Assembly (NCBI RefSeq): GCF_016859125.1
Contig: NZ_CP069338.1
Span: 12,341,501 to 12,405,500 of the forward strand
Direction: 5' to 3'
Source: Archangium violaceum
GTDB taxonomy: Bacteria > Myxococcota > Myxococcia > Myxococcales > Myxococcaceae
Length of the DNA stretch: 64,000 nt
How positions within the stretch are numbered: position 1 is the first letter of the stretch; every line of letters begins with the position of its first letter. The notes below the pieces were generated by a model. It was given only the letters and a program-made list of their open reading frames with translations. It was not told the DNA's origin and did not search any database. Shown here piece after piece: positions 1 to 64,000 of the stretch. The translations under genes were made by a program, and so were the position numbers.

Positions 1-42
1 CTCTCGCGCCTGCGCGCCCAGCTCGGGGACGAGGAGGCGTAG
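1..42 (+). CDS. 3' end of an unidentified gene (partial)
   Basis: The first 42 bases read as an open frame in register with a TAG stop at positions 40-42, encoding the carboxy-terminal 13 residues LSRLRAQLGDEEA. The gene enters from outside the window. The fragment is too short to name a family. It converges with the decayed ftsH copy that follows on the other strand, only 29 bases away. Confidence 0.4.
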   Translation, partial: LSRLRAQLGDEEA

Positions 43-71
43 CGGCCCCCTCCCCGGGTGGAGGGGAGGGC

Positions 72-811
72 TCAGGCGTCGTCCTTCTCCGGTCCGGCCG
101 CCTTCCCCTCCGCCGAGCCCACCAGCGCGGTCAGTTCCTCTCCCGACATCACCTCCCGGGTCAGCAGCCGCGCCGCTCCCTCCCGGAGCAGGTCGATCCG
201 CTCACTGAGAACCCGCGTCACCCGCGCGTGCTGCGAGTCCAGCAGGCCGCGGATCTCCTGGTCGATGCGCCGCGCCAGCTCCTCGCTGTAGTCACCGCGC
301 GGACCCGGCACGTTCCCGTCGTACAGGGGCGAGCGGCGCTCCAGGTCGAACGTCACCGGGCCCAGCGAGTCGCTCATCCCATACCCCTTCACCATGTGCT
401 CCGGGCGATGTCCGTGGCCTTCAGCAGATCATCCTGCGCACCCGTGGAGACCTCCCTGCAGCCGCATCATCAGGAACACGAGCCCCAGTGGCAGCAGCCA
501 GAGGCCGAGCTGGACCCATGGGTTGCCCGGCACCGTCCCCGTCACCTGGTGCGCCATCAGCTCGCGCATCAGGTCCGATCCTCCACGCGGACCACGACGA
601 AGGGCCGCGGCTCGCCACCCGCGGACTCGGGCGCCATCGTCCCGCTGATACGATCCTCGGAGACGGTCACCGCCTGCACCTTCCCCGTCGTCAGGGCCTC
701 ACGGAAGTCCGAGTACGAGAAGGAGGTGCGCTCCACGCGATCCAGCAGCTGGTAGCCCAGCGCGAGCAACACCACGAACAACAACGCGTGCCACCATCGG
801 TTGCGTACCAC
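72..811 (-). pseudogene. ftsH: Decayed ftsH copy: N-terminal membrane part joined to C-terminal tail, AAA+ and HExxH core missing
   Basis: Read on the minus strand from a GTG at 811, the frame gives an FtsH-like amino end: a hydrophobic helix (HALLFVVLLALGYQLL), then a periplasmic-type segment containing FSYSDFREAL. This frame stops at 569, but a one-base shift near 578-581 restores DLMRELMAHQV and a second membrane helix (WLLPLGLVFLMM) ending in RLQGG near 460. The next recognisable segment, STGAQDDLLKATDIARS, lies in another frame. A further shift near 391-395 leads into MVKGYGMSDSLGPVTF and the end SGEELTAL. These last pieces are the carboxy-terminal part of FtsH. About 400 residues holding Walker A/B, the second region of homology and the zinc site HExxH are absent. 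This is an internally deleted, frameshifted remnant; a functional ftsH must lie elsewhere. The family reading is confident, although single frameshifts could be sequencing errors. Confidence 0.8.
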
Positions 812-978
812 GGGGGCTCGGGATTCATGAGCCCACGAGGAGCAAACGACGTTCCACCCAGGGAGCCCCCCACACCGCTCGCGGAGCTCCGTCAGGGGTC
901 TGCAGAGGTGCGGTTACGACACCCGGCGCCGCAAGGATTGCGGCGTGACGTCTGGTGCTCAGGGACACCGAGCGGGGA

Positions 979-1018
979 AATACCCTCACCCCAGCCCTCT
1001 CCCAGCGGGAGAGGGGGC
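979..1018. repeat. REP-like palindrome (CCCTCTCCC-agc-GGGAGAGGG)
   Basis: A perfect 9-bp inverted repeat with a 3-base loop (995-1003 and 1007-1015) follows CCCTCACCCC. This is the common shape of intergenic palindromes in high-GC proteobacteria. It sits 22 bases beyond the pilT-like stop and could end that transcript. A smaller hairpin (CGCCGCAA-gga-TTGCGGCG, 927-945) lies nearby. A related but degenerate copy is at about 17171-17187. Confidence 0.55.
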
Positions 1019-1036
1019 CTCCCGCGGACACTCCGC

Positions 1037-2422
1037 CTAGAAGCGCTCGATCTGGAAGTCGTCGTCGGCCGGTGCCGGCGCCGGAGCCTTGGGCGCCGGG
1101 GCTGGCGCCGGAGCCGCGGGACGGGCCGCACCCACCGCCGGAACCCCCGCGCGCGAGGGGTTGGGGACAGCGGGCATTCCCGGACGGGGCACCGAGGACG
1201 GAGCCCCCGGACGGGCCACGGCGGCGGGAGCGGGCGCCGGACGCGGCGGAGTCGCCGCGGGCTGGGGCTGCTGGTTCTGGCCGAAGCTGGCCGAGCCCGG
1301 CACGGGCTTGGCGCCGTTGGCATCGAAGTTGTCCCACTTCGAGTCCGAGGTGGCGCTGATGCCCGAGAAGCGCAGCGCGAAGTCGTCCGGGTTGGTGGCC
1401 TGCCGGTGGGCCTCCTCGTAGGTGACGAGCCCCTGCCTCACCAGCGACATCAGCGACTGGTCGAAGGTCTGCATCCCGTAGGTGTCGAAGCCCTGGGAGA
1501 TGGCGTCCGGAATCTCCTTCGTCCGGTCCTTGTCCTCGATGAGCTCCTTCACGCGCGCGGTGCAGCGCAGCACTTCCACCGCGGCCACGCGGCCCTTGCC
1601 ATCCGCGCGCGGAATCAGGCGCTGGCTCACCACCGCCTTGAGCACGCTCGCCAATTGGATGCGCACCTGCTTCTGCTGGTACGGCGGGAAGGCCGAGACG
1701 ATGCGGTTGATGGTCTCCGTGGCGTCCAGCGTGTGCAGCGTGGACATCACCAGGTGGCCCGTCTCCGCCGCCGCGAGCGCCGTCTCGATGGTCTCGTGGT
1801 CTCGCATTTCGCCCACGAGGATGACGTCCGGATCCTGCCGCAGCGCGCTCTTGAGCGCCTGGGCGAACGACATCGTGTCCACGCCCACCTCGCGCTGGTT
1901 CACGATGGAGCGCTTGTCCCGGATGAGGAACTCGATCGGATCCTCGATCGTCATGATGTGGTTCGTCTCGGTGGCGTTGATGTGATCGATCATCGCCGCG
2001 AGCGTGGTGGACTTACCCGAACCCGTGGTGCCGGTGACGAGGATGAGGCCGCGCTCGTCCAGGCAGATCTTCTCCAGGATGGGCGGCAGCATCAGCTCCT
2101 TGATGGCCATCACCTTGGTGGGGATGACACGCATCACCGCGCCAATGGTGCCGCGCTGCTGGAACACGTTGACGCGAAAACGCCCCAACCCGGGGACGCC
2201 GTAGGCCAGGTCCACCTCGTTGCTCTGCTTGAACTTCTCCTTCTGGAACTCGTTCATGATGCCGAAGACCATGCGAGCCACCTCCTCGGGGGGGAGGCGC
2301 TTGCCGTCCTTCAGCGGCACCAGCGAGCCGTCGACACGGAACATGGGCGGAAGGCCCGCCTTGAGGTGGATGTCGGAGGCACCGCCGCGGAGCGCAATCT
2401 GGAGGATCTCGTTGAGTTCCAT
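1037..2422 (-). CDS. pilT: Type IV pilus retraction ATPase, PilT/PilU family, with Pro/Ala-rich C-terminal tail
   Basis: A hexameric secretion-type ATPase that powers pilus retraction at the inner-membrane base. The 461-residue protein carries the PilT amino domain (SDIHLKAG near residue 17), Walker A GTTGSGKST near 131-139, the Asp box around IMTIEDPIEF, Walker B DVILVGEMRD and the His box TGHLVMSTLHT. The C2 domain ends near 365 with NPDDFALRFSGIS. The AIRNLIRE retraction motif of classical PilT is replaced by VKELIED-type sequence, so PilU or another PilT paralogue is possible. About 95 extra residues follow, low-complexity P and A, ending in acidic DDDFQIERF. Usual PilT is about 345-375 residues. 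The minor pilin/PilY1 operon lies 7 kb away and would be a functional partner. Confidence 0.9.
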   Translation of the reverse strand: MELNEILQIALRGGASDIHLKAGLPPMFRVDGSLVPLKDGKRLPPEEVARMVFGIMNEFQKEKFKQSNEVDLAYGVPGLGRFRVNVFQQRGTIGAVMRVIPTKVMAIKELMLPPILEKICLDERGLILVTGTTGSGKSTTLAAMIDHINATETNHIMTIEDPIEFLIRDKRSIVNQREVGVDTMSFAQALKSALRQDPDVILVGEMRDHETIETALAAAETGHLVMSTLHTLDATETINRIVSAFPPYQQKQVRIQLASVLKAVVSQRLIPRADGKGRVAAVEVLRCTARVKELIEDKDRTKEIPDAISQGFDTYGMQTFDQSLMSLVRQGLVTYEEAHRQATNPDDFALRFSGISATSDSKWDNFDANGAKPVPGSASFGQNQQPQPAATPPRPAPAPAAVARPGAPSSVPRPGMPAVPNPSRAGVPAVGAARPAAPAPAPAPKAPAPAPADDDFQIERF

Positions 2423-2513
2423 GGATGGTCTTGGATGCTAGCACGTCGAACGGATCCGACGAGGGGGCTCCCGGGACGAGGCTCGATCGCCTGCCCTGAC
2501 CCGCAAAACACAA

Positions 2514-2544
2514 CGGCGGAGGCCCCCCGAAGGGACCCCCGCCG
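2514..2544 (-). terminator. Rho-independent terminator after rplM-rpsI
   Basis: On the minus strand, GGCGG-rich and CCGCC-rich arms pair around a TTCG loop, with some G-U pairs. The hairpin is followed by TTGTGTTTTG. It begins about 33 bases past the rpsI stop and separates the ribosomal operon from the pilT-like gene. Confidence 0.7.
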
Positions 2545-2576
2545 CGTGGGTACTCCAGCGAAACCGGAAAGACGGC

Positions 2577-2978
2577 TTAGCGCTTGGAGAACTGGAACCG
2601 ACGACGCGCGCCCGGCTGACCGTACTTCTTGCGCTCGACGGCGCGGGCATCGCGGGTGAGGAAGCCGGCCTTCTTCAGCGCGGGGCGGAAGTCCGGGTTG
2701 TAGTTGCACAGCGCGCGGGACAGACCGTGGCGGATCGCGCCGGCCTGACCGCTCAGACCGCCGCCGCGAACGTTGACCTCGATGTCGATCTTGCCCTTCT
2801 GCTCGAGGACGTCCAGGGGCTGGTTGAGGATCATCTTCGACGTCTCACGGCCGAAGTACACGTTGATGTCGCGGCCGTTGACAATCACAACGCCGGTGCC
2901 CGGGCGGATCCACACGCGCGCGGTGGCCTCCTTGCGGCGGCCGGTGCCATAAAAACCCTTCTCGGTGGCGGTAGCCAT
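2577..2978 (-). CDS. rpsI: 30S ribosomal protein S9
   Basis: Small-subunit protein S9 (uS9), whose tail reaches the P-site tRNA. The 133-residue product has the family signatures [12 protein letters not shown] near the amino end and [19 protein letters not shown] in the middle. It ends in the typical RRRFQFSKR, with the terminal Lys-Arg that contacts tRNA. The start at 2978 is preceded by an AGAGAAGAG ribosome-binding stretch. It is the second gene of the universal rplM-rpsI pair, 47 bases downstream of rplM, and is followed by a strong hairpin terminator. Confidence 0.98.
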
Positions 2979-3025
2979 GTCGTCTCTTCTCTAAAAGGTG
3001 CGGAAAGTTGGGAAGGAAGGAGCTC

Positions 3026-3472
3026 TTACGCCTCGACCTCGCGCGCCACCGGCTTCTGGGCGGCGTGCGGGTGGGTGTCACCGGCGTAGACCTTGAGCTT
3101 CGTCATCATCTGGCGGCCGAGCGCGTTGCGCGGCAGCATGCGGCGCACGGCGTTGATGATGATGTCCTCGGGGTGCCGCTGACGCAGCTTCTCGAGGTTG
3201 GTGATCTTCAGGGCACCCGGGAAACCCGCGCGCGGGTGCCGGTAGTACATCTTGTCCTGCTCCTTCGTACCCGTCACGCGCACCTTGTCGGCGTTGATGA
3301 CGATGACGTGATCACCCGTGTCGATGGACGGGGTGTACATCGCCTTGTGCTTGCCCTTGAGCAGCGTGGCGATCTGGCTGGCGGCGCGGCCCAGCACCTT
3401 CCCGTTCACGTCGATGATGTGCCAGTCGCGCTTGATGTCCGCCGGCTTGGCGCTGTAGGTCCTCTGCGACAT
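3026..3472 (-). CDS. rplM: 50S ribosomal protein L13
   Basis: Large-subunit protein L13 (uL13), an early assembly protein of the 50S subunit. It has 148 residues, the usual length, starting MSQRTYSAKP. Signatures seen are WHIIDVNGKVLGRAAS, HVIVINADKVRVTG and the GMLP-region equivalent AVRRMLPRNALGRQMM. A longer frame extends upstream to 3529, but the residues it would add do not resemble L13. The ATG at 3470-3472 has GGAG at a suitable distance. It is the first gene of the rplM-rpsI operon; the promoter should lie in 3473-3615, between it and the helicase stop. Confidence 0.98.
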   Translation of the reverse strand: MSQRTYSAKPADIKRDWHIIDVNGKVLGRAASQIATLLKGKHKAMYTPSIDTGDHVIVINADKVRVTGTKEQDKMYYRHPRAGFPGALKITNLEKLRQRHPEDIIINAVRRMLPRNALGRQMMTKLKVYAGDTHPHAAQKPVAREVEA

Positions 3473-3615
3473 TGTTTGAACTCCAAAAGCATGGTTGGCG
3501 CGTGTAGCGCCTGTAGCCGTAGCAACCACGGGTCCACCCCGAGAACTTCCAAGCTGGCCCGGAAAGGCCGACCGTCTTAGAGGCGGGCGGGAGGCAAGTC
3601 AAGGTCACACTGCGT

Positions 3616-5748
3616 TCAGCGTGCCCCACCCGCCGTTCCGGTGGGGGCGGGAGCCGCTCCCGCCGTCCCCCCAACAGTCGGGGTGGCGGGAGAGGGCGCT
3701 CCCCCGCCTGCCCCCTGGGAGGCGGCCTGGGCCTTGAAGCGCTCCTTGAGGTTGGCGAAGAAGTTCTTCTCCTCCGCGGTGGGAGGGCCCTTGCGGGGGG
3801 CATCCAGGTCCACCAGCTCCACCAGCTCCGGGGGGATGTCCTCCAGGAAGCGCGAGGGGGTGCGAGGCACCTCCTTCCCCCGCTTCACCCGCATGGCGGA
3901 CCGGGTGAGGTAGAGGATCTCCTTGGCCCGGGTGATGCCCACGTAGCAGAGCCGGCGCTCCTCCTCGAGGTTCTGCGCCTCGCCCTGCATGCCCTTGTGG
4001 GGCATCAGCTCCTCCTCCATGCCGATGAAGAAGACCACCCGGTACTCCAGGCCCTTGGAGGCATGGAGGGTCATCAGGGTGACGGCCTTCTGCCCGCCGG
4101 GCACCTCTTCCTCCTCCTGGCGGGTATCGAGGCTGAGCCGGTTCAGGTAGGTGAGCAGGCTGGCCTTGGGGCCCTCGCGCTTCTCGAAGGCCTCCAGGGA
4201 GTTGATCACCTGGTCGATGGACTTGAGCTTCCGGTCCGCGCTGGCCTGCGAGGTGGTCAGGGACTTCGCGTCGTCCTTGTAGCCGATCTCCTCCAGCAGC
4301 TTGCGCGTCGTCGCCGCCAGGTTGCCCTGCTCGTACGACTGCCGGTAGCGCTCCACGAGTTGGAGGAACTCCTTCACCTTCTCGGCCGCGCCCTTGGGCA
4401 GGTCCTCGTACCCCGCGGCGCGCTCCATGGCGCCCCAGAGCGTCACGCTGTCGCGCCGCGCGTGCGCCACCAGCCGCTCCATGGTGACGTCGCCAATGCC
4501 CCGCGCCGGCACGTTGATGATGCGCAGGAGCGCCGTCTCGTCCCGAGGGTTGGCGATCAGCTTGAAGTAGGCGATGACGTCCTTCACCTCGCGCCGGTCG
4601 AAGAACTCGCTGCCCGACACCACCTCGTAGCGGATGTTCTTCTCTCGCAGCATCTCCTCGATGGGCCGCGACTGGCCGTTGACGCGGTAGAGGATGGAGA
4701 TTTCATCCGGGGGGATGCCGCCGGCCACGAGCCTGGAGATCTCGCTGGCCACATACCGCGCCTCCTCCTCCTCGGTGGGGGCCGTCACCACCTTGATGCG
4801 CGGACCGCCCTTGCGCTCGGACCACATCTGCTTGGCCTTGCGCTCGGGGTTCTTCGCGATGACGGCGTTGGCCGCGTCCAGCACCACCTGGGTGGAGCGG
4901 TAGTTCTGCTCCAGCCGCACCTCCTTCGCCCCGGGGAAGTACTGGTCGAAGCTCAGGATGTTGCGCACCTCGGCGCCGCGCCAGCTGTAGATGCACTGGT
5001 CGTCGTCGCCCACCACGCACACGTTGCGCGTCTCACCGCTGGCCAGCAGCTTCAGGAGATCCAACTGGGCCTGGTTGGTGTCCTGGAACTCGTCCACCAG
5101 GATGTAGCGGAAGCGCTGGGTGTACTTCTGCCGCAGGTCCTCGTGCTCGCGCAGCAGCCGCGACGGGAGGATGAGCAGGTCATCGAAGTCCACCGAGCCC
5201 TGCGCCTTGAGCGCGAGTTGGTAGGCCTCGTAGACCATGTGGGCGATGAGATCGTAGTCGTCCCCCATCCCCTCCCCGAGTGGCTCGGGCACCTTGCCGG
5301 CGTTCTTCGCCTTGGAGATGAGGTTGAGCACCTTGCGGGGATCGAAGGAGCGATCATCGATGCGCCGCTCCCTCATGGCCCGCCGGATGATGGCCACCTG
5401 GTCGCCCTGATCGGCGATGGTGAACTTCTTGGGCCAGCCCAGCCGGTAGATGTCCTCGCGGAGCATCTCCGCGCCAAAGGCATGGAAGGTGCACACCAGC
5501 ACGTTCTGGGCCCGGGGCCCGGCCATGTGGACCAGGCGCTCCTTCATCTCCGTGGCGGCCTTGTTGGTGAAGGTCACCGCCAGGATGTTGCGGGCCAGCA
5601 GCCCACCCGGCCGCTTGTCGAGCAGGTGGACGATACGGTTGGTGATGACACGGGTCTTCCCGCTCCCTGCGCCCGCCAGCACCAGGAGGGGGCCCTCGGT
5701 GGTGAGCACGGCTTCGCGCTGCGGGGGGTTGAGCTTCGAGAGGTCCAT
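3616..5748 (-). CDS. ATP-dependent DNA helicase of the Rep/PcrA/UvrD family
   Basis: A superfamily 1A 3'-5' helicase, acting in replication restart, repair or removal of recombinase from DNA. The 710 residues contain all helicase motifs in order: Q motif PPQREAV, Walker A AGAGSGKTR near residue 27, motif II VDEFQDTN, motif III GDDDQCIYSWRGAE, motif IV LEQNYRST, motif V TLHASKGLEYRVVF and motif VI YVGITRAKE. A Gly/Ala/Pro-rich tail of about 50 residues follows. It is close in length to Rep and PcrA, and the motifs alone do not separate Rep from PcrA. It lies upstream of rplM on the same strand, with a separate promoter region for rplM between them. Confidence 0.93.
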   Translation of the reverse strand: MDLSKLNPPQREAVLTTEGPLLVLAGAGSGKTRVITNRIVHLLDKRPGGLLARNILAVTFTNKAATEMKERLVHMAGPRAQNVLVCTFHAFGAEMLREDIYRLGWPKKFTIADQGDQVAIIRRAMRERRIDDRSFDPRKVLNLISKAKNAGKVPEPLGEGMGDDYDLIAHMVYEAYQLALKAQGSVDFDDLLILPSRLLREHEDLRQKYTQRFRYILVDEFQDTNQAQLDLLKLLASGETRNVCVVGDDDQCIYSWRGAEVRNILSFDQYFPGAKEVRLEQNYRSTQVVLDAANAVIAKNPERKAKQMWSERKGGPRIKVVTAPTEEEEARYVASEISRLVAGGIPPDEISILYRVNGQSRPIEEMLREKNIRYEVVSGSEFFDRREVKDVIAYFKLIANPRDETALLRIINVPARGIGDVTMERLVAHARRDSVTLWGAMERAAGYEDLPKGAAEKVKEFLQLVERYRQSYEQGNLAATTRKLLEEIGYKDDAKSLTTSQASADRKLKSIDQVINSLEAFEKREGPKASLLTYLNRLSLDTRQEEEEVPGGQKAVTLMTLHASKGLEYRVVFFIGMEEELMPHKGMQGEAQNLEEERRLCYVGITRAKEILYLTRSAMRVKRGKEVPRTPSRFLEDIPPELVELVDLDAPRKGPPTAEEKNFFANLKERFKAQAASQGAGGGAPSPATPTVGGTAGAAPAPTGTAGGAR

Positions 5749-5782
5749 TGCGCGCGGCCCGGGGATACCCTTTGATTCCCCC

Positions 5783-6385
5783 GTGCGCGACTATTCTTTT
5801 CCGCGGCGGCTCATTCTCCTCGCGCTCGTCGCGAGCACCGCCTGCACCGATGGTGGAAAGAAGACACCGGGTGTCCCGGAGAGTGCCTCCGCGGACACCC
5901 TGGCCCCCTTCCCCTGCACGCATTTCGAGGACTTGCGGCGCTTCCTCCCGGAGACGCTGGAGGGCCTCACGCGCGCGGGAGATGGGGGCTCCACCGGCCG
6001 CTACGGCGACGTGTCCGTCAGCGAGGCCGAGCGCAGCTTCACTCACGGTGAGGAGCGGGAAGTGAAGGTGCGCATCGTGGACACCACCCTGGGGAAGAAG
6101 CTGGGCCAGGCCATCCGCGCCGCGGCCGAGGAGGGCCGGGACCGGGCCCAGAACGATCCCACCGCCCCCATCTTCTGGAAGGACAAGGAGGCGGTGGGCT
6201 TCGTACGCTACGACGCGTCCACCGGGCAGGCCGAGGCCAGCCTGCTGGTGGGCAACCGGTACGTGGTCGCGGTGAGCAGTCGAGGGTACCCGGGCACCGT
6301 GGAGGTGCGCCGGGTGGCGCGTGACATCGACCTCGAGGGGCTGGCACGGTTGGACCGCGCCCCCGGTGGTGCGGATCATCAATGA
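5783..6385 (+). CDS. Putative lipoprotein, function unknown
   Basis: A 200-residue predicted lipoprotein. I chose the GTG at 5783 because it gives a short basic start (VRDYSFPRR) and a hydrophobic stretch LILLALVASTAC ending at a lipobox-like Cys. The open frame reaches further upstream, but that part is antisense to the helicase. The mature part contains FPCTHFEDLRRFLPETL, a predicted globular region with LLVGNRYVVAVSSRGY, and no catalytic motif I recognise. Its stop overlaps the next gene's start (ATGA at 6382-6385), so it is translationally coupled to the Cys-rich repeat protein. It is divergent from the helicase. Confidence 0.75.
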   Translation: MRDYSFPRRLILLALVASTACTDGGKKTPGVPESASADTLAPFPCTHFEDLRRFLPETLEGLTRAGDGGSTGRYGDVSVSEAERSFTHGEEREVKVRIVDTTLGKKLGQAIRAAAEEGRDRAQNDPTAPIFWKDKEAVGFVRYDASTGQAEASLLVGNRYVVAVSSRGYPGTVEVRRVARDIDLEGLARLDRAPGGADHQ

Positions 6386-6891
6386 AAGGAGCATCCGTGG
6401 TGAAGGACAGAGGGTCGCGGGGGAACGCACCGGATGTGCTCGAGCAGGAGGCCCAGGCACGCCAGCAGGTGGCCGGCATGGGCAAGCGCGAGTTCCTCGA
6501 GCAGTACCAGCGGCTGGCCAAGCTCTACACGGCGGATCCGGGCAACCCCGGCTCCTACGCGTGCGAGGGCTGCGAGCGGTGCGCCAACTGCATGTTCTGC
6601 CGCGACTGCGACAGCTGCTACCAGTGCACCCACTGCACCCGCTGCGAGCTGTGCAACAACTGCACGCACTGCGTGGACTGCAAGCAGTGCCACCAATGCG
6701 CCTACTGCGTGCAGAGCGAGAACTGCACCGGCAGCGCCTACCTGGTGCTGTGCCGCAACATGTCCGACAGCAACTACTGCTTCGGCAGCGTGGGCCTCTC
6801 CAAGAAGGACTTCCACATCCTCAACGTGCCCTTCTCCCGCTCCGAGTACTTCAAGCAGGTGAAGCGGCTGCGCGAGGAGCTGGGCGTCTGA
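6382..6891 (+). CDS. Cysteine-repeat protein with 17 consecutive Cys-x-x units ('caib/baif'-type myxobacterial family)
   Basis: A 169-residue soluble protein. After an amino-terminal helix-rich part (about 1-55), there are seventeen cysteines each separated by exactly two residues, starting CEGCERCANC and ending CAYC. Three more Cys follow (ENC, VLC, NYC). The carboxy end (KKDFHILNVPFSRSEYFKQVKRL) looks like a folded cap. I recall such proteins in myxobacteria under the uninformative label 'caib/baif family'; they are not CoA transferases. The strict three-residue period suggests a metal-loaded or stacked cysteine ladder, which is inference. No signal peptide is seen. It is coupled by ATGA to the preceding lipoprotein gene, and a small hairpin (GGGCGT/ACGCCC) overlaps its stop. 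Confidence 0.8.
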   Translation: MKGASVVKDRGSRGNAPDVLEQEAQARQQVAGMGKREFLEQYQRLAKLYTADPGNPGSYACEGCERCANCMFCRDCDSCYQCTHCTRCELCNNCTHCVDCKQCHQCAYCVQSENCTGSAYLVLCRNMSDSNYCFGSVGLSKKDFHILNVPFSRSEYFKQVKRLREELGV

Positions 6892-6912
6892 AACGCCCCA
6901 CCCCGCCGGGGA

Positions 6913-8100
6913 CTACAGGACTCGGACGAAGAACGCCTTGAGGTACTCGGTCTCCGTCAGGCCACCGAGCACCGGGTGATCCAACCCCGCGCCCCGGCGC
7001 TCGAGGATCTGCACAGGCCGCTTCGCGTCCGAGGCGGCCGAGAGCACCATCTCCTCGAAGGCCTCGCGCGAGAGCTTGCCGGAGCACGAGCAGGTGACGA
7101 GCAGGCCCTCGGGGCGCAGGCACTTGAGGGCGCGCAGGTTGAGCTCGTGGTAGGCGCGCAGGGCGGTGGCCAGACCCTCGCGCCGCTTGGCCAGCCCCGG
7201 AGGATCCACCACCACCGTGTCGAAGCGGCGGCCGGACTCGGAGAAGCGGCGCAGCACGTCGAAGGCGTTGGCGTTCTCCACCGTGACGTGGGAGCGCCCG
7301 TTGCGCTCGGCGTTCGCCCGGGCGCGCTCGGCGGCCTTGGCGTCCTGCTCCACCGCCAGCACCGAGTCACAGCTCCGGCTCAGCGCCAGCGCGAAGCCCC
7401 CATGGTAGCTGAAGAGATCCAACGCCTCGCCCCGGGCCAGCTCGGAGGCGCGCAGGTGGTTGTCCACCTGGTCCAGGAAGGCGCCCGTCTTCATGTCGCC
7501 CAGCAGATCCACCTCGAGGAGGTTCTCCCCCTCGTGGTAGCTGAAGCGGGCCTCGCCCTCGCCGTGCAGCAGTCGCACCTCGCGCGTCAGGCCCTCGAAG
7601 TCGCGGCCGGAGGCATCGTCGCGGCACACCACGTGGGTGGCCCCGGTGAGCTCGACGAGGGTGCGCGCCACCCACTCCTTGCGCACGTCCATGCCCTCGG
7701 AGAGCGTCTGCAGCGACAGGCCCGCGCCGTAGCGATCCACGAAGAGGCCGGGCAGGAGGTCCGCCTCGCCGTGCACCAGGCGCAGGCCATCGCGGTGACG
7801 CAACGGCGCGCGCCGCGCGAGGGACAGCTCCAGGCGGTGGCGCAGCCATGCCTCGTCCACCTTCTCCTCGGTGGGGCCCCTGCGGGTCAACAGCCGCAGC
7901 GCCAGCGGCGAGCGCTGCGCGTAGAAGGCCTGGCCCACGGGGTTGCCCTGCGGGTCCACCACCGCCACCACGGCGCCGCGCTCCTGCGTATCGGGCAGCT
8001 CCACCAGCTCGGTGCGGTACAGCCAGGGGTGGCCCCGGCGCAGGGCCTTGGCCCCCTTGAGGCTCACGCGGGCGATGGGAAGGGATGGGGAACGGACCAT
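6913..8100 (-). CDS. Class I SAM-dependent rRNA methyltransferase, RlmI-like (PUA + Rossmann domains)
   Basis: Predicted 23S rRNA cytosine-5 methyltransferase. The 395-residue protein has an amino-terminal PUA-type domain (about 8-85, RRGHPWLYRTELVEL). A middle domain includes LVHGEADLLPGLFVDRYG. The Rossmann domain has the SAM-binding segment ALDLFSYHGGFAL, motif IV VVVDPPGLAK and the catalytic-loop sequence VTCSCSGKLS, typical of RlmI/YccW. The start ATG at 8100 lies 8 bases after the stop of the upstream TPR lipoprotein, so the two form an operon. It converges with the Cys-repeat gene. Confidence 0.9.
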   Translation of the reverse strand: MVRSPSLPIARVSLKGAKALRRGHPWLYRTELVELPDTQERGAVVAVVDPQGNPVGQAFYAQRSPLALRLLTRRGPTEEKVDEAWLRHRLELSLARRAPLRHRDGLRLVHGEADLLPGLFVDRYGAGLSLQTLSEGMDVRKEWVARTLVELTGATHVVCRDDASGRDFEGLTREVRLLHGEGEARFSYHEGENLLEVDLLGDMKTGAFLDQVDNHLRASELARGEALDLFSYHGGFALALSRSCDSVLAVEQDAKAAERARANAERNGRSHVTVENANAFDVLRRFSESGRRFDTVVVDPPGLAKRREGLATALRAYHELNLRALKCLRPEGLLVTCSCSGKLSREAFEEMVLSAASDAKRPVQILERRGAGLDHPVLGGLTETEYLKAFFVRVL

Positions 8101-8108
8101 AGGGCGTG

Positions 8109-9293
8109 TCACTCCAGGCCTCGGGCGGCCAGTTCCTGATCGTCCTCGCCCCGCAGGTGCCCCACCTCGTGGAGCAGCGTCACCTTGATCTGCTCGCGCA
8201 GCTCCTCCCGGGAGCGCACGGCGCGGGCGAGGTTGAGTCGGTACAGCACCACCGAGCGGCAGGGCGTCTCCGTGCCGTCGCAGGGCTCCCCCAGCGGCGG
8301 GCCACGGAAGAGGCCGAGGATGGCGGGGGACAGGGGCGGATCGCCGGAGAGAAGATCCTCGTCCGCGGGCAGCTCCTCGGCGCGCACCGGCACGCCGGAG
8401 AGATCCCTCCGCATGTCCTCGGGGAGGGCCGACACCGCGCGGGCCACCTCCTCGCGGAACTCGGCCTGCGAGGGGGTGGGAGGCACGGGGAAGTCCTCTG
8501 GCGAGAGGGCGCGCGCCTTGTCGAAGTGCGTCTGTGCCTGCTTCCACCTGCCCTCGCGCTCCAGCAACAGGCCGAGGTGGTAGTGCGCGTGCGCCCCGCG
8601 CTCCTTGTCGTTCACCAGGCCGCTGAAGGCCGCCCGGGCCTCGGCGAAGCGGCACAGCTCGAAGAGGGCCAGGGCCTTCTCGTAGGCGGCCTCGTGATTG
8701 TGGGGCTCGCGCGCCAGGACGAGCTGCGCGCGCTGGAGCGCCTCGCTGGCCTGACCCAGATCATTGAGCGCCATGGCGGCCACCAGCGCGAAGCGGGGCA
8801 ATGACTCCGGCGACACGTCGGCCTGGGAGAGCCCGCGCTCGGCGTAGAGCGCGCCCAGCTCGTCGTACTCGCGGCTGGAGGGTAGCTGTACGGCGTAGAG
8901 GTGGGCCGCGCCGAGCAGCGCGTCCGGGTGGCCGGGGTCGATGGCGAGCGCCCGGGCATAGGCCACCTGCGCCTCCGCCGTGCGGTTGAGCGCGGCCAGT
9001 GCCTCACCCCGCGCCGCGTGGGCGGCGGCCGAGTCCGGCTCCAGGGCGGAGGCCTGGGCGGCACAGGACAGGGCCTCCGGGAACCTGCCGCTGTCGAGGT
9101 AGTCCAGCGCCGCGGCGAGCGGAGCGGCCCCCGCGGCCCGGCAGGTGGGAATCGGCTCGGGCACGGGGACGGCGGCGGGCGCGGGCGCCGAAGTGGCCAC
9201 GGGGGAGCCCGCATCGGGCACGGCCGGAGCGGACATCCGCTGGCAGGCACCGAGGAGAAGGAGACAGAGGGCGAACGGACCGCGCCGGGACAT
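8109..9293 (-). CDS. TPR lipoprotein with C-terminal zincin-like metallopeptidase motif
   Basis: A 394-residue envelope lipoprotein. The signal peptide FALCLLLLGAC ends at a lipobox Cys. Several tetratricopeptide repeats follow (for example AAAHAARGEALAALNRTAEA and HAHYHLGLLLEREGRW), over about residues 75-270. The last 60 residues contain HEVGHLRGEDD (His375, Glu376, His379), matching the HExxHxxGxxD zinc site of small zincin-like peptidases. The ATG at 9291-9293 was chosen over the longer frame because it begins the signal peptide. Joining TPRs and a peptidase-like module in one lipoprotein suggests envelope protein processing or assembly; the substrate is unknown. The rRNA methyltransferase is co-transcribed downstream. 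Confidence 0.8.
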   Translation of the reverse strand: MSRRGPFALCLLLLGACQRMSAPAVPDAGSPVATSAPAPAAVPVPEPIPTCRAAGAAPLAAALDYLDSGRFPEALSCAAQASALEPDSAAAHAARGEALAALNRTAEAQVAYARALAIDPGHPDALLGAAHLYAVQLPSSREYDELGALYAERGLSQADVSPESLPRFALVAAMALNDLGQASEALQRAQLVLAREPHNHEAAYEKALALFELCRFAEARAAFSGLVNDKERGAHAHYHLGLLLEREGRWKQAQTHFDKARALSPEDFPVPPTPSQAEFREEVARAVSALPEDMRRDLSGVPVRAEELPADEDLLSGDPPLSPAILGLFRGPPLGEPCDGTETPCRSVVLYRLNLARAVRSREELREQIKVTLLHEVGHLRGEDDQELAARGLE

Positions 9294-9375
9294 GGGGAGA
9301 CGCAGGCTACGGCATCGCCCGCACCACGGGAAGGTGTCAGGTGCCTGCCTGCCCACCCCCCCTGACTGAAAACGA

Positions 9376-9413
9376 CGGGGCCCGTCACCGCCATGTGGCG
9401 AGGACGGGCCCCG
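9376..9413 (-). terminator. Strong two-part hairpin terminator after pilY1
   Basis: An 11-bp perfect stem (CGGGGCCCGTC at 9376-9386 and GACGGGCCCCG at 9403-9413) encloses a second 5-bp stem (CGCCA/TGGCG). On the minus strand it is followed by TCGTTTTC. It lies 22 bases past the pilY1 stop. Confidence 0.85.
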
Positions 9414-9435
9414 GAATCACCGCTTCGAACCCTGC

Positions 9436-12400
9436 CTACATGTCCGAGGGGATGCAGGACTCCCTGCCGCCGTTCTCCTGGTCGTGGCGGCAGGCATGCA
9501 GATCGCGCGACACGGGCAGCTCGTAGATGTACTGCAGCACGTCGGTGCCGGATGCCACCTGCGTCTCGGAGGCCTGCTCCCGGTTGGGCCCGGCCTCGAG
9601 GAAGACGGTGCTGTACTTCACCTTGCCCGTCTTCGACACCTGGATGGACGTGGAGACATCGGGAGGCGGAGCGATCACCTCACGCTCCTGGTAGCGCGCG
9701 AACACGCCCTGCTCGGAGAAGCCCGCCGCGCAGTTGGGCGCACCGGAGATGAAGTCCGCCTGGAAGAGGCGGGCCTTGCTCGTGTACGAGCCGGAGCAGG
9801 CCACGGACTTCTTGCCGTTGGCCGGCGGCGCGACGGCGGTCGAGTGCATGGAGTTCCACATCGAGCAGCTCGCCAACAGCGACGAACCGCTGGCCGTCTT
9901 GTGCTCCAGACCCTCGTACTCGTAGAACCAACCCGCGTCATCCGAGCGGGCCAACGGCCTCGCCGCGTCGCACGTCTTGCTGCCGCTCGCGCACGAGCAC
10001 GTGCCGTCGGCCGCGCAGGAGACATCCGTCACGTTGACGAGGTCGCCCGTGCCACGCGCGCCGCCGGTATCCGTCAGCCGCCGCTCGTCGAACTGGGCGG
10101 CCATGTTGGACGAGAACTTGTTCGGATCCTCGTCGAAGACGCGGTTCTCGGAGCCGCCGTAGGCCCAGATGCCGAAGAAGCGGTTCCTGCCGAGCGTGGT
10201 GTCCGAGGCCGCCGGCTGCTTGAGGTCCAGATCTCCCATGTTCAGCGTGTTGCCCGTCGCCTTCACGCGGCAATCGAAGACGTTCAACGCGTACTGGCCA
10301 CACTCCACACTGGTGTGGGCGAACTCGTAATCGGCCTTGCCACCGGTGAGCTTGGGGCAGGACTTCACGTCGCGATTCTCGTACGTGGCCTTGATGAAGG
10401 ACGTGCTGCCCTGCGGGCCACAGTAGTTGAACGAAGACGGGGTCTCCCACGGGGTGTACTTCGTGCTCTTGTAGATGCCGTCGGCCCACTCATTGGTCAT
10501 CTGCTGGTAGTCCGAGATACCACGCGTCACCTTGTAGTCGACCAGCGTCTGGGAGCACCCGAGCTTGGAGCACGCCTGCGGGTTGTCGTAACGGCAGGAG
10601 CCGACTCCATCATCCAGCAGCGAATAGCGGTTGCCCGAGCCCACGAAGGCGCGCAGGGCGTTCGTGTCCGTCTGCAGACCCAGGGAGGTCATGTAGTAGA
10701 TGGGCGCGCGCCGGGAGATGTCCTCCTCGTCGGAGGGGTTCACATCCTGCCGGTCCATGGAGAAGGAACGCGCACCGCTCCAATTGGTCACCAGGCCCGA
10801 GCTGTCCGTGACACCCGGCACGTGGAAGCGCAGCGTCCAGATCTGCCCACCCAGGTCACCCACCACCGCGGTGTCGAAGAAACCATCGAGACGCGGCCTG
10901 TCGTTGGAGCCGTAGTCCGCCATGGCCACCGGCGCCACGAAGCCATACTTCAGGTACTCGCGCGGCTTCTCCGCGTCACCCGAGGTCTTCCCCGGCGGCG
11001 CGTACTCCCACTTCCACAGCAGGTTGTCACGACGCTTGTCCACCCTGCCGTTCCACACGTCCACCATGTAGATGCCGCGGCCCTTCTCCCCGGCGGGAGA
11101 CCAGCCACCGGACAGCATCGTCACCCAACGCTCGGCGGAGTACTTCTCCGGCTGCGATGGATCCCGCGCCACGCCATTCGACGCGCCCGCCTCGAGCAGG
11201 ATGGGCCCGATGGGTGGCGCCTTGGGGCTGAGGCTGAAGAGCGTCTTGCCGAAGCGCTGCGCTTCGTCCGTGCACGGCTGCGGGAACATCCAGCGGAACC
11301 TGGGCGCCACCGCCGCCGGCTTCTCGTCCGCGGTCCACTGCAGCTCCAGGGCGAAGTAGTGCGTGCCACCCCGGCCCTCGGCCACCACGGCCACCGTGTG
11401 GAACTCGTTGGCGGACTTCATGCCGTTGTTGTCCTCGTCCGCCCAGATGTCGCGGACCATGATGTCACCGTCGACGTAGTAGGCGTGGCCCTGCAGCAGA
11501 TCCTGCAGCCGCGGCAGCAGGTCCGACGGAATGAAGGCCCACACCTCCCTGCCGGTCGACGTCTTCGGGTCGTACGAGATGTTGCACGAGGTGGAGTCTT
11601 GCGAGCCGACCCCGTCGCTGAAGGCGTGCAGCATGCCGTCATTGGCGCCCACGAGGATGAGCCGCTCCCGCATGCCCTGCTTGTGGTGGTAGTAGTCGTA
11701 CCCATCCACCGGCTTCGGCACGGCGTCCGCCTTGCACGACGAGGGGATGGTGAGGTTCTCGGGCACGAACTCGGTGGCCGGAACGCCGAGCTGCTTCGAG
11801 TTGGCGTAGAGCGTACGCGCGCACTGGGTGCTGACACCCATGTCACACAGGAACTTGTCCACCGGCGGGCTCACCACCACGGGCGACGAGTGGAAGATGT
11901 CGCCCAGCGCGGACGGCCGGGTGTCCCAGCGCGAATCATCCTTGTCCTCGTCGAACAGGTCCTGTCCGCGCACGTACTGGATGACCAGCGCCGCGCACAG
12001 CTTGTCGAACTCGACCTGGGTCGTGGGGTTGGCCACCAACACCGCGCCCACACCCGCGCGGTCGTTCAACAGCGCCGAGGCCTGCGCGGGGGTGTACTCC
12101 ATCTTGTCCAGGATGTACCCCGGCTTGTAGTTGACGCCGGAGCCGGTGGGGCACAGCGGCGCCCCGCTCACGGCCAGGTACTGACGGAGCTCCTCGAGGT
12201 TCTTGAGGTCGAAGCTGACGAGCGCGTCATCCTGATTGAACAGCCCGTCCTTGCCGCCCTTCAACCTGCCGTTGTCGGTCACCGTGTAGATCTTCCGGCT
12301 GACGTGCCCGTCCTTCTCGATCTGCTCGCCCGCTTCCCAATACGGCTGGGCGACGTCGCCGAACGTCGTCTTGCCGCCCGACGAGTCGCTGAAGCCCACC

Positions 12401-13998
12401 ACCTTGCGGAACACGCCCTCCTCGTCCTCCGCGACGACGTTCCCATCCTTGTCGGTCAGGAAGACATCCTGGCGGTCCTTGTCGCCGTTCAGGTCCTCGT
12501 CCAGGACGAACTCGTTGAACTGCTCGTAGCGGTAGAGCTTGCCCAACCAGCCCTTGTTGCGCGTGGGGAACATGCGCGGGATGACCGCCAGCTGCGACGA
12601 GGTCTGCGACTGCAGGCTGTTGACGGCCGCCGAGGAGAAGGCGTTGTTGCGCGCGTTGATGTTGTCCAGGATGTCGAGGATGGCCTGCTTGAGCTCGCTG
12701 GTGCTCCGGGCCGGGAAGAACGCGCCACCGCCCAGCCGCGCCGTCTCCTGCAGCAGCTTGCTGGAGGCCACGTCCTCGGAGAAACCGATGGTGTACGTGG
12801 CCACGCTCTGCACGCCCTCCTTGTCCGAGCGCAGGTCGTTGTTCCACAGGAACCTGGCCACCTTGTGCAGATGGCTGGAGGTGTTGCAGCCGACGCACTC
12901 CGTCGTGTCCTTCGTGATGGCGGTAGGCAGGGTGACCACCTTGCCCTCGTCATAGGGCTCGCCGTCCGTCAGGAGGATGATGGCGTTGAAGCCGCACTCG
13001 AAGCAGATACCGTCCGTGTTCGCGAAGTCGTTGTTGTTCGACGGCTTCGCGTGGGAGGGGCCGAAGTAGGTGGTGAAGGGCGTGGGGGACGCCTTGGACT
13101 GGAAGTAGTAACCCGCCGCGTAGAGCGCATCCGCGAGCGGCGTGTTGCACGCGTCCCACGCCAGCCCCTTGCCCGAATCACCCCCGTGGTTGGTGAGGGT
13201 GTTGAGGACGCTGTTGCGGTTGCTCTCCACCGAGCTGGAGTCCAGCGGGTAGGACTTGTCGCACGTGGGTCCAACGCTCTGGGAGATGCAGAGGCACTGG
13301 GCGTTGTAGTTGTTCGACTTCCTGCCCCAGCACGCGTTCGTGTTGGCGGTCTGGAAGCCCATCACCCCGAAGCGCACCTCGCGCAGGTCGCGGATGACGT
13401 CGGCCAGCACCTTGACGGCACCGGAGTCACGCGGCGCGTAGAAGTTGAGGAAGTTGCCCTTCACCCGCCGCATCGAGTTGTTCTGGACGTAGTAGCCCCG
13501 GGTGTCGAGGCACTGCTGGCAGAGCGACCGGTCCGCCTTGGGCATGGCGCCGCACGCGTCGGCCGGGCTCGTCCACGAGTTGGCGGACGGGGCCCCCTTG
13601 AAGTTGTAGCCGTAACCGCCCGCGGGTGCGTCGTAGTACTTGTTCGTGGCGAACCAGTCGTCGGACTGGGTCTTGAGCCCCGTCCACAGGCGTGGGTACG
13701 TCTCCTCCTCGTTGTAGCCCAGGTTGTTGATCTGATCGTGCGAGCACCCCTTGCTGGTCGGCCACGTCATCGGCCAGGCGTGCATCGAGCCGGAGGTGTC
13801 GATGATGAAGAGGATGTTGGGGGGCCCGCCCGGGCGGGAGAAGAACTTCTCGTCTCCGCCCTGCACCGGGTTCATCAACGAATCCAACCGGGACGTGGTC
13901 GGCAGACAGCAGGCCGCCTGATCAATGGCGACTGCGGTATCCGCCCGGAGCACCACCACCAGCAGGGCAACGAGACATAACGTCAGCTTGCGGAACAT
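9436..13998 (-). CDS. pilY1: PilY1-type type IV pilus adhesin/priming protein
   Basis: A large secreted pilus-tip protein that works with minor pilins to prime pilus assembly and mediate adhesion. It has 1520 residues from the ATG at 13998, with signal peptide LTLCLVALLVVVL ending near AVA. A von Willebrand factor A-like domain starts about residue 60 with a MIDAS-type D67TSGS; MLFI-type strands and ILLTDGEPYDEG follow. The carboxy half is the PilC/PilY1 beta-propeller region (about 680-1300), with LILVGANDGMLHAF and acidic Ca-binding-like loops such as DLNGDKDRQD and DEDNNGMKSANE. Many Cys pairs suggest an oxidised extracellular fold. It is the last gene of the minor pilin operon, 11 bases after pilX. 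Confidence 0.93.
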   Translation of the reverse strand: MFRKLTLCLVALLVVVLRADTAVAIDQAACCLPTTSRLDSLMNPVQGGDEKFFSRPGGPPNILFIIDTSGSMHAWPMTWPTSKGCSHDQINNLGYNEEETYPRLWTGLKTQSDDWFATNKYYDAPAGGYGYNFKGAPSANSWTSPADACGAMPKADRSLCQQCLDTRGYYVQNNSMRRVKGNFLNFYAPRDSGAVKVLADVIRDLREVRFGVMGFQTANTNACWGRKSNNYNAQCLCISQSVGPTCDKSYPLDSSSVESNRNSVLNTLTNHGGDSGKGLAWDACNTPLADALYAAGYYFQSKASPTPFTTYFGPSHAKPSNNNDFANTDGICFECGFNAIILLTDGEPYDEGKVVTLPTAITKDTTECVGCNTSSHLHKVARFLWNNDLRSDKEGVQSVATYTIGFSEDVASSKLLQETARLGGGAFFPARSTSELKQAILDILDNINARNNAFSSAAVNSLQSQTSSQLAVIPRMFPTRNKGWLGKLYRYEQFNEFVLDEDLNGDKDRQDVFLTDKDGNVVAEDEEGVFRKVVGFSDSSGGKTTFGDVAQPYWEAGEQIEKDGHVSRKIYTVTDNGRLKGGKDGLFNQDDALVSFDLKNLEELRQYLAVSGAPLCPTGSGVNYKPGYILDKMEYTPAQASALLNDRAGVGAVLVANPTTQVEFDKLCAALVIQYVRGQDLFDEDKDDSRWDTRPSALGDIFHSSPVVVSPPVDKFLCDMGVSTQCARTLYANSKQLGVPATEFVPENLTIPSSCKADAVPKPVDGYDYYHHKQGMRERLILVGANDGMLHAFSDGVGSQDSTSCNISYDPKTSTGREVWAFIPSDLLPRLQDLLQGHAYYVDGDIMVRDIWADEDNNGMKSANEFHTVAVVAEGRGGTHYFALELQWTADEKPAAVAPRFRWMFPQPCTDEAQRFGKTLFSLSPKAPPIGPILLEAGASNGVARDPSQPEKYSAERWVTMLSGGWSPAGEKGRGIYMVDVWNGRVDKRRDNLLWKWEYAPPGKTSGDAEKPREYLKYGFVAPVAMADYGSNDRPRLDGFFDTAVVGDLGGQIWTLRFHVPGVTDSSGLVTNWSGARSFSMDRQDVNPSDEEDISRRAPIYYMTSLGLQTDTNALRAFVGSGNRYSLLDDGVGSCRYDNPQACSKLGCSQTLVDYKVTRGISDYQQMTNEWADGIYKSTKYTPWETPSSFNYCGPQGSTSFIKATYENRDVKSCPKLTGGKADYEFAHTSVECGQYALNVFDCRVKATGNTLNMGDLDLKQPAASDTTLGRNRFFGIWAYGGSENRVFDEDPNKFSSNMAAQFDERRLTDTGGARGTGDLVNVTDVSCAADGTCSCASGSKTCDAARPLARSDDAGWFYEYEGLEHKTASGSSLLASCSMWNSMHSTAVAPPANGKKSVACSGSYTSKARLFQADFISGAPNCAAGFSEQGVFARYQEREVIAPPPDVSTSIQVSKTGKVKYSTVFLEAGPNREQASETQVASGTDVLQYIYELPVSRDLHACRHDQENGGRESCIPSDM

Positions 13999-14009
13999 GG
14001 CGCCTTCCC

Positions 14010-14510
14010 TCACAGGCCGTAACGGAAGAGGAACTCGACCTCGGACTCGCGACCGCTCCCCGAGGGCTCCTCGCACTTGACCACCACCCGGTAGTACTGC
14101 CCACCCAGCGTGGTGGAGGTGGGAACGGAATTCTCGATGCCAAAGGCCTGGCGGCCCGCGGCACCCATCGTCACTGCATCCACGGTCTTCACCGTGGCAA
14201 CCGGGCCATCACCGTAGTGCCCGGTCATCATTCGCGAGCGCGCTTCCGGATCCGGATCATCGATGAGCTTCGTGTCGAGGATCTGCAGCGTCCCCGTCGC
14301 CTGGAACAGCGACAGGCGGGACAGGAGGTGGCGGCGCGCCGCCTCCGCGCAGAGGTTGACACGATCACCCCGCAGCTTCTCGGCGGACGCCTCGCGGTTG
14401 CGGTTGGTGAACTGGATGGCTCCTCCCACCAACACCATCAGCACGGCGATGGCGATGATGGTGAGCAACAGGGCATTGCCTCGGGGGACCCTGGTCCTCG
14501 GCAGCTTCAT
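14010..14510 (-). CDS. pilX: PilX-like minor pilin / pilus assembly protein
   Basis: A 166-residue protein with a short basic leader PRTRVPRGNALLLTIIAIAVLMVLVGGAIQ. This resembles the PilX-type leader and N-terminal helix (GxALLxxLxxL), not the classic GFTLxE of major pilins. The small globular domain contains two Cys. In PilX-type proteins it helps form the priming complex at the pilus tip with PilY1. It starts 6 bases after pilW and ends 11 bases before pilY1, so the assignment rests on both the leader and the fixed gene order. Confidence 0.8.
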   Translation of the reverse strand: MKLPRTRVPRGNALLLTIIAIAVLMVLVGGAIQFTNRNREASAEKLRGDRVNLCAEAARRHLLSRLSLFQATGTLQILDTKLIDDPDPEARSRMMTGHYGDGPVATVKTVDAVTMGAAGRQAFGIENSVPTSTTLGGQYYRVVVKCEEPSGSGRESEVEFLFRYGL

Positions 14511-14516
14511 GATGGG

Positions 14517-15713
14517 TCAGCCTCCCCACGCGATATCGGCGGGCGAGGTGCCCACCTCGGGATTGAAGGCGGAGCGCGACAGCATGTTCGGCACGCGCAC
14601 CGTCGTGGTCATGTTGGTCCGGTAGTAGCCATCCGCTGGAGCCCCGGGCTCGTCACCCTCTTCCGAGTCCTCCAGGTCCGCGCGATTGAAGGCACGGCGC
14701 CCGCTGGATTCGGGGCGCGTCGAGCGCACGCCGATGGTCACGCGCACGGCCCGGATGTTCGCGGGATGCGCGTTGAAGCGTGCCGGGTCGTCGTAGGCCG
14801 TCTGGTACATGGGGGCCGGGAGGACGGACTCATTGGGGATGCGCTCCGTGTCCGCGCTGCCCACGTCACCCAGCACCCAGTTCACGGGCACGGAGGCCTT
14901 GTCCACGGGCTCGAGCACGAAGGGCGTGGCCGGCGGCGGCCGGTTCATCACATAGGCCACCTGGAACGACTCCACGTCCGCGGCCAGCGGGACGGCGGTG
15001 GCCTCATCCAGCGTGTCGAGCCCCTGGAAGGCCATCAGGAATGGACGGCCCCCCATGTTCATGATGCGGATGCGCAGCTCGTGCAGCATCATGACGTAGG
15101 GCGCATTGCTTCCCTCCCGGCGCAGACACCCGGCGTCCGCGCCCACGGAAGAGAGGCCCGCGTCCACATCGAAGTTGCTCGAGCCGCTGGCGCCCTTCGC
15201 CAGGCCCTCGCGCCCCCGCAGCACCACGTATTCACTCCCGCCCACGCACGAGACGATGAAGCGCTGGCCCTCGCGGAAGTCCCTGCCGAAGGTGTCCTCG
15301 TTCTCGAGCGCCAGACCGTCCTCGTCGTTGTAGGTGCCCCGGCGCAACCACGAGGGATCCCGGTAACGGAAGGCCAGATCATCCGTCACGGCCACGGGGA
15401 CCCCGGCCCCCAGGTCGACCACGTCGTTGCTCTTCAACCTGCCAGCCAACGGGGCGGGATCGAAGTCGAACGCGAAGCGAGGATCCACCCCGTAGCCGGC
15501 CAGACGCAGCCGTTGCTCGATGAAGGTGCTCGCCGTGCGCACCCCCTCCACCGCCACCTTGATGCGCGACTCGGCCTGATACGAGCCCTGCACCGCCGCG
15601 ACGGTGAACGCCACGCCAAAGAGGATGATGCTGGTGGCGACCGCGCCAACCAGCAGTTCGACCAGCGTGAAGCCGCGCGGCGCGTGAGGCAGGGGGGATT
15701 TCGAACGGGGCAT
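14517..15713 (-). CDS. pilW: PilW-like minor pilin
   Basis: A prepilin-like protein of 398 residues with the class III leader PRGFTLVELLVGAVATSI. The prepilin peptidase site is after Gly and Glu+5 is present. The globular domain is long for a minor pilin, as in PilW. I chose ATG at 15713, which has GAGTGG just upstream; a GTG at 15722, directly after the pilV stop, would add three residues. It belongs to the minor pilin operon and should sit in the tip complex below PilY1. Two cysteines are visible in the globular domain. Confidence 0.85.
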   Translation of the reverse strand: MPRSKSPLPHAPRGFTLVELLVGAVATSIILFGVAFTVAAVQGSYQAESRIKVAVEGVRTASTFIEQRLRLAGYGVDPRFAFDFDPAPLAGRLKSNDVVDLGAGVPVAVTDDLAFRYRDPSWLRRGTYNDEDGLALENEDTFGRDFREGQRFIVSCVGGSEYVVLRGREGLAKGASGSSNFDVDAGLSSVGADAGCLRREGSNAPYVMMLHELRIRIMNMGGRPFLMAFQGLDTLDEATAVPLAADVESFQVAYVMNRPPPATPFVLEPVDKASVPVNWVLGDVGSADTERIPNESVLPAPMYQTAYDDPARFNAHPANIRAVRVTIGVRSTRPESSGRRAFNRADLEDSEEGDEPGAPADGYYRTNMTTTVRVPNMLSRSAFNPEVGTSPADIAWGG

Positions 15714-15722
15714 GGGGACCAC

Positions 15723-16340
15723 TCAGATTTCGACGTTGGTCGCGTTGCCGAAGGCGCTCGCGTCGTAGAAGCCAATGATCTGACGCACGAAGCGCCGCCG
15801 GCCCATCTCCTTCCACGACACGACGATCGCCACCTCATCGATACGGACCTGGGAGACCGCATCCAACCGCGACACCCACACCAGGACGCGACGGAAGCGG
15901 CCCGCGTCCGCCTCCGAATAGCCGGGAAGCAGCCTGGCGCCGGGCGCCACGTTCTGCTCGTAGGCATCGAGGTCGAAGATGCACCGGATGTTCCAGTTCT
16001 CACCGTCGTCGGGATCCAGGTTCTCCATCCCTCCGGCGAGCGCCTGCACGTCCGCGCCCGGGTTGCAATCGCCAGAGAGCAGGCCCCCGTTTCCCGCCGG
16101 CACGCCGATCACCCGATCATGGCCCAGCGAGTCCAGCGCCATGCGGACCTGGGAGGCGATGCCAGAAGCACGGTTGACGTGGTTGGCCATCGCGTTCTGC
16201 TCGCTGGCCACCATGATGCCCTGGAACACCCCCACCAGACCGATGAGGAACACCACGGAAGCGACCATTCCTTCGATGAGCGACACCCCACGAGGAGCGG
16301 AACCCATACGGCGGAGACGGCGTCGGGAAGCGAGGTCCAT
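15723..16340 (-). CDS. pilV: PilV-like minor pilin
   Basis: A 205-residue prepilin-like protein with the leader APRGVSLIEGMVASVVFLIGL, a class III signal with Glu+5 and a PilV-type 'VSLIE' start. The ATG at 16338-16340 has a perfect GGAGG seven bases upstream. An earlier in-frame ATG at 16361 overlaps the previous gene's stop (TGATG) but has no such site. The globular part is short and has two Cys (GDCNPG, IRCIFDL). It is the second gene of the operon. Confidence 0.85.
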   Translation of the reverse strand: MDLASRRRLRRMGSAPRGVSLIEGMVASVVFLIGLVGVFQGIMVASEQNAMANHVNRASGIASQVRMALDSLGHDRVIGVPAGNGGLLSGDCNPGADVQALAGGMENLDPDDGENWNIRCIFDLDAYEQNVAPGARLLPGYSEADAGRFRRVLVWVSRLDAVSQVRIDEVAIVVSWKEMGRRRFVRQIIGFYDASAFGNATNVEI

Positions 16341-16360
16341 GGCAGATCCTCCGGTCGGCA

Positions 16361-17047
16361 TCAGGGGGAGAAGGTCGCCACGTAGGCCGAGGGGCCAGAG
16401 ATGGCGAAGAGGTACTGGTTCGTGCGGTCCACCGTGCTCAGGGCCAGCGCCTGGTTCGCACCGTCCTTGTGCTCGCCCTGCCCGTCGACGAAACGGGCGC
16501 TCCCATCCGCACGGAAGACGATGGCGCCACGCACGGGTGCATCCACCGAACAGAAGCTGCAGGTCTGGACCTTGAGCGCGGCGAAGGGAGGGCCATACTG
16601 GCCCTCTTGACCTGGAGTCAGCGCCGCGAAGCGCACCTGCTTGCTGTAGTCCTCCAGGAAGTACGTCGCCGACACGTCCGCCGACGTCTTGTCGATGGGC
16701 AGCGCGAAGAGATCGGCGGGCGCACGCACGAACCGGCCATCCGGATCCTCGACCAGGGCGAACGCGCCCTGTCCCGTCGTCGCCAACCGATCCTCGCGGC
16801 TGGCCGTCGTGTACACGACGACCCATACCGGATGGCCGCGCGAGCTCGCCTGGGCACGCGCCGTGGTCAGCACTCCCTGTAGATCGAAGGCGACATTCTG
16901 CAGCGCTCCACGCCGGCCCATCGCGTCGAAGGCCACCAGGGTCATCGCGATCAGCACGCCCAGGATCGCCACGACCATCATCACCTCGACGAGGGTGAAG
17001 CCACCGGCGCGCCGCCCCGGATTCGCTGGATTTACGTGGTCGTTCAT
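16361..17047 (-). CDS. fimU: FimU/FimT (GspH-type) minor pseudopilin
   Basis: First gene of the pilus priming operon, 228 residues. The leader GGFTLVEVMMVVAILGVLIAM is a canonical class III prepilin signal with Glu+5. The following region (DLQGVLTTARAQASSRGHPVWV) is the GspH/FimT pattern. A CSFC motif sits near residue 165. FimU and FimT cannot be separated from sequence alone; the order upstream of pilV-pilW-pilX-pilY1 matches fimU in other bacteria. The promoter should lie in the 487-base region upstream. Confidence 0.85.
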   Translation of the reverse strand: MNDHVNPANPGRRAGGFTLVEVMMVVAILGVLIAMTLVAFDAMGRRGALQNVAFDLQGVLTTARAQASSRGHPVWVVVYTTASREDRLATTGQGAFALVEDPDGRFVRAPADLFALPIDKTSADVSATYFLEDYSKQVRFAALTPGQEGQYGPPFAALKVQTCSFCSVDAPVRGAIVFRADGSARFVDGQGEHKDGANQALALSTVDRTNQYLFAISGPSAYVATFSP

Positions 17048-17534
17048 TCCACCAACTCTATACGGGAGTGCACAGTACCCGGTCTTACAGAAAAGACAAA
17101 GTATTCTCAGACCATCGAACGTCCGGAACCCGACACCGCGCAGGAAGCACGCCGCCCCACCCCGTGAGTCCTCTCGCGGGGAGAGGGTCCCTCACTGCTC
17201 CGAGCAGACGCAAACCGGCCCACGACACGCACCCGACCGGACCCGGACCCGACTCCCGCGATGGGAAAATCACAGGAAAACCCGAGCACGTCCATTATCG
17301 GGCAGGCCGGCGCCAGGTTGCTTGTGCCCTCACGGACCATCGGATCAGGAATACGTAATGCATTCTGATGACACTGGAATTTCGGGAGGGAGGCGTTCAC
17401 GCGCGGGACGACCAGCAAACGGCAGGCCGCCTGCCAACCCCCTGAAACGACGAGTGTCGGAGAAATGGCACTGCATGTGTTGCGGCCTGGAACCTCGCAA
17501 AATTTGCGAGGCTCGCAAAATGTAGTGGCCGTGC
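17048..17534. other. Long intergenic region upstream of the minor pilin operon
   Basis: A 487-base stretch without a convincing gene; open frames here have no ribosome-binding site or family resemblance. It holds the presumed fimU promoter at its left end (less GC-rich around 17080-17120, including AGAAAAGACAAAG). It also has a degenerate REP-like palindrome (CTCTCGCGGGGAGAG near 17172-17186) followed by CCCTCAC. A run of short AT-richer patches extends to the stop of the DHH gene at 17535. Confidence 0.5.
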
Positions 17535-18491
17535 CTACCCGGACAGCTCGGACAGGATTTCCAGGTAGGCGGAACGGGCGCGAGCGGTCTCGCCGGCCTT
17601 GAAGCTGATGGCGGCCACCACGGGGTGCCCCCCTCCACCGTAGCGAGAGGCGATGGCGGCCAGGTCATGCCGCCGCTCCTGGGGGCGCCACGGGTTGGAG
17701 CCGAGCGACACCTTGGCGCGCGAGGGGCCCTGCCCCACCCAGAGGGTGTAGCGGGCCTCGGGGTAGAGCGCGTAGGCGATGAACTTGTTGAGGCTGTCGA
17801 CTCCCTCCTCCACGAGATCGAAGGAGACGACGCCCTTGTCGTAGCGGGCCTTGGCGCGCACCAGGTCGATGTGGCGCCGGTGGCGCTCGAGCAGCGGCGC
17901 GAGCGGCCCGGAGATGAGGGGAGAGGCGGCGATGGACGCCAGCGACTCGCCCTGCATCCGTTCAATCACCTGGGGGATGAGCGCGGGGTCCTTGTTGGCC
18001 TCGAGCACCGTCATGATGCGCAGGGCGGGCTCCTCCAACGCCACGGCCATCTCCGGGTTGGGGAAGAGCGCGCCGTCGATGATCTCCGCCCAGTGCAGGA
18101 GGTCCGCCATGGGCGAGGGATCCCACCCGAAGCGCTCGCGCGCCACGTCCGCGAGATAGCAGGTGCAGCTCTTGCGGTGCGGATCATGGAACTTGTGCCC
18201 GCTGGTGTCGGCGCGGAAATGGGCCTCGTCACCGGGTTGCTGGAAGGCGGAGACGTGGTGGTCGAACCACCAGGACAGCCGCGGATCCTGGCTGTAGCGG
18301 AAGTCGACGATGACGTTCTCGTCCCCGGTGAAGACGGACGGATCGATGGCCGCCCCCCCCGCCTGGTGGGACAAGCCCCGGTAGCTGAAGCGGGCATCCG
18401 GCCGGACGCGCTCGCGATAGAAGCGGCTGAAGACCGCCGCGCTCGCGGCCCCGTCGAAGCAACTGTCGTGGAACAGAACCTGGACGTTCAT
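17535..18491 (-). CDS. DHH/DHHA1 family phosphoesterase
   Basis: A 318-residue cytosolic metal-dependent phosphoesterase, of the superfamily that includes oligoribonucleases/pAp phosphatases (NrnA) and RecJ. The amino end HDSCFDGAASAAVF carries the first metal motif, VDFRYSQD follows, and WWFDHHVSAF is the eponymous DHH motif. The carboxy DHHA1 domain ends with ASRYGGGGHPVVAAISF, the GGGH substrate-binding signature. A conserved-looking CTCY pair lies between them. The exact substrate (nano-RNA, pAp or cyclic dinucleotide product) cannot be told. It is a single gene, preceded by about 250 bases of intergenic sequence that serves divergent transcription. Confidence 0.88.
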   Translation of the reverse strand: MNVQVLFHDSCFDGAASAAVFSRFYRERVRPDARFSYRGLSHQAGGAAIDPSVFTGDENVIVDFRYSQDPRLSWWFDHHVSAFQQPGDEAHFRADTSGHKFHDPHRKSCTCYLADVARERFGWDPSPMADLLHWAEIIDGALFPNPEMAVALEEPALRIMTVLEANKDPALIPQVIERMQGESLASIAASPLISGPLAPLLERHRRHIDLVRAKARYDKGVVSFDLVEEGVDSLNKFIAYALYPEARYTLWVGQGPSRAKVSLGSNPWRPQERRHDLAAIASRYGGGGHPVVAAISFKAGETARARSAYLEILSELSG

Positions 18492-18739
18492 GGGCTGGCC
18501 TTACCTGACTCGCGTGTCAGATGTGGACGAAAAGACTCGACGAAACGAGCCACTGTCCCTGGAAGAGTGAACGAAATTTGGAATCCCGCCCCACGGTCCG
18601 AGACAAGTGCTGATTGTAAATACCTGATATCCCATGGGGGCGCCCAGGAGGCAGACGGACGGCCCCCTGGCACGCTGCATGCATCTGATTTGGCCGTATC
18701 AGTCCATCAACCCCAGAGGTGCGGGTAGGAGGACACACC

Positions 18740-18970
18740 ATGGCCAAGACGGCGACACGCAAGGGCGGTTCGGTCAAGCGGCAGGGACGGCGCGTCATGC
18801 CGGCACCGCGGCGGGCCACCCAACGCAAGGCGGCTCCGGCGCTGACGGTGGGGGAGCTCATCGCGGCGGCCTATGACACGGCTGGCGGAGAGCGCCTCGA
18901 GGTGCTCAAGCTGGTCACCTCGCCCCAGATGACCCGGGCCCTGGGACGACGCATCGTCCTGGTGCGCTGA
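18740..18970 (+). CDS. Small basic protein, unknown
   Basis: A 76-residue protein with a highly basic amino half (KTATRKGGSVKRQGRRVMPAPRR), then a short helical segment (LTVGELIAAAYDTAGGERLEVLKLVTSPQMTRALGRRIVLVR). The ATG at 18740 has a strong GGAGG upstream. The composition suggests nucleic-acid or acidic-partner binding, but no family is recognised. It stands alone, divergent from the DHH gene. Confidence 0.7.
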   Translation: MAKTATRKGGSVKRQGRRVMPAPRRATQRKAAPALTVGELIAAAYDTAGGERLEVLKLVTSPQMTRALGRRIVLVR

Positions 18971-19005
18971 GACTCCCCTTCCCGGGTGAGCCCGCTCGGA
19001 GGCCC

Positions 19006-19263
19006 TCAGGGCACGTCCGAGACGGACATGTACTGCTTGTCGGTGGGCTCGCCCGCGAGCAGCTTCGCGAAGTCCTCGGCGTTGTTGGGGTGCACGAGGA
19101 AGGTCCCCGCGGGCGTCTCCATGCGCACCGGCTCGGAGCCGCCACGCACGTCTCCCCCGGGGCCACCGCTGCCGGCCAGGGGCTCGGCATCACTGGAGCG
19201 CGACGACGAAACGGTCGCACAGCCAACCAGGGCCAGCAGAATGAGCGCGGCGTGGAGCTTCAT
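19006..19263 (-). CDS. Small lipoprotein, unknown
   Basis: An 85-residue lipoprotein with signal MKLHAALILLALVGC and a clean lipobox (LVGC). A GGAGG site precedes the ATG at 19263. The mature part is Ser/Gly/Glu-rich, then GTFLVHPNNAEDFAKLLAGE. No family is recognised. It converges with the small basic gene. Confidence 0.75.
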   Translation of the reverse strand: MKLHAALILLALVGCATVSSSRSSDAEPLAGSGGPGGDVRGGSEPVRMETPAGTFLVHPNNAEDFAKLLAGEPTDKQYMSVSDVP

Positions 19264-19375
19264 CCAGAGTCCTCCCAATCGAGAGCGCCCGCGGAGCGGG
19301 AAACAGGGGGCGCCTGCGTACGTCGCTTCGCGCCGGGAGGCAAGTCCTCGAACGCGAGGGAGTGTCTACATGGAA

Positions 19376-19410
19376 ACGCCCGCGCCCCGTGACTTCCGGG
19401 ACGCGGGCGT
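19376..19410 (-). terminator. Hairpin terminator after the TolB-like lipoprotein gene
   Basis: A perfect 9-bp stem (ACGCCCGCG and CGCGGGCGT), extended by CCCG/CGGG, is followed on the minus strand by TTTCC. It lies 26 bases past the stop at 19437. Confidence 0.75.
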
Positions 19411-19436
19411 CAGCCCCTACCGCGCTCTACAGAGGA

Positions 19437-20897
19437 CTACCGGGGCTGCCAGCGAGGACGGTGGTCGTCGCCGAGGTTGGTCTGCACCTTCATCGTATCC
19501 GGGGTGAGCACGACAGCCTCCCCGAGGTTCCAATCCGTGGGGTTGATGCGCTTCATGTAGAGCCGCTGTCCCTGCACGTAGGCCACGAAATACCCGTCCG
19601 GGGAGACCGCCGGCAGCGTGGCATTGCTCGCCACGAGGATCGGATCGCCCACCACCTGGCCATTCTCGGGATTGGTGCGCTGCAGGTAGACGTTGGGGCC
19701 CGCCTGGTCCCCACACTGCGCACCCGGATTGCCGCAGATGATGGCCTGGGCAGTGGTGTCAGCCGGATCGTAATAGAAGGCCCGGACGTAGGTGACGTAC
19801 GTCCCGTCCGGTGCCCAGTTGTGGGCCGTGATGAACGACTTGACCTCGCCGTCCGTCGCGGGCGTCGGCGCGCTCAGGCTGGCAATGGGGTTGGAGGACG
19901 CCCCGGCAGCGGGGAGGGTAAAAAGCTCGTACAGGGGTTGTTCCTCACCCCCCGAGAAGGTGTCGGACCCCTTGCTGGCCAGATAGAGCAGGAAGTCGTT
20001 CACCCTGTTGTACTTGGGCTGCTCGCCCGCCTCGCCACCGGGCACCGCCTGGGACTCCGCACCGATCGTCCGGGTCTGCAGACCCAGCCCCTTGGCGCTG
20101 TAGGCGAAGGTCTGCGCGTTCTTCCACGACGGGAACCCGCCGTTGGGGGAGAGTTCCTCGACGGCGCCCCCCCCCTCGCCGGGGATGGCGTAGATGCCCG
20201 AGATGCTCGTCCCGGCCTTCTTGACCCAGGTGACGCTGGACGACGGCTCCCACTCCAGGTGCCGGAAGTCCTCGGTGCCAGCGGTGCCGGCGGTGGTGAG
20301 GGGCGTCTTCGCCCCCGCGGTGCGCGGAATGCTCCGGGAGACGAGCGCCGGATCGCCAGCGGTCTCCTCCTCCACGAATGCCACGGCGGAGCCGTCCGTG
20401 TTCCAGCGCGGGAAACGGCTCGGGCCCGCGACCTCGCTGAGCTCGAACGCGGTGGCGCCCGACTCAGCGGACACCGCCACCGCCTCGATGGGGCCAGTCC
20501 CACCGTTCAGGGAGGCGGTCACCGCGATGTGGAGCGGCTGGCACGTCCTGCCCCCCCCGGCGCTCTCGCAGCGCAGGCCCGCCATGCACTCCGCGGAGGC
20601 GGTGCAGGCCCCACCCTTGTCGACGGTCATCGTCCCGGCATCCGTGCCCGCGTCCGTCTCCGTACCGGCGTCCGTCTCCGTGCCCGCGTCCATCTCCGTG
20701 CCCGCGTCCTCGCCGGAGGGAGGTTGGGTTGCCCGCTCCTCGCACTTGTTGGCGATGCAGACCCACTGCAGGCCCTCGGCTGGGGCACCCCTGTCGTTGA
20801 GACAATCGAATTGGTCGACGCACTCCTCAGAAGAACAGCCTGTCGCCACCACCATCAGAGCGCCCGCGAGCGCACTGATGACAACACGCTTGGTCAT
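19437..20897 (-). CDS. Lipoprotein with WD40/TolB-like beta-propeller
   Basis: A 486-residue predicted outer-membrane or periplasmic lipoprotein: signal ISALAGALMVVATGC, then a Cys-rich segment (EECVDQFDCLN, WVCIANKCEE). A six-residue tandem repeat linker DAGTET follows, then a second Cys-containing piece (ACTASAECMAGLRC). From about residue 150 on come propeller-like blades of the TolB/WD40 type (FPRWNTDGSAVAFVEEE, FPSWKNAQTFAYSAK, LPAVSPDGYFVAYVQGQ). The ATG at 20897 was chosen for the signal peptide. Such proteins usually bind other proteins or peptidoglycan; no catalytic residues are seen. The linker repeat length may vary between strains. Confidence 0.8.
   Translation of the reverse strand: MTKRVVISALAGALMVVATGCSSEECVDQFDCLNDRGAPAEGLQWVCIANKCEERATQPPSGEDAGTEMDAGTETDAGTETDAGTDAGTMTVDKGGACTASAECMAGLRCESAGGGRTCQPLHIAVTASLNGGTGPIEAVAVSAESGATAFELSEVAGPSRFPRWNTDGSAVAFVEEETAGDPALVSRSIPRTAGAKTPLTTAGTAGTEDFRHLEWEPSSSVTWVKKAGTSISGIYAIPGEGGGAVEELSPNGGFPSWKNAQTFAYSAKGLGLQTRTIGAESQAVPGGEAGEQPKYNRVNDFLLYLASKGSDTFSGGEEQPLYELFTLPAAGASSNPIASLSAPTPATDGEVKSFITAHNWAPDGTYVTYVRAFYYDPADTTAQAIICGNPGAQCGDQAGPNVYLQRTNPENGQVVGDPILVASNATLPAVSPDGYFVAYVQGQRLYMKRINPTDWNLGEAVVLTPDTMKVQTNLGDDHRPRWQPR
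20641..20709. repeat. 18-bp in-frame tandem repeat (six-residue DAGTET units)
   Basis: Near-identical 18-base units (GCGTCCGTCTCCGTGCCC type on the plus strand) repeat about four times inside the lipoprotein gene. They encode DAGTEM-DAGTET-DAGTET-DAGT-DAGT. The array is a linker between the Cys-rich start and the propeller, and is prone to slippage. Confidence 0.8.
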
Positions 20898-21028
20898 ATG
20901 GACCCTCCGAAACCGCCGCGTGCGTATAGGCTCGCCCCGAACCACCGGGAGGGGGATTCGGGCACCCACACCGTGCCCGTTGTCGCGGGCTGAACGACGG
21001 ACGAACGAAGCGCCACCGGACCTTTCCG

Positions 21029-21826
21029 ATGATTGACACCCACTGCCATCTCGACGCACCGCGTTTCGATCCGGACCGCGACGAAGTGCTCACCCGGGCC
21101 TGGGCCGCTGGACTGCACGGCATCCTCGTGCCGGGCGTGGGCCCGGAGAACTGGGAGCCGCTGCTGGCCATGTCCCGCGCCGAGCCGCGCCTCCAGGTGG
21201 GGCTCGGCATCCACCCGCAGCTGCTCCCGGACATCCCCCCCGAGGAAGACGGGGAACACCTCGAGCGTCTGGACGCGCTCCTCGCTCGAGGGGGTGCCAT
21301 CGCCGTGGGCGAGTGCGGCCTGGACGGGCCCTCCACCGCGGGGGCTCCCCTGGAGCGGCAGGTGGCGGTGTTGCGGCGGCACCTGGAGCTCGCGCGCAAG
21401 CACGGCCTGCCGGTGCTCATGCACTGCTTCCGGGCCCACCCCGCGCTCATCGAGCTCTTCAAGCAGGAGCCCCTGCCCGAGGCCGGCGTGCTCATGCACA
21501 GCTACGGAGGGGGCGCGGACCTGGCGCGCTTCTACATCCAGAAGGGCTGCTATTTCTCCTTCGCGGGCCCCGTCACCTGGGCCGAGGCGCGCAAGCCCCT
21601 GGACGCCCTGCGCGTCATCCCCCCCGACCGGTTGATGGCCGAGACGGACGCCCCGGACCAGGCCCCCACGCCCCACCGGGGGCAACGCTCGGAGCCCGGC
21701 TACCTGCCGCGCATCATCGAGGGCATGGCCCGGGTCCTGGGGGAGCCGGTGGAGGTGCTCGCCCAGCGGACGACCGAGAATGCCCGCCGCCTGTTCCGGG
21801 AAGCCTTTCCCACGTCTTCGCGGTAG
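21029..21826 (+). CDS. tatD: TatD family metal-dependent hydrolase/DNase
   Basis: A 265-residue TIM-barrel hydrolase of the TatD family (3'-5' DNase/RNase activity, two metals). It starts MIDTHCHLD, the HxH metal motif at residues 4-6. GECGLD supplies the bridging Glu, and LMHCF and LMHSYGG supply His ligands. The active-site Asp is in MAETDAPD, followed by the P-loop-like ending of the family. Length and motif order are normal. It is 28 bases upstream of tcdA on the same strand, so probably co-transcribed. Confidence 0.95.
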   Translation: MIDTHCHLDAPRFDPDRDEVLTRAWAAGLHGILVPGVGPENWEPLLAMSRAEPRLQVGLGIHPQLLPDIPPEEDGEHLERLDALLARGGAIAVGECGLDGPSTAGAPLERQVAVLRRHLELARKHGLPVLMHCFRAHPALIELFKQEPLPEAGVLMHSYGGGADLARFYIQKGCYFSFAGPVTWAEARKPLDALRVIPPDRLMAETDAPDQAPTPHRGQRSEPGYLPRIIEGMARVLGEPVEVLAQRTTENARRLFREAFPTSSR

Positions 21827-21854
21827 GGATGCCGTCGCGTTATAGAGGCAAACC

Positions 21855-22721
21855 ATGAATCCGCAGCCCCCTCCCCCCGAGACCATCCCCGCCGCCCCTG
21901 GCACCCCCGCCCCCTCGGAGCCCAAGCCCTTCAAGCTGCACCGGCGCTTCGATCGCACCGGCCGCCTGCTCGGTGATTCGGCGATGGAGCGGCTGTCCAA
22001 GGCCCGCGTCGTGGTGTTCGGCCTGGGTGGCGTGGGCAGCTACGCCGCCGAGGGACTGGTGCGCAGCGGGATTGGCCACCTCACGCTGGTGGACTTCGAC
22101 ACCGTGTGCGTCACCAACGCCAACCGGCAGCTCCACGCCACCGCGAAGACGGTGGGCAAGCCCAAGGCGGAGCTGATGGCGCAGCGCTGCAAGGAGATCA
22201 ACCCCGACGCCCACGTCGAGGCCCTGCGCGAGTTCTACCGCGACGAGCTGGCCGACCAGTTGCTCGCCCCGGGCAGCTACGACTACGTGGTGGACGCCAT
22301 CGACAACGTGAAGGCGAAGCTGCACCTGCTCCACCGCTGCGTCAGCCTGGGCATCCCGGTGGTGAGCTCCATGGGCGCGGCGGCCCGGTTGGATCCCACG
22401 GCCATCCGAGTGGAGGACCTGTGCGAGACGCACATGGATCCCTTCGCCAAGGACATCCGCAAGCTGCTCAAGCGCAAGTACGCGGTGAACACCGACCGGC
22501 CCACGGGCATCACCGCCGTCTACTCCATCGAGACGCGCCGCCAGCCCGTGTCCCTGCGCTACGACGCCGACGACGGCTTCACCTGCGTGTGCCCCAACGA
22601 CAACGACTTCCACTCCTGCGAGCACCGCAACCAGATCGACGGCAGCGTGGCCTTCGTCACCTCCGTGTTCGGCATGAACGCGGCGGGCGTCGTGGTGCGG
22701 CGCCTCTCGCTGGGACGGTAG
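21855..22721 (+). CDS. tcdA: tRNA threonylcarbamoyladenosine dehydratase
   Basis: An E1-like adenylating enzyme that cyclises t6A37 of tRNA to ct6A. The 288 residues begin with a Pro-rich leader of about 25. Then come FDRTGRLLGDSAMERL, the nucleotide-binding GLGGVGS (about residues 56-62), VTNANRQLHA with the Arg finger region, VVDAIDNVKAK, and the carboxy end with FTCVCPN and FHSCEHRNQI cysteines. MoeB and ThiF are alternatives, but the NRQLHA and GS(x)GAAARLDP features fit TcdA/CsdL. It lies directly left of the duplicated nuclease-tail repeat. Confidence 0.9.
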   Translation: MNPQPPPPETIPAAPGTPAPSEPKPFKLHRRFDRTGRLLGDSAMERLSKARVVVFGLGGVGSYAAEGLVRSGIGHLTLVDFDTVCVTNANRQLHATAKTVGKPKAELMAQRCKEINPDAHVEALREFYRDELADQLLAPGSYDYVVDAIDNVKAKLHLLHRCVSLGIPVVSSMGAAARLDPTAIRVEDLCETHMDPFAKDIRKLLKRKYAVNTDRPTGITAVYSIETRRQPVSLRYDADDGFTCVCPNDNDFHSCEHRNQIDGSVAFVTSVFGMNAAGVVVRRLSLGR

Positions 22722-22730
22722 GCCGCCCGC

Positions 22731-22781
22731 CTCAGGCCACCTTCGCCCCCGCCTGCTCGCGGCCACAGGGGCGGCGGAAGG
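22731..22781. repeat. Left copy of a 51-bp direct repeat duplicating the nuclease gene 3' end
   Basis: It starts CTCAGGCCACCTTCGCC and matches 23755-23805 at 50 of 51 positions. On the minus strand it still encodes FRRPCGREQAGAKVA and a stop: the last codons of the nuclease gene, including an iron-sulfur Cys. It is a severed copy with no nuclease reading frame behind it. Confidence 0.9.
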
Positions 22782-22854
22782 AGCACTCCCCTGGTGCCTC
22801 TGGTTCCCCAGGTCATCCTCAACTGTCGCCACGCGGTATCGTCGAGGAACGACT

Positions 22855-22874
22855 TGAGGGTTTCACTCCGACGC
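22855..22874. repeat. Left copy of an inner 20-bp direct repeat
   Basis: It matches 23689-23708 at 17 of 20 positions (TGAGGGTTTCA core). At the right end this sequence spans the lipoprotein start codon (ATGAAACCCTCA read on the minus strand). Here it spans the stop of the immunity-like gene (GTGAAACCCTCA). It therefore marks the downstream end of the cassette. Confidence 0.65.
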
Positions 22875-23231
22875 GCGTGTCCCAGGAGAGCGGGCCGGGA
22901 GTAGCAGCCTCCTGTCGAGGTGGCGGAAGTGGAAGACGGAGTAGGGCTGGCCGGAAACCAGGACATAGGCTCCATGCGGCGGCTCGGGGTGCTCCTTCAA
23001 CCAGGTCTCCGCCTCCTCGAGCGAGCCGAAGGACGCCACCGTGGGGAGAGTGCCATCCGGGCTGTTCCAGCTCTGGAGGAACGCCTCGAATGGGTAGAAG
23101 TTGCCCGTCACCTCGATGAAGTCCAAAGCGAAATAGGCAACCGCCAGCAGTTCCTTCTCTTCGGAGGAAGCAGTTGTCCTAAGGCGTACGAGCAACTCCT
23201 GCACTTTGGGAAGGAGCTCATGCATGTTCAT
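22863..23231 (-). CDS. Small acidic protein, candidate immunity protein of the inserted cassette
   Basis: A 122-residue protein without signal peptide: MNMHELLPKVQELLVRLR, then ALDFIEVTGNFYPFEAFLQSW, a stretch VASFGSLEEAETWLKEHPEPP, and a basic end. I recall families in myxobacteria with the same layout (EEAEAWLKNHP-type segment) lying behind lipoprotein genes, where an immunity role has been suspected; this is memory, not a search. Its ATG overlaps the stop of the preceding frame (ATGA at 23228-23231), so translation is coupled to the lipoprotein gene. It lies inside the repeat-bounded cassette. Confidence 0.65.
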   Translation of the reverse strand: MNMHELLPKVQELLVRLRTTASSEEKELLAVAYFALDFIEVTGNFYPFEAFLQSWNSPDGTLPTVASFGSLEEAETWLKEHPEPPHGAYVLVSGQPYSVFHFRHLDRRLLLPARSPGTRASE

Positions 23232-23700
23232 GGAGACACCGTCGTGAGGTGCGAGCCATCAGGGACTCCTGCCGAGGTCAGCAGTACGACAGGCGCGAGC
23301 ACGAGAGCCCCAGCCCCAGCGGAAGCCACGACGAAGACCACCCCCGCGATGACGACGACGCTTCCAACCAGAATCGCCTTGCGATTGCGCTTCAGCCATT
23401 CAACGGCGCTCTCTGTCGCGGTGAATTCATGGGTCTGACGCCCTCGCAACTCCTGCAGTTCCTCGCAGTCCCGGTAGGCCTGCCAGCACCCAATGGCTGG
23501 CGATAATGCGAGAGGTCGAGATCCTCGACGCGCCGCCAGGAGTGAGTCACCTGCCCATGGGGCGTCTCCTCGATGAGGAGCACGAGACCCATGAGCTCTC
23601 TGGGGCTGGCAGGGGCCGCATGATGAGTGGCGCCACAGGAAGTCAGCAATACGAGGAGGATGGGGGTAAGGAGCCTTGTCCAAGTATCTGAGGGTTTCAT
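23228..23700 (-). pseudogene. Lipoprotein gene of a toxin-like myxobacterial family, broken by a frameshift
   Basis: The first frame starts at ATG 23700 with a lipoprotein signal (LLTPILLVLLTSC), then SPRELMGLVLLIEETPHGQVTHSWRRVEDLDLSHYRQP. Near 23490 sense passes to the +1 frame, which reads CWQAYRDCEELQELR, ATESAVEWLKRNRKAILVG and a Gly/Val/Ala-rich hydrophobic segment, ending at TGA 23228. That stop overlaps the next gene's start, showing the second frame was the translated one. The two halves fit one product of about 155 residues. Relatives I recall are longer, with a Cys-rich middle, so an internal deletion here is likely. A sequencing slip or a programmed shift cannot be excluded. Confidence 0.6.
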
Positions 23701-23708
23701 TCGGACAC
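23689..23708. repeat. Right copy of the inner 20-bp direct repeat
   Basis: It covers the start codon of the broken lipoprotein gene (GTGTCCGAATGAAACCCTCA on the minus strand) and matches 22855-22874 at 17 of 20 positions. Confidence 0.65.
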
Positions 23709-23754
23709 TCTGGGTCCTGGCCGTGGATGGCGGCAAGACTTTGACGGCCTGAGA

Positions 23755-23805
23755 CTCAGGCCACCTTCGCCGCCGCCTGCTCGCGGCCACAGGGGCGGCG
23801 GAAGG
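23755..23805. repeat. Right copy of the 51-bp direct repeat, inside the intact nuclease gene
   Basis: The last 16 codons and stop of the nuclease gene plus one flanking base. It matches 22731-22781 with one mismatch (a C/G change that gives Ala instead of Gly). Repeat spacing is 1024 bases. Confidence 0.9.
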
Positions 23806-24709
23806 CGCAGCGGGCGCACGCGGCCAGGTTGTCCGTCTGCGCGAAGGCGGACTCGCCCTTGGGCGTGTTGGTGGCCGGGTCCTCCAGCAGCTCGCGCATC
23901 CGCGCCACGCTCTGCGCGAAGCGGGACTTGAAGCCCTCCACCGCGTCGCGGTCCACCTGCACCTGCTGCTCCACCCCGTCGTTCAGGTACACCAGCGACG
24001 CGCGCACCTTCTCCAGGGGCAGCCGGTAGCGCTGCGACACGTAGAGCGCGTAGCCCAGTACCTGCTCGTCGTAGCCGTCCCGCGCCTTCCCCGTCTTCCA
24101 GTCCACCACCACCGGCGAGCCCTCCGCGTCCACGAAGGCGAAGTCCGGAATGGCGAAGACCTTCACCCCGTCCAGCGTGAAGGTGGAGAAGTCCGCGCCC
24201 GCGTCCACCTCCAGCCACTGCGCGGGCTTCAGCGCCCGCACCAGCGCCGGCCAGCTCGAGTTGAAGAACCAGCCGAGCGCCGAGCGCACCGTCTCCGCGT
24301 TCTGCTTCCAGGCCTCGTCCGGCACGGCCTCGTCGTACTCGTGCTCCACCAGGCCGGAGAACGTCTTGCGGTACTTCTGCGTCCAGTACGACTTGCCGCG
24401 CGAGTACCGGAAGTCCTCCCGCATCAGCTCGAGCGCCCGCTTCTCCACCTTCGCCGGATCCACCTCGCGCCCCGCCCGCCAGTCCAGCAGCGCGTCCCGG
24501 ATGGCGTCGTGCACCACGCTGCCCGCCCAGGTGTAGCGGTTGCCCAGCTTCTTGAGCACGTACAGCTCGCGCACCTCCCTGGGCGCGCCCGACTCCCAGC
24601 CTCCCCAGGAGCGGTAGTAGTAGAAGTAGTAGGCCCGCTGGCATTCCTGGAGCTTCTCGTGACGGCTCTTGGACCAGGAGAAGTCGTTGGTGAAGGACGT
24701 GCGCCGCAT
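23756..24709 (-). CDS. PD-(D/E)XK nuclease with Cas4/AddB-type iron-sulfur cysteines
   Basis: A 317-residue predicted RecB/Cas4-like exonuclease. One Cys lies near the amino end (LQECQRAYYF, Cys23). The nuclease core holds VFAIPDFAFVDAEG and VVVDWKTGKARDGYDEQVLGYALY, which supply the Asp, Asp and Lys of the motif plus the QxxxY motif. The end ACARCAFRRPCGRE has C-x2-C-x5-C. One Cys at the start plus three at the end is the 4Fe-4S arrangement of Cas4 and AddB. No cas gene is nearby, so it is a stand-alone nuclease, probably for DNA end processing. Its 3' end is the repeated target described at 22731 and 23755. Confidence 0.85.
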   Translation of the reverse strand: MRRTSFTNDFSWSKSRHEKLQECQRAYYFYYYRSWGGWESGAPREVRELYVLKKLGNRYTWAGSVVHDAIRDALLDWRAGREVDPAKVEKRALELMREDFRYSRGKSYWTQKYRKTFSGLVEHEYDEAVPDEAWKQNAETVRSALGWFFNSSWPALVRALKPAQWLEVDAGADFSTFTLDGVKVFAIPDFAFVDAEGSPVVVDWKTGKARDGYDEQVLGYALYVSQRYRLPLEKVRASLVYLNDGVEQQVQVDRDAVEGFKSRFAQSVARMRELLEDPATNTPKGESAFAQTDNLAACARCAFRRPCGREQAAAKVA

Positions 24710-24823
24710 GGAAGCCGCGCATCCTAGATAGGGCCTCGCCCAACTTGAAAGAGGTACAGGCGAGCAGGCACACCCCGGCAGGTCCTTTTCCGACACGGGC
24801 GAGCGGCTAAGGTGCGCGCCGCC

Positions 24824-25633
24824 ATGGCAACCAAAGCTTTCCAGGAGAAGGTGGTGCTCATCACCGGTGCCTCCAGCGGCATCGGACGGGCAGCCGCCAG
24901 GGCCTACGCCGCGCAGGGGGCCCACCTCGTGCTCGCCGCGCGTCGTGAATCCCACCTGCGGGACACCGCGCGTGAAGTGGAGGCACTCGGCGTGCGGGCA
25001 CTCCCCGTGCGCTGCGACGTCACGAGCGAGGAGGACGTGACGCGGCTGGTGCTCGAGACGGAGAGCGCGTTCGGCGGGTTGGACATCCTCGTCAACAACG
25101 CGGGGCTCGGGCTCTATGGGCCCGTCGAGGGCTTCAGCGAGGCGCAGCTGCGCCAGGTCTTCGAGATCAACTTCTTCGGCCTCGTGCGCGTCACCCGCGC
25201 CGCCCTGCCCCTGCTGCGCAAGCGCGCTCCCGGCTCGCAGGTGGTCAACGTCAGCTCCGTGCTCGGACACCGGGGCCTGCCCCTGCTCGGTGGCTATGGC
25301 TCCTCCAAGGCCGCGGTGAACCTCCTCACCGAGTCCCTGCGCGCCGAGCTCGCCGCCGAGGGCATCTCCGTGCTGCTCGTCTCCCCGGGCCTCACCGAGA
25401 CGGAGTTCCGCGACTCCCGCCTCAACGCCGAGGGCTGGAAGCAGGACGCCATCCCCCTGAACGCGATGAGCTCCGAGGCCGTGGCCACCGCCATGGTGCG
25501 CGCCAGCCGCCGCAAGCGCCGGGAGACAGTGCTCACCCTGCCCGGTCGCGTCATGGTGCTCGCCAACCGGTGGATGCCGGGGCTCTTCGACCGTGTCGCC
25601 CGCCGCGTCGTGAATCCCGCCAGGAAGCCATGA
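24824..25633 (+). CDS. Short-chain dehydrogenase/reductase
   Basis: A classical SDR of 269 residues: cofactor-binding TGASSGIGRAA near residue 14, DILVNNAGLG near residue 87, and the catalytic NVSSVLGHRG...GGYGSSKAAV giving Ser, Tyr and Lys. SPGLTETEFRDS follows. An Arg-rich LVLAARRESHLR after strand two suggests NADP preference. The substrate is unknown. The ATG at 24824 is preferred to a GTG at 24812. Its stop overlaps the mutY start (ATGA, 25630-25633), so both are translated together. Confidence 0.9.
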   Translation: MATKAFQEKVVLITGASSGIGRAAARAYAAQGAHLVLAARRESHLRDTAREVEALGVRALPVRCDVTSEEDVTRLVLETESAFGGLDILVNNAGLGLYGPVEGFSEAQLRQVFEINFFGLVRVTRAALPLLRKRAPGSQVVNVSSVLGHRGLPLLGGYGSSKAAVNLLTESLRAELAAEGISVLLVSPGLTETEFRDSRLNAEGWKQDAIPLNAMSSEAVATAMVRASRRKRRETVLTLPGRVMVLANRWMPGLFDRVARRVVNPARKP

Positions 25634-26760
25634 GCCCTCCGCGCAAGCGCAAGGAGTCCTCCGCCGAGCGACTCGTCGAGCCCGGACGCCGCGAGTCGCT
25701 GCGCACGCGGCTGCTCGAGTGGTACGACCGGCAGAAGCGCGACCTGCCCTGGCGCCGCACGCGCGACCCCTACGCCATCTGGCTCAGCGAGGTGATGCTC
25801 CAGCAGACCCAGGTGGCCACCGTCATCCCCTACTGGGAGCGATTCCTCCAGCGCTTCCCCACGGTGGAGTCCCTGGCCGCCGCGCCGCTGCCGGACGTGC
25901 TCGCCCTGTGGCGGGGGCTCGGCTACTACTCGCGCGCGCGCAACCTGCACGGCGCCGCCCAGGAGGTGGTGGCCCGCTTCGGCGGCAGGCTGCCCCCCAC
26001 CGCCGCCGAGCTGCTCACCCTCCCCGGCTTCGGCCGCTACACCGCGGGGGCCGTGGCCTCCATCGCCTTCGGCGAGCCCGCCCCGCTGGTGGATGGCAAC
26101 GTGGCCCGCGTCCTCTCCCGCGTCTTCGAGGTGGAGGGAGCCCCGGGAGACCGCGCCCGCGAGGCCCGGCTGTGGGCGCTCGCCACGGAGCTCGTCCACG
26201 GCGAGCGGCCCGGCGACTTCAACCAGGCCCTCATGGAACACGGCGCCACCGTGTGCCGTCCGGAGAGCCCCCTGTGCCTCCTGTGTCCCGTGCGCGAGGA
26301 GTGTCTCGCCTACCGCCACGGCCGCGTGGACGAGCTGCCCCCGGCCAGGGTTCGCGCCGCGCCCAAGCGGATGACACTCGCCGTGGCCGTCTGGGCCCAT
26401 GAGGGCCGGCTGCTGCTCGCGCGCCGCGCGGAGAAGGGCCTCTTCGGTGGACTGTGGGAGCTGCCCGCCGCGGAGGTGGACGACGACACGCCCGACACGG
26501 AGTCCGCCTCCCGCCTGGCCAAGGCACTCGGCGCGGACATCACCGTACGGGGACACCTCGGCACCGTGCGCCGGCAGCTCACCCACCGCGCCCTCTCGCT
26601 CCGGCTCCTGCGCGTGACGGGACCCACGCACCCCACCCACGCGCCCTCCTTCCGCGAGCTGCGCTGGTGCACCCCGGACGAGGCCTCCTCGCTCGGCATG
26701 AGCACCGCGATGCACAAGGCCCTCGAGGCCGCTATCGCCGCCGGAGCACTCCGCGCCTGA
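25630..26760 (+). CDS. mutY: A/G-specific adenine glycosylase
   Basis: Base-excision repair enzyme that removes adenine mispaired with 8-oxoguanine. The 376 residues show the catalytic Glu in WLSEVMLQQTQV (Glu54), the helix-hairpin-helix LLTLPGFGRYTAGAVASIAF with catalytic Asp in VDGNVARVLSR, and the 4Fe-4S ligands C-x6-C-x2-C-x5-C (CRPESPLCLLCPVREEC). A carboxy Nudix-like 8-oxoG recognition domain has GLFGGLWELPAAE. Length is normal. It is coupled by ATGA to the SDR gene, and a 7-bp hairpin follows the stop. Confidence 0.97.
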   Translation: MSPPRKRKESSAERLVEPGRRESLRTRLLEWYDRQKRDLPWRRTRDPYAIWLSEVMLQQTQVATVIPYWERFLQRFPTVESLAAAPLPDVLALWRGLGYYSRARNLHGAAQEVVARFGGRLPPTAAELLTLPGFGRYTAGAVASIAFGEPAPLVDGNVARVLSRVFEVEGAPGDRAREARLWALATELVHGERPGDFNQALMEHGATVCRPESPLCLLCPVREECLAYRHGRVDELPPARVRAAPKRMTLAVAVWAHEGRLLLARRAEKGLFGGLWELPAAEVDDDTPDTESASRLAKALGADITVRGHLGTVRRQLTHRALSLRLLRVTGPTHPTHAPSFRELRWCTPDEASSLGMSTAMHKALEAAIAAGALRA

Positions 26761-26762
26761 AA

Positions 26763-26780
26763 CTGTCCGGCAACGGACAG
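26763..26780 (+). terminator. Hairpin terminator after mutY
   Basis: A perfect 7-bp stem CTGTCCG-gcaa-CGGACAG begins two bases after the mutY stop and is followed by CTTCCGCTCT. Confidence 0.6.
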
Positions 26781-26901
26781 CTTCCGCTCTGGCATGTTGC
26801 TCCGAGAACGCAGGGCCTCGGGTCCAATTTCCCTGGTCCGATGAGGGTGCTGATGTTGCAGGGAGCAGTCTTTCCTTTTGCCCCCGAAGGAGCCCTCACA
26901 C

Positions 26902-27129
26902 ATGGCACGTGCACAAGCCAAGGCGACCCAGACCCAGAACACGTCTCCCCAGAAGCAGGTGACGGAGACCCCGCGCGGCGCCGCCAATACCAACACCAGC
27001 CGCCCCGGGCCTACCCAGGAGCAGATCGCCCGGCGTGCCTATGAGCTCTACCTCGCGCGCGGCGGTAGCCACGGCCGTCATGAGGACGACTGGCTCCAGG
27101 CCGAGCGCGAGCTGAGGCTCGGACGCTGA
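26902..27129 (+). CDS. DUF2934 domain protein
   Basis: A 75-residue protein: a Gln/Thr-rich start, then EQIARRAYELYLARGGSHGRHEDDWLQAERELR, the compact DUF2934 helix pair (RAYELYxxRG...DWLxAExEL). Function is unknown; such proteins are short, soluble and often stress-related in proteobacteria, which is only an association. GGAG lies upstream of the ATG at 26902. Confidence 0.85.
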   Translation: MARAQAKATQTQNTSPQKQVTETPRGAANTNTSRPGPTQEQIARRAYELYLARGGSHGRHEDDWLQAERELRLGR

Positions 27130-27250
27130 ACGCCCCAGCGCGCGAGCGTCCCCACCTCCCGCACCAGGTCGGCGATGGTCGTGCGCTCGAGGTCCTTCTC
27201 CCTCGCGAGCCGTGCCTCCTCGAAGTGCCCGGCGATGGCGACGGTGAAGC

Positions 27251-28342
27251 TCAGCTGGCGTACGGTGGCCGCTCCGAGGCGGGCTCCGCCACCAGCGCCT
27301 CCCGGAGCCGCCGCTGAGCCTGCTTGAGCTGCTCGAGGACATGCTCGGCATCCACCACCGTGCGCATCGCCAGGCCGCACGCCGGCGTCAGCAGCACCTG
27401 CGCGCCCACCCGCGTGAAGTCGTAACCCGGTGGCAGGGCCGCCTCGAGCGACACCTCCACCGCGTCCACCAGCTCCCCCACCTCGTACGTGGAGGTCAGA
27501 TCCGTGGGGATGATGCCCAGACTCAACGTGGCCCCCGAGTCCAGGAAGCGCGCGAACGCACTCGACTCCTCCAGCACCGCGTCCAGCGACAGCCGCACAT
27601 CCAGCGACAGCACGTCCAGCCCCGCCTCCAGCAGGCTCGCCCAGTGCGTGTTGCCGCAGCAATGCACGCCCACCAGCGCGCCCTCGCGCTGCAGCGCCAC
27701 CACCAGCAGCCGCAGCTCCTGCATGGCCAGCAGGTGCCTCGGGTTGGAGCGCTCGAAGGCGTACAACCCTGGCTCGTCCAGGAAGAAGAGGGGCGTCGTC
27801 CCCGCCCGGCGCAGCGCCTTCACCATCGCCAGCGAGCGCGCCAGCATCAGCCGGAACATGGCCTCGTCCAACCCCGGCTCGTCCAGGGCCGCCCGCCCCT
27901 CGCTCGTGCGAGCCACCGAGCGCACCGTGAAGGGCCCCGCCAGCTGCGCCTTCGCGAAGGCCAGCTTCCGGTTCTCCACCTCCCAGAGGAACGGCCGCCA
28001 CGCCCGGCACCCCTCCAGCGAGGGCTCGAAGGCCTCCACCGCGCCCGAGGACAGCGCCGCCTCCAGCCGCTCCTCGAAGTCCCCGCGCGCGCTGGCCCAC
28101 GCCTCCAGGTCCACCGTGCACAGGCCCTCGTCGTCCCACCGCAGACCTGGCAGCCCCTCGAGCGCCTGCGGAATCATGAACTCCGAGGGCCGCCCGATGG
28201 GCAACTGGGGCAGGAAGGGAATGTCCAGCGCGAGCGCGGCCTGCAGGCCCATCTCGAGCTGGGTGTGTGGAAGACTCCCGATGCCGGTGGTGGCACAGGT
28301 GGGTAGCAGCTGAACGGCACGGCGGATGTTCGGCGCGCTCAT
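27251..28342 (-). CDS. MetE/UROD-like TIM-barrel protein (cobalamin-independent methionine synthase relative)
   Basis: A 363-residue protein starting TCATTGIGSLPHTQLEMGLQAAL, the opening of the archaeal-type MetE/UROD-like family. GVHCCGNTHWASLLEAG carries candidate zinc ligands (His, Cys), and LLTPACGLAM supplies another Cys near the end. It is half the size of full MetE, so it matches the catalytic half only. It probably transfers a methyl group to a thiol; the donor is unknown. It is 12 bases downstream of the alpha/beta hydrolase gene with a GGGGG site, so both form an operon. The window also has the B12-dependent MetH. Confidence 0.78.
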   Translation of the reverse strand: MSAPNIRRAVQLLPTCATTGIGSLPHTQLEMGLQAALALDIPFLPQLPIGRPSEFMIPQALEGLPGLRWDDEGLCTVDLEAWASARGDFEERLEAALSSGAVEAFEPSLEGCRAWRPFLWEVENRKLAFAKAQLAGPFTVRSVARTSEGRAALDEPGLDEAMFRLMLARSLAMVKALRRAGTTPLFFLDEPGLYAFERSNPRHLLAMQELRLLVVALQREGALVGVHCCGNTHWASLLEAGLDVLSLDVRLSLDAVLEESSAFARFLDSGATLSLGIIPTDLTSTYEVGELVDAVEVSLEAALPPGYDFTRVGAQVLLTPACGLAMRTVVDAEHVLEQLKQAQRRLREALVAEPASERPPYAS

Positions 28343-28354
28343 GGTTCCCCCAAT

Positions 28355-29263
28355 CTAAGCCACCTTCACCCCATCCCCCACCGTCGCCAGGCCCTGGCTG
28401 TCGAGCCACCGTTCCACCGTGGAGAGGAACTCCTCCGGAATCTCCAGCATCGGCGTGTGGCCGACCCCCTGGTATTCCACGTACGTCCAATCCGGCCGCA
28501 CCCGGGCCAGCTCGCGCGAGTTGGCCACCGGCACCAGCCGATCCTCGGTGCCCTGGATGAGCAACGTGGGGACGCGAATCGCCGTCTCCATCTCGCGGAA
28601 CTTCTTCTTGCGCAGCAGCATCATCACCAGCGAGCGCGCCGCCTCGACGAAGGCCTCGTCGGACCAGGGCATCCGCTCGTACCGCTCGCGGGCGAACTCC
28701 ACATGCGCCCGTACCACCTCCTCCGGGAAGCGGCTCAGGTCCCGGCAGCACAGCTGGAGCATGCCCCGCGCCAGCTTCTCGGGCCCATACCGGGCCGAGC
28801 GCCGCTTCACGAAGAACTCGCCCACCCCCGGGATCGCGTAGAGGGCGAACATCATGAACACGGCCCGCTCCATCCGGGTGTTCTCGGCGCTCGGCTGCGC
28901 GGGGTTCACCAGCACCAGCCCGGATACCCGCTGGGGCTGGCGGGCCGCCTCCATCACCGAGAGAGCCCCGCCCATCGAGTTGCCCATCAGCAGGACCGGC
29001 TCGGAGGGGGACACGGCCTGGATGAAGGCGTCCAGCAGCGCCTGGTTGGCGTGGACACTCGCCGAGCGTCCCGCGAGCGGCGTCAGGCCGAAGCCCGTCA
29101 AATCCAACGCCAGCACCCGCGCGCGCCGGGCCAGCTTCTCCCCCACCATCATCCAGTTGTGGTGCGAGCCACCCAGCCCGTGCACCAGCACCATCGTCGG
29201 CCCGGAGCCACCGAAGTCCATGTAGTGAACGGGTCCGCCAAGATCGAGTGTGCGCGTGATCAT
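28355..29263 (-). CDS. Alpha/beta hydrolase
   Basis: A 302-residue cytosolic alpha/beta-hydrolase. The oxyanion region is MVLVHGLGGSHHNW. The nucleophile elbow GNSMGG carries Ser, the acid is in LLIQGTEDRLVP, and the catalytic His is in GVGHTPMLEIPEEF. A lid-like helical insert spans about 140-225. The ATG at 29263 follows GGAGGAGGTG. It resembles esterases and C-C hydrolases of the MhpC group; the substrate is not predictable. It precedes the MetE/UROD-like gene in the same unit. Confidence 0.88.
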   Translation of the reverse strand: MITRTLDLGGPVHYMDFGGSGPTMVLVHGLGGSHHNWMMVGEKLARRARVLALDLTGFGLTPLAGRSASVHANQALLDAFIQAVSPSEPVLLMGNSMGGALSVMEAARQPQRVSGLVLVNPAQPSAENTRMERAVFMMFALYAIPGVGEFFVKRRSARYGPEKLARGMLQLCCRDLSRFPEEVVRAHVEFARERYERMPWSDEAFVEAARSLVMMLLRKKKFREMETAIRVPTLLIQGTEDRLVPVANSRELARVRPDWTYVEYQGVGHTPMLEIPEEFLSTVERWLDSQGLATVGDGVKVA

Positions 29264-29353
29264 CACCTCCTCCCTACCACGTCCCAGGAGGGAATGGGCC
29301 GCCCGGTGGCCGGTGCTGGACGCTGTCGGCGAGTCGGGTAGCCTGCCGTACAC

Positions 29354-30205
29354 ATGCCCGAGCTGCCCCCCCTGCCCCCCTCGCTGGATGCCTGGCGCGA
29401 GCGCATCGAGACCGCCCTCGCGCCCTGCGTCCTCTTCACCACCCGGGACGAGGAGGATCCGGACATGCCCGGGTGCCGCTACGGAGGACACCCGCTCGTC
29501 CCGCCGGGGACGCAGTGGCCCCACTCTCCCCGCGGCCCGCTCTCCTTCGTGGGTCAGCTCGATTTCGCCGAGCTGGCCTCGTGCCGGGGCGAGGCCCTGC
29601 CAGACCTGCCCCGCGACGGTGTCCTCGCCCTCTTCTATGACGTCCAGGAGCAGCCCTGGGGGTTCGATCCGAAGGACGCCGCCTCCTCGAAGCTCCTCTG
29701 GACGCCACGAAGCGCGGACGCGGTGGCGCTCGCCCCGCCTCGTGAGTTGGAGGAGGCGGGCCTGGCCTTCGACCTTCCCCTGAAGCTCACGCCCCGGCTC
29801 GGCCTGTCCCTGCCGGACCCCTGGGATCGCCGCGCGACCCTCCCCGTGGACGAGTGGGGTCAGGACCCGGCGGATGACTACACCGTGCTGCGCGAGCGCC
29901 TCACGGGCGGCGAGCACGCCCACCAGGTCGGAGGCCACCCCTGGTGGATCCAGAGCGACGCGCGCCTGGAGGCCCAGCTCGTCACCCATGGCCTGTACTG
30001 CGGCGACTCACGCGGCTACGACTCGCCCCAGGCCCGGCGGCTGGAGCCCGGCGCCAACGACTGGAGCCTGCTGTGGCAGATCGGCTCCGACGACGCGTCC
30101 GGCTTCATGTGGGGAGATATGGGCAACCTGTACCTCCTCATCCGGGACGCGGACCTGCGTGCCCGCCGGTTCGACCGGGCCTGGCTGGGCCTTCAGTGCG
30201 GGTAG
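29354..30205 (+). CDS. DUF1963 (YwqG-like) protein
   Basis: A 283-residue soluble protein with DUF1963/YwqG features: CRYGGHPLVPPGTQWPHSPRG and LSFVGQLDFAEL near the amino end, LALFYDVQ in the middle, and HQVGGHPWWIQ with WSLLWQIGSDDASGFMWGDMGNLYLLI near the end. The last of these is the signature of the family. Function is unknown; it is widespread and often linked to polymorphic-toxin or housekeeping contexts. It stands alone, with a hairpin about 40 bases after its stop. Confidence 0.85.
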   Translation: MPELPPLPPSLDAWRERIETALAPCVLFTTRDEEDPDMPGCRYGGHPLVPPGTQWPHSPRGPLSFVGQLDFAELASCRGEALPDLPRDGVLALFYDVQEQPWGFDPKDAASSKLLWTPRSADAVALAPPRELEEAGLAFDLPLKLTPRLGLSLPDPWDRRATLPVDEWGQDPADDYTVLRERLTGGEHAHQVGGHPWWIQSDARLEAQLVTHGLYCGDSRGYDSPQARRLEPGANDWSLLWQIGSDDASGFMWGDMGNLYLLIRDADLRARRFDRAWLGLQCG

Positions 30206-30245
30206 GTTCCCAGGCGGGTAGGAGCCCAGAACCCTACGTGCGCCT

Positions 30246-30264
30246 GCCCGCTCCACGAGCGGGC
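30246..30264 (+). terminator. Hairpin terminator after the DUF1963 gene
   Basis: A perfect 8-bp stem GCCCGCTC-cac-GAGCGGGC is followed by CCGGGTATTT. Confidence 0.65.
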
Positions 30265-30491
30265 CCGGGTATTTGGCCCACCGTGCACATGCGGTGTAGG
30301 CTCTCCATCAGTGCAGTCGAGGGAGAATCCTTGATGGCCATCGAATCAACTGCTCCTGACTCCGACGAACGGATGCTCACGTAGGCGGATAGCGGCCAGC
30401 CCGGGCTGGTTCCCGAACGTCTTCAATCTCCCCCCTTCATCCAGCTAGGCTGGAACCGCTCGCTCCCAGAGACACGTCGGTAGACGCCACC

Positions 30492-32312
30492 ATGCAATCG
30501 GACGAAATCAAAAGCCTCACCAAGAAGATCTACAACGCCTACCAGGTGAACAACATGCTGGGGGCGGCTCCGTTGGTCCTCACGTTCGCCATCCTCCTCG
30601 GAATCAAGTCGGGGAAGGAGACGACGACCGCCATCATCCTGGCGGGCATCATCTCCGCGGTGTTCGGCGTCGTTCCCAACCTGGTCACGAGCTCCGAGCT
30701 CAAGAAGGCTTTCGAACCGACCGATCCCGAGACCCGGCTGCGGCTGCTCCTCAAGGTCCCCCGCATCCTCGAGTGGAAGATCCTGGGCGCGCTCCTGGCC
30801 TTCGCGGCCGCCTACATCTCGACGCTCGTCATCATGTTCGACAAGAGCGTCCTGTCGATCCCCTGGGGCCTCACGTTGATGTACCTCATCAACTCGCTCA
30901 TGTGGATCCAGGTGCGGCTCTCCATCGAGAGCTATCTGCGTCCGTACGCGATGAAGGAGTTCCATCGCATCCCGTCGCCGAACATCAAGGACAGGGGCTA
31001 CCTCTGGCCGCGCCAGGAGTGGTTCCTCCCCTACGCGTTCGGCATCTTCATTGCCTGCACCGTGGCGACGATGCTCACCATCATCTTCAAGAGCGCCGAA
31101 GGCATGATGCCGGAGATGGCCGCCAACATGAGCGGCATGTCGTCCGAGCAGCTCGAGGGCTACCTGAAGCAGAGCCTGGGCATGCTGGCCAGGCAGCTGA
31201 TGGTGCCGCTGGTGGTCGTCGGCGTGTACATCCTGCTCAACGCCGCCAGCTCCGCGTGGCGCGTGGCGCGCCACCAGGTGGAGGGCGCCCGGGCCGTCCA
31301 GGAGTCCATCGAGGCCCTGGTGTCCGGTACGCCCAGGCTGCCGGCGTGGGTGAGCACGGATGAGATCGGCGATCTGGCGCAGGCGACGAGCAAGGCCTTC
31401 GCGAAGCTCCGCGCGCTCTCGCTCGCCCTGAAGGAGTCCGCGCAGAGCCTGGGCAGCTCGGCCCAGGAGCTGGGCATGTCCACCACGAAGCAGACCGAGG
31501 TGCTCTCCCGTCAGGCCGCCGCGCTCCAGGAGACCCAGGTCACCGCCCAGGAGATCAAGGAGACCTCCACCCTGGCCTTCCAGAAGGCCGAGAACGTCCT
31601 CAAGGAGACCGAGCGCGCCGACGCCATCAGCCGCTCCGGCGAGGAGGTCCTCGAGCAGAGCCTCAGCGGCCTGGAGAGCATCCGCCAGCAGGTGATGGAG
31701 ATGGCCCGGCGCATCAAGGAGCTGGACGGAAGAACGCGGCAGATCGGCAACATCACCACCACGGTGAAGGACCTGGCCGACCAGTCCAACATGCTCGCGC
31801 TCAACGCCGCCATCGAGGCCGTGCGCTCGGGCGAGCACGGCAAGGGCTTCGCCGTCGTGGCCCGTGAAATCCGCATGCTGGCCGACCAGTCCATCAAGGC
31901 CACGCGCAACGTGCGCGAGCTGCTCCAGGACATCAGCACCGCCATCCGCACCACGGTGGAGATCACCGAGCGCGGTTCGGCGAGGATCGACAGCAGCCTC
32001 GGTCAGGTGCGCGAGTTCGGAAACAACATCCGCCAGCTGTCGGGCATCGTCCGGGAGAACGCCGCCTCGGTCCGGCAGATCTCCGCCGCGGTCGCCCAGC
32101 AGAACGCGGGCATCAGCCAGATCTTCCAGGCCGTCAACGAGCTGTCCACGATGATGGATCAGACCATGACGCGGCTGCGCTCCTCGGAGGAGGCGATGAA
32201 CGTCGTCCAGGGCGTGGTCGAGCGCGTCACCGGTTTCGTGGGCGAGTACGAGTGGGAGAGCGAGGAGCTGGCCAAGCAGGCCACCGTCTCCCGTTCCGAG
32301 CCCACGGCCTAG
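30492..32312 (+). CDS. Methyl-accepting chemotaxis protein without a recognisable ligand domain
   Basis: A 606-residue chemoreceptor. The amino 250 residues hold several membrane helices (around 22-65, 98-135, 180-202 and 232-255) and no long periplasmic sensor, so sensing may occur in or next to the membrane. A HAMP-like linker region is followed by a long coiled coil. The signalling tip, near [19 protein letters not shown] with [18 protein letters not shown], is the canonical CheA/CheW-binding hairpin. No CheR-binding pentapeptide ends the protein. No che gene is adjacent, so it must feed a system elsewhere; the organism's A/S motility and pili are plausible outputs, which is inference. Confidence 0.92.
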
Positions 32313-32361
32313 AGCAGCACACGGCCTGGAGCCGCCCCCCCCGGCTCGGCCAGGTAGCACC

Positions 32362-32387
32362 ACCGGCGCCACACGTGTGGCGCCGGT
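32362..32387. promoter_or_regulatory. 26-bp perfect palindrome between chemoreceptor and P450 genes
   Basis: ACCGGCGCCACAC followed by its exact complement GTGTGGCGCCGGT, with no spacer, 31 bases before the P450 start. It is followed by TCCCCCC. It may be the chemoreceptor's terminator (11-bp stem, 4-base loop) or an operator for the P450; the sequence alone cannot decide. Confidence 0.6.
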
Positions 32388-32418
32388 TCCCCCCGCCCCC
32401 CGCGCAGTCACGATCTCT

Positions 32419-33789
32419 ATGGAAGCTTCCCAGCCCTCCAAGTCCATCCCCCGCGTCTCGGGGGCTCCCCTCATTGGCAACCTGTCCGAGTTCCGCGCCA
32501 GCCGGCTGGATCTGCTGCTGCGCGTGAGCCGGGAGTGCGGCGACATCGGGTCCTTCCGTATCGGCCCCGTCGAGGTCGTGGTGATCAGCTCCGCCACGCT
32601 CGCCAACTCCCTGCTGGTCGGCCATGCGGAGGACTTCAACGGAGGCCCCATTGGCCGCATCTTCATGCCGCTGGTGGGAGACAAGAGCCTCATCTTCCAG
32701 GACGGAGCCCCCCACCGGGAGCAGCGCAAGCTGCTGGCGCCCAGCTTCCACCCGAAGCGGCTGGCCGAGTTCTGCCAGTCCATGACGCGCTACACCCAGG
32801 AGGCCGCCTCGGGTTGGCAGGACGGGCAGATGCTCGACATGGTCCATGAGATGACCATCCTGACCATGCGCATCATCGGGAAGACCATGTTCGACGTGGA
32901 CTTCCAGAACGAGGCGTCCGATCTGCGCGAGGCGATGATGGTGACGCTGGAGCACCTGGATCACATGAGCTCCAGCGCGCCCATCCCCCTGTCCTGGCCG
33001 ACCGCCCGCAACAAGAGGGCCCGTGCGGCGATCGCCACCATCGACAACAGCATCCGGGCGATGATCGACGAGCGGCGCCGTGACGCCACGGACCGCAAGG
33101 ACATGATGAGCTCGCTGCTGCAGGCGCGTAACGACGCCGGCCAGCCCATCGACGAGTCGCAGATCCGCGCCCACATCGTGACCTTCTTCAGCGCCGGGCA
33201 CGAGACGACCGCCCTTGCCCTGAGCTGGACCTGGCAGCTGCTGGCCCGCCACCCCGAGGTGTACGCCAGGGTCCGGCAGGAAGTGGACGCGCTCGGCGGA
33301 AAGACCCCGGGCTTCGAGGATCTGCCCCGGCTGAGCTACCTGCAGCAGGTCATCAAGGAGTCGCTGCGCCTGCACCCCACCATCTTCATGATCGCCCGCG
33401 CCGCCGTGCGCGACGTGGAGATCGAGGGCTACCCCATCCGCAAGGGGCAGATGGTGCTGATTCCGCCCTACTGCATCCACCGCAACCCGGAGTACTTCCC
33501 GGACCCGGAGCGCTTCCAGCCCGAGCGCTTCGAGCCCGAGCGCGAGAAGAGCCGCCCCAAGCAGAGCTACATGCCCTTCGGCTCCGGCCCCCACACCTGC
33601 ATCGGCAGCCACTTCGCGATGATGGAGACGCAGCTCATCATGGCGACGATGCTCCAGCAGTTGGATCTCGAGCTGCCCGCGGGTGAGCAGGTCAAGCCCC
33701 AGGTGCTCACGGTGTCGCTGCGCCCCTCCGCGTACAAGATGCGGGTGAAGCGCCGCGGCAGCGACGCCCCCCAGACGAAGGTGGCGTAG
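32419..33789 (+). CDS. Cytochrome P450
   Basis: A 456-residue soluble P450 monooxygenase. The I-helix oxygen motif is A259GHETT, the K-helix ExxR is ESLR, the PERF-type motif is FQPERF, and the haem-binding loop FGSGPHTCIGSHFA has the axial Cys394. All catalytic signatures are intact. The ATG at 32419 is preferred; the frame runs further upstream into the palindrome. Its 3' end converges, 61 bases apart, with the class II terpene cyclase, so oxidation of a diterpene product is the likely role. No dedicated ferredoxin or reductase gene is adjacent. A strong bidirectional hairpin separates the two units. Confidence 0.92.
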   Translation: MEASQPSKSIPRVSGAPLIGNLSEFRASRLDLLLRVSRECGDIGSFRIGPVEVVVISSATLANSLLVGHAEDFNGGPIGRIFMPLVGDKSLIFQDGAPHREQRKLLAPSFHPKRLAEFCQSMTRYTQEAASGWQDGQMLDMVHEMTILTMRIIGKTMFDVDFQNEASDLREAMMVTLEHLDHMSSSAPIPLSWPTARNKRARAAIATIDNSIRAMIDERRRDATDRKDMMSSLLQARNDAGQPIDESQIRAHIVTFFSAGHETTALALSWTWQLLARHPEVYARVRQEVDALGGKTPGFEDLPRLSYLQQVIKESLRLHPTIFMIARAAVRDVEIEGYPIRKGQMVLIPPYCIHRNPEYFPDPERFQPERFEPEREKSRPKQSYMPFGSGPHTCIGSHFAMMETQLIMATMLQQLDLELPAGEQVKPQVLTVSLRPSAYKMRVKRRGSDAPQTKVA

Positions 33790-33800
33790 AGGCCACGCCC

Positions 33801-33839
33801 GCGGCCCCCGCTCCCGGTCCCCCACCGGGAGCGGGCCGC
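33801..33839. terminator. Bidirectional terminator between P450 and cyclase genes
   Basis: A perfect 12-bp stem CCCGCTCCCGGT (33807-33818) and ACCGGGAGCGGG (33824-33835) with a five-C loop. It sits between the two convergent stops and is extended by imperfect GCGGC/GCCGC. Confidence 0.8.
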
Positions 33840-33850
33840 TCAACCGCGAC

Positions 33851-35398
33851 TCAGGCGCCGCGCTCCTTCGTCTTGCGCTGGTCGAGCATGAGCATGGCGC
33901 TCAGTTCGAAGATGGTGTCGATGCGGTCCACCCGGTACAGCTCCTTGGCGATCCAGCACTTCACCTTGGTGTCGGGCCGGGCGAAGGGGCGGTAGTTGTC
34001 CAGCATCCACGAGGAGGCCCGGTCGAGCGACGCGCCGATGCCCGGGTGGTTGAAGCCCTGCCGCTCCAGGTAGGCGAGCATCAACACGGCATACGCCGTC
34101 TCCGTCAGGTTCGGCGCGCCATGGGTGCTCCACCCCCCATCCCGGTGCTGGGACACGAGCACGGCCTCGACCGCCTCGCGCATCTCCTGCTCGTACGGCG
34201 AGCCGATCAGCGCGATGACGGCGTGGCCCGTCGTGTACAGCCACGAGCGGTTCCACTTGTCCACCGTCCACCGGCCGTCCGGCTCGCGGCGCTCCAGCAG
34301 GAACTTCTGGAAGGGTGCCACGTCCTTGCCCATCACCATCAAGGCGTGGATGCAGCGGGCCGTCACCGTCGGTGACGGGTGCAGTTCGCCCGCGTAGGCG
34401 ACGAAGTGGTTGTCGTTCTGGAAGCGGTAGAGGATGGACAGGTCCACCGGGTAGCCGAACTCGTGCAGCAGCATCACGGCCGCCGCCGTGTCATCGCCGT
34501 CCTGCAGGAAGTAGTCGCTCATGGCGATGCCCTTGGACCCCAGGACACCGGCGATCTCCTTGACCACCGGGGCCACCACGCCCTCGATGCGCGGATCCTT
34601 GAGGAGACCGGCGATCTGCAGGGCGTAGAGCGAGAAGAGCTGCTCGTAGCGCTCGAACGGGTAGATGGTCGACGTGACACCCGGAATGCCCATCTCGCAC
34701 GCGCGCTCGGCATTGGCCAGGTACCTCCGCGCGCGGACGACCGTCTCCTCCAGCTCCGGCTTGCTCGAGGCGGCCTTCACCCACGCCGCCGTCCCCGCCG
34801 GGCTGTGGCTGATGCCACCCGAGCCATCGACGAGCACCGCGTTGGGCTCCGTGCCGGTGATCTCCCAGCAGTGGTTCCAGGGCATGCCCGGGATGACGGG
34901 CAGCTTCGCCACCGACTTGCGCTTGCGCTCACCGAACTCCAGCAGATGACCGTAGGGCTTGCGGGGGATGTGCATCTCGCCCGCCGCGTCGAGCTGATCC
35001 AACAGGCCGGGGAGGACGATCTCTCCGCCCACGGGCAGATCGTCCTTGGCCATCCTGGCCGAGGTGGACCACATCGCCGCCTGCCTGCGGACGAAGGCCA
35101 CGCCCTCCCGGATGGCGACCCGGGTCTCGTTGCGGCGGCCGTACTCGCGCAGCGCGAGGACCGCGGCCAGGGTCGGGATGTCCCGGTGGAGCGGCATGGC
35201 GGGGTCACCCCAACCCCCATCCGACTGCTGCTTCGACAACAGCCAATCCACCGCCGGCCAGACCCCCTCCGCCGGAGGGAGGATCCGCAGCATCTGGGCC
35301 GTGTCGTAGACGGACGGGCTCATCAGCCCACCCTTCGAGCCCAAGACGGAGATCAACGAGTGCAGCTCCGCCACCAAGACATCCTGGATTCGTTTCAT
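33851..35398 (-). CDS. Class II diterpene cyclase-like protein (DxDD)
   Basis: A 515-residue prenyltransferase/squalene-cyclase-fold protein. The protonation motif D300GDD303 (in FLQDGDDTAAA) is the DxDD of class II cyclases. QW-like repeats are seen (SKQQSDGGWGDP, VSQHRDGGWSTHG, ERREPDGRWTVDKW). It lacks the DDxxD ionisation motif, so it should cyclise an intact diphosphate such as GGPP to a copalyl-type bicyclic diphosphate and hand it to the class I enzyme encoded just upstream. Length is typical of bacterial copalyl diphosphate synthases. Gap to the class I gene is 74 bases, holding a run of ten G. The ribosome-binding site is weak. Confidence 0.85.
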   Translation of the reverse strand: MKRIQDVLVAELHSLISVLGSKGGLMSPSVYDTAQMLRILPPAEGVWPAVDWLLSKQQSDGGWGDPAMPLHRDIPTLAAVLALREYGRRNETRVAIREGVAFVRRQAAMWSTSARMAKDDLPVGGEIVLPGLLDQLDAAGEMHIPRKPYGHLLEFGERKRKSVAKLPVIPGMPWNHCWEITGTEPNAVLVDGSGGISHSPAGTAAWVKAASSKPELEETVVRARRYLANAERACEMGIPGVTSTIYPFERYEQLFSLYALQIAGLLKDPRIEGVVAPVVKEIAGVLGSKGIAMSDYFLQDGDDTAAAVMLLHEFGYPVDLSILYRFQNDNHFVAYAGELHPSPTVTARCIHALMVMGKDVAPFQKFLLERREPDGRWTVDKWNRSWLYTTGHAVIALIGSPYEQEMREAVEAVLVSQHRDGGWSTHGAPNLTETAYAVLMLAYLERQGFNHPGIGASLDRASSWMLDNYRPFARPDTKVKCWIAKELYRVDRIDTIFELSAMLMLDQRKTKERGA

Positions 35399-35419
35399 TG
35401 TGAGGCAGACACCTTTTTC

Positions 35420-35429
35420 GGGGGGGGGG
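35420..35429. repeat. Ten-G homopolymer upstream of the class II cyclase start
   Basis: Ten consecutive G on the plus strand, 21 bases before the cyclase start codon, in a gap that also repeats CTTCAGG. It could vary by slippage and affect leader length or translation. Confidence 0.6.
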
Positions 35430-35472
35430 ACTTCAGGGGGGAGGTTTCAGGAGGACTTCAGCGGGGGCGCGC

Positions 35473-36471
35473 CTACCCACCGGACTCGGCATGGTGGAAT
35501 TCGCGCTGCATGTAGAACATCCGGCTGAAGTGGCCCGTCGCGACCAGCGTCTTGCCCCAGGGCCGCAGGGGCTCGGGCAGCTGCCCGACGACCTTCTGGA
35601 GCGACTCGAGGTGCTGCCCGGCGCGCTCCACCGCGGACTTCTCGGCCTCCGCCTCGGACATGCCTCCGGCGATCAGCAGACTCAGCCCGTTGGCCTTGCC
35701 CTCGGCGCGCTCGCGCTCGAGGCTGCGCACGTCATTCATCCAGCGGCCCAGCAGCGCCATCTCCACGAGGGCGCGCTCGACGAGCGGCTCCTGGAGGACA
35801 TCTCCCGCGAAGTCCGGCCCGAGCACCACGAGCGCCGCGGCGTGGTACATGGGCGCGCCGCAGGTCCACCGCGACACGTCCAGGTAGTGCTCCAGCGTGG
35901 GCAGCGTGCCGTCCTGCTGCGCGCGGCGCTTGTCCTTCAACTCCGTCGAGTGGGCCTCGCACATCCGCCGGAAGTGCTCCTGCCAGAGCGCCAGGAAGCG
36001 CTTCGCGCCGGGAAGTGCGTGGAGCGAGCGCGCCACGTCCTGCACCGCACCGCCCACGGACTCGGCCTCGCCAACGCCCGTCCACGACTGGGACTCGGGC
36101 GCGCGCGCCGTCTCCGCGTAGCGCGCGAGCACCTTGTGGATGTCATCGTCCGAGAGCGCGCCGATCTCCCCGTCCGCGATGTCGTCCACGGCGAACACCA
36201 GCAGCCCCACCTTGGAGATGAGCAGGTGCTGCTCCAGCGTCGCTCCGGGCTCCGAGGCGACACACCCCATCGTGGCCGCCTTGAGCCGCGAGGCCGCGAT
36301 GGCCGGGAAGCGCTCCCGCCACGCCATCACCCCCGGCATGAGCTCCTTCACCCGCGCCTGCACGCGCTCGAGGAGCTCCTTCGGAATGCCCGGGGTCTTG
36401 GCCTCCGCGTACTGGTTCTGAAGCTCCCGAACGACTCCGAAATGTTTGCCTTCCAAGTTCTGCGTACTCAT
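35473..36471 (-). CDS. Class I terpene synthase
   Basis: A 332-residue all-alpha terpene synthase. The metal-binding D96DIAD sits in LLVFAVDDIADGEIG, and the NSE triad N246DVRSLERE in LGRWMNDVRSLERE. Both are intact. It should ionise an allylic diphosphate; with the adjacent class II cyclase the natural substrate is probably a copalyl-type diphosphate, giving a labdane-related diterpene (inference). Length fits bacterial diterpene synthases. It is transcribed first in the two-gene unit. A duplicated TGCGCAAC element lies upstream. GGAG precedes the ATG at 36471. Confidence 0.85.
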   Translation of the reverse strand: MSTQNLEGKHFGVVRELQNQYAEAKTPGIPKELLERVQARVKELMPGVMAWRERFPAIAASRLKAATMGCVASEPGATLEQHLLISKVGLLVFAVDDIADGEIGALSDDDIHKVLARYAETARAPESQSWTGVGEAESVGGAVQDVARSLHALPGAKRFLALWQEHFRRMCEAHSTELKDKRRAQQDGTLPTLEHYLDVSRWTCGAPMYHAAALVVLGPDFAGDVLQEPLVERALVEMALLGRWMNDVRSLERERAEGKANGLSLLIAGGMSEAEAEKSAVERAGQHLESLQKVVGQLPEPLRPWGKTLVATGHFSRMFYMQREFHHAESGG

Positions 36472-36495
36472 GGGGGCGGTCTCCAGGAGCGTGGC

Positions 36496-36512
36496 TGCGC
36501 AACGTGCGCAAC
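36496..36512. promoter_or_regulatory. Direct repeat TGCGCAAC-g-TGCGCAAC upstream of the terpene synthase
   Basis: Two identical 8-base words in tandem one base apart, 25-41 bases before the terpene synthase start. This is a candidate activator or repressor site for the diterpene unit. No regulator gene is adjacent. Confidence 0.45.
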
Positions 36513-36656
36513 CAGTGTTCCTGGACTTCTACCATGATTCCGCAATTTTCTGTATCTCCCTGACCCACCTCTGGGTAGCAGGTGACTCACCGGGCGGGCG
36601 CACGCATGCACCTCACCCACATGAGACCACCTTCAGGGAGCCGGCCCGGGAGCCGC

Positions 36657-39600
36657 TCAGGTCACCGCGAAGTAGTGCGCCTGCGGGTGGTGGAAGACGA
36701 GCGCGGACACGCTGGCCTCCGGCTCCATCATGCAGCCGTCGGTGAGCTGCACGCCGATGTCCTCGGGGCGAAGGGCCTGGAACAGCAGCGTCTGATCCTC
36801 CAGCCGGGGGCACGCCGGGTAGCCGAACGAGTAGCGCTTGCCCTGGTACTCGGCGCGGAAGCGCTCGAGCATCGTCATGTCGGGCTTGTCCGGGAAGCCC
36901 CACATGCTGCGCAGCTGGGTGTGCAGCATCTCCGCGTAGGCCTCGGCCGTCTCGAGCGCGAGCGCCTGCACCGCATGCATCTTCAGGAACTCGCCCTTCG
37001 CCTTGAACTCCTCGCTCAGCTCGCGGATGCCCTGCCCCGCCGTCACCACGAACATGGCCATGTTGTCGCGCGGCTCGCCGTTCTCCAGCGGCTTCACGAA
37101 GTCGGCCAGGCACAGTCCGCCCGCCTTCTCCTGACGCGGCAGATCGAACACCACGACGGGCCGGCCCGACTCCCCGTCGAAGAGGTGGATGCGGTTGCCC
37201 TCGCTGCCCACCTTGAAGAACTGGAACACGGCCCTGGCCTGCATGCGCCCGCCGCGCAGCTCGCCCTTGATGGACTCCACCTGCTCCTTGAGCGCGAGCG
37301 CCTTGCGGCCCTCCTCCGTCTTCGCCAGCTCCGCCTCGGCGGGAGTGCCCAGCGCGCGAGACGCCGTGCGCAGGCCCAGGTGCCGCCCGTAGAGCATCAC
37401 CGGGTTCACGAAGCGCCAGATGGTGTCCAGCGGCGTGTTCGCCAGCACGTGGCGCGTGTAGTCCGGCGCCGGAGGCACCTGCTCCAGGATGGACACCTCG
37501 GGGCTGCGCGCCGCCGCCACCGGGGCACCAGGCTTGGGCCGATCCTTGTCCTGCTGCGCCAGCTTCGTGCGGCGCTCGGCCAGCTCGCCCTTGAGCTTCT
37601 CGTGCGCGGCCGGGTCGACGAGCTGCTTGGCCAGCTCCAGGCCGCTCATCGCGTCCTGCGCGTACGCCACCGTGCCGCCGTAGGCCGGAGCGATGTTGCG
37701 GTCCACGAAGTTGCGGCTCAGCGCGGCACCACCCACCAGGATGGGCACGTCCACGCCCTGGCGCTTCAGGTCCTCCGCCGTGGCCACCATCTGGTGCGCG
37801 CTCTTCACCAGCAGGCCGCTCAGTCCGACGATGTCCGGGCCGTGCTCGCGCACCGCCATCACGAGCTGCTCGGGCGGCACCTTGATGCCCAGGTTCACCA
37901 CCTGGAAGCCGTTGTTGGCGAGGATGATCTCCACCAGGTTCTTGCCGATGTCGTGCACGTCGCCCTTCACCGTGGCGAGCACGATCTTCCCGCGCGAGGC
38001 CGCCTGGGCCTTGCTCATCCTCGGCTCCAGGTAGCTCACCGCGGCCTTCATCGCCTCGGCGCTCTGGAGCACCTCCGCGACGATGAGCTCGTTGGCGCCG
38101 AAGAGCCGGCCCACCTCGTCCATGCCCTTCATCAGCGGGCCGTTGATGATCTCCAACGGCGCGTACTTCTCCATCGCCAGCTCCAGGTCCGCGTGCAGGC
38201 CGTCGCGGCTGCCCTCGATGATGTAGCGCTGCAGGCGCTCCTCGAGCGGCAGCGTGCTCACGTCCGCCTTCTTCGGCTTGCGCTCTCGGAAGTGCGCGGC
38301 GAAGGGCGTCACCGGATCCGTACCCCGGTTGTAGAGCAGGTCCTCGGACAGCTGGCGCTCCTCCTGCGGCAGCGACGGGTAGCGCTCGAGCTTCTCCGAG
38401 TTGACGAGCGCCATGTCCAGGCCCGCCTGGACGCAGTGGTAGAGGAACACCGAGTTGAGCACCTCGCGGCCCGCGGTGGGCAGGCCGAAGGACACGTTGG
38501 AGATGCCCAGCACCGTCCTGCACTGGGGGAAGCGCTGCTTGATGAGGCGCACGCCCTCGATGGTCTCCACCGCGCTGCCCGTGTACTGCGCATCACCCGA
38601 GGCGCACGGGAACACGAGCGGATCGAAGTACAGGTCCTCCGCCTTCATCCCGTACTTGCCGGTGAGCAGCTCGAAGGAGCGCTCGGCCACCTCCAGCTTG
38701 CGCTGACGGGTGACGGCCATGCCCTTCTCGTCGATGCAGCCCACCACCAGCGCCGCGCCGTACTGGCGCGCCAGCGGCACCACCTTCTCGAAGCGCTCCT
38801 CGCCATCCTCCAGGTTCACCGAGTTGATGATGGCCTTGCCCTGCGAGTACGTGAGCGCCATCGCGATGACGCGCTCGTCCGTGGAGTCGATCATCAAGGG
38901 CACGCGCACCTTCTTGACGACCACCTCCAGGAAGTTGCGCATGTCCTCGAGCTCGTCCCGGTCCGGGTTGGCCAGGCAGACGTCGATGACCTGCGCCCCG
39001 CGCTTCACCTGGGCCCGGGCGATCTCCGACGCGTCCTCGAGCTGGCCCGCGACGATGAGCTCCTTGAACTTCTTGCTGCCGATGACGTTGGTGCGCTCGC
39101 CGACGATGACCGGGCGCTCCTCGTCGCGCACCTCCAGGAAGTCCACTCCGGAGAGCGTGGAGCGCGGCGGCGGCACGTCGCGGCGGGGCTCGAGGCCCTT
39201 CACCGCGTCGGCGATGGCGCGCACGTGGCCCGTGTGCGTGCCACAACAGCCCCCCACCACGTTGAGCCAGCCCTGCTCACAGAAGCGGCGCAGCGAGCGC
39301 GCCAGCATCTCGGGCGTCTCCAGGTAGTGCCCGTTCTCGTCGGGCAGGCCCGCGTTGGGCACGCACGACACCGCGAAGGGGCTCATGGAGGCCAGGGAGC
39401 GGATGTGGTCCGTCATGAACTCGGGGCCCGTGGCGCAGTTGAGGCCCAGGTACAGCAGCTCCACGTGCTCCAGCGACACCGCCAGCGCCTCCACGGACTG
39501 GCCCGCCAGCATGGTGCCCATGGGCTCGATGGTGCCGGATACCGCCACCGGCAGCTTCCACCCCAGCTTGACGAAGGCCCGCTCGCACCCGAGCAGCGCC

Positions 39601-40169
39601 GCCTTCACGTTGCGCGTGTCCTGGCACGTCTCGAGCAACAGGTAGTCCGAGCCGCCCAGCGCCAGCGCCTCCGCCTGCACGGCGAAGTTGTGCACCAGCT
39701 CCTCGAAGGTGATGCCACCCGTCACGCTGATGGCCTTCGTGGTGGGGCCGATGGAGCCCGCCACCCAGCGCATCCGCCCATCCCGGGCCTCGGCCTCCAG
39801 CGCCGCCTCGAGCGCCAGCTTCGACGCCGCGACGTTGATCTCCACCGCCTTGTGCGACAGGCCGAACTCGCCCAGCACCAGCGGCGTGCCGCCGAAGCTG
39901 TCCGTCTCCGTCACGTCCGCGCCCGAGGCGAGGTACGTCTCGTGGATGCTCTTGATGACGTCCGGCCGCGTGAGGACGAGGTGCTCGTTGCAGCCCTCGT
40001 ACTCGGCCCCGCCGAAGTCCGCCGCCTTGAGGTTCTTCTGCTGCAGCAGCGTGCCCATGGCCCCGTCCAGCACCAGCACGCGCTCGCGCATCGCGGCCCG
40101 CAGGGCCTCCACGCGGCGGCCATGCTCACCCGGAGGAAGAGGAAGAGGGGTGGGAAGGTGGCTGCTCAT
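36657..40169 (-). CDS. metH: Cobalamin-dependent methionine synthase
   Basis: Full-length MetH, 1170 residues, transferring a methyl group from methyltetrahydrofolate to homocysteine. Domain order: homocysteine-binding (about 1-330; zinc Cys in LGLNCATG and GGCCGTHTGH), pterin-binding (about 345-620; VIVGERTNVIGSKKF), and B12-binding. The B12 region has a helical cap, then ATVKGDVHDIGKNL with the cobalt-ligating His near 739. The SAM-dependent reactivation domain is at about 910-1170 (KRYSFGYPACP). It starts at the ATG at 40167-40169, which overlaps the stop of the ArsR-methyltransferase gene (ATGA), so regulator and enzyme are translated together. No cobalamin riboswitch was recognised upstream. 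Confidence 0.97.
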   Translation of the reverse strand: MSSHLPTPLPLPPGEHGRRVEALRAAMRERVLVLDGAMGTLLQQKNLKAADFGGAEYEGCNEHLVLTRPDVIKSIHETYLASGADVTETDSFGGTPLVLGEFGLSHKAVEINVAASKLALEAALEAEARDGRMRWVAGSIGPTTKAISVTGGITFEELVHNFAVQAEALALGGSDYLLLETCQDTRNVKAALLGCERAFVKLGWKLPVAVSGTIEPMGTMLAGQSVEALAVSLEHVELLYLGLNCATGPEFMTDHIRSLASMSPFAVSCVPNAGLPDENGHYLETPEMLARSLRRFCEQGWLNVVGGCCGTHTGHVRAIADAVKGLEPRRDVPPPRSTLSGVDFLEVRDEERPVIVGERTNVIGSKKFKELIVAGQLEDASEIARAQVKRGAQVIDVCLANPDRDELEDMRNFLEVVVKKVRVPLMIDSTDERVIAMALTYSQGKAIINSVNLEDGEERFEKVVPLARQYGAALVVGCIDEKGMAVTRQRKLEVAERSFELLTGKYGMKAEDLYFDPLVFPCASGDAQYTGSAVETIEGVRLIKQRFPQCRTVLGISNVSFGLPTAGREVLNSVFLYHCVQAGLDMALVNSEKLERYPSLPQEERQLSEDLLYNRGTDPVTPFAAHFRERKPKKADVSTLPLEERLQRYIIEGSRDGLHADLELAMEKYAPLEIINGPLMKGMDEVGRLFGANELIVAEVLQSAEAMKAAVSYLEPRMSKAQAASRGKIVLATVKGDVHDIGKNLVEIILANNGFQVVNLGIKVPPEQLVMAVREHGPDIVGLSGLLVKSAHQMVATAEDLKRQGVDVPILVGGAALSRNFVDRNIAPAYGGTVAYAQDAMSGLELAKQLVDPAAHEKLKGELAERRTKLAQQDKDRPKPGAPVAAARSPEVSILEQVPPAPDYTRHVLANTPLDTIWRFVNPVMLYGRHLGLRTASRALGTPAEAELAKTEEGRKALALKEQVESIKGELRGGRMQARAVFQFFKVGSEGNRIHLFDGESGRPVVVFDLPRQEKAGGLCLADFVKPLENGEPRDNMAMFVVTAGQGIRELSEEFKAKGEFLKMHAVQALALETAEAYAEMLHTQLRSMWGFPDKPDMTMLERFRAEYQGKRYSFGYPACPRLEDQTLLFQALRPEDIGVQLTDGCMMEPEASVSALVFHHPQAHYFAVT

Positions 40170-41059
40170 TTCTTGACTCCAGTGATGAGGAAGACGCGGA
40201 AGGGACTCGCCCCCTCGCGTGCATGCGTTTCGCGCGTGAGGGCGCCAAAGCCCACCTCGCGCAGGGAGGTCTCGAGCGTCTCCGGCGCGAAACCGAGGTG
40301 CCGGTGGCCCAACCGCTCCAGCACCCACCGCTCGTCGTGCGGCATCAACTCCAACAACACCAGCTTGCCCCCGGGCTTGAGGATGCGGGCGGCCTCGGCC
40401 AACACCGCCGGGGGGGACTCCACGTGATGGAGGCTCTGGGAGATGACCACCAGGTCGCGCTCGCCCGAGGGCAGCGACAACCGGTGCAGATCCTCTCGAA
40501 GGAAGGTGATGTTCGAGCGGCCCTCGCGAGCGGCGCGCTCCCGGGCCTGCGCCAGCGCGGCGGCGCTCTGGTCGATGGCCCACACCCGCGACGCCCATCG
40601 CGCGATGGCCACCGACAGCACGCCCGTGCCACACCCGAAGTCCGCCACGTCCAGCGCCGGCAGCAGCGAGGCCAGGGCTCCCGCCCACAGGAACCAGGAC
40701 TGCCCCGGCTCCAGCAACCGCTCGTTGAGGGCCTGCCGATCCTCGCGCTGCCGCAGCAGGTCCTCGAGCCTCGCCGAGTCTCCCTCCTCGTCCGCGGCCT
40801 CGCGTGCCAGACGGATGAGGGGCCACCGGGAGTCCGTCGGCTCCAGCGCCAACGAGTAGTAGGTGAAGCCCGCCTGCCGCTCCTCGCGGATGAGCCCCAG
40901 CCCCTTGAGCTTCCCCAGGTGGTGCGACACCGAGGACTGCGCCACCCCCACCAGGGACACCAGCTCCGACACGTTCAGCGGCGCCCGCGCCACCAGGCGA
41001 AGGATGCGCAGCCGCGTCGGGTCACCCAGGGCCCGGAAGGATTGGGAGAGTTCCTCCAT
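40166..41059 (-). CDS. ArsR-family regulator fused to a SAM-dependent methyltransferase domain (SahR-like)
   Basis: A 297-residue two-domain protein. Residues about 1-95 form an ArsR winged helix (FRALGDPTRLRILRLV, VGVAQSSVSHHLGKLKGLGL). Residues about 130-297 form a Rossmann methyltransferase with motif I ADFGCGTGVLSVA and ISQSLHHVESP. This architecture is known from SahR-type regulators of the methyl cycle, which sense S-adenosylhomocysteine. Coupling by ATGA to metH fits that role closely, though the ligand is inferred. ArsR metal-binding Cys pairs are absent. The ATG at 41059 lies inside an inverted repeat that may be its own operator. Confidence 0.88.
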   Translation of the reverse strand: MEELSQSFRALGDPTRLRILRLVARAPLNVSELVSLVGVAQSSVSHHLGKLKGLGLIREERQAGFTYYSLALEPTDSRWPLIRLAREAADEEGDSARLEDLLRQREDRQALNERLLEPGQSWFLWAGALASLLPALDVADFGCGTGVLSVAIARWASRVWAIDQSAAALAQARERAAREGRSNITFLREDLHRLSLPSGERDLVVISQSLHHVESPPAVLAEAARILKPGGKLVLLELMPHDERWVLERLGHRHLGFAPETLETSLREVGFGALTRETHAREGASPFRVFLITGVKK

Positions 41060-41084
41060 ATCGTCGAATCTACATATGTCGATA
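41059..41084. promoter_or_regulatory. Candidate autoregulatory operator of the ArsR-methyltransferase/metH operon
   Basis: TATCG (41059-41063) and CGATA (41080-41084) form an inverted repeat around ACATATGT (41072-41079), itself a perfect 8-bp palindrome. The block is AT-rich against its surroundings and covers the start codon and leader, as expected for ArsR autorepression. Confidence 0.55.
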
Positions 41085-41165
41085 CGCCGTGAAAGACCAG
41101 AGGGAGCACGCCCAGAATCGACGCGGCGCGTTGCCATGTGTGGAAGGGTCATCTAGAGACGGGAC

Positions 41166-42041
41166 ATGCCCGCTCCCTCCCTGCGCCAACTTCTCGAAGG
41201 CAAACGTTTCGGACTCGTCCTCTCCGCCGGGTACTTCGGCTTCTACGGACACGCCGGCTTCCTCAAGGGGCTGGCGGCCACGGGCCTGAAGCCCACCGCG
41301 TATGCCGGGACGAGCGCCGGGGGCCTGGTCGCCGCGTACGCCGCCGCGGGAGCGAGCGTGCCCTTCATCGAGGAGCTGGTCCTCAAGCAGACGCGGCAGG
41401 CCTTCTGGGATCCGGACCCCATCGGGGCGGTGATGAACGGGTTCCCCGGTGATGGCCATGGGGCCACGGGCCTGCTCAAGGGCGAGCGCTTCCGCAAGCT
41501 GCTGGAGCGGACGCTGCCGGTGCAGAGCTTCGAGGAGCTGCCGTACCCGCTGCTGCTCGCGAGCGCCAACCTCTCGCAGGGGACGCACGAGATCTTCACC
41601 TCGGGCGAGCTGGCGCCCCGGGTGCACGCCACGTGCGCCTACCCGGGCCTGTTCCGAGCGGTGCGCCTGGGCCGCGACCTGTACTGGGACGGCGGACTGG
41701 TGGACAAGGCGCCCGCGCTTTTCATGAGGGAGAGCGCCTTCGGCAAGGACCTCGACGCCATCCTCGTGCACTACCTGCCGAGCCGTACGCGCAAGATGCT
41801 CGGCGGCCCCATGGCGTATGCCCAGGGCATCGCCGCGGGCTCGGCGGCGCTGCGGCACGATCACTTCCGGCTGCAGCTCTCACTGCTCAGGGAGCGCGGC
41901 TTCCCCGTCTACGTGGTGGTGTCCAACCTGCCGCCGGTGTCCCCGACGCAGATGGAGCGCGGCTTCGATGCGCTGCACCAGGCGAAGCTCAGCGCCGAGC
42001 GCGCCATGGCCCGGCCTCCCGTCCCCTTCGAGGAGGCCTGA
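41166..42041 (+). CDS. Patatin-like phospholipase
   Basis: A 291-residue patatin-fold acyl hydrolase. The catalytic Ser is in GTSAGGLVAAY and the Asp of the dyad in WDGGLVDKAP. The usual Gly-rich oxyanion motif GGGxRG is replaced by SAGYFGFYGHAG, so substrate range or activity may differ. There is no signal peptide. It is divergent from the methyl-cycle operon and convergent with the CoA-binding gene. Confidence 0.87.
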   Translation: MPAPSLRQLLEGKRFGLVLSAGYFGFYGHAGFLKGLAATGLKPTAYAGTSAGGLVAAYAAAGASVPFIEELVLKQTRQAFWDPDPIGAVMNGFPGDGHGATGLLKGERFRKLLERTLPVQSFEELPYPLLLASANLSQGTHEIFTSGELAPRVHATCAYPGLFRAVRLGRDLYWDGGLVDKAPALFMRESAFGKDLDAILVHYLPSRTRKMLGGPMAYAQGIAAGSAALRHDHFRLQLSLLRERGFPVYVVVSNLPPVSPTQMERGFDALHQAKLSAERAMARPPVPFEEA

Positions 42042-42057
42042 TTCAAATGAGGGGCGT

Positions 42058-42498
42058 TCAGCGTCCGTAGCGCCGGTGGTCCACCATCAGGCAGCGGTCC
42101 TGCACCACCTTGATGCCCGCCTCGGCCAGCCGCCGGGCCGCCGCGTCGTTGCGGATGCCCGACTGGAACCACACCGCCTTCGGCTTCTTGGCGAGGATGT
42201 CGTCCACGTGCTGGTCGATGTCCCGTGGCCGCCGGAACACGTCCACCAGATCGATCTCCCCCGGGATGTCCACCAGCCGCCGGAACACCGGCCTGCCGAG
42301 GATGTGCGTCACGTCCGGGTAGTAGACGGGCACCGGTACCACGTCCACGCCCGCGTCGGCCAGGTACCGCGGCACGTAGAAGGCCGGCTGGCCGTCCTGC
42401 TGCTCCGTCTTGATGCCCAGCACCGCCACGCGCCTGCTGCCCTGCACCACCGCGCGGATGCCCGCCTCGTCGCTGATGAGGTTCTGCTCGTAGCTCAT
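42058..42498 (-). CDS. CoA-binding domain protein (YccU-like)
   Basis: A 146-residue Rossmann protein with RVAVLGIKTEQQDGQPAFYVPRYLADAGVDVVPV, VDVFRRPRDIDQHVDDILAKKPKAVWFQSGI, and VVQDRCLMVDHRR. This is the small stand-alone CoA-binding family typified by YccU. The ligand is presumed and the function unknown. Its ATG overlaps the stop of the upstream lipoprotein gene (ATGA at 42495-42498), and GAGGAGGAG lies upstream. Confidence 0.88.
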   Translation of the reverse strand: MSYEQNLISDEAGIRAVVQGSRRVAVLGIKTEQQDGQPAFYVPRYLADAGVDVVPVPVYYPDVTHILGRPVFRRLVDIPGEIDLVDVFRRPRDIDQHVDDILAKKPKAVWFQSGIRNDAAARRLAEAGIKVVQDRCLMVDHRRYGR

Positions 42499-43400
42499 CG
42501 CCGCTCCTCCTCGGGCGCGCGCGGCGACTCCAGCGCCGACCGCGTCGCCCACGTCCAGGTCTCTCCGTCCAACGTCGCCTTCAGGGTGAGCTCGCGCCGC
42601 ACCGGCAGGAAGCGGCCCCTCCCGAGCAACTGTTCTCCCTCACACTCAACCCCTGGCGTCAGCGTCGGGTTCCCCGCCATGACCAGCGTCTCGCGCACCT
42701 CCTGGGAGGCCTCTTCTCCCGGCGCCTCCAGGCAGCGCAGCGTGAACACCAGCGCCTCGCCCTGCTCGGTGGGCCGCGTGCCATGGAAGGTGCGCTCCAG
42801 CAGATACGCCACCTCGTGCCCGCCCAGGCGCACCGTGCCCACCGCGTAGCTGCGTTGCCCGGGAGCCAACGTCCCCCCGTAGATGCCCCCGTACGCCACC
42901 TCCCACTCGCCGCGCGTGCGCGCCTCCAGCGCGTCCGGAGCGAAGAAGTCCTCCAGGAGGGAGACGTCCTGGCCAGGCGGAGCCACCGCCTCGAGCGCCG
43001 CCAGCGCGGCCTCCGGCTCCACCACCTCCACGTAGGCGCCATCCGCCGCGAGCCGCACGCGAAGGACGAAGCGCGTGAGGACATCATCCACCAGCGTCTC
43101 CACCGGAGCCCCGTTCAGCGAGTAGCGCGCCTCCGTCACCCGCTGCGTGAGGAGCCAGCCGCCCTGCTCGCGCGTGAAGCGCGTGACGGTCGTCAGCGCC
43201 GCCTCCTGCGAACCCGGAGCGCCACTGCGTCGCAGGGTGCTCTTCACCGTCTCCGTGAGGAGCGAGTCCTCGGGGGGCCGGAACTCGAGCCGAAGAGGAC
43301 GAGGCGTGGTCGGCTCGGGCACCGGAGGAAGGACCTTGCGGCTGCACGCGGTGGCCGAGGCCACGAGGAGCACCAGGGAGCACGAACGAAGGAGTCGCAT
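42495..43400 (-). CDS. Lipoprotein, unknown
   Basis: A 301-residue predicted lipoprotein with signal MRLLRSCSLVLLVASATAC. The mature protein is beta-rich (for example ALTTVTRFTREQGGWLLTQRV, WEVAYGGIYGGTLAPGQRSYAVGTVRLGG), reminiscent of lipocalin-like or ligand-binding barrels, but I do not recognise the family. It lies 17 bases downstream of the amine oxidase gene and is coupled to the CoA-binding gene, giving a three-gene unit. Confidence 0.75.
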   Translation of the reverse strand: MRLLRSCSLVLLVASATACSRKVLPPVPEPTTPRPLRLEFRPPEDSLLTETVKSTLRRSGAPGSQEAALTTVTRFTREQGGWLLTQRVTEARYSLNGAPVETLVDDVLTRFVLRVRLAADGAYVEVVEPEAALAALEAVAPPGQDVSLLEDFFAPDALEARTRGEWEVAYGGIYGGTLAPGQRSYAVGTVRLGGHEVAYLLERTFHGTRPTEQGEALVFTLRCLEAPGEEASQEVRETLVMAGNPTLTPGVECEGEQLLGRGRFLPVRRELTLKATLDGETWTWATRSALESPRAPEEERR

Positions 43401-43417
43401 GACGTCCGCGCACGCTG

Positions 43418-44755
43418 TCAGAAAGCACCCCTGCTCGCGAGCGCTTCGTTCCCCAGGAGCTCGCGAGCCGCGCGAAGCCCGGTCGCGAGCGCGCCATGGA
43501 CGGTGCCCTCCTCGCCCTCGAGGTGGGTGGCCTCGCCGGCGAAGAACAGGGTGCCCTGAACGGGCCGGGCCAGGGCATCCATGGCATCCACGGCCCCGGC
43601 CGGAATGACGCAGTACCCGCCCCGGCTGAAGGGCTCCCGCTGCCAGTCCTGGACCCGCCAGCTCTCGACCTGCTCCTCGAGCGCGCGCCGGGGGAGTTTG
43701 AAGATGCGCCCGAGCGACTCCACCGCGTGCCGGAACACCTCCTGCTCGCGAAGCCGGGAGAGCGCCTCGGCGGCGGGGCCACCCGTCCAGCCCACGAGGT
43801 AGCGCGAGCGCAGGGGCGAGAGCGTCCACCAGGTGGGGATGGAGAGCCGTGGGGCATGGAAGAAGCCATGGCGCCGGGTGTCCTCGCGCTCCTCCCAGAA
43901 GGGCGAGCGGAAGCGCAGGAGCACCTTCACGAGGGGCCCCATCTCGAGCCGGGCCATCGCACGCTCCTTCTCCGGAAGGCGAGGGAGGAACCGTACCGCG
44001 CCGGGCTCGGGAGGCGCGGCCTTCAGCACGCCCAGGGGTAGCGACACCACGGCCCGCCGGGCGCGGAAGATGCCAAGAGGAGAGCCCTCGCGCGTGCGAG
44101 CGCGCACCTCCACGCCCCGAGGCGACCACCTCACCTGCTCGGCGACGGCATTGAAGAAGAGCGTCTGGGGCCGGCGCATCAGCCCCCGGACGAGCGGCGC
44201 CAACACCCGATCATACCCCTGGAGCGCGCGAGAGGGCGCGATGCCTCCGAGCGCTTCCGCGGCGCGCTCCATGCGGGCGATGGCGAGCGAGCTGGCCGTG
44301 TCCACGGTGGCCGCGTAGAAGCCCTCCACGTAGGCGCGGGCCAGAAGGACCTTGCGCTCGGACCAGAGCCCGGAGCGGGCGTGCTCGGAGAGCAGCTGGC
44401 CCACGGGTCGGTCCGGGGGCTCGGCGCTGGCGAGGTCTTCCACGAAGTCGAAGTCCGCGTCTCCGTCCCGAAGCCTCCCGCGCCAGAGCAGGGCGTGCGA
44501 GTCGTTGCACGTGCCCACCTTCACCCGGGCGCTCCGGGCCAGTTTCTGGAGGAGGCGGGGCTTGCCGTGGAAGAACTCCGCGCCCAGTTCCAGGGGGGTG
44601 CCATCGAGCGCGTCACGCACGGTGTCCACCCGGCCTCCAGGGCGGTCACGGGCCTCCAGCACGACGATGCGCAGGCCCGCGCGGGTCAGCCGGTCCGCGG
44701 CGGCGAGCCCCGAGGCCCCCGCTCCCAGGACGACCACGTCGGAGGAACAGTCCAT
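43418..44755 (-). CDS. Flavin amine oxidase (monoamine oxidase-like)
   Basis: A 445-residue FAD enzyme. The amino-terminal dinucleotide site is VVVLGAGASGLAAADRL, followed by VLEARDRPGGRVDTV (the GG motif). LELGAEFFHG is the substrate-loop start, and the carboxy FAD site is LFFAGEATHLEGEEGTVHGAL. It oxidises amines or related C-N/C-C bonds; the substrate is unknown. The ATG at 44755 begins right before the Rossmann strand. It is first in a unit with the lipoprotein and CoA-binding genes. Confidence 0.9.
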   Translation of the reverse strand: MDCSSDVVVLGAGASGLAAADRLTRAGLRIVVLEARDRPGGRVDTVRDALDGTPLELGAEFFHGKPRLLQKLARSARVKVGTCNDSHALLWRGRLRDGDADFDFVEDLASAEPPDRPVGQLLSEHARSGLWSERKVLLARAYVEGFYAATVDTASSLAIARMERAAEALGGIAPSRALQGYDRVLAPLVRGLMRRPQTLFFNAVAEQVRWSPRGVEVRARTREGSPLGIFRARRAVVSLPLGVLKAAPPEPGAVRFLPRLPEKERAMARLEMGPLVKVLLRFRSPFWEEREDTRRHGFFHAPRLSIPTWWTLSPLRSRYLVGWTGGPAAEALSRLREQEVFRHAVESLGRIFKLPRRALEEQVESWRVQDWQREPFSRGGYCVIPAGAVDAMDALARPVQGTLFFAGEATHLEGEEGTVHGALATGLRAARELLGNEALASRGAF

Positions 44756-44927
44756 GCCTCTTCCATGGACACGCCCGGCGCGAGCATCAGGGAGCGAGCC
44801 TCGGGCCCATGCCAACCTGAACGGAGGGTAGAGCGACCAGGAGGGGCTCGTCTCCAGCCCATGCACCATCTCCAGAGTCATTTCCAGCAGGGTGACCGCG
44901 CGAGTGGTTTTGCGCTTGTCCCCTCGG

Positions 44928-45806
44928 ATGGCCCTCCCCTACCCTGCGCGCCTGTTCGTCGAGGCCCCCGTGCGCCCTGGTCCCTGGCTCCTCCTGCTGT
45001 CGCTGCTGCTCTCCACCCTGGCTTCCGCGCAGGACCCGCCCAATGAACAGGCGTTCCAATGGCGCACGCTCGTGGCTCCCGCCAGGCCCGACGAGGTTCC
45101 TCCCCTGGAGCTACACATTCGCGCCGGAGTGGCCACGCTCGTCCGGTTCGAGGCCCCCTTGCGGCTCGGAGCCATGAGGCATCCGGCACACGAGGAGCGC
45201 ATCCAGCTCGTCCGGATGAACGACGAGACACTGATCATCATCTCCACCACGAACCTGGCCGAGGGTGAACAGATCCCGCTCATCGTGGAGGCCGGGCCCG
45301 GTGCCAGGCCCCTCCGCTTCGTGCTCATCACCCGGCACGACACGGTGGATGTACAGGTGCGCGTGGTGCTCGGACAGGTGTCCGACGATGGGGCGGAGGC
45401 GGAGTCCATGGCCCGGAACCTCCTTGCCGCGCCGGATGCCCGCGCAACGCTCGCCGTCCCACGAGAAACGGTGAACTCCGATCCAAGGGAGTCACGGGGA
45501 CAGGTCCAATCCCTGCTCTGGATGGGGCGGCGCTTCTTCGCCACCGTGACCGTGCACAGCCGTAAAAAGGGCGCACCACCCTGGAGACTGGTTCAAGCAC
45601 GCCTGCGGGCAACGCTCCCGGATGGAACCCTCCTGGAATGGCCCGCGCACCTGACTTCTGGAACAGCAAGCCCCATCCGTCAGCGCTACATCGTGACCGA
45701 CCTTCTCCCAGAAGGAGCCTCGAGGCTGGAGCTGGCACTGGACGGACAGGACTCACCCGGAGCCTACCAACGCCTTCCCATGGAGGAAGTGCCGACCCGC
45801 CCATGA
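44928..45806 (+). CDS. DUF2381 family protein
   Basis: A 292-residue secreted protein with signal GPWLLLLSLLLSTLASAQ, then a beta-rich body: RAGVATLVRFEAPL, LIIISTTNLAEGEQIPLIVEAG, RFVLITRHDTVDVQVRVV, and the later QSLLWMGRRFFATVTVHSRKKG. These are features of the myxobacterial DUF2381 family. It overlaps the start of the receptor kinase by ATGA, a pairing I recall from other myxobacteria. It may be the periplasmic partner or sensor for the kinase (inference). ATG 44928 is preferred over the upstream ATG at 44892. Confidence 0.85.
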   Translation: MALPYPARLFVEAPVRPGPWLLLLSLLLSTLASAQDPPNEQAFQWRTLVAPARPDEVPPLELHIRAGVATLVRFEAPLRLGAMRHPAHEERIQLVRMNDETLIIISTTNLAEGEQIPLIVEAGPGARPLRFVLITRHDTVDVQVRVVLGQVSDDGAEAESMARNLLAAPDARATLAVPRETVNSDPRESRGQVQSLLWMGRRFFATVTVHSRKKGAPPWRLVQARLRATLPDGTLLEWPAHLTSGTASPIRQRYIVTDLLPEGASRLELALDGQDSPGAYQRLPMEEVPTRP

Positions 45807-47695
45807 GCCCGCCCATCCATCCCAACCAACTCCGCGCGGGGGACCGCGTGAGGGACTTCCACATCGTGCGCCAACTGGGTATCGGAGGATTCTCCTTCGT
45901 CTTCCAGGTGGCACGTGGAGGGCGCCAGTACTCGATGAAGATGGCGGCCCGGCCTCCCTCGGCGGAGGATGAGGACCAGGTGGATGCATGGATGCGCCGC
46001 GAGGTCGCCTCGCTGGAGTACCTCGACAACCCCCACCTGCTGCCAGTACTCGAGTGGGGCCGGTGGCCCGATCCGGAAAGGGGTTACGCCTGGTTCGTCA
46101 CCCCCTACGTCTCGGGGAGTACGTTCCACGTGTGGCGCTGGCGCGAACGTGCATCGCTCCACCGCGCGGTGGGCGTGCTGTGCGAGTTCCTGAAGACGCT
46201 GGAGACACTGCATGAGCGCGGCGTGTGCCACCGGGACGTCAAGGCGGACAACCTCCTGGTGCGCCAGGGAGATGACAGTCCGTTCCTCATCGACTTCGGC
46301 TCGGCGCACCTGCCCTGGGCGCGCCCCCTGACGGAAGGGCTGGCTCCCGGAACCCTCTACTGCCAGCCTCCCGAGGCCATCGCCTTCGTGCTGTTCGACG
46401 CCACGCGCCCGGGTTCGCGACTGGAGGCGCGTCCCGCCGCCGACCTGTATGCCATTGGCGTCCTGCTATACGAAACCCTCACCAACTGCCGTCCCCTCAG
46501 CACCCGGCTGTCGCTGGAGCAATCCCTGGTGGCCATCGCCACCACCTCCCCCCTGCATCCCCAGCAGCTCGCCCCTACTGCGCCTACCTCCCTGTGCGCA
46601 CTGACCCTGTCGCTCCTGGCGAAGGACCCTGAACACCGGCCCCCAAGCGCCCGCGCCGTGCGCGAGGAACTGGAGCGGCTGCGTGGAGAAGAAGGGCACA
46701 CCGAGTCCTGGCAGGCTCCCGCGAAGCGGCCTTCCGAATGCACGGGGTTGAGGACGCTCTTCCCGGACGTGGACATGCTGGAGGAGTCGCGGGAGGAAGC
46801 ACAGGAGCCGGAGCAACCCGCCGCCGCCCCTCCATCCCAGGAGATCCCGCAACCCGCGCGCACAGGGCCAGCGGGAAGGCGGACGCGGCGATTCGTCGCG
46901 CTGACACTCGGGCTGGGGTTGCTCGGGATAGGGTGGACGCTCCTCCGCGTCGCACAGGCGACTCCTCCAGAGGGTGGCTGGCGTGCGGAGCCCACCGCGC
47001 CGGCCAGTCCGGTGCATTCCGACAAAGGAACGCAGTCCGTGTCCTCCGCTCCCAACTCCGAAGCCTTCCTCTCTTCCCCTACCCCGACCCAGGCAAACTC
47101 ACGCCTGTGCGTGCTGCTCACCAGCGTGCTGGGAGTGGCCGCCGCGCAACTCGCCGGGTGTGCCACCGCTCCCGTCCGGCCCGATCCCATCGGATACCTC
47201 GCGAGTTGCTCACCCGAGGCTCGCGCCACTCCCGTCAAGCTGGGCATCGTGCCCGACGAGCAAGGTTCCTTCATCGATCCGGAATCCGGCACTCCAGCAT
47301 CGGATGAATCCATCGAGGATGGAGGCTCCCTCAACCTCAAGCCCGGCCCCATCTCCGCCTCCATGTTCGTGAACATGAAAGGACAGGAGTTGTACGTGAG
47401 AATCACCGGCGAGGCCGTGACGACCCCCAATCGTGTCTACATCCAGTTCGACCGTTTGTACCTGCCGGACGGCACCTCGTATCCCATCTGTGGAGTGGCC
47501 GTGGATGGCTTGCACGAGTACGGCATCCCAACGTACGCGAGGCTGCCCATGCGTGGGGCCAAGGTGGACCCGGCCCGTGTAGACAAGAGTCCCGGCAGCG
47601 TGGTGCTCAACGACCCACGCTTCGAGACGGTGTTGCAGGGACCCGAGGGCTACTACATGCCCCGCGTCAACATGGCCCCGCCGGACTGGCGCTGA
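45803..47695 (+). CDS. Receptor Ser/Thr protein kinase with an atypical lipoprotein-like extracytoplasmic domain
   Basis: A 630-residue eukaryote-like kinase. The glycine loop is GIGGFSFVF, the ATP-binding Lys46 is in YSMKMA, the catalytic loop H143RDVKADN, and D164FG in IDFGSAH. The APE region is QPPEAIAF and the domain ends near 290. A Glu/Pro-rich linker leads to one membrane helix (about 363-382). Unusually, a second hydrophobic stretch CVLLTSVLGVAAAQLAGC (Cys453) looks exactly like a lipoprotein signal. It is followed by a 175-residue domain with VYIQFDRLYLPDGTSYPICGVAVDG. The gene may have arisen by fusion of a kinase with a lipoprotein gene. It is coupled to DUF2381. Confidence 0.9.
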   Translation: MSPPIHPNQLRAGDRVRDFHIVRQLGIGGFSFVFQVARGGRQYSMKMAARPPSAEDEDQVDAWMRREVASLEYLDNPHLLPVLEWGRWPDPERGYAWFVTPYVSGSTFHVWRWRERASLHRAVGVLCEFLKTLETLHERGVCHRDVKADNLLVRQGDDSPFLIDFGSAHLPWARPLTEGLAPGTLYCQPPEAIAFVLFDATRPGSRLEARPAADLYAIGVLLYETLTNCRPLSTRLSLEQSLVAIATTSPLHPQQLAPTAPTSLCALTLSLLAKDPEHRPPSARAVREELERLRGEEGHTESWQAPAKRPSECTGLRTLFPDVDMLEESREEAQEPEQPAAAPPSQEIPQPARTGPAGRRTRRFVALTLGLGLLGIGWTLLRVAQATPPEGGWRAEPTAPASPVHSDKGTQSVSSAPNSEAFLSSPTPTQANSRLCVLLTSVLGVAAAQLAGCATAPVRPDPIGYLASCSPEARATPVKLGIVPDEQGSFIDPESGTPASDESIEDGGSLNLKPGPISASMFVNMKGQELYVRITGEAVTTPNRVYIQFDRLYLPDGTSYPICGVAVDGLHEYGIPTYARLPMRGAKVDPARVDKSPGSVVLNDPRFETVLQGPEGYYMPRVNMAPPDWR

Positions 47696-47716
47696 GACCT
47701 TCCGTTCGGGCCTGAC

Positions 47717-47748
47717 GAGACAGCGGCGCTGCGTGCGCCGCGTGTCTC
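47717..47748. terminator. Bidirectional hairpin between convergent kinase and Cys-rich genes
   Basis: GAGACA-GCGGCG pairs with CGCCGC-g-TGTCTC around a seven-base loop, with a single one-base bulge. It lies in the 82-base gap between the stops. Confidence 0.75.
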
Positions 47749-47777
47749 CGGGAGGCAGGCCGGGCAGGGCACGTGCC

Positions 47778-48656
47778 TCACTTGTCGAGGTCGAACAGGC
47801 ACAATCCGGGTTTGCCCTCCGATGCCCCCGCGCATTCTTCCAGCGGCCCGCAGGTGCCCGGCTCATCTGACTCGCAGTGCTGGATGCAGCGATCACCCAT
47901 GCACGAGAAGCCTTCGGGACACACTGGCGTCTGGGAGTCGCACGAGAGCAGACACGTCATCCCCACGCGATTCTGGGACTCGCGGGCCACGATTTCGCAG
48001 ACCTTGCCCGCCGGGCAGGGATGGAGCTGACAATCCGTTCCCTTGACCCGCGCGCAAATCGATACACCGTACTCCAATGCCACGCATCGTTGCCCCTCGG
48101 GGCAGGAGCGCCCCTCGCAGGTCGGCAGACACACGGAGCCCTTCGAGTCCGCCGCATGGCAGTAGAAACCCTCCGGACAACTCCGGGGCTGCTGGGGCTG
48201 GCAGGGGCGGCGGCATTTGGTGTGAGTACACGCCAGGCCCGGCGCGCACGCCAGGCTCCGCAGGAGGGGCAACTCCATGCAAAGCTGCCCCTCCGCGACC
48301 TCACCTGGAGCACCACACAAGCGCACCACGCGCTCGCCCGCCGCAATCGAATGGCAGGAGAGGCCCCCGCTACAATCCGCATCCGTTGTACAGGTGCTCG
48401 CCACACAAGCTCTCCTGAACATGAGCTGGGCCGGCAGACAGACGAGTGGGTCGTCACAGTCCTCATCGCCCTGACAGGTCCTTTCGAACGAGAGCAGCCG
48501 TCTCGCCTCCTCTGGCGCGAGGATGGGGACGAACCCGCGGCCCTCCTCGCGCGAGGAGGATACAGGGACCCCCCCCAGCAGCCTGCTCGAGGCCCACATC
48601 AAAGGAAGCGGCAGCAGAACGGCCAACAGGATGACAGGCCACGCGCGCCCCCTCAC
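47778..48656 (-). CDS. Cys-rich secreted or membrane-anchored protein
   Basis: A 292-residue protein with one amino-terminal hydrophobic helix (VILLAVLLPLPLMWASS). About 30 cysteines follow in Dickkopf/EGF-like patterns (TCQGDEDCDDPLVC, STCTTDADCSGGLSC, RSCPEGFYC, PCPAGKVC). Such 'C-x-D-x-D-C' modules are frequent in large myxobacterial surface proteins. The start is a GTG overlapping the previous stop (GTGA, 48653-48656). No catalytic domain is seen; a structural or binding role outside the cell is likely. Confidence 0.8.
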   Translation of the reverse strand: MRGRAWPVILLAVLLPLPLMWASSRLLGGVPVSSSREEGRGFVPILAPEEARRLLSFERTCQGDEDCDDPLVCLPAQLMFRRACVASTCTTDADCSGGLSCHSIAAGERVVRLCGAPGEVAEGQLCMELPLLRSLACAPGLACTHTKCRRPCQPQQPRSCPEGFYCHAADSKGSVCLPTCEGRSCPEGQRCVALEYGVSICARVKGTDCQLHPCPAGKVCEIVARESQNRVGMTCLLSCDSQTPVCPEGFSCMGDRCIQHCESDEPGTCGPLEECAGASEGKPGLCLFDLDK

Positions 48657-48883
48657 TGCCAGTCCCTCACTTCCATCTCCTGAACGCAGACCTCCATGCA
48701 GGCGTCGTAGTCATCAGGAGCACACCTGGCCCTGATGGCCGCAGGCTGGCAACCCCCACGGACCATTCTTTTGATTTCGTCCCTGAGCAATGCCTGACGC
48801 AGAACACCCGCCTCGCCCCCTACGGGACACCCGGTCCCGAGCATCAGCACCAGCAGCCCTGCCATCACGAGCACGCGCTTCAT
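48653..48883 (-). CDS. Small lipoprotein coupled to the Cys-rich protein
   Basis: A 76-residue lipoprotein: signal RVLVMAGLLVLMLGTGC, then a short mature part with four more Cys (GGCQPAAIRARCAPDDYDACMEVCVQEME). The spacing suggests two disulphides in a helical hairpin. It overlaps the GTG start of the Cys-rich gene, so the two are made together. No family is recognised. An inverted repeat (48899-48915) lies just upstream. Confidence 0.75.
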   Translation of the reverse strand: MKRVLVMAGLLVLMLGTGCPVGGEAGVLRQALLRDEIKRMVRGGCQPAAIRARCAPDDYDACMEVCVQEMEVRDWQ

Positions 48884-48898
48884 CAACCCGGCCCCCCT

Positions 48899-48915
48899 GA
48901 GCGCGGGAAGCGCTC
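48899..48915. promoter_or_regulatory. Inverted repeat upstream of the small lipoprotein gene
   Basis: GAGCGC-gggaa-GCGCTC, a perfect 6-bp stem 16 bases before the lipoprotein start. It could be an operator or a leader hairpin. Confidence 0.35.
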
Positions 48916-48988
48916 GGAGGCAACAGCATAGGTCCCACCCTCCGAGTGAATCCAGCTCACACAGGAGAGAAAACCGAGCACCCACCAA

Positions 48989-49010
48989 CACCGGTCCTAT
49001 GCGGCCGGTG
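48989..49010 (-). terminator. Weak hairpin after tetR
   Basis: CACCGG and CCGGTG arms with a 10-base spacer, 11 bases past the tetR stop on the minus strand, followed by TTGGTGGG. Confidence 0.4.
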
Positions 49011-49020
49011 CCCGCGAGTC

Positions 49021-49665
49021 TCACCGCTCACGCGGGAGCAACTGCTCCATCCCACCGAGGATCAACTTCAGCCCTCGCTCGAAGCGATCATCGAATTTCG
49101 TGAACATCTCCTCGCCCGCGGCCAAGGCGAGCGGGAAACGTTTGCCATCGACTCGTTGGGCTCGCCGCTCCGGGTCGTACTCCTCGTTGTGTTGGCCCGG
49201 CAGCGGATTCACGGCCTGCTCCTCGATGGTGAACCCCACCGTGTAGTTGTAGACCGTGGAAAAGCCACACACCGCGTCGCGAAGCGAGAACCCGGCGTCG
49301 ACGAGCTTCCGGAGAATGGTGTCCATCGCCGCGTACAACGTTTCATCGGTGAGGCGCGTGCCACTGAAGACCTTCGCGCCATCCCGGTAACCGAGCATCA
49401 TCCGCCGGAGGCCCCGGGCGGTCTCGGCCAGGAACTCCTCCCAGGACTGTCTGGCACCAGGATGCTTCGTCGCCCCCACCATATCCCTGAGCATCGTGGT
49501 GGCCATCTCGTCGAGCAGCTCGTCCTTGTTCTTGAAGTGCCAGTACAGCGCGGGCGCCTGCACCTCGAGCTCGCGCGCGATCCGCCGCAGCGTCAGCCCC
49601 TCCAGCCCTTCCTCGTTCAGCACCCGCAGCGCCGTGCGCACCACGAGCTCGCGATCCAGTCCCAT
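49021..49665 (-). CDS. TetR-family repressor of the adjacent flavin monooxygenase
   Basis: A 214-residue TetR/AcrR regulator. The DNA-binding helix-turn-helix is LTLRRIARELEVQAPALYWHFKNKDEL (about 25-50). The ligand domain resembles the TetR class C-terminal domain (GYRDGAKVFSGTRLTDE is typical of the tetracycline-repressor-like group). The ATG at 49665 begins the compact MGLDRELVV start. It is divergent from the monooxygenase, with two perfect palindromic operators between them, so it represses both genes until a ligand, probably the monooxygenase substrate, binds. Confidence 0.92.
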   Translation of the reverse strand: MGLDRELVVRTALRVLNEEGLEGLTLRRIARELEVQAPALYWHFKNKDELLDEMATTMLRDMVGATKHPGARQSWEEFLAETARGLRRMMLGYRDGAKVFSGTRLTDETLYAAMDTILRKLVDAGFSLRDAVCGFSTVYNYTVGFTIEEQAVNPLPGQHNEEYDPERRAQRVDGKRFPLALAAGEEMFTKFDDRFERGLKLILGGMEQLLPRER

Positions 49666-49697
49666 CACCACCTCGGTCCGGCTCGGAGCTTGACAGC

Positions 49698-49731
49698 TTA
49701 ACGCCGTTAAATGCATCCTTAACGCCGTTAA
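49698..49731. promoter_or_regulatory. Two identical TetR-type operators TTAACGCCGTTAA
   Basis: The 13-base palindrome TTAACG-c-CGTTAA occurs at 49698-49710 and again at 49719-49731, centre to centre 21 bases (two helical turns). TTGACA (49690-49695), a possible -35 element for the monooxygenase, abuts the first. The layout matches tetO1/tetO2 of classical TetR divergons. Confidence 0.9.
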
Positions 49732-49760
49732 ACTCGCCTCCCTGGCGAAGGAGGAAGCAC

Positions 49761-51314
<1,554 letters not shown>

Positions 51315-51345
51315 CAGGGATTGAAACACCAGACGCCCACGAGGA

Positions 51346-51363
51346 CCGGCCCCCCCTGGCCGG
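51346..51363 (+). terminator. Hairpin after the monooxygenase gene
   Basis: CCGGCC-cccct-type loop-GGCCGG, a perfect 6-bp stem 31 bases past the stop. It also lies downstream of the convergent DUF2795 gene. Confidence 0.55.
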
Positions 51364-51402
51364 CGCCCGCGAGCGCCTCACCTGTTGCTCAGCCCCTTGT
51401 CG

Positions 51403-51723
51403 CTACGGATGCCGCTGGTTCCCGTCCGGGGCGTTCTCCACCAGGTCCCGGCCGATGTTGCGCCGATCCCGATCCACCCCGTCATCGTCGTACCGGCGGC
51501 CACCCAGCGCGAACCGGCGCGCGGCCTCCGCCAGGTCCCTCATCACGTCTTCCCGGGACTGGTACTCCTCCTGCGGCAGCGACTTGAGGACGTTGATGAT
51601 GTCCATGTAGGCGCCGTTGTCCTCCGCGGCGGCGACGATCTGCTCGCGGGTCGCGGGGTAGTCCACGGAGTCCAGGTGCGGCGTGATGGAGAGCGCTGGG
51701 TTCTCCGCAAATCCGAATGCCAT
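51403..51723 (-). CDS. DUF2795 domain protein
   Basis: A 106-residue protein with DYPATREQIVAAAEDNGAYMDIINVLKSLPQEEYQSREDVMRDLAEAARRF, which matches the small helical DUF2795 fold, plus an acidic/Asp-Arg tail. Function is unknown. AGAGGA precedes the ATG at 51723. It converges with the monooxygenase and is divergent from the hydrolase. Confidence 0.75.
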   Translation of the reverse strand: MAFGFAENPALSITPHLDSVDYPATREQIVAAAEDNGAYMDIINVLKSLPQEEYQSREDVMRDLAEAARRFALGGRRYDDDGVDRDRRNIGRDLVENAPDGNQRHP

Positions 51724-51901
51724 CGTGTCCTCTGCCTTTCCGCCCGGGCCTGCCTCCCTCTCCCGGGGCTTCGGCTTCAACCTGGGGATGGAATGTCCGG
51801 CGGGCCACCTCGCGATGCCCCCTCCGTTCGCGTCCCCTGGGCAGCCAACCGGCCAGGGCCAGGGTAGATTGCTGGTTCCCAGACCCCTTTCGGGACTCCC
51901 G

Positions 51902-53503
51902 ATGCTCTCCACCCCGCTGCTCGTCACCTGGCTCGCGTTCGCCACCCCCACTCCCCTCCCCCAGAGCACCGAGGCCGAGGGCCCCGGCGCCGATGCCACG
52001 AGTGTCTACTCGCTGGAGGATGGGGCCTTCGTGGACCAGGCCCTTCGGGATCTGGAGCTCCTCGAGCGCCACGCCCAGGGCCTGCGGGCCCTGCAGGAGC
52101 GGATCGCCCAGACGCGTGGCCTCTACACGCGCGAGCAGGACATCCCCTACACGCCCGAGGAGAAGCGCACCCTGCTCACCACCTGGGCGGCCTTCTCCGA
52201 CTACTTCGCCGCGCTCGAGCTCCTCCGCCAGCGCTACTGGGACTTCCTCGAGATGCCCAAGCGCACCCAGGACACGAAGCACGCCTGGGGCTTCCTGCTC
52301 ACCCACGGAGCGCTCACCACGCAGCTGGCCCACGGGCTGACGTACGCGGAGCTCACCAACGGCCGCAAGCAGCTCGAGGTCATCCTGGACGAGCCCGCCG
52401 AGGAGTACGGCCTGCCCGCGCGCACCTTCGCCCGCTTCAAGCAGAAGGCCATCCACGTCTCCACCTCCACCCAGCTCGTGACGGGGGACGCCTACGCCGA
52501 GCAGCTCCGGCCCCTGCTGAAGAAGACGGGCATCCTCAACGTGCGCCGCGCGGTGTGGCTCATCCAGGAGATGCGGCAGAACTCCAAGGTGGCCCGGGGC
52601 AAGCTGCTCGAGCGTGGACCCACCTTGTTCGCCAAGGCCGGCGCGGACGTGCTCAAGGACGCCACCAGCCGCGCCGTCTTCCCCGTGCAGCGCTCGGTGG
52701 CCGAGTGGATGGGCGACACCCGGGTGAAGCGCATCGGCCAGCCGCTCATCAAGCGCGAGCAGGCACTCGCCCTGCTGGCCCGCCTGCAGCCGGGCGACAT
52801 CATCGTGGCGAGGCAGAACTGGTACCTCTCCAACATCGGCCTGCCGGGCTTCTGGCCGCATGCCGAGCTGTACGTGGGGACGCCCCAGGACTGGGTCTCC
52901 GCCTTCGACGGCGACGCCGAGGTGCGGGCCTGGCTGGAGACCCTGCCCGGTTCACCGAAGACGCTCGCCGAGCACCTGGCGCGCGAATACCCCGCCAAGT
53001 GGGCCGCCTACGGCACCCCGGACAGCCACGGAGACGCGCTGCGCATCATCGAATCCATTAGCGAGGGCGTGTCCTTCACCGGCCCCGAGCACGGCATGCG
53101 CGTGGACTACCTCGGCGTCATGCGCCCGCGCCTGCGGCCCGTGGACAAGGCCCGTGCCATCGCCCGCGCCTTCCACCTCCAGGGCCGGCCCTACGACTTC
53201 AACTTCGACTTCTTCTCCGACTCCACCCTCGTGTGCACCGAGCTCGTCTACAAGTCCTACGTCCCCTCCCAGGAGACGAAGGGCGTGCGCGTGGAGCTGG
53301 TGGACGTGGCCGGCCGGCGTACCCTGCCCGCCAACGAGTTCGTCCGCCTCTTCGACTCCGAGTACGACAGCCCCGAGGAGCGGCAGCTGGATTTCGTTGC
53401 GTTCCTCGACGGACGCGAGCAGGAGCGGGATGCGGTGGAGGGAGACGTGACGGCCTTCCGGCGCACCTGGCGCCGGGTGAAGTGGGACATCGCCCAGCAG
53501 TGA
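51902..53503 (+). CDS. YiiX/YebB-like NlpC/P60-type cysteine hydrolase
   Basis: A 533-residue secreted protein with a hydrophobic start (STPLLVTWLAFATPTPLP). A long helical region covers about 40-290. The permuted papain-like domain has LQPGDIIVARQNWYLSN, the catalytic-type His320 in GFWPHAELYVG, and Cys445 in STLVCTELVYKSY. The His-before-Cys order is that of the YiiX/YebB permuted NlpC/P60 group, acting on lipids or peptides at the envelope. The helical domain is specific to this protein. It is followed 12 bases later by a small gene on the same strand. Confidence 0.85.
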   Translation: MLSTPLLVTWLAFATPTPLPQSTEAEGPGADATSVYSLEDGAFVDQALRDLELLERHAQGLRALQERIAQTRGLYTREQDIPYTPEEKRTLLTTWAAFSDYFAALELLRQRYWDFLEMPKRTQDTKHAWGFLLTHGALTTQLAHGLTYAELTNGRKQLEVILDEPAEEYGLPARTFARFKQKAIHVSTSTQLVTGDAYAEQLRPLLKKTGILNVRRAVWLIQEMRQNSKVARGKLLERGPTLFAKAGADVLKDATSRAVFPVQRSVAEWMGDTRVKRIGQPLIKREQALALLARLQPGDIIVARQNWYLSNIGLPGFWPHAELYVGTPQDWVSAFDGDAEVRAWLETLPGSPKTLAEHLAREYPAKWAAYGTPDSHGDALRIIESISEGVSFTGPEHGMRVDYLGVMRPRLRPVDKARAIARAFHLQGRPYDFNFDFFSDSTLVCTELVYKSYVPSQETKGVRVELVDVAGRRTLPANEFVRLFDSEYDSPEERQLDFVAFLDGREQERDAVEGDVTAFRRTWRRVKWDIAQQ

Positions 53504-53515
53504 GCGAGGAGACAC

Positions 53516-53794
53516 ATGACGGAAGAGAGCGGACTGGAGATGCTGGAGATTGCCGGCAAGCTCTATGAGCGGATGATTTCCCAGCAGCAGGCCAAGGTCC
53601 TCCGCCTGGCCCGAGAGGTGGTCCCCAACATCACCCCCGAGGAGCTGCGCAACCCACATGATTTCCCAAAACTCAAGGAACACCCCACCTTCGAATTCGA
53701 GGACGGGCTGCTCTCGGGGCTCATCTCCGCGCAGGTGGCGCTCAACGCGGAAATCAAGGGCCGCCTGTTGCCCCCCGAACCTCCCCAGAGCTGA
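53516..53794 (+). CDS. Small conserved-looking hypothetical protein
   Basis: A 92-residue helical protein (GLEMLEIAGKLYERMISQQQAKVLRLAREVVPNITPEEL and a charged tail). No signal peptide, no recognised domain. GAGGAG precedes the ATG. It is 12 bases downstream of the YiiX-like gene, so probably co-transcribed with it. Confidence 0.7.
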   Translation: MTEESGLEMLEIAGKLYERMISQQQAKVLRLAREVVPNITPEELRNPHDFPKLKEHPTFEFEDGLLSGLISAQVALNAEIKGRLLPPEPPQS

Positions 53795-53844
53795 CTGCCT
53801 GCCTGCCTTTGCCGTCCGCCTTCCCGTGGGTTAGTCCTTCCGCC

Positions 53845-54699
53845 GTGAGTATCACCTCGACCTTGAGTCCGCCGCTCGCCCGCGAACGCCTCCTGTCCGC
53901 GCTCGCGGCCGATCCCCCGCGGTTGGACCTGGCGGCCATCGCCATCGCCACCATCAATCAGCCGGAGCTGGACGCCGCGGCGTGCCTGCACACGCTGGAT
54001 GCCCTCGCCTGCCGGGTCCAACTGGAGATGGAGCGGCACGCGGGCCATGGTGAGGTGATGGCGGGCCTCACCGCGCTGCGTCACGTGCTGGCGGACATCG
54101 AGGGCTTCCGCGGCAACGAGGACGACTATCAGGCCCCGGACAACAGCTTCCTGGACCTGGTGCTGGAGCGGAAGGTGGGCCTGCCCATCACGCTCTCGGT
54201 GGTGTACCTGGAGGTGGCACGGCGGGCGGGCATTCCCCTCTATGGGGTGCCCCTCCCCGGGCACTTCCTGGTGGCCTGCAGCGCCGGGGACCACAAGCTG
54301 GTGGTGGACCCGTTCCACGGGGGAGAAATCCTCACGGAGGAGGGCTGCAAGGAGCTGCTGGAGCGCGTGGCGCCGCAGCTCAAGTTCACGCCGTCCATGC
54401 TGGCGCCCGCGCCGGTGGAGCTCATCACCTACCGGATGCTCTCCAACCTGCGGCGGGTGTACCTGGAGCGCGAGGACTACGAGCGGGGGCTGGCCGTGGT
54501 GGACCTGCTGCTGATGCTGGCCCCCAACCATCCGGGCGAGCTGCGGACGCGGGCGGCGCTGCTCGCCAACCTGGGGGCCTACCGGGCGGCCCTCAAGGAC
54601 GTGGAGCGCTGCATGGAGCTGTCGCCAGACGCGCCGGACCGGGAGCGGCTGGAACTGACGGCCCGGGAGTTGCGCGAGCGCGCCTCTCTGTTGAACTGA
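53845..54699 (+). CDS. SirB1-family (transglutaminase-like plus TPR) protein
   Basis: A 284-residue protein of the SirB1 family. It has LRHVLADIEGFRGNEDDYQAPDNSFLDLVLERKVGLPITLSVVYLEVARRAGIPLYGVPLPGHFLV, the inactive transglutaminase-like core. VDPFHGGEILTEE and a carboxy TPR-like pair (YLEREDYERGLAVVDLLLMLAPNHP) follow. The catalytic Cys of true transglutaminases is replaced by Ser in this motif (ITLSVVY), as usual in SirB1. I chose GTG 53845; a TTG at 53809 is the alternative. It is 4 bases upstream of the Nudix gene. Confidence 0.85.
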   Translation: MSITSTLSPPLARERLLSALAADPPRLDLAAIAIATINQPELDAAACLHTLDALACRVQLEMERHAGHGEVMAGLTALRHVLADIEGFRGNEDDYQAPDNSFLDLVLERKVGLPITLSVVYLEVARRAGIPLYGVPLPGHFLVACSAGDHKLVVDPFHGGEILTEEGCKELLERVAPQLKFTPSMLAPAPVELITYRMLSNLRRVYLEREDYERGLAVVDLLLMLAPNHPGELRTRAALLANLGAYRAALKDVERCMELSPDAPDRERLELTARELRERASLLN

Positions 54700-54703
54700 G
54701 CCG

Positions 54704-55264
54704 ATGAGTCCCATCAAACCGTGGCTCCGCCTGCGCCGGGGCCTGGAGCATGACTACCGCGTCCTCAAGGTCCGCCAGGACGTGGTGGCGGACCCGCGCA
54801 CCGGCCACGAGCACCCGCGCGTCCTCATCGACTGCCCGGACTGGGTGAACGTCATCGCGGTGACGAAGGACGAGCAGCTCGTCCTCATCCGCCAGTACCG
54901 CTTCGGCACCGAGCAGACGACGCTGGAGATTCCCGGCGGCATGGTGGAGCCCGGAGAGGACCCCGAGGCGGCCGCCGCGCGCGAGTTGGAGGAGGAAACG
55001 GGGTACGTGCCGGGCCGCGTGGTGAGGCTCGGGCAGGTGCACCCCAACCCCGCCATCCAGAACAACGTCTGTCACAGCTACCTGGCGCTCGACTGCGTGA
55101 AACAGCACGAGGGTAAACAGGACGAGGGCGAGGACATCGCCGTGGAGCTGCACCCGCGCTCGTCGGTGACGCAGCTGCTCCAAAGTGGGGCCATCTCCCA
55201 CTCGCTGGTGGTGGTGGCCTTCTTCCTGGAGCGACTGCACGCCGAGGCCCCGGGCCCCCGCTGA
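54704..55264 (+). CDS. Nudix hydrolase, ADP-ribose pyrophosphatase-like
   Basis: A 186-residue Nudix enzyme. The box GMVEPGEDPEAAAARELEEETGY fits G-x5-E-x7-REUxEExGU exactly. The preceding LVLIRQYRFGTEQTTLEIPGG is typical of ADP-sugar pyrophosphatases, which have Arg-Gln-Tyr-Arg before the box. VHPNPAIQNNVCHSYLA follows. It probably hydrolyses ADP-ribose or a related nucleoside diphosphate sugar. It starts 4 bases after the SirB1-like gene. Confidence 0.9.
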   Translation: MSPIKPWLRLRRGLEHDYRVLKVRQDVVADPRTGHEHPRVLIDCPDWVNVIAVTKDEQLVLIRQYRFGTEQTTLEIPGGMVEPGEDPEAAAARELEEETGYVPGRVVRLGQVHPNPAIQNNVCHSYLALDCVKQHEGKQDEGEDIAVELHPRSSVTQLLQSGAISHSLVVVAFFLERLHAEAPGPR

Positions 55265-55385
55265 AATTGTCGGGTGCGCAGCCGCGTTTGACGCCAGCGT
55301 CACACAGGAGACCCACTCCCGGGCCTCCCCCCCCGTGACATGTACTCCGGGCAGCACTAGCCTCTGCCCACGAGGTGAGTTCGCC

Positions 55386-57713
55386 ATGGCGGAAAGCCTG
55401 ACGCAGCCCCGCGAGGAGCAGCACCCCGAGCAGCTCCCCGTCTCCCTTCCCTCCGGCGCGGGCCATGAGGCCGCTCGTTCCCACGAGAGCGCCCCGGTCC
55501 GCGTCTCCATCCCCGACATCCTCCCGGACGAGGACGTGTTCGCCTACGTGCGGCGCGTCCGCGGCGGCTTCGAGCCCCGGCTGTACCAGCAGGTGGTGGG
55601 GGCGGCCAACGAGCTCAAGGAAGGCGACGTGGCCATCGGCGTGGCCGCGGCCGACGAGGTGTCCCGCCGCAATGCCCGCGAGCTGCTCGCGCGCACGCGA
55701 CTGGGAGACCTGGACGCCCACCCGCTCATCCAGGAGCGGCTCTATTCGTACATGCAGGGGGCGCTCGAGCCGTCGGCGCAGGCGCGCACCGCGAGCTGGA
55801 CGCTGGGCGGGCTCAAGGCCTTCCTGCTGTCGGCGGGCGAGGAGGACATCCACGACATCATCGACGGGCTGAGCAGCGACGCCATCGGTTGTGTCGTGAA
55901 GCTCATGTCCAACGAGGAGCTCGCCGCGGTGGGGCGCAAGGTCTTCAATCCGCTGCCCGGCGGCAAGGTGGGCGCGAAGGGCTACCTGGGCGCGCGCATC
56001 CAGCCCAACTCGCCCACGGACCACCCGGACGACATCCGCTGGCAGGTCTTCAACGGGTGGAGCTTCGCCGTGGGGGACGTGGTGCTCGGCACCAACCCCG
56101 TGTCCTCGGCGCCCGAGTCCGTGGCCGCCGTGGAGTCCGCCCTGCACGAGATTCTGGTGACGTTCGGGCTCCAGGACGTGATGCCGCACTGCGTGCTGGC
56201 GCACGTGGACGTGCAGGCGGTGGTGGAGGCCATGCAGCCGGGCACCACGGGTGTCTGGTTCCAGAGCCTGGGCAGCACCGAGGCCGCCAACCGCACCTTC
56301 GACGTCACCCTGGAGAAGATGGAGGCCCACGCCGCCGCGCGCACCGGGCGCTGGGGCATGTACTTCGAGACGGGCCAGGGCGCCGACGCCACCAACGGCC
56401 ATGCCGCTGGCGTGGACATGGTGGTGCACGAGTCGCGCAAGTACGGCTTCTCGCGCGCCCTCAAGCAGCGCGTCGGCGCCGCGCAGGCCCGCGCTGGCGT
56501 CGCCGAGCCCGCCCCCTGGGTCATCGTCAACGACGTGGCCGGCTTCATCGGCCCCGAGGTGTTCCGCACCCGCGAGCAGCTGGTGCGCTGCTGCCTCGAG
56601 GACATCGTCATGGGCAAGCTGCACGGCCTGACGATCGGCCTGGACGTCTGCTCCACCCTGCACATGGACGTCTCGCTGGACGACCTGGGCTGGTGCCTGG
56701 AGCAGCTCATGCCGGCCAACCCCGGCTACCTCATGGCGCTGCCCACCCGGAATGATCCGATGCTCAGCTACCTGACCACGGCCTTCCAGGACCACGTCCG
56801 GCTGCGCCAGAAGTTCGGCTACAAGGTGGATGACCGGATGTGGGCCTTCTTCCAGCGGCTGGGTGTCATCGACGCGGAAGGCCAGCCCACCGAGCACTTC
56901 GGCGACCCGGCCTGGGTGTACCTCCAGTACCGCCGCCACAAGGGAGACACGCGCCCGGACGCCGACGTGCTCGCCGAGGCCGCGCGGCAGATGGCCGAGG
57001 TCCACGCCCGCGGCGTGCCCCTCGCGGTGGGGCATGGCGCGCAGCCCTGGGACATGGAGCCCACGCTCGAGCGGGAGATCCGCCAGCTCTACGACGACGC
57101 CAAGGCCGGCCTCTGGTCCGACCTCTCCCCGGACTTCGTCGCGACCCTCCCCGACGCCGTGCGCCTGCGCACCCGGGTCTCCACCCGCCGCGACTACATC
57201 CTCCGCCCACCCGCGGGCGAGCAGCTGGAGCCCTCCTCCGAGCGCGTGCTGGAGGCGCTGCGCGCGCGCCACGCCGGCCGATATGACGTGCAGCTCGTCA
57301 TCTCGGATGGCCTGGACGCGCGCTCGCTCATGGACGAGGGCCACCTGCGGCCCTTCCTCACCACGCTGCGCGCCCGGCTGGAGGCCGCCGGACACCGCGT
57401 GGCTCCCGAGCACCTCGTGCTGACGCTCGGGCGCGTGCGGGCCGGCTACCGCGCGGGAGAGCTGCTCTTCGGAGACCCGACGCTGGAGGGGCCCCGGGCC
57501 CTCATCCACGTCATCGGCGAGCGCCCGGGCTCCGGGCACCACAGCTTCTCCGCCTACGTCACCGCGCCCCAGGCCCGTGTCTGGGCCAGTCCGGGCGCGG
57601 TGGACCACAACATCACCCGGGTGGTGGCCGGCATCTCCGACACCAGCCTGCGCCCCGAGGCCGCCGCGGTGGAGGTGGCGCGCATCCTCGGCGAGCTCAC
57701 CTCCGCTTCCTGA
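55386..57713 (+). CDS. Fused ethanolamine ammonia-lyase (EutB-EutC in one chain)
   Basis: A 775-residue adenosylcobalamin-dependent ethanolamine ammonia-lyase. Residues about 45-500 are the EutB large subunit (FNGWSFAVGDVVLGTNPVSS, FQSLGSTEAANRTFDV, TGQGADATNGHAAGVD, HGLTIGLDVCSTLHM). Residues about 505-775 are EutC (DFVATLPDAVRLRTRVSTRRDY, VQLVISDGLDARSLM, LHVIGERPGSGHHSFSAYVT). In enteric bacteria these are two genes; here there is one uninterrupted frame. No EutA reactivase, microcompartment or permease gene is nearby, and no cobalamin riboswitch was recognised in the 121-base leader. Confidence 0.92.
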   Translation: MAESLTQPREEQHPEQLPVSLPSGAGHEAARSHESAPVRVSIPDILPDEDVFAYVRRVRGGFEPRLYQQVVGAANELKEGDVAIGVAAADEVSRRNARELLARTRLGDLDAHPLIQERLYSYMQGALEPSAQARTASWTLGGLKAFLLSAGEEDIHDIIDGLSSDAIGCVVKLMSNEELAAVGRKVFNPLPGGKVGAKGYLGARIQPNSPTDHPDDIRWQVFNGWSFAVGDVVLGTNPVSSAPESVAAVESALHEILVTFGLQDVMPHCVLAHVDVQAVVEAMQPGTTGVWFQSLGSTEAANRTFDVTLEKMEAHAAARTGRWGMYFETGQGADATNGHAAGVDMVVHESRKYGFSRALKQRVGAAQARAGVAEPAPWVIVNDVAGFIGPEVFRTREQLVRCCLEDIVMGKLHGLTIGLDVCSTLHMDVSLDDLGWCLEQLMPANPGYLMALPTRNDPMLSYLTTAFQDHVRLRQKFGYKVDDRMWAFFQRLGVIDAEGQPTEHFGDPAWVYLQYRRHKGDTRPDADVLAEAARQMAEVHARGVPLAVGHGAQPWDMEPTLEREIRQLYDDAKAGLWSDLSPDFVATLPDAVRLRTRVSTRRDYILRPPAGEQLEPSSERVLEALRARHAGRYDVQLVISDGLDARSLMDEGHLRPFLTTLRARLEAAGHRVAPEHLVLTLGRVRAGYRAGELLFGDPTLEGPRALIHVIGERPGSGHHSFSAYVTAPQARVWASPGAVDHNITRVVAGISDTSLRPEAAAVEVARILGELTSAS

Positions 57714-57716
57714 GCC

Positions 57717-58703
57717 TCACCGGACCACGAGGCGCAGGAACAGCTCGATCCCCGCCCAGCTGCGCAGCCGGGTGGTGTGGCCGTTGACGGCGTGTCCGAT
57801 GTCGGGAAGCGTGTCCACCCACAAGAAGGGGGAGCGGGGGTAGGCCCTCGCCTCGTTCCGGGCGTAGGACGCGTTCGCCACCACGTCGTTCTCCCCCAGC
57901 TGCACCAGCAGGGGCACGGTGATGCGCTCAACCGGGATGGACTCCGGCGAGGCCAGCATGGTCAGCAGATCCGTCAGCTGGCCGCGCGTCACGGTGTCCG
58001 CCACCTGGTTGTCGTAGGCGATGACGTCCGGGTCCGCGTTCGCCACGTCGTAGAAGAGCGCGGTGCGCAGCTCATCCGGGACGCGGACGTACGGGCCCTG
58101 CGCCAGGAGGGCACCGATGGTCGCCTCGTCCACCGGCACGGAGTGCAGGGTGTTCAGCCAGCCCGTCATCACCAGGGCCTGCGCGTCGCCATACAGCGCC
58201 TGCGCGAAGGTGGAGATGAGCGCCCCGTTGGAGTGCCCCACGTAGATGAGCTTCTCGCAGGTGTGCCTCGGCGCGGTGGCCCGGAGGTGCCGCGCCACCT
58301 GGTGCAGGGCGCTCGCCGACTCCGCCAGGTTGATGAAGTCCCCGTCCGGCCTGTCGCTCTCACCCGTGCCCGGCAGATCCACCGCGAGCACCGCGTAGCC
58401 CCTGCGGGCCATGTACCGCGCGTACGAGTAGTCCCGGCCGTCGATCTCCGGCAGGTCCCAGTACTCGTGGTTGTAGGTGATGCCGTGCGTGAGGATCTGC
58501 ACCGGGCGGTGCTTCAAGCTGCCCTGGTAGTAGAGGTAGCCCACCACCGTATAGGTGTTCCCATCGGACAGCCGCACCGGGAACTCCCGCCGCTCCACCT
58601 TCACGTCTCGTGAGCCCCAGGCCCCAGCCGTGCCCGGCAACGCCAGCGCCAACCCCAGCACCAGCGCCATCCAAACGCCCATGAAACGCATCATCCGCCT
58701 CAT
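57717..58703 (-). CDS. Secreted alpha/beta hydrolase
   Basis: A 328-residue exported hydrolase with signal peptide WMALVLGLALALPGTAGA. It has the oxyanion-type ILTHGITYNHEYW, AVDLPGTGESDRPDGD, the nucleophile elbow YVGHSNGALIS, the acid region VQLGENDVV and the late His in PDIGHAVNGH. It is a general esterase/lipase fold with unknown substrate. The ATG at 58703 has GAGGAG upstream. Three bases separate its stop from the stop of the ammonia-lyase on the other strand. Confidence 0.87.
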   Translation of the reverse strand: MRRMMRFMGVWMALVLGLALALPGTAGAWGSRDVKVERREFPVRLSDGNTYTVVGYLYYQGSLKHRPVQILTHGITYNHEYWDLPEIDGRDYSYARYMARRGYAVLAVDLPGTGESDRPDGDFINLAESASALHQVARHLRATAPRHTCEKLIYVGHSNGALISTFAQALYGDAQALVMTGWLNTLHSVPVDEATIGALLAQGPYVRVPDELRTALFYDVANADPDVIAYDNQVADTVTRGQLTDLLTMLASPESIPVERITVPLLVQLGENDVVANASYARNEARAYPRSPFLWVDTLPDIGHAVNGHTTRLRSWAGIELFLRLVVR

Positions 58704-58734
58704 ATCGCTCCTCACTCCCACGGATTCCAAGAAA

Positions 58735-58753
58735 AATTGAATTACATTCAATT
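58735..58753. promoter_or_regulatory. AT-rich promoter island with perfect palindrome AATTGAAT-tac-ATTCAATT
   Basis: An 8+3+8 perfect inverted repeat in the divergent space between the secreted hydrolase and the acyltransferase. A second inverted repeat GATAT-n6-ATATC lies at 58766-58781. About 58728-58820 is far more AT-rich than anything else in the window. This is a candidate two-way regulated promoter. Confidence 0.6.
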
Positions 58754-58941
58754 ATAGATGGTTCTGATATTCCTGGATATCGTACAGATCCAATGAAAAT
58801 TACTTTTCACATAAAGCATCGCGTGACGGGAGGTGCACATCCGCTCGCGAGGGCGGCGCGTGGCGGGAAGACAACGCATTTCCCCGGGGCCATGCGGAAT
58901 CTGACACGATGGTCGCCCCAGGATGCGGAGGGGGAGAAGGC

Positions 58942-59748
58942 GTGAAGCAAGAAGAGTCGGTGAGGGAGCGGCTGGAGCGGATGGAGTTGCCGTTCAATGC
59001 GTATGGGGTGGACCCCTACGGTGTCTCCAAGAAGCACCTGCGCGTCTTCTTCGAGGTGATGGCCTTCTTCTACCGGAACTACTTCCGGGTGCGCTGCCAT
59101 GGGATCGAACACATCCCCGCGCGGGGAAGAGCCATGGTGGTGGGCAACCACTCGGGAGGCGTGGCGGTGGACGGGGCCATGGTCATCACCTCGGCCTTCC
59201 TGGAGATGGAGCCCCCGCGGCTGGCGCAGGGAATGGCGGAGAAGTTCATCAACGCCATGCCGGTGGCCTCCACGTGGGCCAGCCGCTGCGGCCAGTTCCC
59301 CGGCCTGCCCGAGCACGCGATACGCCTCCTGGAGGAGGACCGGCTGCTGATGATCTTCCCCGAGGGCGCGCGCGGCACCGCGAAGCTCTACCCGCAGCGC
59401 TATGATCTGGTGGAGTTCGGCACGGGCTTCATGCGCCTGGCGCTCAAGACGCGCACCCCCATCATCCCGTTCGGCTTCCTGGGAGGCGGAGCGGCCATTC
59501 CGACGATCGCCAACCTCTACGGCCTGGGCCGGGCGCTCGGAATGCCGTACGTGCCCGTCACGCCCTACGTGCTGCCGGTGCCCCTCCCCGTGCCGCTGGA
59601 AATCCACTATGGCGAGCCGATGCACTTCGAGGGCACGGGCAACGAGGAGGACTCGGTCATCCTGGGCTATGTGGAGCAGGTGAAGGAGCGCATCGCGGGC
59701 ATCGTCGAGAAGCGCCGGCACGAGCGCTGGAGGGGCGTTGAGCCATGA
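58942..59748 (+). CDS. Lysophospholipid acyltransferase (PlsC-like)
   Basis: A 268-residue membrane-associated acyltransferase. The catalytic block is [13 protein letters not shown] (His and Asp six apart, as in the NHSGG subgroup of the family). The glycerophosphate-binding motif is IFPEGARGT. The GTG at 58942 is preferred for its GGGGAGAAGG site; an ATG at 58909 would add 11 residues. The substrate is probably a lysophosphatidic acid or similar lipid. Its stop overlaps the next start (ATGA, 59745-59748). Confidence 0.85.
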
Positions 59749-60722
59749 AGGTCCTCATCCTCGGTATTGGCGGAGCGGTGGCGCAGCGCGTGGCGTTGCG
59801 GCTGCGGGACAGCGGACACACGGTGATGGGCATCGACACCCGGCCGTGGGAGGACGCGCCCGCGGATGTCGAAGTGCACGAGGTGGACCTGCGCAAGCGG
59901 GCGGCGGAGGACGTGTTCCGCACGCGGCGGCCCGAGGCGGTGGTGCACATGGCCACGGTGACGTCGCTGCGCGTGCAGGGCGAGGAGCGCCACCGCATCA
60001 ACCTGGGCGGCACGCGCGTGGTGTTCGAGCACTGCCGCGCCTACGGGGTGAAGCACGCCATCTTCGTGGGCCGGCACACCTTCTACGGAGCGGCACCGGA
60101 CTCGGCGCTGTACCACACCGAGGACGAGCCCCCGAAGGAGCTGGCCTCCTTCCCGGAGCTGGGGGACCTGGTGGCCGCGGACCTGTACGCCTCCACGGCG
60201 CTGTGGCGCTACCCGGAGCTGACCACGTCGGTGCTGCGCGTGAGCTACACGCTGGGGCCCTCGGCGCAGGGCACGCTGGCCACCTTCCTGAGGGGCCGGC
60301 GGGTGCCCATGGTGGCGGGGTATGATCCGCTCTTCCAGTTCATGCACGAGGACGACGTGGCGGCGGCCATCGCGCTCACGGTGGACAAGCGCGTGCGAGG
60401 CGTCTTCAACGTGGCGGGACCGCAGCCGCTGCCGCTGTCCGTCATCATCCGCCACGCCCAGCGCCAGCCGGTGCCGCTGCCCATGATGGTGCTGCGCCAG
60501 CTCATCGGCCGCTTCGGGCTGCCACGGCTGCCCCCCGGAGCGCTCTACCACCTGCAGTACCCCATCGTGGTGGACGCGCGCGCCTTCCAGCAGGCCACCG
60601 GCTTCACCTTCCGCTACGACGAGGTGCAGACCATCCAGTCCTTCCTGGAGGCCCACCCTCCCCCGCGCCCGCGGCGGGAGGAGCTCTTCGACAAGCTGGA
60701 GGCACTCGGGGTGCTGAAGTAG
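59745..60722 (+). CDS. Extended-SDR epimerase/dehydratase-like protein, catalytic Tyr-Lys apparently missing
   Basis: A 325-residue NAD(P)-binding protein starting [20 protein letters not shown], then VVHMATVTS and [25 protein letters not shown]. The [12 protein letters not shown] region is typical of extended SDRs. At the place of the Y-x3-K pair it has [15 protein letters not shown], with no Lys at +4, so it may bind a cofactor without normal redox catalysis or use another residue. Translation is coupled to the acyltransferase, suggesting lipid or sterol-like metabolism. Confidence 0.8.
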
Positions 60723-60727
60723 CGGGC

Positions 60728-61348
60728 TCAATCTCCGCGGAGGACGAGGCAGAGGCGCAGGGCGGCGTCGACGACCTCGTGAATCGGTCGCGAGTAACCG
60801 CTCGCGATCCAACTCAGGGCGATGTGGATGACGCCACCGACCACGCCCGCGCGCAGCAGCGGCTCGCCCGCCGCGCCGCTCTTCCCGTGGGGATCGAGCG
60901 TCCGCGCGAGCAGCTCCCCGAAGGCACGGAGGAACGCCTCGAAGACCTGGTCGACGGCGGGGCTCACGCCCGAGATCTCGACGAGGAACACCCTCGCCGA
61001 CGGGGGATGATTCTTGAGCGCCTCGTAATAGGCGCTGAGCATCGCGCGAGCCCGCTCGACCGGACGGTCCGGAGCCCCGGCCCCCGCCTTCTCCAACTCA
61101 CCCAGGACGAAGTCCGTCACGGCCCGGAACGAGGCGACGAGCAACTCCTCACTGTTGGAGAACGACTCGTAGAAGTAGCGCTCGGTCAGCCCGGCCGCCT
61201 CGCAGACGGCCTTCACCGTCGCGCTGCGATAGCCCCGCTCCCCATAGACCCGGATGGCCGCCTCGAGGAACTGCTCGCGTCGTTGGGCTCGACGCTCCTC
61301 GGCCGAGGATCCGCGATAGCGCCGGTTAGCCATGGGAGGGGTAGCCAT
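60728..61348 (-). CDS. TetR-family repressor of the adjacent Baeyer-Villiger monooxygenase
   Basis: A 206-residue TetR regulator. The HTH is SATVKAVCEAAGLTERYFYESFSNSEELLVASF (about 40-72). The ligand domain has PPSARVFLVEISGVSPAVDQVF, as in regulators of steroid/fatty-acid-like ligands in actinobacteria. The ATG at 61348 has AGGAG upstream; a second ATG 15 bases in is possible. It is divergent from the monooxygenase, with TGACA/TGTCA inverted repeats between. Confidence 0.88.
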   Translation of the reverse strand: MATPPMANRRYRGSSAEERRAQRREQFLEAAIRVYGERGYRSATVKAVCEAAGLTERYFYESFSNSEELLVASFRAVTDFVLGELEKAGAGAPDRPVERARAMLSAYYEALKNHPPSARVFLVEISGVSPAVDQVFEAFLRAFGELLARTLDPHGKSGAAGEPLLRAGVVGGVIHIALSWIASGYSRPIHEVVDAALRLCLVLRGD

Positions 61349-61370
61349 ACGACTCCTGTTGACATGATGC

Positions 61371-61393
61371 GTTGTCAGATCCAGTTTGACAAC
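61371..61393. promoter_or_regulatory. Candidate TetR operator GTTGTCA-n9-TGACAAC
   Basis: A perfect 7-bp inverted repeat with a 9-base spacer in the 85-base divergent promoter. A further TTGACA (61359-61364) pairs with the left arm, so three half-sites are present. Confidence 0.75.
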
Positions 61394-61433
61394 GTGTCGT
61401 GTCACCGATGCCGGTGCACGGGAGATCGCATCA

Positions 61434-63014
61434 ATGGCTTACCGGACGGAACTTGTCGAACAGGCGTCTGGCGGTTCGGCCGCGCGGACGGAAACACCGG
61501 CAGCGCACTACGACGTGATCATCGTCGGGGCGGGACTGTCCGGCATCGGCGCGGCATATCACCTGCAGGCCAACTGCCCGACCAGGACCTACGCGATTCT
61601 CGAGGGTCGCGACGCGATCGGCGGAACCTGGGATCTGTTCCGCTATCCGGGAATCCGCTCGGACTCGGACATGCACACGCTGGGCTACTCGTTCCGGCCG
61701 TGGACCGAAGCGAAGGCGATCGCCGACGGGCCGTCGATCCTCCGCTACGTGCGTGAGACGGCGCGCGAGTATGGGATCGACCCGCACATCCGCTTCGGCC
61801 ACCACGTCAAGAAGGCCTCCTGGTCATCCGCGGAGGCGCGCTGGACGGTCGAGGCCCTGCGCGGTCCCGACAAGGAGCCCGTGCGCATCACCTGCAACTT
61901 CCTGCTCATGTGCAGCGGGTACTACAACTACGCCAAAGGCCACCGGCCCGAGTTCCCCGGTGAGGCGCGCTTCCAGGGCACCCTCGTCCATCCGCAGTTC
62001 TGGCCGGAGGACCTGGACTACGAGAACAAGCGCGTCGTCGTGATCGGCAGCGGCGCGACCGCCGTCACCCTCGTGCCCGAGATGGCCCGGAAGGCCGCGC
62101 ACGTCACCATGCTGCAACGCTCGCCGACCTATGTCGTCTCCCGGCCGGCCGAGGACCGCATCGCCAATGCGTTGCGCCGCATCCTGCCGGCGAAGCTCGC
62201 CTATGGAATCACGCGGTGGAAGAACGTGCTGCTCGGCCAGCTCTTCTACAAGCTGGCGCGGAAGATGCCCGAGCGGGTGAAGAAGCTCCTCATCAGCCAG
62301 GTGCGCGAGCATCTCGGCCACGACTACGACGTCGGCACCCACTTCACGCCGCGCTACAACCCGTGGGATCAGCGTGTCTGCCTCGTTCCGGACGCCGACA
62401 TGTTCGATGCGCTCAAGCGGGGCCGCGCCTCGGTCGTCACCGATCAGATCGAGACGTTCACGGAGAAGGGGCTCGCGCTCCGCTCCGGCCAGCAGCTCGA
62501 GGCGGACATCGTCGTGACCGCCACGGGTCTCGAGCTGCAACTCCTGAGCGACGTCGAGTTCAGCATCGACGGCGAGCGGCGCGATCTGTCGAAGTGCCTC
62601 AGCTACAAGGCCATGATGTTCAGTGACGTGCCGAACCTCGCCTACACGTTCGGCTACACCAACGCGTCGTGGACGCTGAAGGCGGACCTCACCAGCGAAT
62701 ACGTCTGCCGGCTGCTCAACCACATGGAGCGGTACGGAGCCACGACCTGCATGCCGCGCCGGGATCCCTCGGTGGAGGAGCGGCCGTTCCTCGACTTCTC
62801 GGCGGGCTACGTCCAGCGGGCGCTCGACCTGATGCCGAAGCAGGGCTCGAAGAGGCCGTGGCGGCTCTACCAGAACTACCTGCTCGATCTCTTCACGCTG
62901 CGCTTCGGCAGGGTCGACGATGGCACGATGGAGTTCTCGCGCGCCCCCAAGCTCCTGACGGCGGGGGCCGAAGCACCCCAGCCCGAGGCGATGAGGACGC
63001 GCGAGGCCGTCTGA
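61434..63014 (+). CDS. Baeyer-Villiger type flavin monooxygenase
   Basis: A 526-residue FAD/NADPH enzyme. It has VIIVGAGLSGIGAAYHL, GGTWDLFRYPGIRSDSDMHTLGYSF, the Baeyer-Villiger fingerprint FQGTLVHPQFWPED (FxGxxxHxxxWP), and the second Rossmann site VVVIGSGATAVTLV. It belongs with the group acting on ketones, steroids or long-chain substrates. GGGAGA precedes the ATG at 61434. Control by the divergent TetR is likely. GC-third bias is slightly lower than in the neighbours, so recent acquisition is possible but weakly supported. Confidence 0.92.
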   Translation: MAYRTELVEQASGGSAARTETPAAHYDVIIVGAGLSGIGAAYHLQANCPTRTYAILEGRDAIGGTWDLFRYPGIRSDSDMHTLGYSFRPWTEAKAIADGPSILRYVRETAREYGIDPHIRFGHHVKKASWSSAEARWTVEALRGPDKEPVRITCNFLLMCSGYYNYAKGHRPEFPGEARFQGTLVHPQFWPEDLDYENKRVVVIGSGATAVTLVPEMARKAAHVTMLQRSPTYVVSRPAEDRIANALRRILPAKLAYGITRWKNVLLGQLFYKLARKMPERVKKLLISQVREHLGHDYDVGTHFTPRYNPWDQRVCLVPDADMFDALKRGRASVVTDQIETFTEKGLALRSGQQLEADIVVTATGLELQLLSDVEFSIDGERRDLSKCLSYKAMMFSDVPNLAYTFGYTNASWTLKADLTSEYVCRLLNHMERYGATTCMPRRDPSVEERPFLDFSAGYVQRALDLMPKQGSKRPWRLYQNYLLDLFTLRFGRVDDGTMEFSRAPKLLTAGAEAPQPEAMRTREAV

Positions 63015-63024
63015 CGTTCGACGC

Positions 63025-63609
63025 CTAGCCCTTCTTGGCCGGGCTCACGGGCACGGAGACCTGCGTGTTCTCCCACGAGAAGTCCAGCGCGGTGCCCTTC
63101 TCGTTGAAGGCGATCGTGAGGGCCTCGTAGGTGTCCGCGATCTTCTTCGCCGGCACGTCCACGCGCAGGACGTCATTGTCCTTGTTGTACTTGTAGGCGC
63201 CCCACTGACCGACGTCCTTGCTGACGATGAAGGTCCACTTGTCGGCCTGGGGGATGGCGAAGAGCGCGTAGGTGCCGGCCGGGAGCCGCTTGCCCGCGAG
63301 CTCGATGTCGCCGGTCGTGGTGATTTCCGTGGCGGCGTTCGCGCCCAGGCGCCACACCTCGCCATAGGGCACCAGCTTGCCGAAGATGACGCGCTTCTGG
63401 CCCGACTTCGGATCCTGGATGCGGGGCGAGCCGTACGTCACCTTCACGTACGTGGTGTCGTCCAGCTTCTTCGCCGCCATCTGGAGCGGGCTGACGGGAG
63501 CCTTCGCGGGCGGAATGGTCTTCTGCGCCAGGGCGGGCGAGGCCACGAGGAAGAGGAGCGCGGCCAGGGAGGAGATGCTCAGGTGCGACATGAGTCGACG
63601 GTTCGTCAT
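63025..63609 (-). CDS. DUF2911 periplasmic protein
   Basis: A 194-residue exported protein: signal MTNRRLMSHLSISSLAALLFLVASPALA, then VKVTYGSPRIQ, GKLVPYGEVWRLGANAATEITTTGDIELAGKRLPAGTYALFAIP. This is the DUF2911 signature (also in Bacteroidetes). Function is unknown. It ends 10 bases from the stop of the monooxygenase on the other strand. Confidence 0.88.
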   Translation of the reverse strand: MTNRRLMSHLSISSLAALLFLVASPALAQKTIPPAKAPVSPLQMAAKKLDDTTYVKVTYGSPRIQDPKSGQKRVIFGKLVPYGEVWRLGANAATEITTTGDIELAGKRLPAGTYALFAIPQADKWTFIVSKDVGQWGAYKYNKDNDVLRVDVPAKKIADTYEALTIAFNEKGTALDFSWENTQVSVPVSPAKKG

Positions 63610-63701
63610 GGCTTGAAACCCTCGGTTGGAGACAACGGAAGCGGCGCCGGACCGTATCACCCGGGTCGGCGGGGGTGGATCCGCTTCTTCCGGCCTCCGG
63701 C

Positions 63702-64000
63702 CTACCGGACGAACACGGGCGCGGACAGTTCGACGGAGTACGGCACCGCCGTCTCGCCACCGGCACGAACGCGGACGAGGAAGGGACCTCCGTGCTCGGC
63801 CCGAAGCAGGTGCACCCCACCCGGTTGGCGCTGGAGGATGTCGCCGGGCGCGCTGAGCGGAAGTGGTGCGCCCTTGTCGTCGAGGAGCTCCACCTCCAAC
63901 GGCCCCCGGGAAGCATCCCAGCGCACGACCGCGCCGGCCGGGTTGCAGCAGTCCGCATGGGAGTGAATCCAATCCGCGTCCCCGGGGCACGCCACGCCCT
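63702..64000 (-). CDS. 3' part of a gene leaving the window
   Basis: An open minus-strand frame from the right edge to TAG at 63702. About 99 residues are visible, including HSHADCCNPAGAVVRWDASRG, LLDDKGAPLPLSAPGDILQ and VHLLRAEHGGPFLVRVRAGG. It looks like a small beta-sandwich extracellular domain (pre-peptidase or Ig-like), but too little is present to name the protein. Confidence 0.6.
   Translation of the reverse strand, partial: GVACPGDADWIHSHADCCNPAGAVVRWDASRGPLEVELLDDKGAPLPLSAPGDILQRQPGGVHLLRAEHGGPFLVRVRAGGETAVPYSVELSAPVFVR

What the first reader, a model, noticed from the sequence alone, without database searches (positions are those of the whole stretch)
32419..36471. Compact candidate diterpenoid locus: class I synthase, class II cyclase and P450
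Intact DDxxD and NSE motifs in one gene and an intact DxDD in the next, in one transcription unit, with a convergent P450. This is the minimal set for a labdane-type oxygenated diterpene, and few such loci are characterised in myxobacteria. No GGPP synthase is included, so the precursor must come from carotenoid or quinone pathways. The product is not predictable from sequence.
Basis: partly seen in the sequence, partly recalled or inferred. Interest (0 to 1): 0.7.

Follow-up and report, generated by a model that had tools for sequence, protein, structure and literature searches.

The report
Terpene gene cluster with linked chemoreceptor
This is a version of an already published myxobacterial terpene gene cluster that has gained a membrane chemoreceptor of a little-known kind, and because such receptors repeatedly sit beside genes for small oily molecules in related bacteria, the cells may be sensing compounds they make themselves.

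Summary
In detail: TS1 (35473-36471, -) has DDxxD and NSE motifs, TS2 (33851-35398, -) has DGDD, and the P450 is convergent. But gene order, sizes and annotations match the published sora cluster (PMC7321100), proposed to make the C15 nucleoside (2-hydroxy)sorangiadenosine in Vitiosangium; that paper names A. violaceum Cb vi76, whose locus is orthologous to the window. So the enzyme part is known, and "diterpenoid, labdane-type" is unproven: TS2 resembles diterpene cyclases by sequence, but its labdane-associated position is Ala, and the proposed product is C15.

The unusual part lies just outside: a chemoreceptor gene (30492-32312, +) with a six-helix membrane domain unknown to Pfam. In four Archangium genomes 13 of 25 matches to this domain (window included) lie within 6 kb of a terpene-cyclase-family or UbiA gene, against 0 of 100 other MCPs. 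Others adjoin polyketide synthases, UndA-like genes or chemotaxis operons; the sora cluster itself lists a "sensory transducer".

Best reading: a terpenoid pathway whose lipophilic product the receptor senses. The enzymes are likely; sensing is inferred. Against: the three orthologous Archangium loci examined carry no such receptor.

The parts
27251..28342 (-). 363-aa protein, counterpart by place and size of sora4 (annotated MetE, 364 aa); only a sub-threshold URO-D match in Pfam
28355..29347 (-). Alpha/beta hydrolase (start not fixed), counterpart of sora5
29354..30205 (+). DUF1963 protein, 283 aa, counterpart of sora6 (284 aa)
30492..32312 (+). Chemoreceptor-like protein, 606 aa: six-helix N-terminal membrane domain without Pfam match, HAMP-like stretch (about 263-330), MCP signalling domain
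   Evidence: PF00015 4.6e-35; six-helix model, pLDDT 87.2, pTM 0.82
32362..32387 (.). 26-bp perfect palindrome between receptor and P450; its 24-bp core has no other copy in the genome at up to 3 mismatches
32419..33789 (+). Cytochrome P450, 456 aa from ATG (a GTG at 32377 lies inside the palindrome); counterpart of sora7 (457 aa)
33807..33835 (.). Stem-loop between the convergent P450 and TS2 ends; not called by the terminator scan
33851..35398 (-). TS2: class II terpene cyclase, 515 aa; DGDD at 34490-34501; counterpart of sora8 (518 aa, called eudesmadiene transferase there)
35473..36471 (-). TS1: class I terpene synthase, 332 aa; DDIAD at 36172-36186, NSE at 35710-35736; counterpart of sora9 (333 aa)
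36657..40826 (-). B12-dependent methionine synthase (longest ORF), counterpart of sora13
40166..41152 (-). ArsR-type HTH plus methyltransferase, counterpart of sora14
41166..42041 (+). Patatin-like protein, 291 aa, counterpart of sora15 (292 aa)

Best explanation
The locus is a sora-type terpenoid cluster with an added receptor. TS2 cyclises a linear prenyl diphosphate by protonation and keeps the diphosphate; TS1 ionises that diphosphate and finishes the skeleton or hands the cation to an acceptor (adenosine, if the published product is right); the P450 hydroxylates. This order is my inference from the motifs and from the tuberculosinyladenosine precedent (recalled), and reverses the published roles, in which the TS1 counterpart cyclises FPP and the TS2 counterpart attaches adenosine. 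The lipophilic product then partitions into the membrane and is bound by the six-helix domain of the neighbouring receptor, which changes CheA/CheW signalling and so movement or development. Shown: genes, motifs, conservation, match to sora, genome-wide linkage of this receptor type to lipophile-making genes and, in three loci, to CheA genes. Inferred only: product, reaction order, binding, output.
For: Cluster identity: order, sizes and annotations agree with sora4-sora9 and sora13-sora15; the paper names A. violaceum Cb vi76 as having a similar cluster, and L034, titled Cb vi76, is syntenic with the window. Enzymes: intact motifs; TS1-like genes adjoin class II genes also in G055 (L048) and Nonomuraea (L158). 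Receptor: 13 of 25 against 0 of 100 other MCPs within 6 kb of a PF19086, PF13243 or UbiA match, Fisher 3.4e-11; random placement mean 0.31, maximum 4 in 20,000 draws. TS2B class II clade: receptor within about 0.7 kb in 8 of 8 places, tandem or convergent. UndA-like gene beside 15 of 19 receptors examined outside Archangium and g11, a P450 beside the other 4. Family members lie in operons with CheA, CheR and CheB (L141, L144) or with CheA (L142). The sora cluster lists a 609-aa 'sensory transducer' next to a second type II gene. Membrane domains diverge more (median 30%) than signalling domains (60%).
Against: Orthologous loci in G001, G002 and G004 have no such receptor, nor do the four g11 TS2 loci. 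Of the 25, 6 adjoin no recognised lipophile-making gene: 4 in one syntenic context of 2-oxoacid dehydrogenase, peptidase and Omp85 genes, 2 domains of one tandem protein. The second copy seen in several other genera (L135/L138 type) has no evident synthase. Orthologous loci are not independent and the window is one of the 13. P450 proximity alone is weak: 5 of 25 against 6 of 100, p 0.04, truncated list. No confident fold match for the membrane domain. A eudesmane skeleton, as published, is not what a class II cyclase makes from FPP in known cases (recalled), so either the reaction order given here or the published product assignment may be wrong.
Confidence: 0.4

Rival explanations
1. The receptor is an unrelated insertion; the locus is simply a sora-type cluster.
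For: Receptor absent at three orthologous loci while the flanks stay syntenic.
Against: Linkage of this receptor type to terpene-cyclase-family and UbiA genes against 0 of 100 other MCPs, in several non-homologous contexts; a sensory transducer also in the Vitiosangium cluster.
Confidence: 0.4
2. Published route: TS1 makes a eudesmane from FPP, TS2 attaches adenosine, the P450 hydroxylates; MetE/MetH/methyltransferase genes supply adenosine.
For: PMC7321100: isotope feeding and genome-metabolome correlation.
Against: No knock-out; the authors ask for genetic confirmation. TS2 has an intact DxDD, and that paper's Table 3 counts two Type II cyclases in the cluster, which does not suggest a transferase. 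TS1 relatives lie beside class II genes elsewhere.
Confidence: 0.25
3. Diterpenoid pathway: TS2 on GGPP, then TS1, then the P450.
For: TS2 is nearest, in the plasmid records searched, to rhizobial gibberellin-operon class II enzymes and matches diterpene cyclases in the PDB.
Against: Published product of the homologous cluster is C15; no local GGPP synthase; selectivity residue not diagnostic.
Confidence: 0.35
4. The receptor senses membrane state or carries the terpenoid as a bound cofactor and responds to light, redox or stress.
For: All-helical membrane domain without an outer sensor domain; neighbouring products share little but lipophilicity.
Against: Receptor clades largely follow enzyme type.
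Confidence: 0.12

Closest known systems
(2-hydroxy)sorangiadenosine candidate cluster sora1-22, Vitiosangium cumulatum (PMC7321100)
   Same: Counterparts of sora4-9 and sora13-15 in order, size and annotation
   Different: Window lacks sora10-12 (hypothetical, sensory transducer, second type II gene) between TS1 and MetH, and has a receptor between the P450 and the DUF1963 gene instead; sequences of that cluster were not compared
Rhizobial gibberellin operon class II/class I pair (S. fredii NGR234, L154)
   Same: TS2 about 35% identical over nearly its full length
   Different: TS1 has no rhizobial match at E 0.01 in plasmids, only 0.29 to chain blr2150 in the PDB; class I precedes class II here; no GGPP synthase, ferredoxin or SDR; one P450 instead of three
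Class II cyclases 7xkx, 6vpt, 5bp8 (Tpn2, Rv3377c, PtmT2 by recall)
   Same: Top PDB matches 1.3e-33, 1.6e-30, 7.8e-24
   Different: Low identity; 6vpt shares Ala at the selectivity site, 7xkx has Gly
PDB 9kgb 'terpene synthase'
   Same: Best PDB relative of TS1, 1.3e-25
   Different: Its product was not found in the library
CqsA/CqsS-type signal synthase/receptor pairs (recalled)
   Same: Lipophile-making enzyme beside a multi-helix membrane receptor
   Different: MCP output instead of a histidine kinase; ligand untested

Membership tests
sora-type (sorangiadenosine) cluster | Gene order and sizes of the terpene core and flanks | tested here: met
   sora4-9 and sora13-15 counterparts present; sora10-12 absent
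sora-type (sorangiadenosine) cluster | Sequence identity to the Vitiosangium proteins | not tested
   their sequences were not held; the bridge is A. violaceum Cb vi76, named in the paper and syntenic here
sora-type (sorangiadenosine) cluster | Makes sorangiadenosine | not testable with these tools
   needs metabolite analysis and deletions
Bacterial class II cyclase | DxDD motif | tested here: met
   DGDD, residues 300-303
Bacterial class II cyclase | Conserved His and Tyr (Tpn2 H180, Y489) | tested here: met
   both aligned
Bacterial class II cyclase | Closer to diterpene cyclases than to SHC | tested here: met
   231 bits to rhizobial CPS, 36.6 to an SHC-like protein; PDB ranking; no SHC in the tree
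Labdane/CPP synthase | Asp at the Tpn2-485 position | tested here: inconclusive
   Ala; the marker is not universal, rhizobial enzymes have Gly
Class I terpene synthase | DDxxD and NSE in a PF19086 domain | tested here: met
Gibberellin operon | KS-type partner and the further operon genes | tested here: not met
Squalene-hopene cyclase | SHC models above cut-off | tested here: not met
   TIGR01507 39.7 against 431.1 bits, TIGR01787 49.3 against 322.7
MCP chemoreceptor | MCP signalling domain | tested here: met
   PF00015 4.6e-35
MCP chemoreceptor | Works with CheA/CheW | tested here: inconclusive
   relatives encoded with CheA in L141, L142, L144; no direct test for the window protein
CqsA/CqsS-type pair | Receptor is a histidine kinase | tested here: not met
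   MCP domain instead

The most novel reading that the evidence does not exclude
Archangium and relatives carry a set of private chemical channels: each chemoreceptor with this six-helix membrane domain is encoded beside enzymes that make its own lipophilic ligand (terpenoid, prenylated or polyketide product, UndA-type alkene), and receptors are recruited again and again into existing pathways. The window, and the Vitiosangium sora cluster with its sensory transducer at another place in the same locus, would be two separate recruitments into one terpenoid pathway.
Probability: 0.38. Interest if true: 0.85.

Novelty: new variant of a known kind. Interest (0 to 1): 0.55.

Why it matters
The enzyme part is a known kind of locus. 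The receptor linkage, if it reflects sensing, would turn two open matters (what bacterial terpenes are for, and what myxobacterial chemoreceptors detect; both stated from recall) into testable enzyme/receptor pairs, because each neighbouring enzyme names the ligand class of its receptor. It would also explain the uncommented sensory transducer in the published sorangiadenosine cluster. For the pathway itself, the intact DxDD of TS2 questions the published 'eudesmadiene transferase' role.

Tried and rejected
SHC for TS2: rejected. A copied gibberellin operon: rejected. Known fold for the membrane domain: Foldseek nothing at E 0.001 or better, VIA-align best Z 7.6, within the stated noise for helical bundles; absence proves nothing. 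PDB profile search: one chance hit, E 0.19. Membrane domain in plasmid records: no match. Rfam in 28000-42000: none. Sigma-70 promoters and terminators: 1 found of each, means in shuffles 0.5 and 2.0. Palindrome as regulon site: one place in the genome. L087:8124-9437 as a new cyclase: no Pfam, NCBIfam or convincing PDB match, no homologue in the other 58 genomes searched, model useless, pLDDT 38.

Literature: searches. This removed my earlier view that the locus was uncharacterised and lowered a C20 product from about 0.75 to about 0.4. The word 'sensory' occurs there once (Table 4), 'chemotaxis' and 'receptor' not at all. PMC5429845 (passages) links no chemoreceptor gene with a terpene locus in what I saw. 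Also seen: passages of PMC6997564 and PMC11469919; outline, abstract and section 10 of PMC9814783. In these searches and passages I saw no report of a general linkage of chemoreceptors with terpene genes; most subscription papers are outside the library.

Limits: distances run between first coordinates of matches; PF13243 hits there include sub-cut-off ones and long frames that may not be cyclases. The 25 come from a single-sequence search; the profile search counts 8, not 7, matches in G003, so one of the 100 may belong to the family. Two of the 25 are domains of one tandem protein. In one search the 19 labels were set by me by hand, 8 are single rows, and 3 of the 11 multi-row groups (TS2B, unknown, UndA-type) are not single clades. 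L026_TSI in the TS1 tree shows no synthase motifs, was probably translated on the wrong strand, and should be ignored. The gene caller missed the receptor in L140 and the class II gene in L041. Other MCPs near polyketide synthases were not tested. Receptors outside Myxococcota were searched only in plasmids.

Full report
What is there. A receptor gene (30492-32312, +), a P450 (32419-33789, +), TS2 (33851-35398, -) and TS1 (35473-36471, -). Intergenic features are a 26-bp palindrome before the P450 and a stem-loop between P450 and TS2.

It is a published kind of locus. PMC7321100 (2020; sections 7, 8 and 22 read) proposes sora1-22 of Vitiosangium cumulatum for sorangiadenosine and 2-hydroxysorangiadenosine, sesquiterpene-adenosine hybrids. 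Its Table 4 runs MetE (364 aa), hydrolase, hypothetical (284), P450 (457), 'eudesmadiene transferase' (518), terpene cyclase (333), hypothetical (387), sensory transducer (609), second transferase (509), MetH, methyltransferase, patatin (292). The window has a 363-aa protein in the MetE place, hydrolase, DUF1963 (283), P450 (456), TS2 (515), TS1 (332), MetH, methyltransferase and patatin (291) in that order, without the three genes sora10-12, and with a receptor between the DUF1963 and P450 genes. The paper says that A. violaceum Cb vi76 and Archangium sp. Cb g35 have similar clusters lacking sora12; the Cb vi76 locus held here (L034) is syntenic with the window. The published evidence is feeding and genome-metabolome correlation, and the authors ask for genetic confirmation. 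I could not compare sequences with the Vitiosangium proteins.

Enzyme reading. TS2 matches class II diterpene cyclases in the PDB (best 1.3e-33) far above SHC (about 1e-6). In plasmids, 136 of 72,556 records hold a relative; the listed best are rhizobial, about 35%, in gibberellin-type operons such as L154. The genome-contig scan confirmed three loci, two Archangium and one distant. In a tree of 26 rows the main myxobacterial clade joins the rhizobial enzymes (98/98). TS1 has no rhizobial match in plasmids at E 0.01; its relatives include PDB 9kgb (1.3e-25), a paralogue in the same genome (47%), and class I genes beside class II genes in G055 and Nonomuraea. I therefore favour TS2 first and TS1 second, against the published roles; the published eudesmane skeleton speaks against my order. 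The selectivity residue is Ala in the window and three orthologues, Ser in four g11 orthologues, Gly in the TS2B rows aligned, the rhizobial enzymes and 7xkx, Ala in 6vpt, and Asp in two Streptomyces plasmid enzymes and in myxobacterial rows L053 and L055. It does not decide the skeleton.

Conservation. Among 98 genomes, the pair occurs in 4 of 6 Archangium genomes. The P450 is at the same place in G002 and G004 (57-58%) and not found in G001. Four g11 genomes (Cystobacter-like, by recall) have TS2 at 54-56% without a TS1 match.

The receptor family. The six-helix domain has no Pfam match, a good model (pLDDT 87.2) and no confident fold relative. It occurs in 69 of 195 Myxococcota genomes, 5-9 matches each in Archangium and g11. 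I noticed it because loci fetched for cyclases kept containing it; the test below starts from the receptors.

Control. In G000-G003, 125 MCP signalling domains (split matches merged by hand): 25 with this membrane domain, 100 others. Within 6 kb of a PF19086 or PF13243 match: 9 of 25 against 0 of 100; adding UbiA: 13 of 25 against 0 of 100, Fisher 3.4e-11. The window is one of the 13 and prompted the question; without it the count is 12 of 24. Random placement: mean 0.31, maximum 4 in 20,000 draws. The other 12: four beside a polyketide synthase, one beside a type III polyketide synthase, one between P450s, four in one syntenic context of 2-oxoacid dehydrogenase, peptidase and Omp85 genes, two domains of one tandem protein. 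Orthologous loci are not independent, but the enzyme contexts differ: TS1-TS2, TS2B, a TS1 paralogue, three further class I contexts, TS2 with a class I gene, HAD plus a distant class II protein, UbiA plus P450, UbiA plus type III polyketide synthase.

Further links. All 8 TS2B places have a receptor within about 0.7 kb, tandem or convergent; the six TS2B loci present in both trees split into the same two groups, with weak support for one group in the cyclase tree (83/69). In a tree of 52 receptor domains, 19 hand-set neighbour labels need 18 changes, the minimum, partly because orthologous loci share synteny. Of 19 receptor loci examined from other genera of the family (the ones returned), 15 have a homologue of UndA within about 1.5 kb and 4 a P450; the second copy found in several of those genomes (L071, L082, L083) has no UndA-like gene. 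In L141 and L144 the receptor lies with CheA, CheR and CheB genes, in L142 with CheA; in G055 that operon begins about 3.3 kb from the TS1-like/class II pair. The sora table's sensory transducer lies beside a second type II gene, which recalls the TS2B/receptor pairs; its sequence was not seen.

Against. The window receptor is absent from the orthologous loci of G001, G002 and G004 and no receptor lies in the g11 TS2 stretches. L135/L138-type receptors have no evident synthase. P450 proximity alone is weak.

Verdict. Orthology to the sora cluster about 0.9; TS2 and TS1 acting in series about 0.7; C15 about 0.5, C20 about 0.4; product sensing by the receptor about 0.4.

Noticed in passing
window 30492-32312; L041-L047, L049, L050, L052, L054, L086-L104, L134-L153: Chemoreceptors with a six-helix membrane domain often encoded beside terpene, UbiA, polyketide or UndA-like genes; used in the main argument.
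   Followed up: yes
L048 and L144 (G055:C58, about 63-76 kb): A TS1-like/class II pair about 3.3 kb from an operon with CheB, CheA, CheR and a receptor of this family.
   Followed up: partly
L087:8124-9437 (-): 437-aa protein without family match, between a receptor of this type and a P450, where a cyclase sits in other loci; no homologue in the other 58 genomes searched.
   Followed up: partly
L089:4033-6795 and L092:7916-10674: HAD hydrolase next to a distant class II-type protein with a DVDD motif beside the receptor; resembles a split drimenol-type pathway (recalled analogy).
   Followed up: partly
L042-L045, L049, L050, L052: TS2B-type class II proteins have DGDI or DGDT instead of DxDD; 6vpt also lacks the last Asp.
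   Followed up: partly
window 42058-42498 (-): 146-aa protein with a CoA-binding domain (PF13380) at the place and size of sora18 (147 aa), which the sora paper annotates as O-acetylhomoserine sulfhydrylase; if it is the same gene, that annotation looks doubtful.
   Followed up: partly
L091, L093, L094, L096-L100: A receptor of this type beside a large KS-KR-DH polyketide synthase (1,793 aa in L091); most of these loci also have a phosphopantetheinyl transferase, an FAD enzyme and an OPT transporter by family clustering.
   Followed up: no
L042:12154-13446 and homologues in L041, L043, L044: 430-aa protein without Pfam or NCBIfam match near the TS2B/receptor pair in four Archangium loci.
   Followed up: no
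window, about 35420-35430: Run of about 10 G between TS1 and TS2; length variation not tested.
   Followed up: no
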